Shown in pieces: positions 1 to 5,126 of a stretch of 5,126 nt of DNA (the stretch's first letter is position 1; every line of letters begins with the position of its first letter). The stretch is from Treponema sp. GTDB taxonomy: Bacteria; Spirochaetota; Spirochaetia; Treponematales; Breznakiellaceae. The stretch covers positions 1 through 5,126 of the forward strand of contig JAISBR010000078.1 in NCBI GenBank assembly GCA_031266095.1, in the 5' to 3' direction. The position numbers and the translations under genes are program-made. The notes under the pieces were generated by a model. The model was not told the origin of the DNA and made no database searches. It worked only from the letters and a program-made list of their open reading frames with translations.

Positions 1-1194
1 ACAGGTTACGAGAACACCTCCCGGAGCGAGGAGCTTGACCGCCCTCAGGTTAATCTCCTTGTAGCCCCGGATCGCCTGTTCCTGTATAGGCCGGGTTTTA
101 GCGAAGGCCGGCGGGTCCAATATGATAAGATCGTACTTTTTTTTGGCTTGTTCCGCGGTCCGGAGAAAATCGAAGCAATCCGCCTTCACCGTATCAACCA
201 GATCCGGAATACCGTTAAGGGCGGCGTTCTTCTTTGTCATTTCGAGAGCCGCCGCGGAAACATCTACCGCCGTTACCCGGACATCCAGGCCCCGGTCCAG
301 GGCGGATCTGGCGGCATGTATGCCGAAGCCCCCGGTATAGGCGCAAACATCCAGCGTCCGGCATACCGGGGAAAGACCGTCCGGATGTCCCGGAGCCTTG
401 TATCCCGCGTGCGCCGCATACCCCGCCGCGGCAAGGCGGTTTTCCCGCTGGTCCAGGAAATGCCCGGTCTTCTGCCCCTCCTCTGGATGGACCGCAAGGG
501 GAAGGCCGTTCTCAAATATCAGGATACCCCCGGCAGGGCAATCCCCCCGGATAAGCCCCTCTTTAAGGGGAAGCCCTTCAAGCTCCCGGACCCTGGCTGT
601 GGACTTTTCGACGATCCCCGCGAGGGAAACAGGGCCAAAGGACAGGGGGGCGCTCAAAAGTTCCTCCAGGGCCGCGAGGATTTCTTCCCGGCGCGTATCC
701 ATGCCGTAGATGAGGAACTGTACCGCAAGCCACGAAGCGGGAGGCCCCAGAACGGAGCGGACCGCGTTGAATGTGAGGGGCCGTTCGCTTATCCGGGCCT
801 CGGCGTCCGCCAAGGGCCAGCCTACAAAGCGGTCAACAATGAGCCCGGGGAGGAAGTCCGCCTCGGCAAAAACCATCCGGGCGGAGTCCCTGGACAGGTC
901 GTACCGGGTCCGGCGCGCAAAGGCTTCCCGGAACCGGCGCTTAAAAAAACCCTTGTCCAGCCCTTCCTTGGAAGGGCTGTAGATCCGGGCGATAATCTTT
1001 GACCGGGGGTTCACCAGAGCGCGGCCCAGGTATGTTTTTCCGGCGCTCTCTACGTCCGCCGTCTCCCCCGGCTCAAGTTCCGCCGGGCCGCCGCCGGCTC
1101 CATTGAGTATCCGCCCTACCTCGTTATCGTACACCCAGGGATGCCCCCGGATTATGCGCTTCTCTTCCCCGTTTTTCAGTATAATCCGTTTCAT
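1..1194 (-). CDS. rlmI: RlmI-like class I SAM-dependent 23S rRNA (cytosine-C5) methyltransferase, 3' end cut by window edge
   Basis: Reading the minus strand from an ATG at 1194 gives 398 codons with no stop, running off the left edge. The family (COG1092) transfers a methyl group from S-adenosylmethionine to a cytosine of 23S rRNA in the cytoplasm; E. coli RlmI acts at C1962. Residues 1 to about 75 form a PUA RNA-binding domain, with RGHPWVY at 16-22. A middle domain follows, then the family signature GQKTGHFLDQR at 240-250. SAM motif I is LDVCAYTGGFG at 281-291, and the catalytic-loop motif DPPAF is at 360-364. The last visible residues, GGVLVTC, align with the strand just before the SCS motif of E. 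coli RlmI, so roughly 50-60 residues are missing. A linker of about 15 residues (261-276) before motif I is not in E. coli RlmI. A good Shine-Dalgarno supports the start. Family membership is secure; the exact target base is inferred. Confidence 0.93.
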   Translation of the reverse strand, partial: MKRIILKNGEEKRIIRGHPWVYDNEVGRILNGAGGGPAELEPGETADVESAGKTYLGRALVNPRSKIIARIYSPSKEGLDKGFFKRRFREAFARRTRYDLSRDSARMVFAEADFLPGLIVDRFVGWPLADAEARISERPLTFNAVRSVLGPPASWLAVQFLIYGMDTRREEILAALEELLSAPLSFGPVSLAGIVEKSTARVRELEGLPLKEGLIRGDCPAGGILIFENGLPLAVHPEEGQKTGHFLDQRENRLAAAGYAAHAGYKAPGHPDGLSPVCRTLDVCAYTGGFGIHAARSALDRGLDVRVTAVDVSAAALEMTKKNAALNGIPDLVDTVKADCFDFLRTAEQAKKKYDLIILDPPAFAKTRPIQEQAIRGYKEINLRAVKLLAPGGVLVTC

Positions 1195-1199
1195 CAAAT

Positions 1200-1206
1200 C
1201 TTCCTT
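1200..1206 (-). promoter_or_regulatory. Shine-Dalgarno site of the rlmI-like gene
   Basis: The minus strand reads AAGGAAG here, five bases before the ATG at 1194 (seven from the AAGGA core). This is the best ribosome-binding site in the window and fixes the start. An ATG at 1211-1209 is out of frame and has no comparable site upstream. The site lies only about 30 bp downstream of the hairpin array in transcription order, so array folding could affect ribosome access. That effect is inference. Confidence 0.75.
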
Positions 1207-1234
1207 AACATGAATTCGATAGAATATCAGGGAT

Positions 1235-1395
1235 CCCGCTCCAAGCCTGACCCGGCGCCCGATCCAATGCTGATCGGGCTCCCGATCCAATGCTGATCGG
1301 GGTCCCGACCCAAGCCTGGTCGGGGTCCCGACCCAAGCCTGGTCGGGGTCCCGACCCAAGCCTGGTCGGGGTCCCGATCCAAGCCTGATCGGGGT
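1235..1395. repeat. Seven-unit, 23-bp tandem array of perfect inverted repeats (hairpin array)
   Basis: Seven units start at 1235, 1258, 1281, 1304, 1327, 1350 and 1373, exactly 23 bp apart. Each is a 7-base arm, a 7-base loop, a 7-base arm and a 2-base linker (mostly GT). Units at 1304, 1327 and 1350 are identical: arms CCCGACC and GGTCGGG, loop CAAGCCT. Units at 1258 and 1281 have arms CCCGATC and GATCGGG with loop CAATGCT. The unit at 1373 combines the GATC arms with loop CAAGCCT. The first unit (1235) is degenerate and its arms no longer pair. The array fills most of the 234-bp spacer between ppk1 and the rlmI-like gene, 35 bp from the ppk1 stop codon and 40 bp from the rlmI start. Since arms pair, the same stems form on either strand. 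No T-run follows on the minus strand, so it is not a classical Rho-independent terminator. It resembles REP-type extragenic palindromes in character, but I do not recognise the family. Confidence 0.95.
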
Positions 1396-1428
1396 CCGGA
1401 ATAAACACATAGGAATTTTCACCGGCGC

Positions 1429-3624
1429 TTATCCCGTGTCCTCGGCGGGAGGGCCTCGGCGGACCACGAACTCCTGTTTAAGCGCCCAAAGGTTTTCTAC
1501 TTCCCGGCCTGCCTGGGCGAGGAGGTACTCCTGGACCCGGAAGGGACTCTCCCCGGCAGGGGGGGCCCGGCGGGTCCAGCGGCCTTCGCTGTTCAGGAGC
1601 CAGGACTGGCAGTTGTCCCGGAAATAGGCTTCCATGATGGTCCTGAGCTGTTCCTGTATGTCCTCCTGAAACACGGGAAACATGAGTTCTATCCTCCGTT
1701 CCAGGTTTCTGGGCATCCAGTCCGCGCTGGAAAGGTAGAATTCCTCGGCCCCGGCATTGGCAAAATAGAAGACGCGGGAATGTTCCAGATAACGATCTAT
1801 CACGCTTACCACCCGGATGTTTTCCGAAAGACCCGGGAGGCCGGGAACGAGCATACAAATCCCCCGGATATTGAGCCGGATATTCACCCCGGCTTGGGAA
1901 GCCCGGTACAGAGCCTGTATGACATCCGGGTCCGCCAGGGAATTCATTTTCACCATGATACGGCCCGGATTTTCCCGGCTTGAACGTTTGGCCTCCCGGT
2001 CTATAAGCTCTATGAGCCGGTCTTTGAGGGCTATGGGGGCGATGACCAGGTTCCGCATGGAAGAGATTACCGAGTAGCCGGTGAGCATATTAAAGAGGAT
2101 GCCCGCGTCAAAGGCTATATCCTCCCGGGCGGTAAAAAGACATATATCCTCGTAAAGTTTTGCGGTCCTGGCATTGTAATTCCCTGTAGAAAGGTGGACG
2201 TAGCGCTTGACCCGGTCCTGTTCCCGGCGGATCACCACGCTGATCTTGCCGTGAACCTTGAGGCGGGCGAGACCGTACACCACGATCACTCCGGCCCGTT
2301 CCAGACGGTTGGCCCAGGAGATGTTCAGTTCTTCGTCAAACCGGGCTTTGAGCTCCACCAGGGCGGTTACATGCTTACCATTCAGGGCCGCCTCCTCCAG
2401 AGCCCGGATTATGGGCGAATCCCCGCCGGTCCGGTACAGGGCTGTCTTAATCGAAATAACCTGGGGGTCCGCCGCGGCGTCCCGGAAGAAACGCACCACC
2501 GAATCAAATGACTGATAGGGCAGGTGGAGCATCACATCCCCCCGGCTGATCCTGTCCCATATAGATTCATCCCCTGAAAAACCCGGAGCCGGATATATGG
2601 GCCGGTTTTTCTGTTTAAGCTGTTCAAACCCCCGGATCGACGCGAGATCCGCCAGGGTGCTAAGGTCCAGGGGGCCGTCAAGCTCATAGATGTCCTGGTC
2701 CTCCAACTCCAGCCGCCGGGCTAATTCATCTTTGAGAAACCGGCTGTTGGCGGAACAAACCATACATACCGGCCGGGAATTATCCCTGCGGACAAGTACC
2801 TCTTCCATGGCCTCTATGAAGTCTTCGTCCCTTTGTTCGTCCACCGAAAAATCGGCGTCCCGGTCGATTTTAAAGAGCATGTTTTCCCGGACCGTATATC
2901 CCGGAAAAAAGTAAGCCCCCCAGGTGAGGACCACATCGTCCAAAAGCGCCCAGGGCTCCTGTACAGCCCCCGGTTTGCCGGCGGAGGCCGTTTCCTGCCC
3001 GCCGTCTTTTGGGGGCAGCCAAATGATCCGCCCCAGCGCCGGGGGAATCTGGATGATCGCAATGAGAGGGGAGGCTGGTTCCGGCTTGGCCGCGCCGGAC
3101 GCTCTGTCTTCTGCGGGAATAGTATCCGCGGTTGGCTCCAGAAAAAAGGCGGCGTGCAGGAAAAGGCTTTTTATGGCGGGCGCTTCTTCTCCAAGTCTGA
3201 GGGGCGTCAGCACCGGGTAAATCTCTCTCATAAAAAAGGATTCGAGATGATCCATCTGGCTCAGGATATAGGAATCCGGCCGGACCAGTTCCAAACCGCC
3301 CCGTGCCAGGGCCGGGAAGATTTCGCCGCGCAGACATTCGTACTGAAGGCGCATGATGTCCCGGGCTTTTTCCGATACCAGCTTGAGCTGGGCTTCCGGG
3401 CTCAGTCCCGCGGGGTCCTTTTCCGGCCCCGTACCTGCCCGGAACGCGCGTTTCATGGCCGCCACCCGGACCATAAAAAACTCATCAAAATTGGAAGCGA
3501 CAATAGCCAAAAAACGGAACCGGTCCAGGGGCGGGAGATCCGTCTTGAGCCCTTCCTCTAAAACCCGCCGGTTAAACTCAATCCATGAGAGATCCCTGTT
3601 AAAAAAAATCGCTTTCTGTTCCAT
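1429..3624 (-). CDS. ppk: Polyphosphate kinase 1 (PPK1)
   Basis: The 731-residue product reversibly moves the gamma phosphate of ATP onto inorganic polyphosphate (EC 2.7.4.1). The family works as an oligomer, often membrane-associated. The N-terminal domain opens with FFNRDLSWIEFNRRV (7-21) and carries ASNFDEFFMVRV (43-54), including the conserved Asn45 near the ATP site. The head domain follows (about 110-330). The two phospholipase-D-like catalytic domains show LYRTGGDSPI (396-405), ELKARFDEE (424-432), LKVHGK with His458 (equivalent to the phosphorylated His435 of E. coli), YVHLSTGNYN with His477 (equivalent to His454), and RYLEHSRV with His615. All key residues are present, so it should be active. 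It is somewhat longer than E. coli PPK (688), partly through Ala/Pro/Gly-rich stretches at 165-186 and 207-224. The start matches the family N-terminus and lies 14 nt after the ppx stop, with a weak GGAAA site. The stop is TAA. Confidence 0.97.
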   Translation of the reverse strand: MEQKAIFFNRDLSWIEFNRRVLEEGLKTDLPPLDRFRFLAIVASNFDEFFMVRVAAMKRAFRAGTGPEKDPAGLSPEAQLKLVSEKARDIMRLQYECLRGEIFPALARGGLELVRPDSYILSQMDHLESFFMREIYPVLTPLRLGEEAPAIKSLFLHAAFFLEPTADTIPAEDRASGAAKPEPASPLIAIIQIPPALGRIIWLPPKDGGQETASAGKPGAVQEPWALLDDVVLTWGAYFFPGYTVRENMLFKIDRDADFSVDEQRDEDFIEAMEEVLVRRDNSRPVCMVCSANSRFLKDELARRLELEDQDIYELDGPLDLSTLADLASIRGFEQLKQKNRPIYPAPGFSGDESIWDRISRGDVMLHLPYQSFDSVVRFFRDAAADPQVISIKTALYRTGGDSPIIRALEEAALNGKHVTALVELKARFDEELNISWANRLERAGVIVVYGLARLKVHGKISVVIRREQDRVKRYVHLSTGNYNARTAKLYEDICLFTAREDIAFDAGILFNMLTGYSVISSMRNLVIAPIALKDRLIELIDREAKRSSRENPGRIMVKMNSLADPDVIQALYRASQAGVNIRLNIRGICMLVPGLPGLSENIRVVSVIDRYLEHSRVFYFANAGAEEFYLSSADWMPRNLERRIELMFPVFQEDIQEQLRTIMEAYFRDNCQSWLLNSEGRWTRRAPPAGESPFRVQEYLLAQAGREVENLWALKQEFVVRRGPPAEDTG

Positions 3625-3630
3625 ATCTAA

Positions 3631-3635
3631 TTTCC
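3631..3635 (-). promoter_or_regulatory. Weak Shine-Dalgarno site of ppk1 in the ppx-ppk gap
   Basis: The minus strand reads GGAAA six bases before the ppk1 ATG at 3624. It is a poor match, and the gene begins only 14 nt after the ppx TAA stop, so translational coupling to ppx is plausible (inference). A second ATG at 3637-3635, two bases after the ppx stop, overlaps this site but is out of frame with ppk1 and closes after 12 codons. Confidence 0.4.
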
Positions 3636-3638
3636 ATT

Positions 3639-5126
3639 TTACGCGAGAATCACCTTTAACCCGAATACATCCTGAAACAAATCGGCCTTTTCTTCCAACC
3701 CTATACGTTCAGGACTTAGATCGTAACTGTTCCCGGTATGGAGGACCACCGCCTCCGATTTCCGCTCCACTTCTATATCTTTGAGTATCTGGGTGTGGCC
3801 CCTGTCCAGGGCATCCGCCACTCTAAGCAAAGAAGCCATTTTGAGTACCAGAATACGCTCCTCCCGCTGAAGGGCGATGTAATGGATGTCTGTGGAAGAA
3901 GGAGGCTCGCCCCGGTGATAGCGGACCACGTTGGCGATAATGTCCAATTCTTCCCGGTGGAGGCCGAAAATCTCCGAATTGGCAATGATGTATTGACCGT
4001 GTATGTGGTGCCCGGACCCCCGGATAAACATACCTATATCATGCAGGATAGCCGCCGCTTCCAGCATCATCTTTTCCCGGCGGTTCATGCCGTGTTCCCG
4101 GCTCAGGGCGTCAAAAAGGATGAGGCAGAGATGGGCCACGTGGCGGCCGTGAAGTTCATCGTAATGGTACTTCCGGCCCAGATTTATCGCCGACGCAATG
4201 ATCTGTGAAAAGAATTCCTCCTGGAGTTCCCCGTCTACCCCAACCGTTAAATCTATGAGCAGTCCTTCCCGGATGGAAATATAGGGGACAACTACCTTAT
4301 CGGCAGCGGTCCGTTCCAGAAACAGCTTGTATACCAGGTTTCCCGGAACAAAACCTTCTGAATCCGCATAGGGGATGTGCAGCTTTTCAACGCACGCTTC
4401 GGGGCTGTAGTCCCGTATCTTTTCCACAAATTGAATATAGGCGTCCCGGTCTATAATGCGGCAATGTTCGTTGAGCTTCTCGCCGATACGGGTGGCCAGA
4501 TACCGGGCATCGGCGCCGGCCGTTACAAAGGTCCTGACCCGGGCCAATTCCATTTCCGCGTTGAGGAATTCCGTGGTGTTTCGTACGTTGTCGTTCAGAT
4601 ACCGGTTTTGAGACCACGCCGAGCCCAGCGCCCTCCGGGTCTGGCGGCCTATAAGGATAGTCCCCAGGCGCAGGCTGTGGGCCGCCGCCATCTTACCCCG
4701 CCGGAGGAGCATGATCTCCGTGGAACCGCCTCCAATCTCAATAATCATGGAATTAGCCCGCCAAAACCGGGGGAAATCATCTTGCAGGGCAAAGCGGACC
4801 GCCAGGTACATCAGGCGGTTTTCCTCTATCCCCTCGACAATGGTAAGGAGAAACCCCGTTTCCTGGTGGACCCGGTCTACAAAAATATCCCGGTTCTTCG
4901 CCGCTCTAAGGGCGCTGGTAGCGATTACATGGACATCCTCATCCGCTATACCCCAGCTTTTCAAAAGCTCCCGGAAACTTTGCAGTACCAGGAGACACTC
5001 CAGCATGGATTCCCGGGATACCTGCCCGGAAGTAAACACATCCCTCCCCAGGGTAACGGGCTTTCCCGCCTGATCCAGCATCCGCCAGGTTCCTTGAGAC
5101 ACGATTTCGGCTATCACGAGCCGGAT
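3639..5126 (-). CDS. ppx: Exopolyphosphatase / pppGpp phosphohydrolase (Ppx/GppA) with C-terminal HD domain, N-terminus cut by window edge
   Basis: This frame is open from the right edge and ends with TAA at 3641-3639; 495 residues are visible. The first visible residues, IRLVIAE, match the segment after the family's DxGSNS motif, so about 10-15 N-terminal residues lie outside. A GTG at 5117 could be taken as a start, but that would remove the first phosphate-binding motif and is rejected. Counting from the first visible codon, the actin-like phosphatase domain (1 to about 305) shows ATSALR (69-74), the acidic EGIEEN segment with the presumed catalytic glutamates (101-102), IEIGGGSTE (129-137) and SIREGLLIDL (284-293). 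The HD domain (about 320-495) shows His329, HD at 362-363, GHHIHG (372-377), RYHRG with His404, and RVADALD with Asp438. The enzyme removes terminal phosphates from polyphosphate (EC 3.6.1.11); GppA activity on pppGpp is also possible and cannot be separated by sequence. It lies directly upstream of ppk1. Confidence 0.94.
   Translation of the reverse strand: MRLVIAEIVSQGTWRMLDQAGKPVTLGRDVFTSGQVSRESMLECLLVLQSFRELLKSWGIADEDVHVIATSALRAAKNRDIFVDRVHQETGFLLTIVEGIEENRLMYLAVRFALQDDFPRFWRANSMIIEIGGGSTEIMLLRRGKMAAAHSLRLGTILIGRQTRRALGSAWSQNRYLNDNVRNTTEFLNAEMELARVRTFVTAGADARYLATRIGEKLNEHCRIIDRDAYIQFVEKIRDYSPEACVEKLHIPYADSEGFVPGNLVYKLFLERTAADKVVVPYISIREGLLIDLTVGVDGELQEEFFSQIIASAINLGRKYHYDELHGRHVAHLCLILFDALSREHGMNRREKMMLEAAAILHDIGMFIRGSGHHIHGQYIIANSEIFGLHREELDIIANVVRYHRGEPPSSTDIHYIALQREERILVLKMASLLRVADALDRGHTQILKDIEVERKSEAVVLHTGNSYDLSPERIGLEEKADLFQDVFGLKVILA

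What the first reader, a model, noticed from the sequence alone, without database searches (positions are those of the whole stretch)
1235..1395. Exact-period 23-bp hairpin array between ppk1 and an rlmI-like gene
Seven units repeat with no length variation, and six are perfect 7-bp inverted repeats around 7-nt loops. Ordinary intergenic REP elements are usually one or a few palindromes with variable spacing. This one is a strict tandem array. There is no T-tract, so standard termination does not explain it. Possible roles are an mRNA stabiliser or processing block separating ppx-ppk from rlmI, an attenuator tuned by copy number, or a multi-site target for a dimeric DNA-binding protein.
Basis: partly seen in the sequence, partly recalled or inferred. 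Interest (0 to 1): 0.72.

Follow-up and report, generated by a model that had tools for sequence, protein, structure and literature searches.

The report
Palindrome array kin to HU-like genes
A short DNA palindrome repeated seven times at an exact 23-base pitch in a Treponema-like spirochaete belongs to a repeat family that is often found right behind genes for an HU-like DNA-binding protein, so it may be a landing strip for such a protein rather than an RNA device.

Summary
In detail: seven units, strict 23-bp pitch, six with perfect 7-bp arms around 7-nt loops, no T-tract. It is not local. The same design recurs in other genomes of the order, the named ones being Treponema MAGs. A search that fixed only loop and pitch hit 33 of 390 genomes; arms differ between arrays but stay complementary. 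G.T and A.C arm mismatches balance in sum and motif direction ignores gene direction, so RNA function is unsupported. In relatives ppk1 and rlmI nearly touch (26 of 28 gaps -19 to +80 bp); here the array makes a 234-bp gap. Unexpectedly, such arrays often start just behind genes for DUF4469 proteins (HU/IHF-like plus Ig-like domain). Of 20 DUF4469 genes picked without regard to arrays, 18 had a 23-bp array at the stop codon, with mostly different palindromes; other genes: 3 of 1232. I read the window array as an orphan copy of DUF4469-linked site arrays. The link to DUF4469 is shown; binding is inferred. REP/RAYT elements and neutral slippage are the main rivals. The open papers searched describe nothing like it; a recalled 2017 paper on HU clades could not be read.

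The parts
1230..1397 (.). tandem array, 7.3 copies of a 23-bp palindromic unit (arm 7, loop 7, arm 7, spacer 2; equivalently arm 6, loop 7, arm 6, spacer 4)
   Evidence: TRF; repeat family; unit table
1235..1257 (+). unit 1, imperfect arms (5 of 7 pairs), loop CAAGCCT
1258..1303 (+). units 2-3, perfect arms CCCGATC/GATCGGG, loop CAATGCT
1304..1372 (+). units 4-6, perfect compensated arms CCCGACC/GGTCGGG, loop CAAGCCT
1373..1395 (+). unit 7, perfect arms CCCGATC/GATCGGG, loop CAAGCCT
1241..1387 (+). chain of seven copies of the family core CYARNSCTG at 23-bp spacing (up to 2 mismatches each)
1195..1428 (.). 234-bp ppk1-rlmI gap holding the array; -19 to +80 bp in 26 of 28 relatives with the pair close by
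1429..3624 (-). ppk1, polyphosphate kinase; its 3' end faces the array
   Evidence: NCBIfam
1..1194 (-). rlmI-like rRNA methyltransferase gene (runs off the window), downstream of the array
   Evidence: NCBIfam, (below the equivalog cut-offs); start agrees with relatives
3639..5126 (-). ppx-like exopolyphosphatase gene (runs off the window)
   Evidence: NCBIfam, (below the curated cut-offs)

Best explanation
The array is an orphan member of a family of tandem DNA palindromes with a fixed 23-bp pitch, found in genomes of one order of spirochaetes (the named ones are Treponema MAGs). The home position of such arrays is directly behind genes for DUF4469 proteins (an HU/IHF-like DNA-binding domain followed by an Ig-like domain). 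Shown: the recurrence, the pitch, the covarying arms, the conserved loop CYARNSCTG of the window's class, the lack of an overall RNA strand signature, and the adjacency of 23-bp arrays to DUF4469 genes. Inferred: each DUF4469 protein binds its own array as double-stranded DNA, about one dimer per 23-bp unit, bending it into a regular nucleoprotein stretch; orphan arrays such as the window's are copies that moved, expanded or outlived their gene and can still recruit the protein in trans, here between two genes that are tightly coupled in relatives.
For: Same unit (up to 2 mismatches) in 4 of 48 relatives' genomes, 3 with arrays; two-unit arm pattern in 10 of 390 order genomes, reversed control 0; loop-only three-unit pattern in 33 of 390 genomes, 667 overlapping places, reversed control 26 places in 8 genomes. 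In 51 arrays found without using the arms, arm pairs 2-4 are 63-70% Watson-Crick against permuted means of 28-39% and exceed all 1000 permutations; pairs 5-6 are above the mean but not the maximum. Same-strand core distances up to 40 bp: 23 bp 282 times, 24 twice, 22 once. In ten loci from ten genomes the array flank is the 3' end of a DUF4469 gene. Test: 18 of 20 DUF4469 genes chosen from the HMM list have a period-23 array at the stop codon against 3 of 1232 other ORFs of 200 aa or more. DUF4469 occurs in 30 of 33 core-array genomes and 142 of 357 others. 25 of 30 close DUF4469 relatives match the HU-DNA_bdg model at E 0.01. Similar proteins have similar arrays (Mantel r 0.49, p 0.004, 15 loci).
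Against: No DUF4469 gene or remnant was found in the window (one search scanned it), and most of the 69 collected arrays also show none nearby, so the protein link for this copy is by class, not by position. The window's genome is not held, so the presence of DUF4469 in it is unknown. 2 of 20 DUF4469 genes (L321, L335) and one in a random sample (L196) had no array; one of the 18 has only 1.9 copies (L331), and two pairs of the 18 come from close relatives. DUF4469 is in 142 genomes without the CYARNSCTG class; 7 of 9 such genes sampled have 23-bp arrays of other sequence. The HU match of the L124 protein is below Pfam's gathering score (22.9 of 30 bits), and the AlphaFold model is poor in that part. 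The protein-array correlation may be common descent. On the motif strand some arm pairs are skewed (pair 1: A.C 55, G.T 13; pair 3: 82, 21; pair 4: 13, 38). No binding data exist.
Confidence: 0.6

Rival explanations
1. REP-type elements: the palindromes are substrates of REP-associated tyrosine transposases (RAYT), which copy them between genes; tandem growth is secondary, as in BIME clusters.
For: RAYT (NF047646) over the cut-off in 12 of 20 array genomes and 4 of 20 others (two of the 16, G295 and G014, are placed by E-value and the tally); counts higher in array genomes (Mann-Whitney p 0.0006). Very high RAYT copy numbers in some (at least 127 matches in G199). In L288 the array's first core lies 82 bp behind the stop of a RAYT gene. 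Patchy spread over the PPK tree, 8 changes, at least 7 forced.
Against: 9 of 32 array genomes, among them the array-rich G020, give no match to the RAYT protein at E 1e-5, though MAGs often lack multi-copy genes. Apart from the two G199 loci no RAYT match at E 1e-4 lies on a fetched array locus. The conserved part is the loop, not a GTAG or CGTC tag at the foot of the stem (tags as in the title of PMC3733652). Isolated single cores are not enriched (195 against 269 for the reversed core). DUF4469 adjacency is far stronger. 3 of the 20 comparison genomes (G002, G003, G008) were tested only with the unit, not with the loop pattern.
Confidence: 0.15
2. A minisatellite without function: slippage expanded a small palindrome between ppk1 and rlmI.
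For: No 23-bp array at the same junction in the 28 relatives examined for the gap; arrays are internally homogeneous, as slippage gives; the same genomes are rich in unrelated 21-bp arrays; within-array pitch is kept by slippage anyway.
Against: Arrays with unrelated arms in different genomes share pitch and loop, and 23-bp arrays sit behind one gene family. Random slippage would not choose 23 bp each time. Arms covary across arrays. A functionless orphan copy of a functional family remains possible for this window.
Confidence: 0.17
3. An RNA device: hairpins in the ppk1-rlmI transcript stabilise or attenuate the message.
For: Perfect hairpins in a co-directional gene pair; the gap lies inside what is a tight pair elsewhere. 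Single arm pairs show G.T or A.C skews.
Against: No overall strand preference: weighted G.T 0.281 against A.C 0.285 per unit summed over pairs 2-6; in gene-sense orientation 36 against 27; sense 10, antisense 13; arrays also in convergent (11) and divergent (4) gaps; a terminator-like hairpin stands before the array in L332. No Rfam family reaches its threshold in the window.
Confidence: 0.08

Closest known systems
REP / BIME / REPIN elements with RAYT transposases
   Same: short extragenic palindromes, many per genome, orientation-free, can form tandem clusters (recalled); RAYT genes are common in several array genomes
   Different: conserved loop instead of a conserved tetranucleotide tag, strict 23-bp tandem pitch, no excess of isolated copies, association with DUF4469 rather than RAYT genes
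Iterons and centromere-like site arrays (Rep/iteron, parS/parC)
   Same: tandem sites of about two helical turns beside the gene of the presumed binding protein (recalled)
   Different: here the unit sequence differs from locus to locus while the pitch stays, the arrays are in many places of the genome, and lie behind the gene; binding unproven
HU/IHF-like proteins with an Ig-like domain (PF14848 + PF14734; PDB 4fmr)
   Same: protein family next to the arrays; 4fmr matches profile positions 58-244 (E 1.1e-7)
   Different: no paper with the word DUF4469 is in the library searched; Burroughs et al. 2017 on HU clades is recalled only and was not held
Integron gene cassettes (gene followed by attC)
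   Same: gene followed directly by a palindromic DNA site
   Different: tandem 23-bp units instead of one attC site; no integron integrase was looked for; attC features recalled

Membership tests
DUF4469-linked 23-bp palindromic arrays (proposed here) | exact 23-bp tandem pitch of a palindromic unit | tested here: met
DUF4469-linked 23-bp palindromic arrays (proposed here) | core CYARNSCTG in the loop (the class to which the window belongs) | tested here: met
   window 1241-1387, chain of seven cores
DUF4469-linked 23-bp palindromic arrays (proposed here) | DUF4469 gene immediately in front of the array | tested here: not met
   window genes are ppk1 and rlmI-like; no DUF4469 hit in the window. 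It is therefore called an orphan of the class, not a gene-linked member
REP / RAYT | 20-40 bp extragenic palindrome, many copies per genome | tested here: met
REP / RAYT | GTAG or CGTC tag at the foot of the palindrome | tested here: not met
   no conserved tetranucleotide in the spacer or arm ends; 116 different spacers in 649 units
REP / RAYT | RAYT gene in the genome and near the repeats | tested here: inconclusive
   over the cut-off in 12 of 20 array genomes; near an array only in G199
Intrinsic terminator | GC hairpin followed by a run of T | tested here: not met
   no T-tract behind the array on either strand, read by eye
CRISPR | repeats separated by unique spacers of 25 bp or more | tested here: not met
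   spacers of 2 nt
Known RNA family (Rfam 15) | score above the gathering threshold | tested here: not met
   four weak microRNA-model matches, all below threshold
Iteron | bound by the protein encoded next to it | not testable with these tools
   needs binding assays

The most novel reading that the evidence does not exclude
DUF4469 proteins and their 23-bp palindromic arrays are matched pairs: each protein copy diversifies together with its own fixed-pitch landing array, so one treponeme carries many orthogonal HU-like protein/array pairs, and orphan arrays such as the window's are docking sites spread through the chromosome, for chromosome organisation or for marking self against foreign DNA.
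Probability: 0.35. Interest if true: 0.85.

Novelty: new variant of a known kind. Interest (0 to 1): 0.7.

Why it matters
It gives DUF4469 proteins, whose domain Pfam lists as of unknown function, a likely DNA target that can be read straight from the sequence behind the gene and tested in a simple binding assay. A DNA pitch that is held while the sequence drifts would mean that spacing, not base sequence, is what selection or the copying machinery keeps, which is unusual for protein-site pairs. It would also give a reason for part of the many intergenic arrays in these genomes, several of which lie at contig ends.

Tried and rejected
RNA function was tested by the G.T/A.C balance and by orientation and dropped. 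DNA-uptake-like signals: the core is not enriched outside arrays. A coding repeat: 23 is not a multiple of 3, so all frames are used. A phage or plasmid origin: the exact unit in viral contigs 0; the array in plasmids no match; the exact three-unit core in one viral stretch only; DUF4469 relatives in viral contigs none by two peptide patterns. RAYT was followed and kept as a rival. The 3'-end preference of arrays (convergent 11, divergent 4) is not significant against baseline gaps (p 0.27). Of ten neighbours of DUF4469 loci scanned in Pfam, five match families, all different, and five match none. The AlphaFold model was poor (mean pLDDT 51.6, HU part mostly under 50) and was not used. A 163-165 aa family beside 21-bp arrays could not be followed.

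Limits: the 20 DUF4469 genes of the test were hand-picked from the best-scoring part's list (several genomes; two from G001 because it is near the window), without looking at arrays; they are not a formal random sample. Of 69 arrays, 18 came in through the arm pattern (or are the window), so the arm statistics were repeated on the other 51. For orientation only 38 of the 69 arrays had a called gene on both sides. ORFs were called by a simple script, not by a gene finder. The control ORFs come from other loci than the test genes, and one DUF4469 gene was taken out of that count. Absence of RAYT or DUF4469 in a MAG is weak evidence. That the MAGs come from termite guts is recalled from their isolate codes; no call states it.

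Full report
What is in the window. The + strand carries, at 1230-1397, 7.3 copies of a 23-bp unit with no indels. Seven units start at 1235 and every 23 bp after that; six have perfect 7-bp arms around a 7-nt loop, and three of the seven carry a compensated arm change. Shuffled windows never come near this (200 shuffles, best TRF score 53 against 217). The genes, all on the minus strand, are ppx-like, ppk1 and rlmI-like. The nearest ppk1 relatives are Treponema MAGs at 78-79% identity. No genome is held for the window itself.

The array is an addition. In 28 relatives with ppk1 and rlmI within 3 kb the gap is -19 to +80 bp in 26 and 1.7-2.5 kb in two; here it is 234 bp. TRF found no 23-bp array in any of the 80 ppk1 loci; L031 has a 21-bp array behind ppk1.

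It is a family. The window's unit with up to 2 mismatches is in 4 of 48 relatives' genomes, three of them with arrays. Arms at 23-bp pitch, any loop: 10 of 390 genomes of the order, reversed control 0 (one of the ten, G103, has a different loop). These genomes also hold 23-bp arrays with other arms, several with a similar loop. I therefore searched for three loops CYARNSCTG at 23-bp pitch with the arms left free and up to 1 mismatch: 33 of 390 genomes, 667 overlapping places, against 26 places in 8 genomes for the reversed pattern. In a sample of 247 genomes of the phylum there was none (reversed pattern 2 places). From the fetched DNA I collected 69 different arrays with 649 units.

The arms covary. 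In the 51 arrays that were not found through their arms, arm pairs 2, 3 and 4 are Watson-Crick in 63, 67 and 70% (array-weighted), against permuted means of 33, 39 and 28% and permuted maxima of 55, 57 and 47% in 1000 trials; pairs 5 and 6 (44 and 58%) exceed the mean (27 and 40%) but not the maximum (47 and 63%). The pitch is nearly absolute: same-strand cores lie 23 bp apart 282 times, 24 bp twice, 22 bp once, and at no other distance up to 40 bp; isolated cores (195) are rarer than isolated reversed cores (269). Part of the pitch lock is trivial, since tandem growth keeps the pitch within an array; that it is shared by arrays with unrelated arms is not.

DNA rather than RNA. Summed over pairs 2-6 with arrays weighted equally, G.T and A.C mismatches on the motif strand are equal (0.281 and 0.285 per unit). 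Single pairs are skewed, in opposite directions (pair 3: G.T 21, A.C 82; pair 4: 38 and 13), and pair 1, which the search motif constrains, has more A.C (55 against 13); so the balance is of the whole, not of each pair. In gene-sense orientation an earlier count over 23-bp arrays gave G.T 36, A.C 27. Motif strand against co-directional neighbours: 10 sense, 13 antisense; convergent 11, divergent 4; 31 of the 69 arrays lacked a called neighbour on one side or both. The convergent/divergent split does not differ from baseline gaps (p 0.27). Spread on the PPK tree is patchy: 8 changes for 10 positives among 40 scored rows, at least 7 forced by well supported branches, shuffled mean 9.

The gene behind it. 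Comparing the flanks of the 69 arrays showed homologous right flanks in ten loci from ten genomes: the 3' end of a gene for a DUF4469 protein, with a weak HU-DNA_bdg match in front. In the fetched DNA I count 22 different DUF4469 genes or remnants by HMM (duplicates removed by hand); 21 have a 23-bp array within about 130 bp of the last homologous residue (three units only at L291), L196 has none. Most of these loci had been fetched because of their arrays, so this is biased; of the three in random samples, L157 and L169 have arrays and L196 has none. A fourth, short tblastn match in a random sample (L147) is a C-terminal remnant followed by a single unit CCGATC-AGGCTTG-GATCGG and no array. 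In 14 of 17 linked pairs the motif runs antisense to the gene (p 0.013; counted by hand; several pairs are orthologous). The window's array has the same direction relative to ppk1.

The test. From the DUF4469 matches I took 20 genes without regard to arrays and fetched up to 800 bp behind each. 18 of 20 have a period-23 array at or within 150 bp of the stop codon: 11 of 11 in core-array genomes and 7 of 9 in others, among them both DUF4469 genes taken from G001, the genome of the window's second-nearest relative in the tree. Most palindromes differ; L317/L320 and L318/L319 are pairs from close genomes, and some others share a theme (L330/L333; TCAAA..TTTGA in several of L322-L327). L331 has 1.9 copies. 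Without a 23-bp array: L321 and L335. Control: 4 of 1233 ORFs of at least 200 aa in sampled loci have a 23-bp array within 130 bp, and one of the four is itself a DUF4469 gene, so 3 of 1232 (Fisher p 3e-35). Over the 390 genomes, DUF4469 is in 172; it is in 30 of the 33 core-array genomes (not in G046, G230, G269) and in 142 of the 357 others (p 7e-9). Similar proteins go with similar arrays (15 loci, Mantel r 0.49, p 0.004), which common descent alone could give.

The protein. All 30 close relatives aligned match DUF4469 and 25 match HU-DNA_bdg at E 0.01; the only clear solved relative is 4fmr, an uncharacterised protein. Of ten genes around DUF4469 loci that I scanned, five match families, all different, and five none, so gene plus array looks like a free-standing module. 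In L332 an intrinsic-terminator-like hairpin with a T-run stands between the gene and the array, which speaks for DNA-level use.

Reading. The window array is a copy of the CYARNSCTG class away from a DUF4469 gene. The simplest mechanism is that DUF4469 proteins bind these arrays as double-stranded DNA, one dimer or so per unit, and that orphan arrays are extra docking sites or relics. This last step is inference. REP/RAYT biology is a real rival: RAYT genes are more frequent in array genomes and one array lies 82 bp behind a RAYT gene, but 9 of 32 array genomes show no match and the conserved loop does not fit REP tags.

Literature. Searches in open PMC text for termite Treponema repeats, palindromic arrays, DUF4469 and T. 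denticola repeats gave no description of these arrays (listings and starts of abstracts seen only). A 2017 paper by Burroughs and colleagues on HU/IHF clades, recalled, may treat the HU-Ig clade; it is not held, so prior mention cannot be excluded.

Noticed in passing
random contig samples of G235, G020, G094, G192 and G275 (L137-L216) and L026, L027, L029, L031, L033, L034, L042, L046, L071: Many intergenic-looking arrays of exactly 21 bp (or 42) with unrelated sequences; in G192 24 arrays of any period of 12-60 bp in 168 kb. A second fixed-pitch class beside the 23-bp one.
   Followed up: partly
L198:321-818 (-) and L199:208-699 (-): Two related 163-165 aa proteins with no Pfam family above its cut-off stand 185 and 23 bp before arrays of period 42 and 21; relatives in 7 of 10 genomes. 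Possibly a second protein-array pairing.
   Followed up: partly
G199, G321, G110, G075, G146, G275: RAYT-like transposase genes in unusually high number: at least 127 matches in one 2.2-Mb genome (those of G146 and G275 are weak), well above the few copies that I recall as usual.
   Followed up: partly
L090:1107-1560 (G020:C200): 138-bp tandem element (6 x 23) that contains single copies of the 23-bp hairpin next to the array itself.
   Followed up: no
L131, L147, L291, L299, L312: Only C-terminal or broken pieces of DUF4469 genes were found next to the arrays, and at L147 next to a single unit, so palindromes seem to outlive their genes; the window's orphan array could have arisen this way.
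   Followed up: partly
L317-L320 (G091, G204, G111, G107; single contigs of 2.7-2.9 Mb): Imperfect 23-bp arrays behind DUF4469 genes in genomes without the CYARNSCTG class.
   Followed up: no
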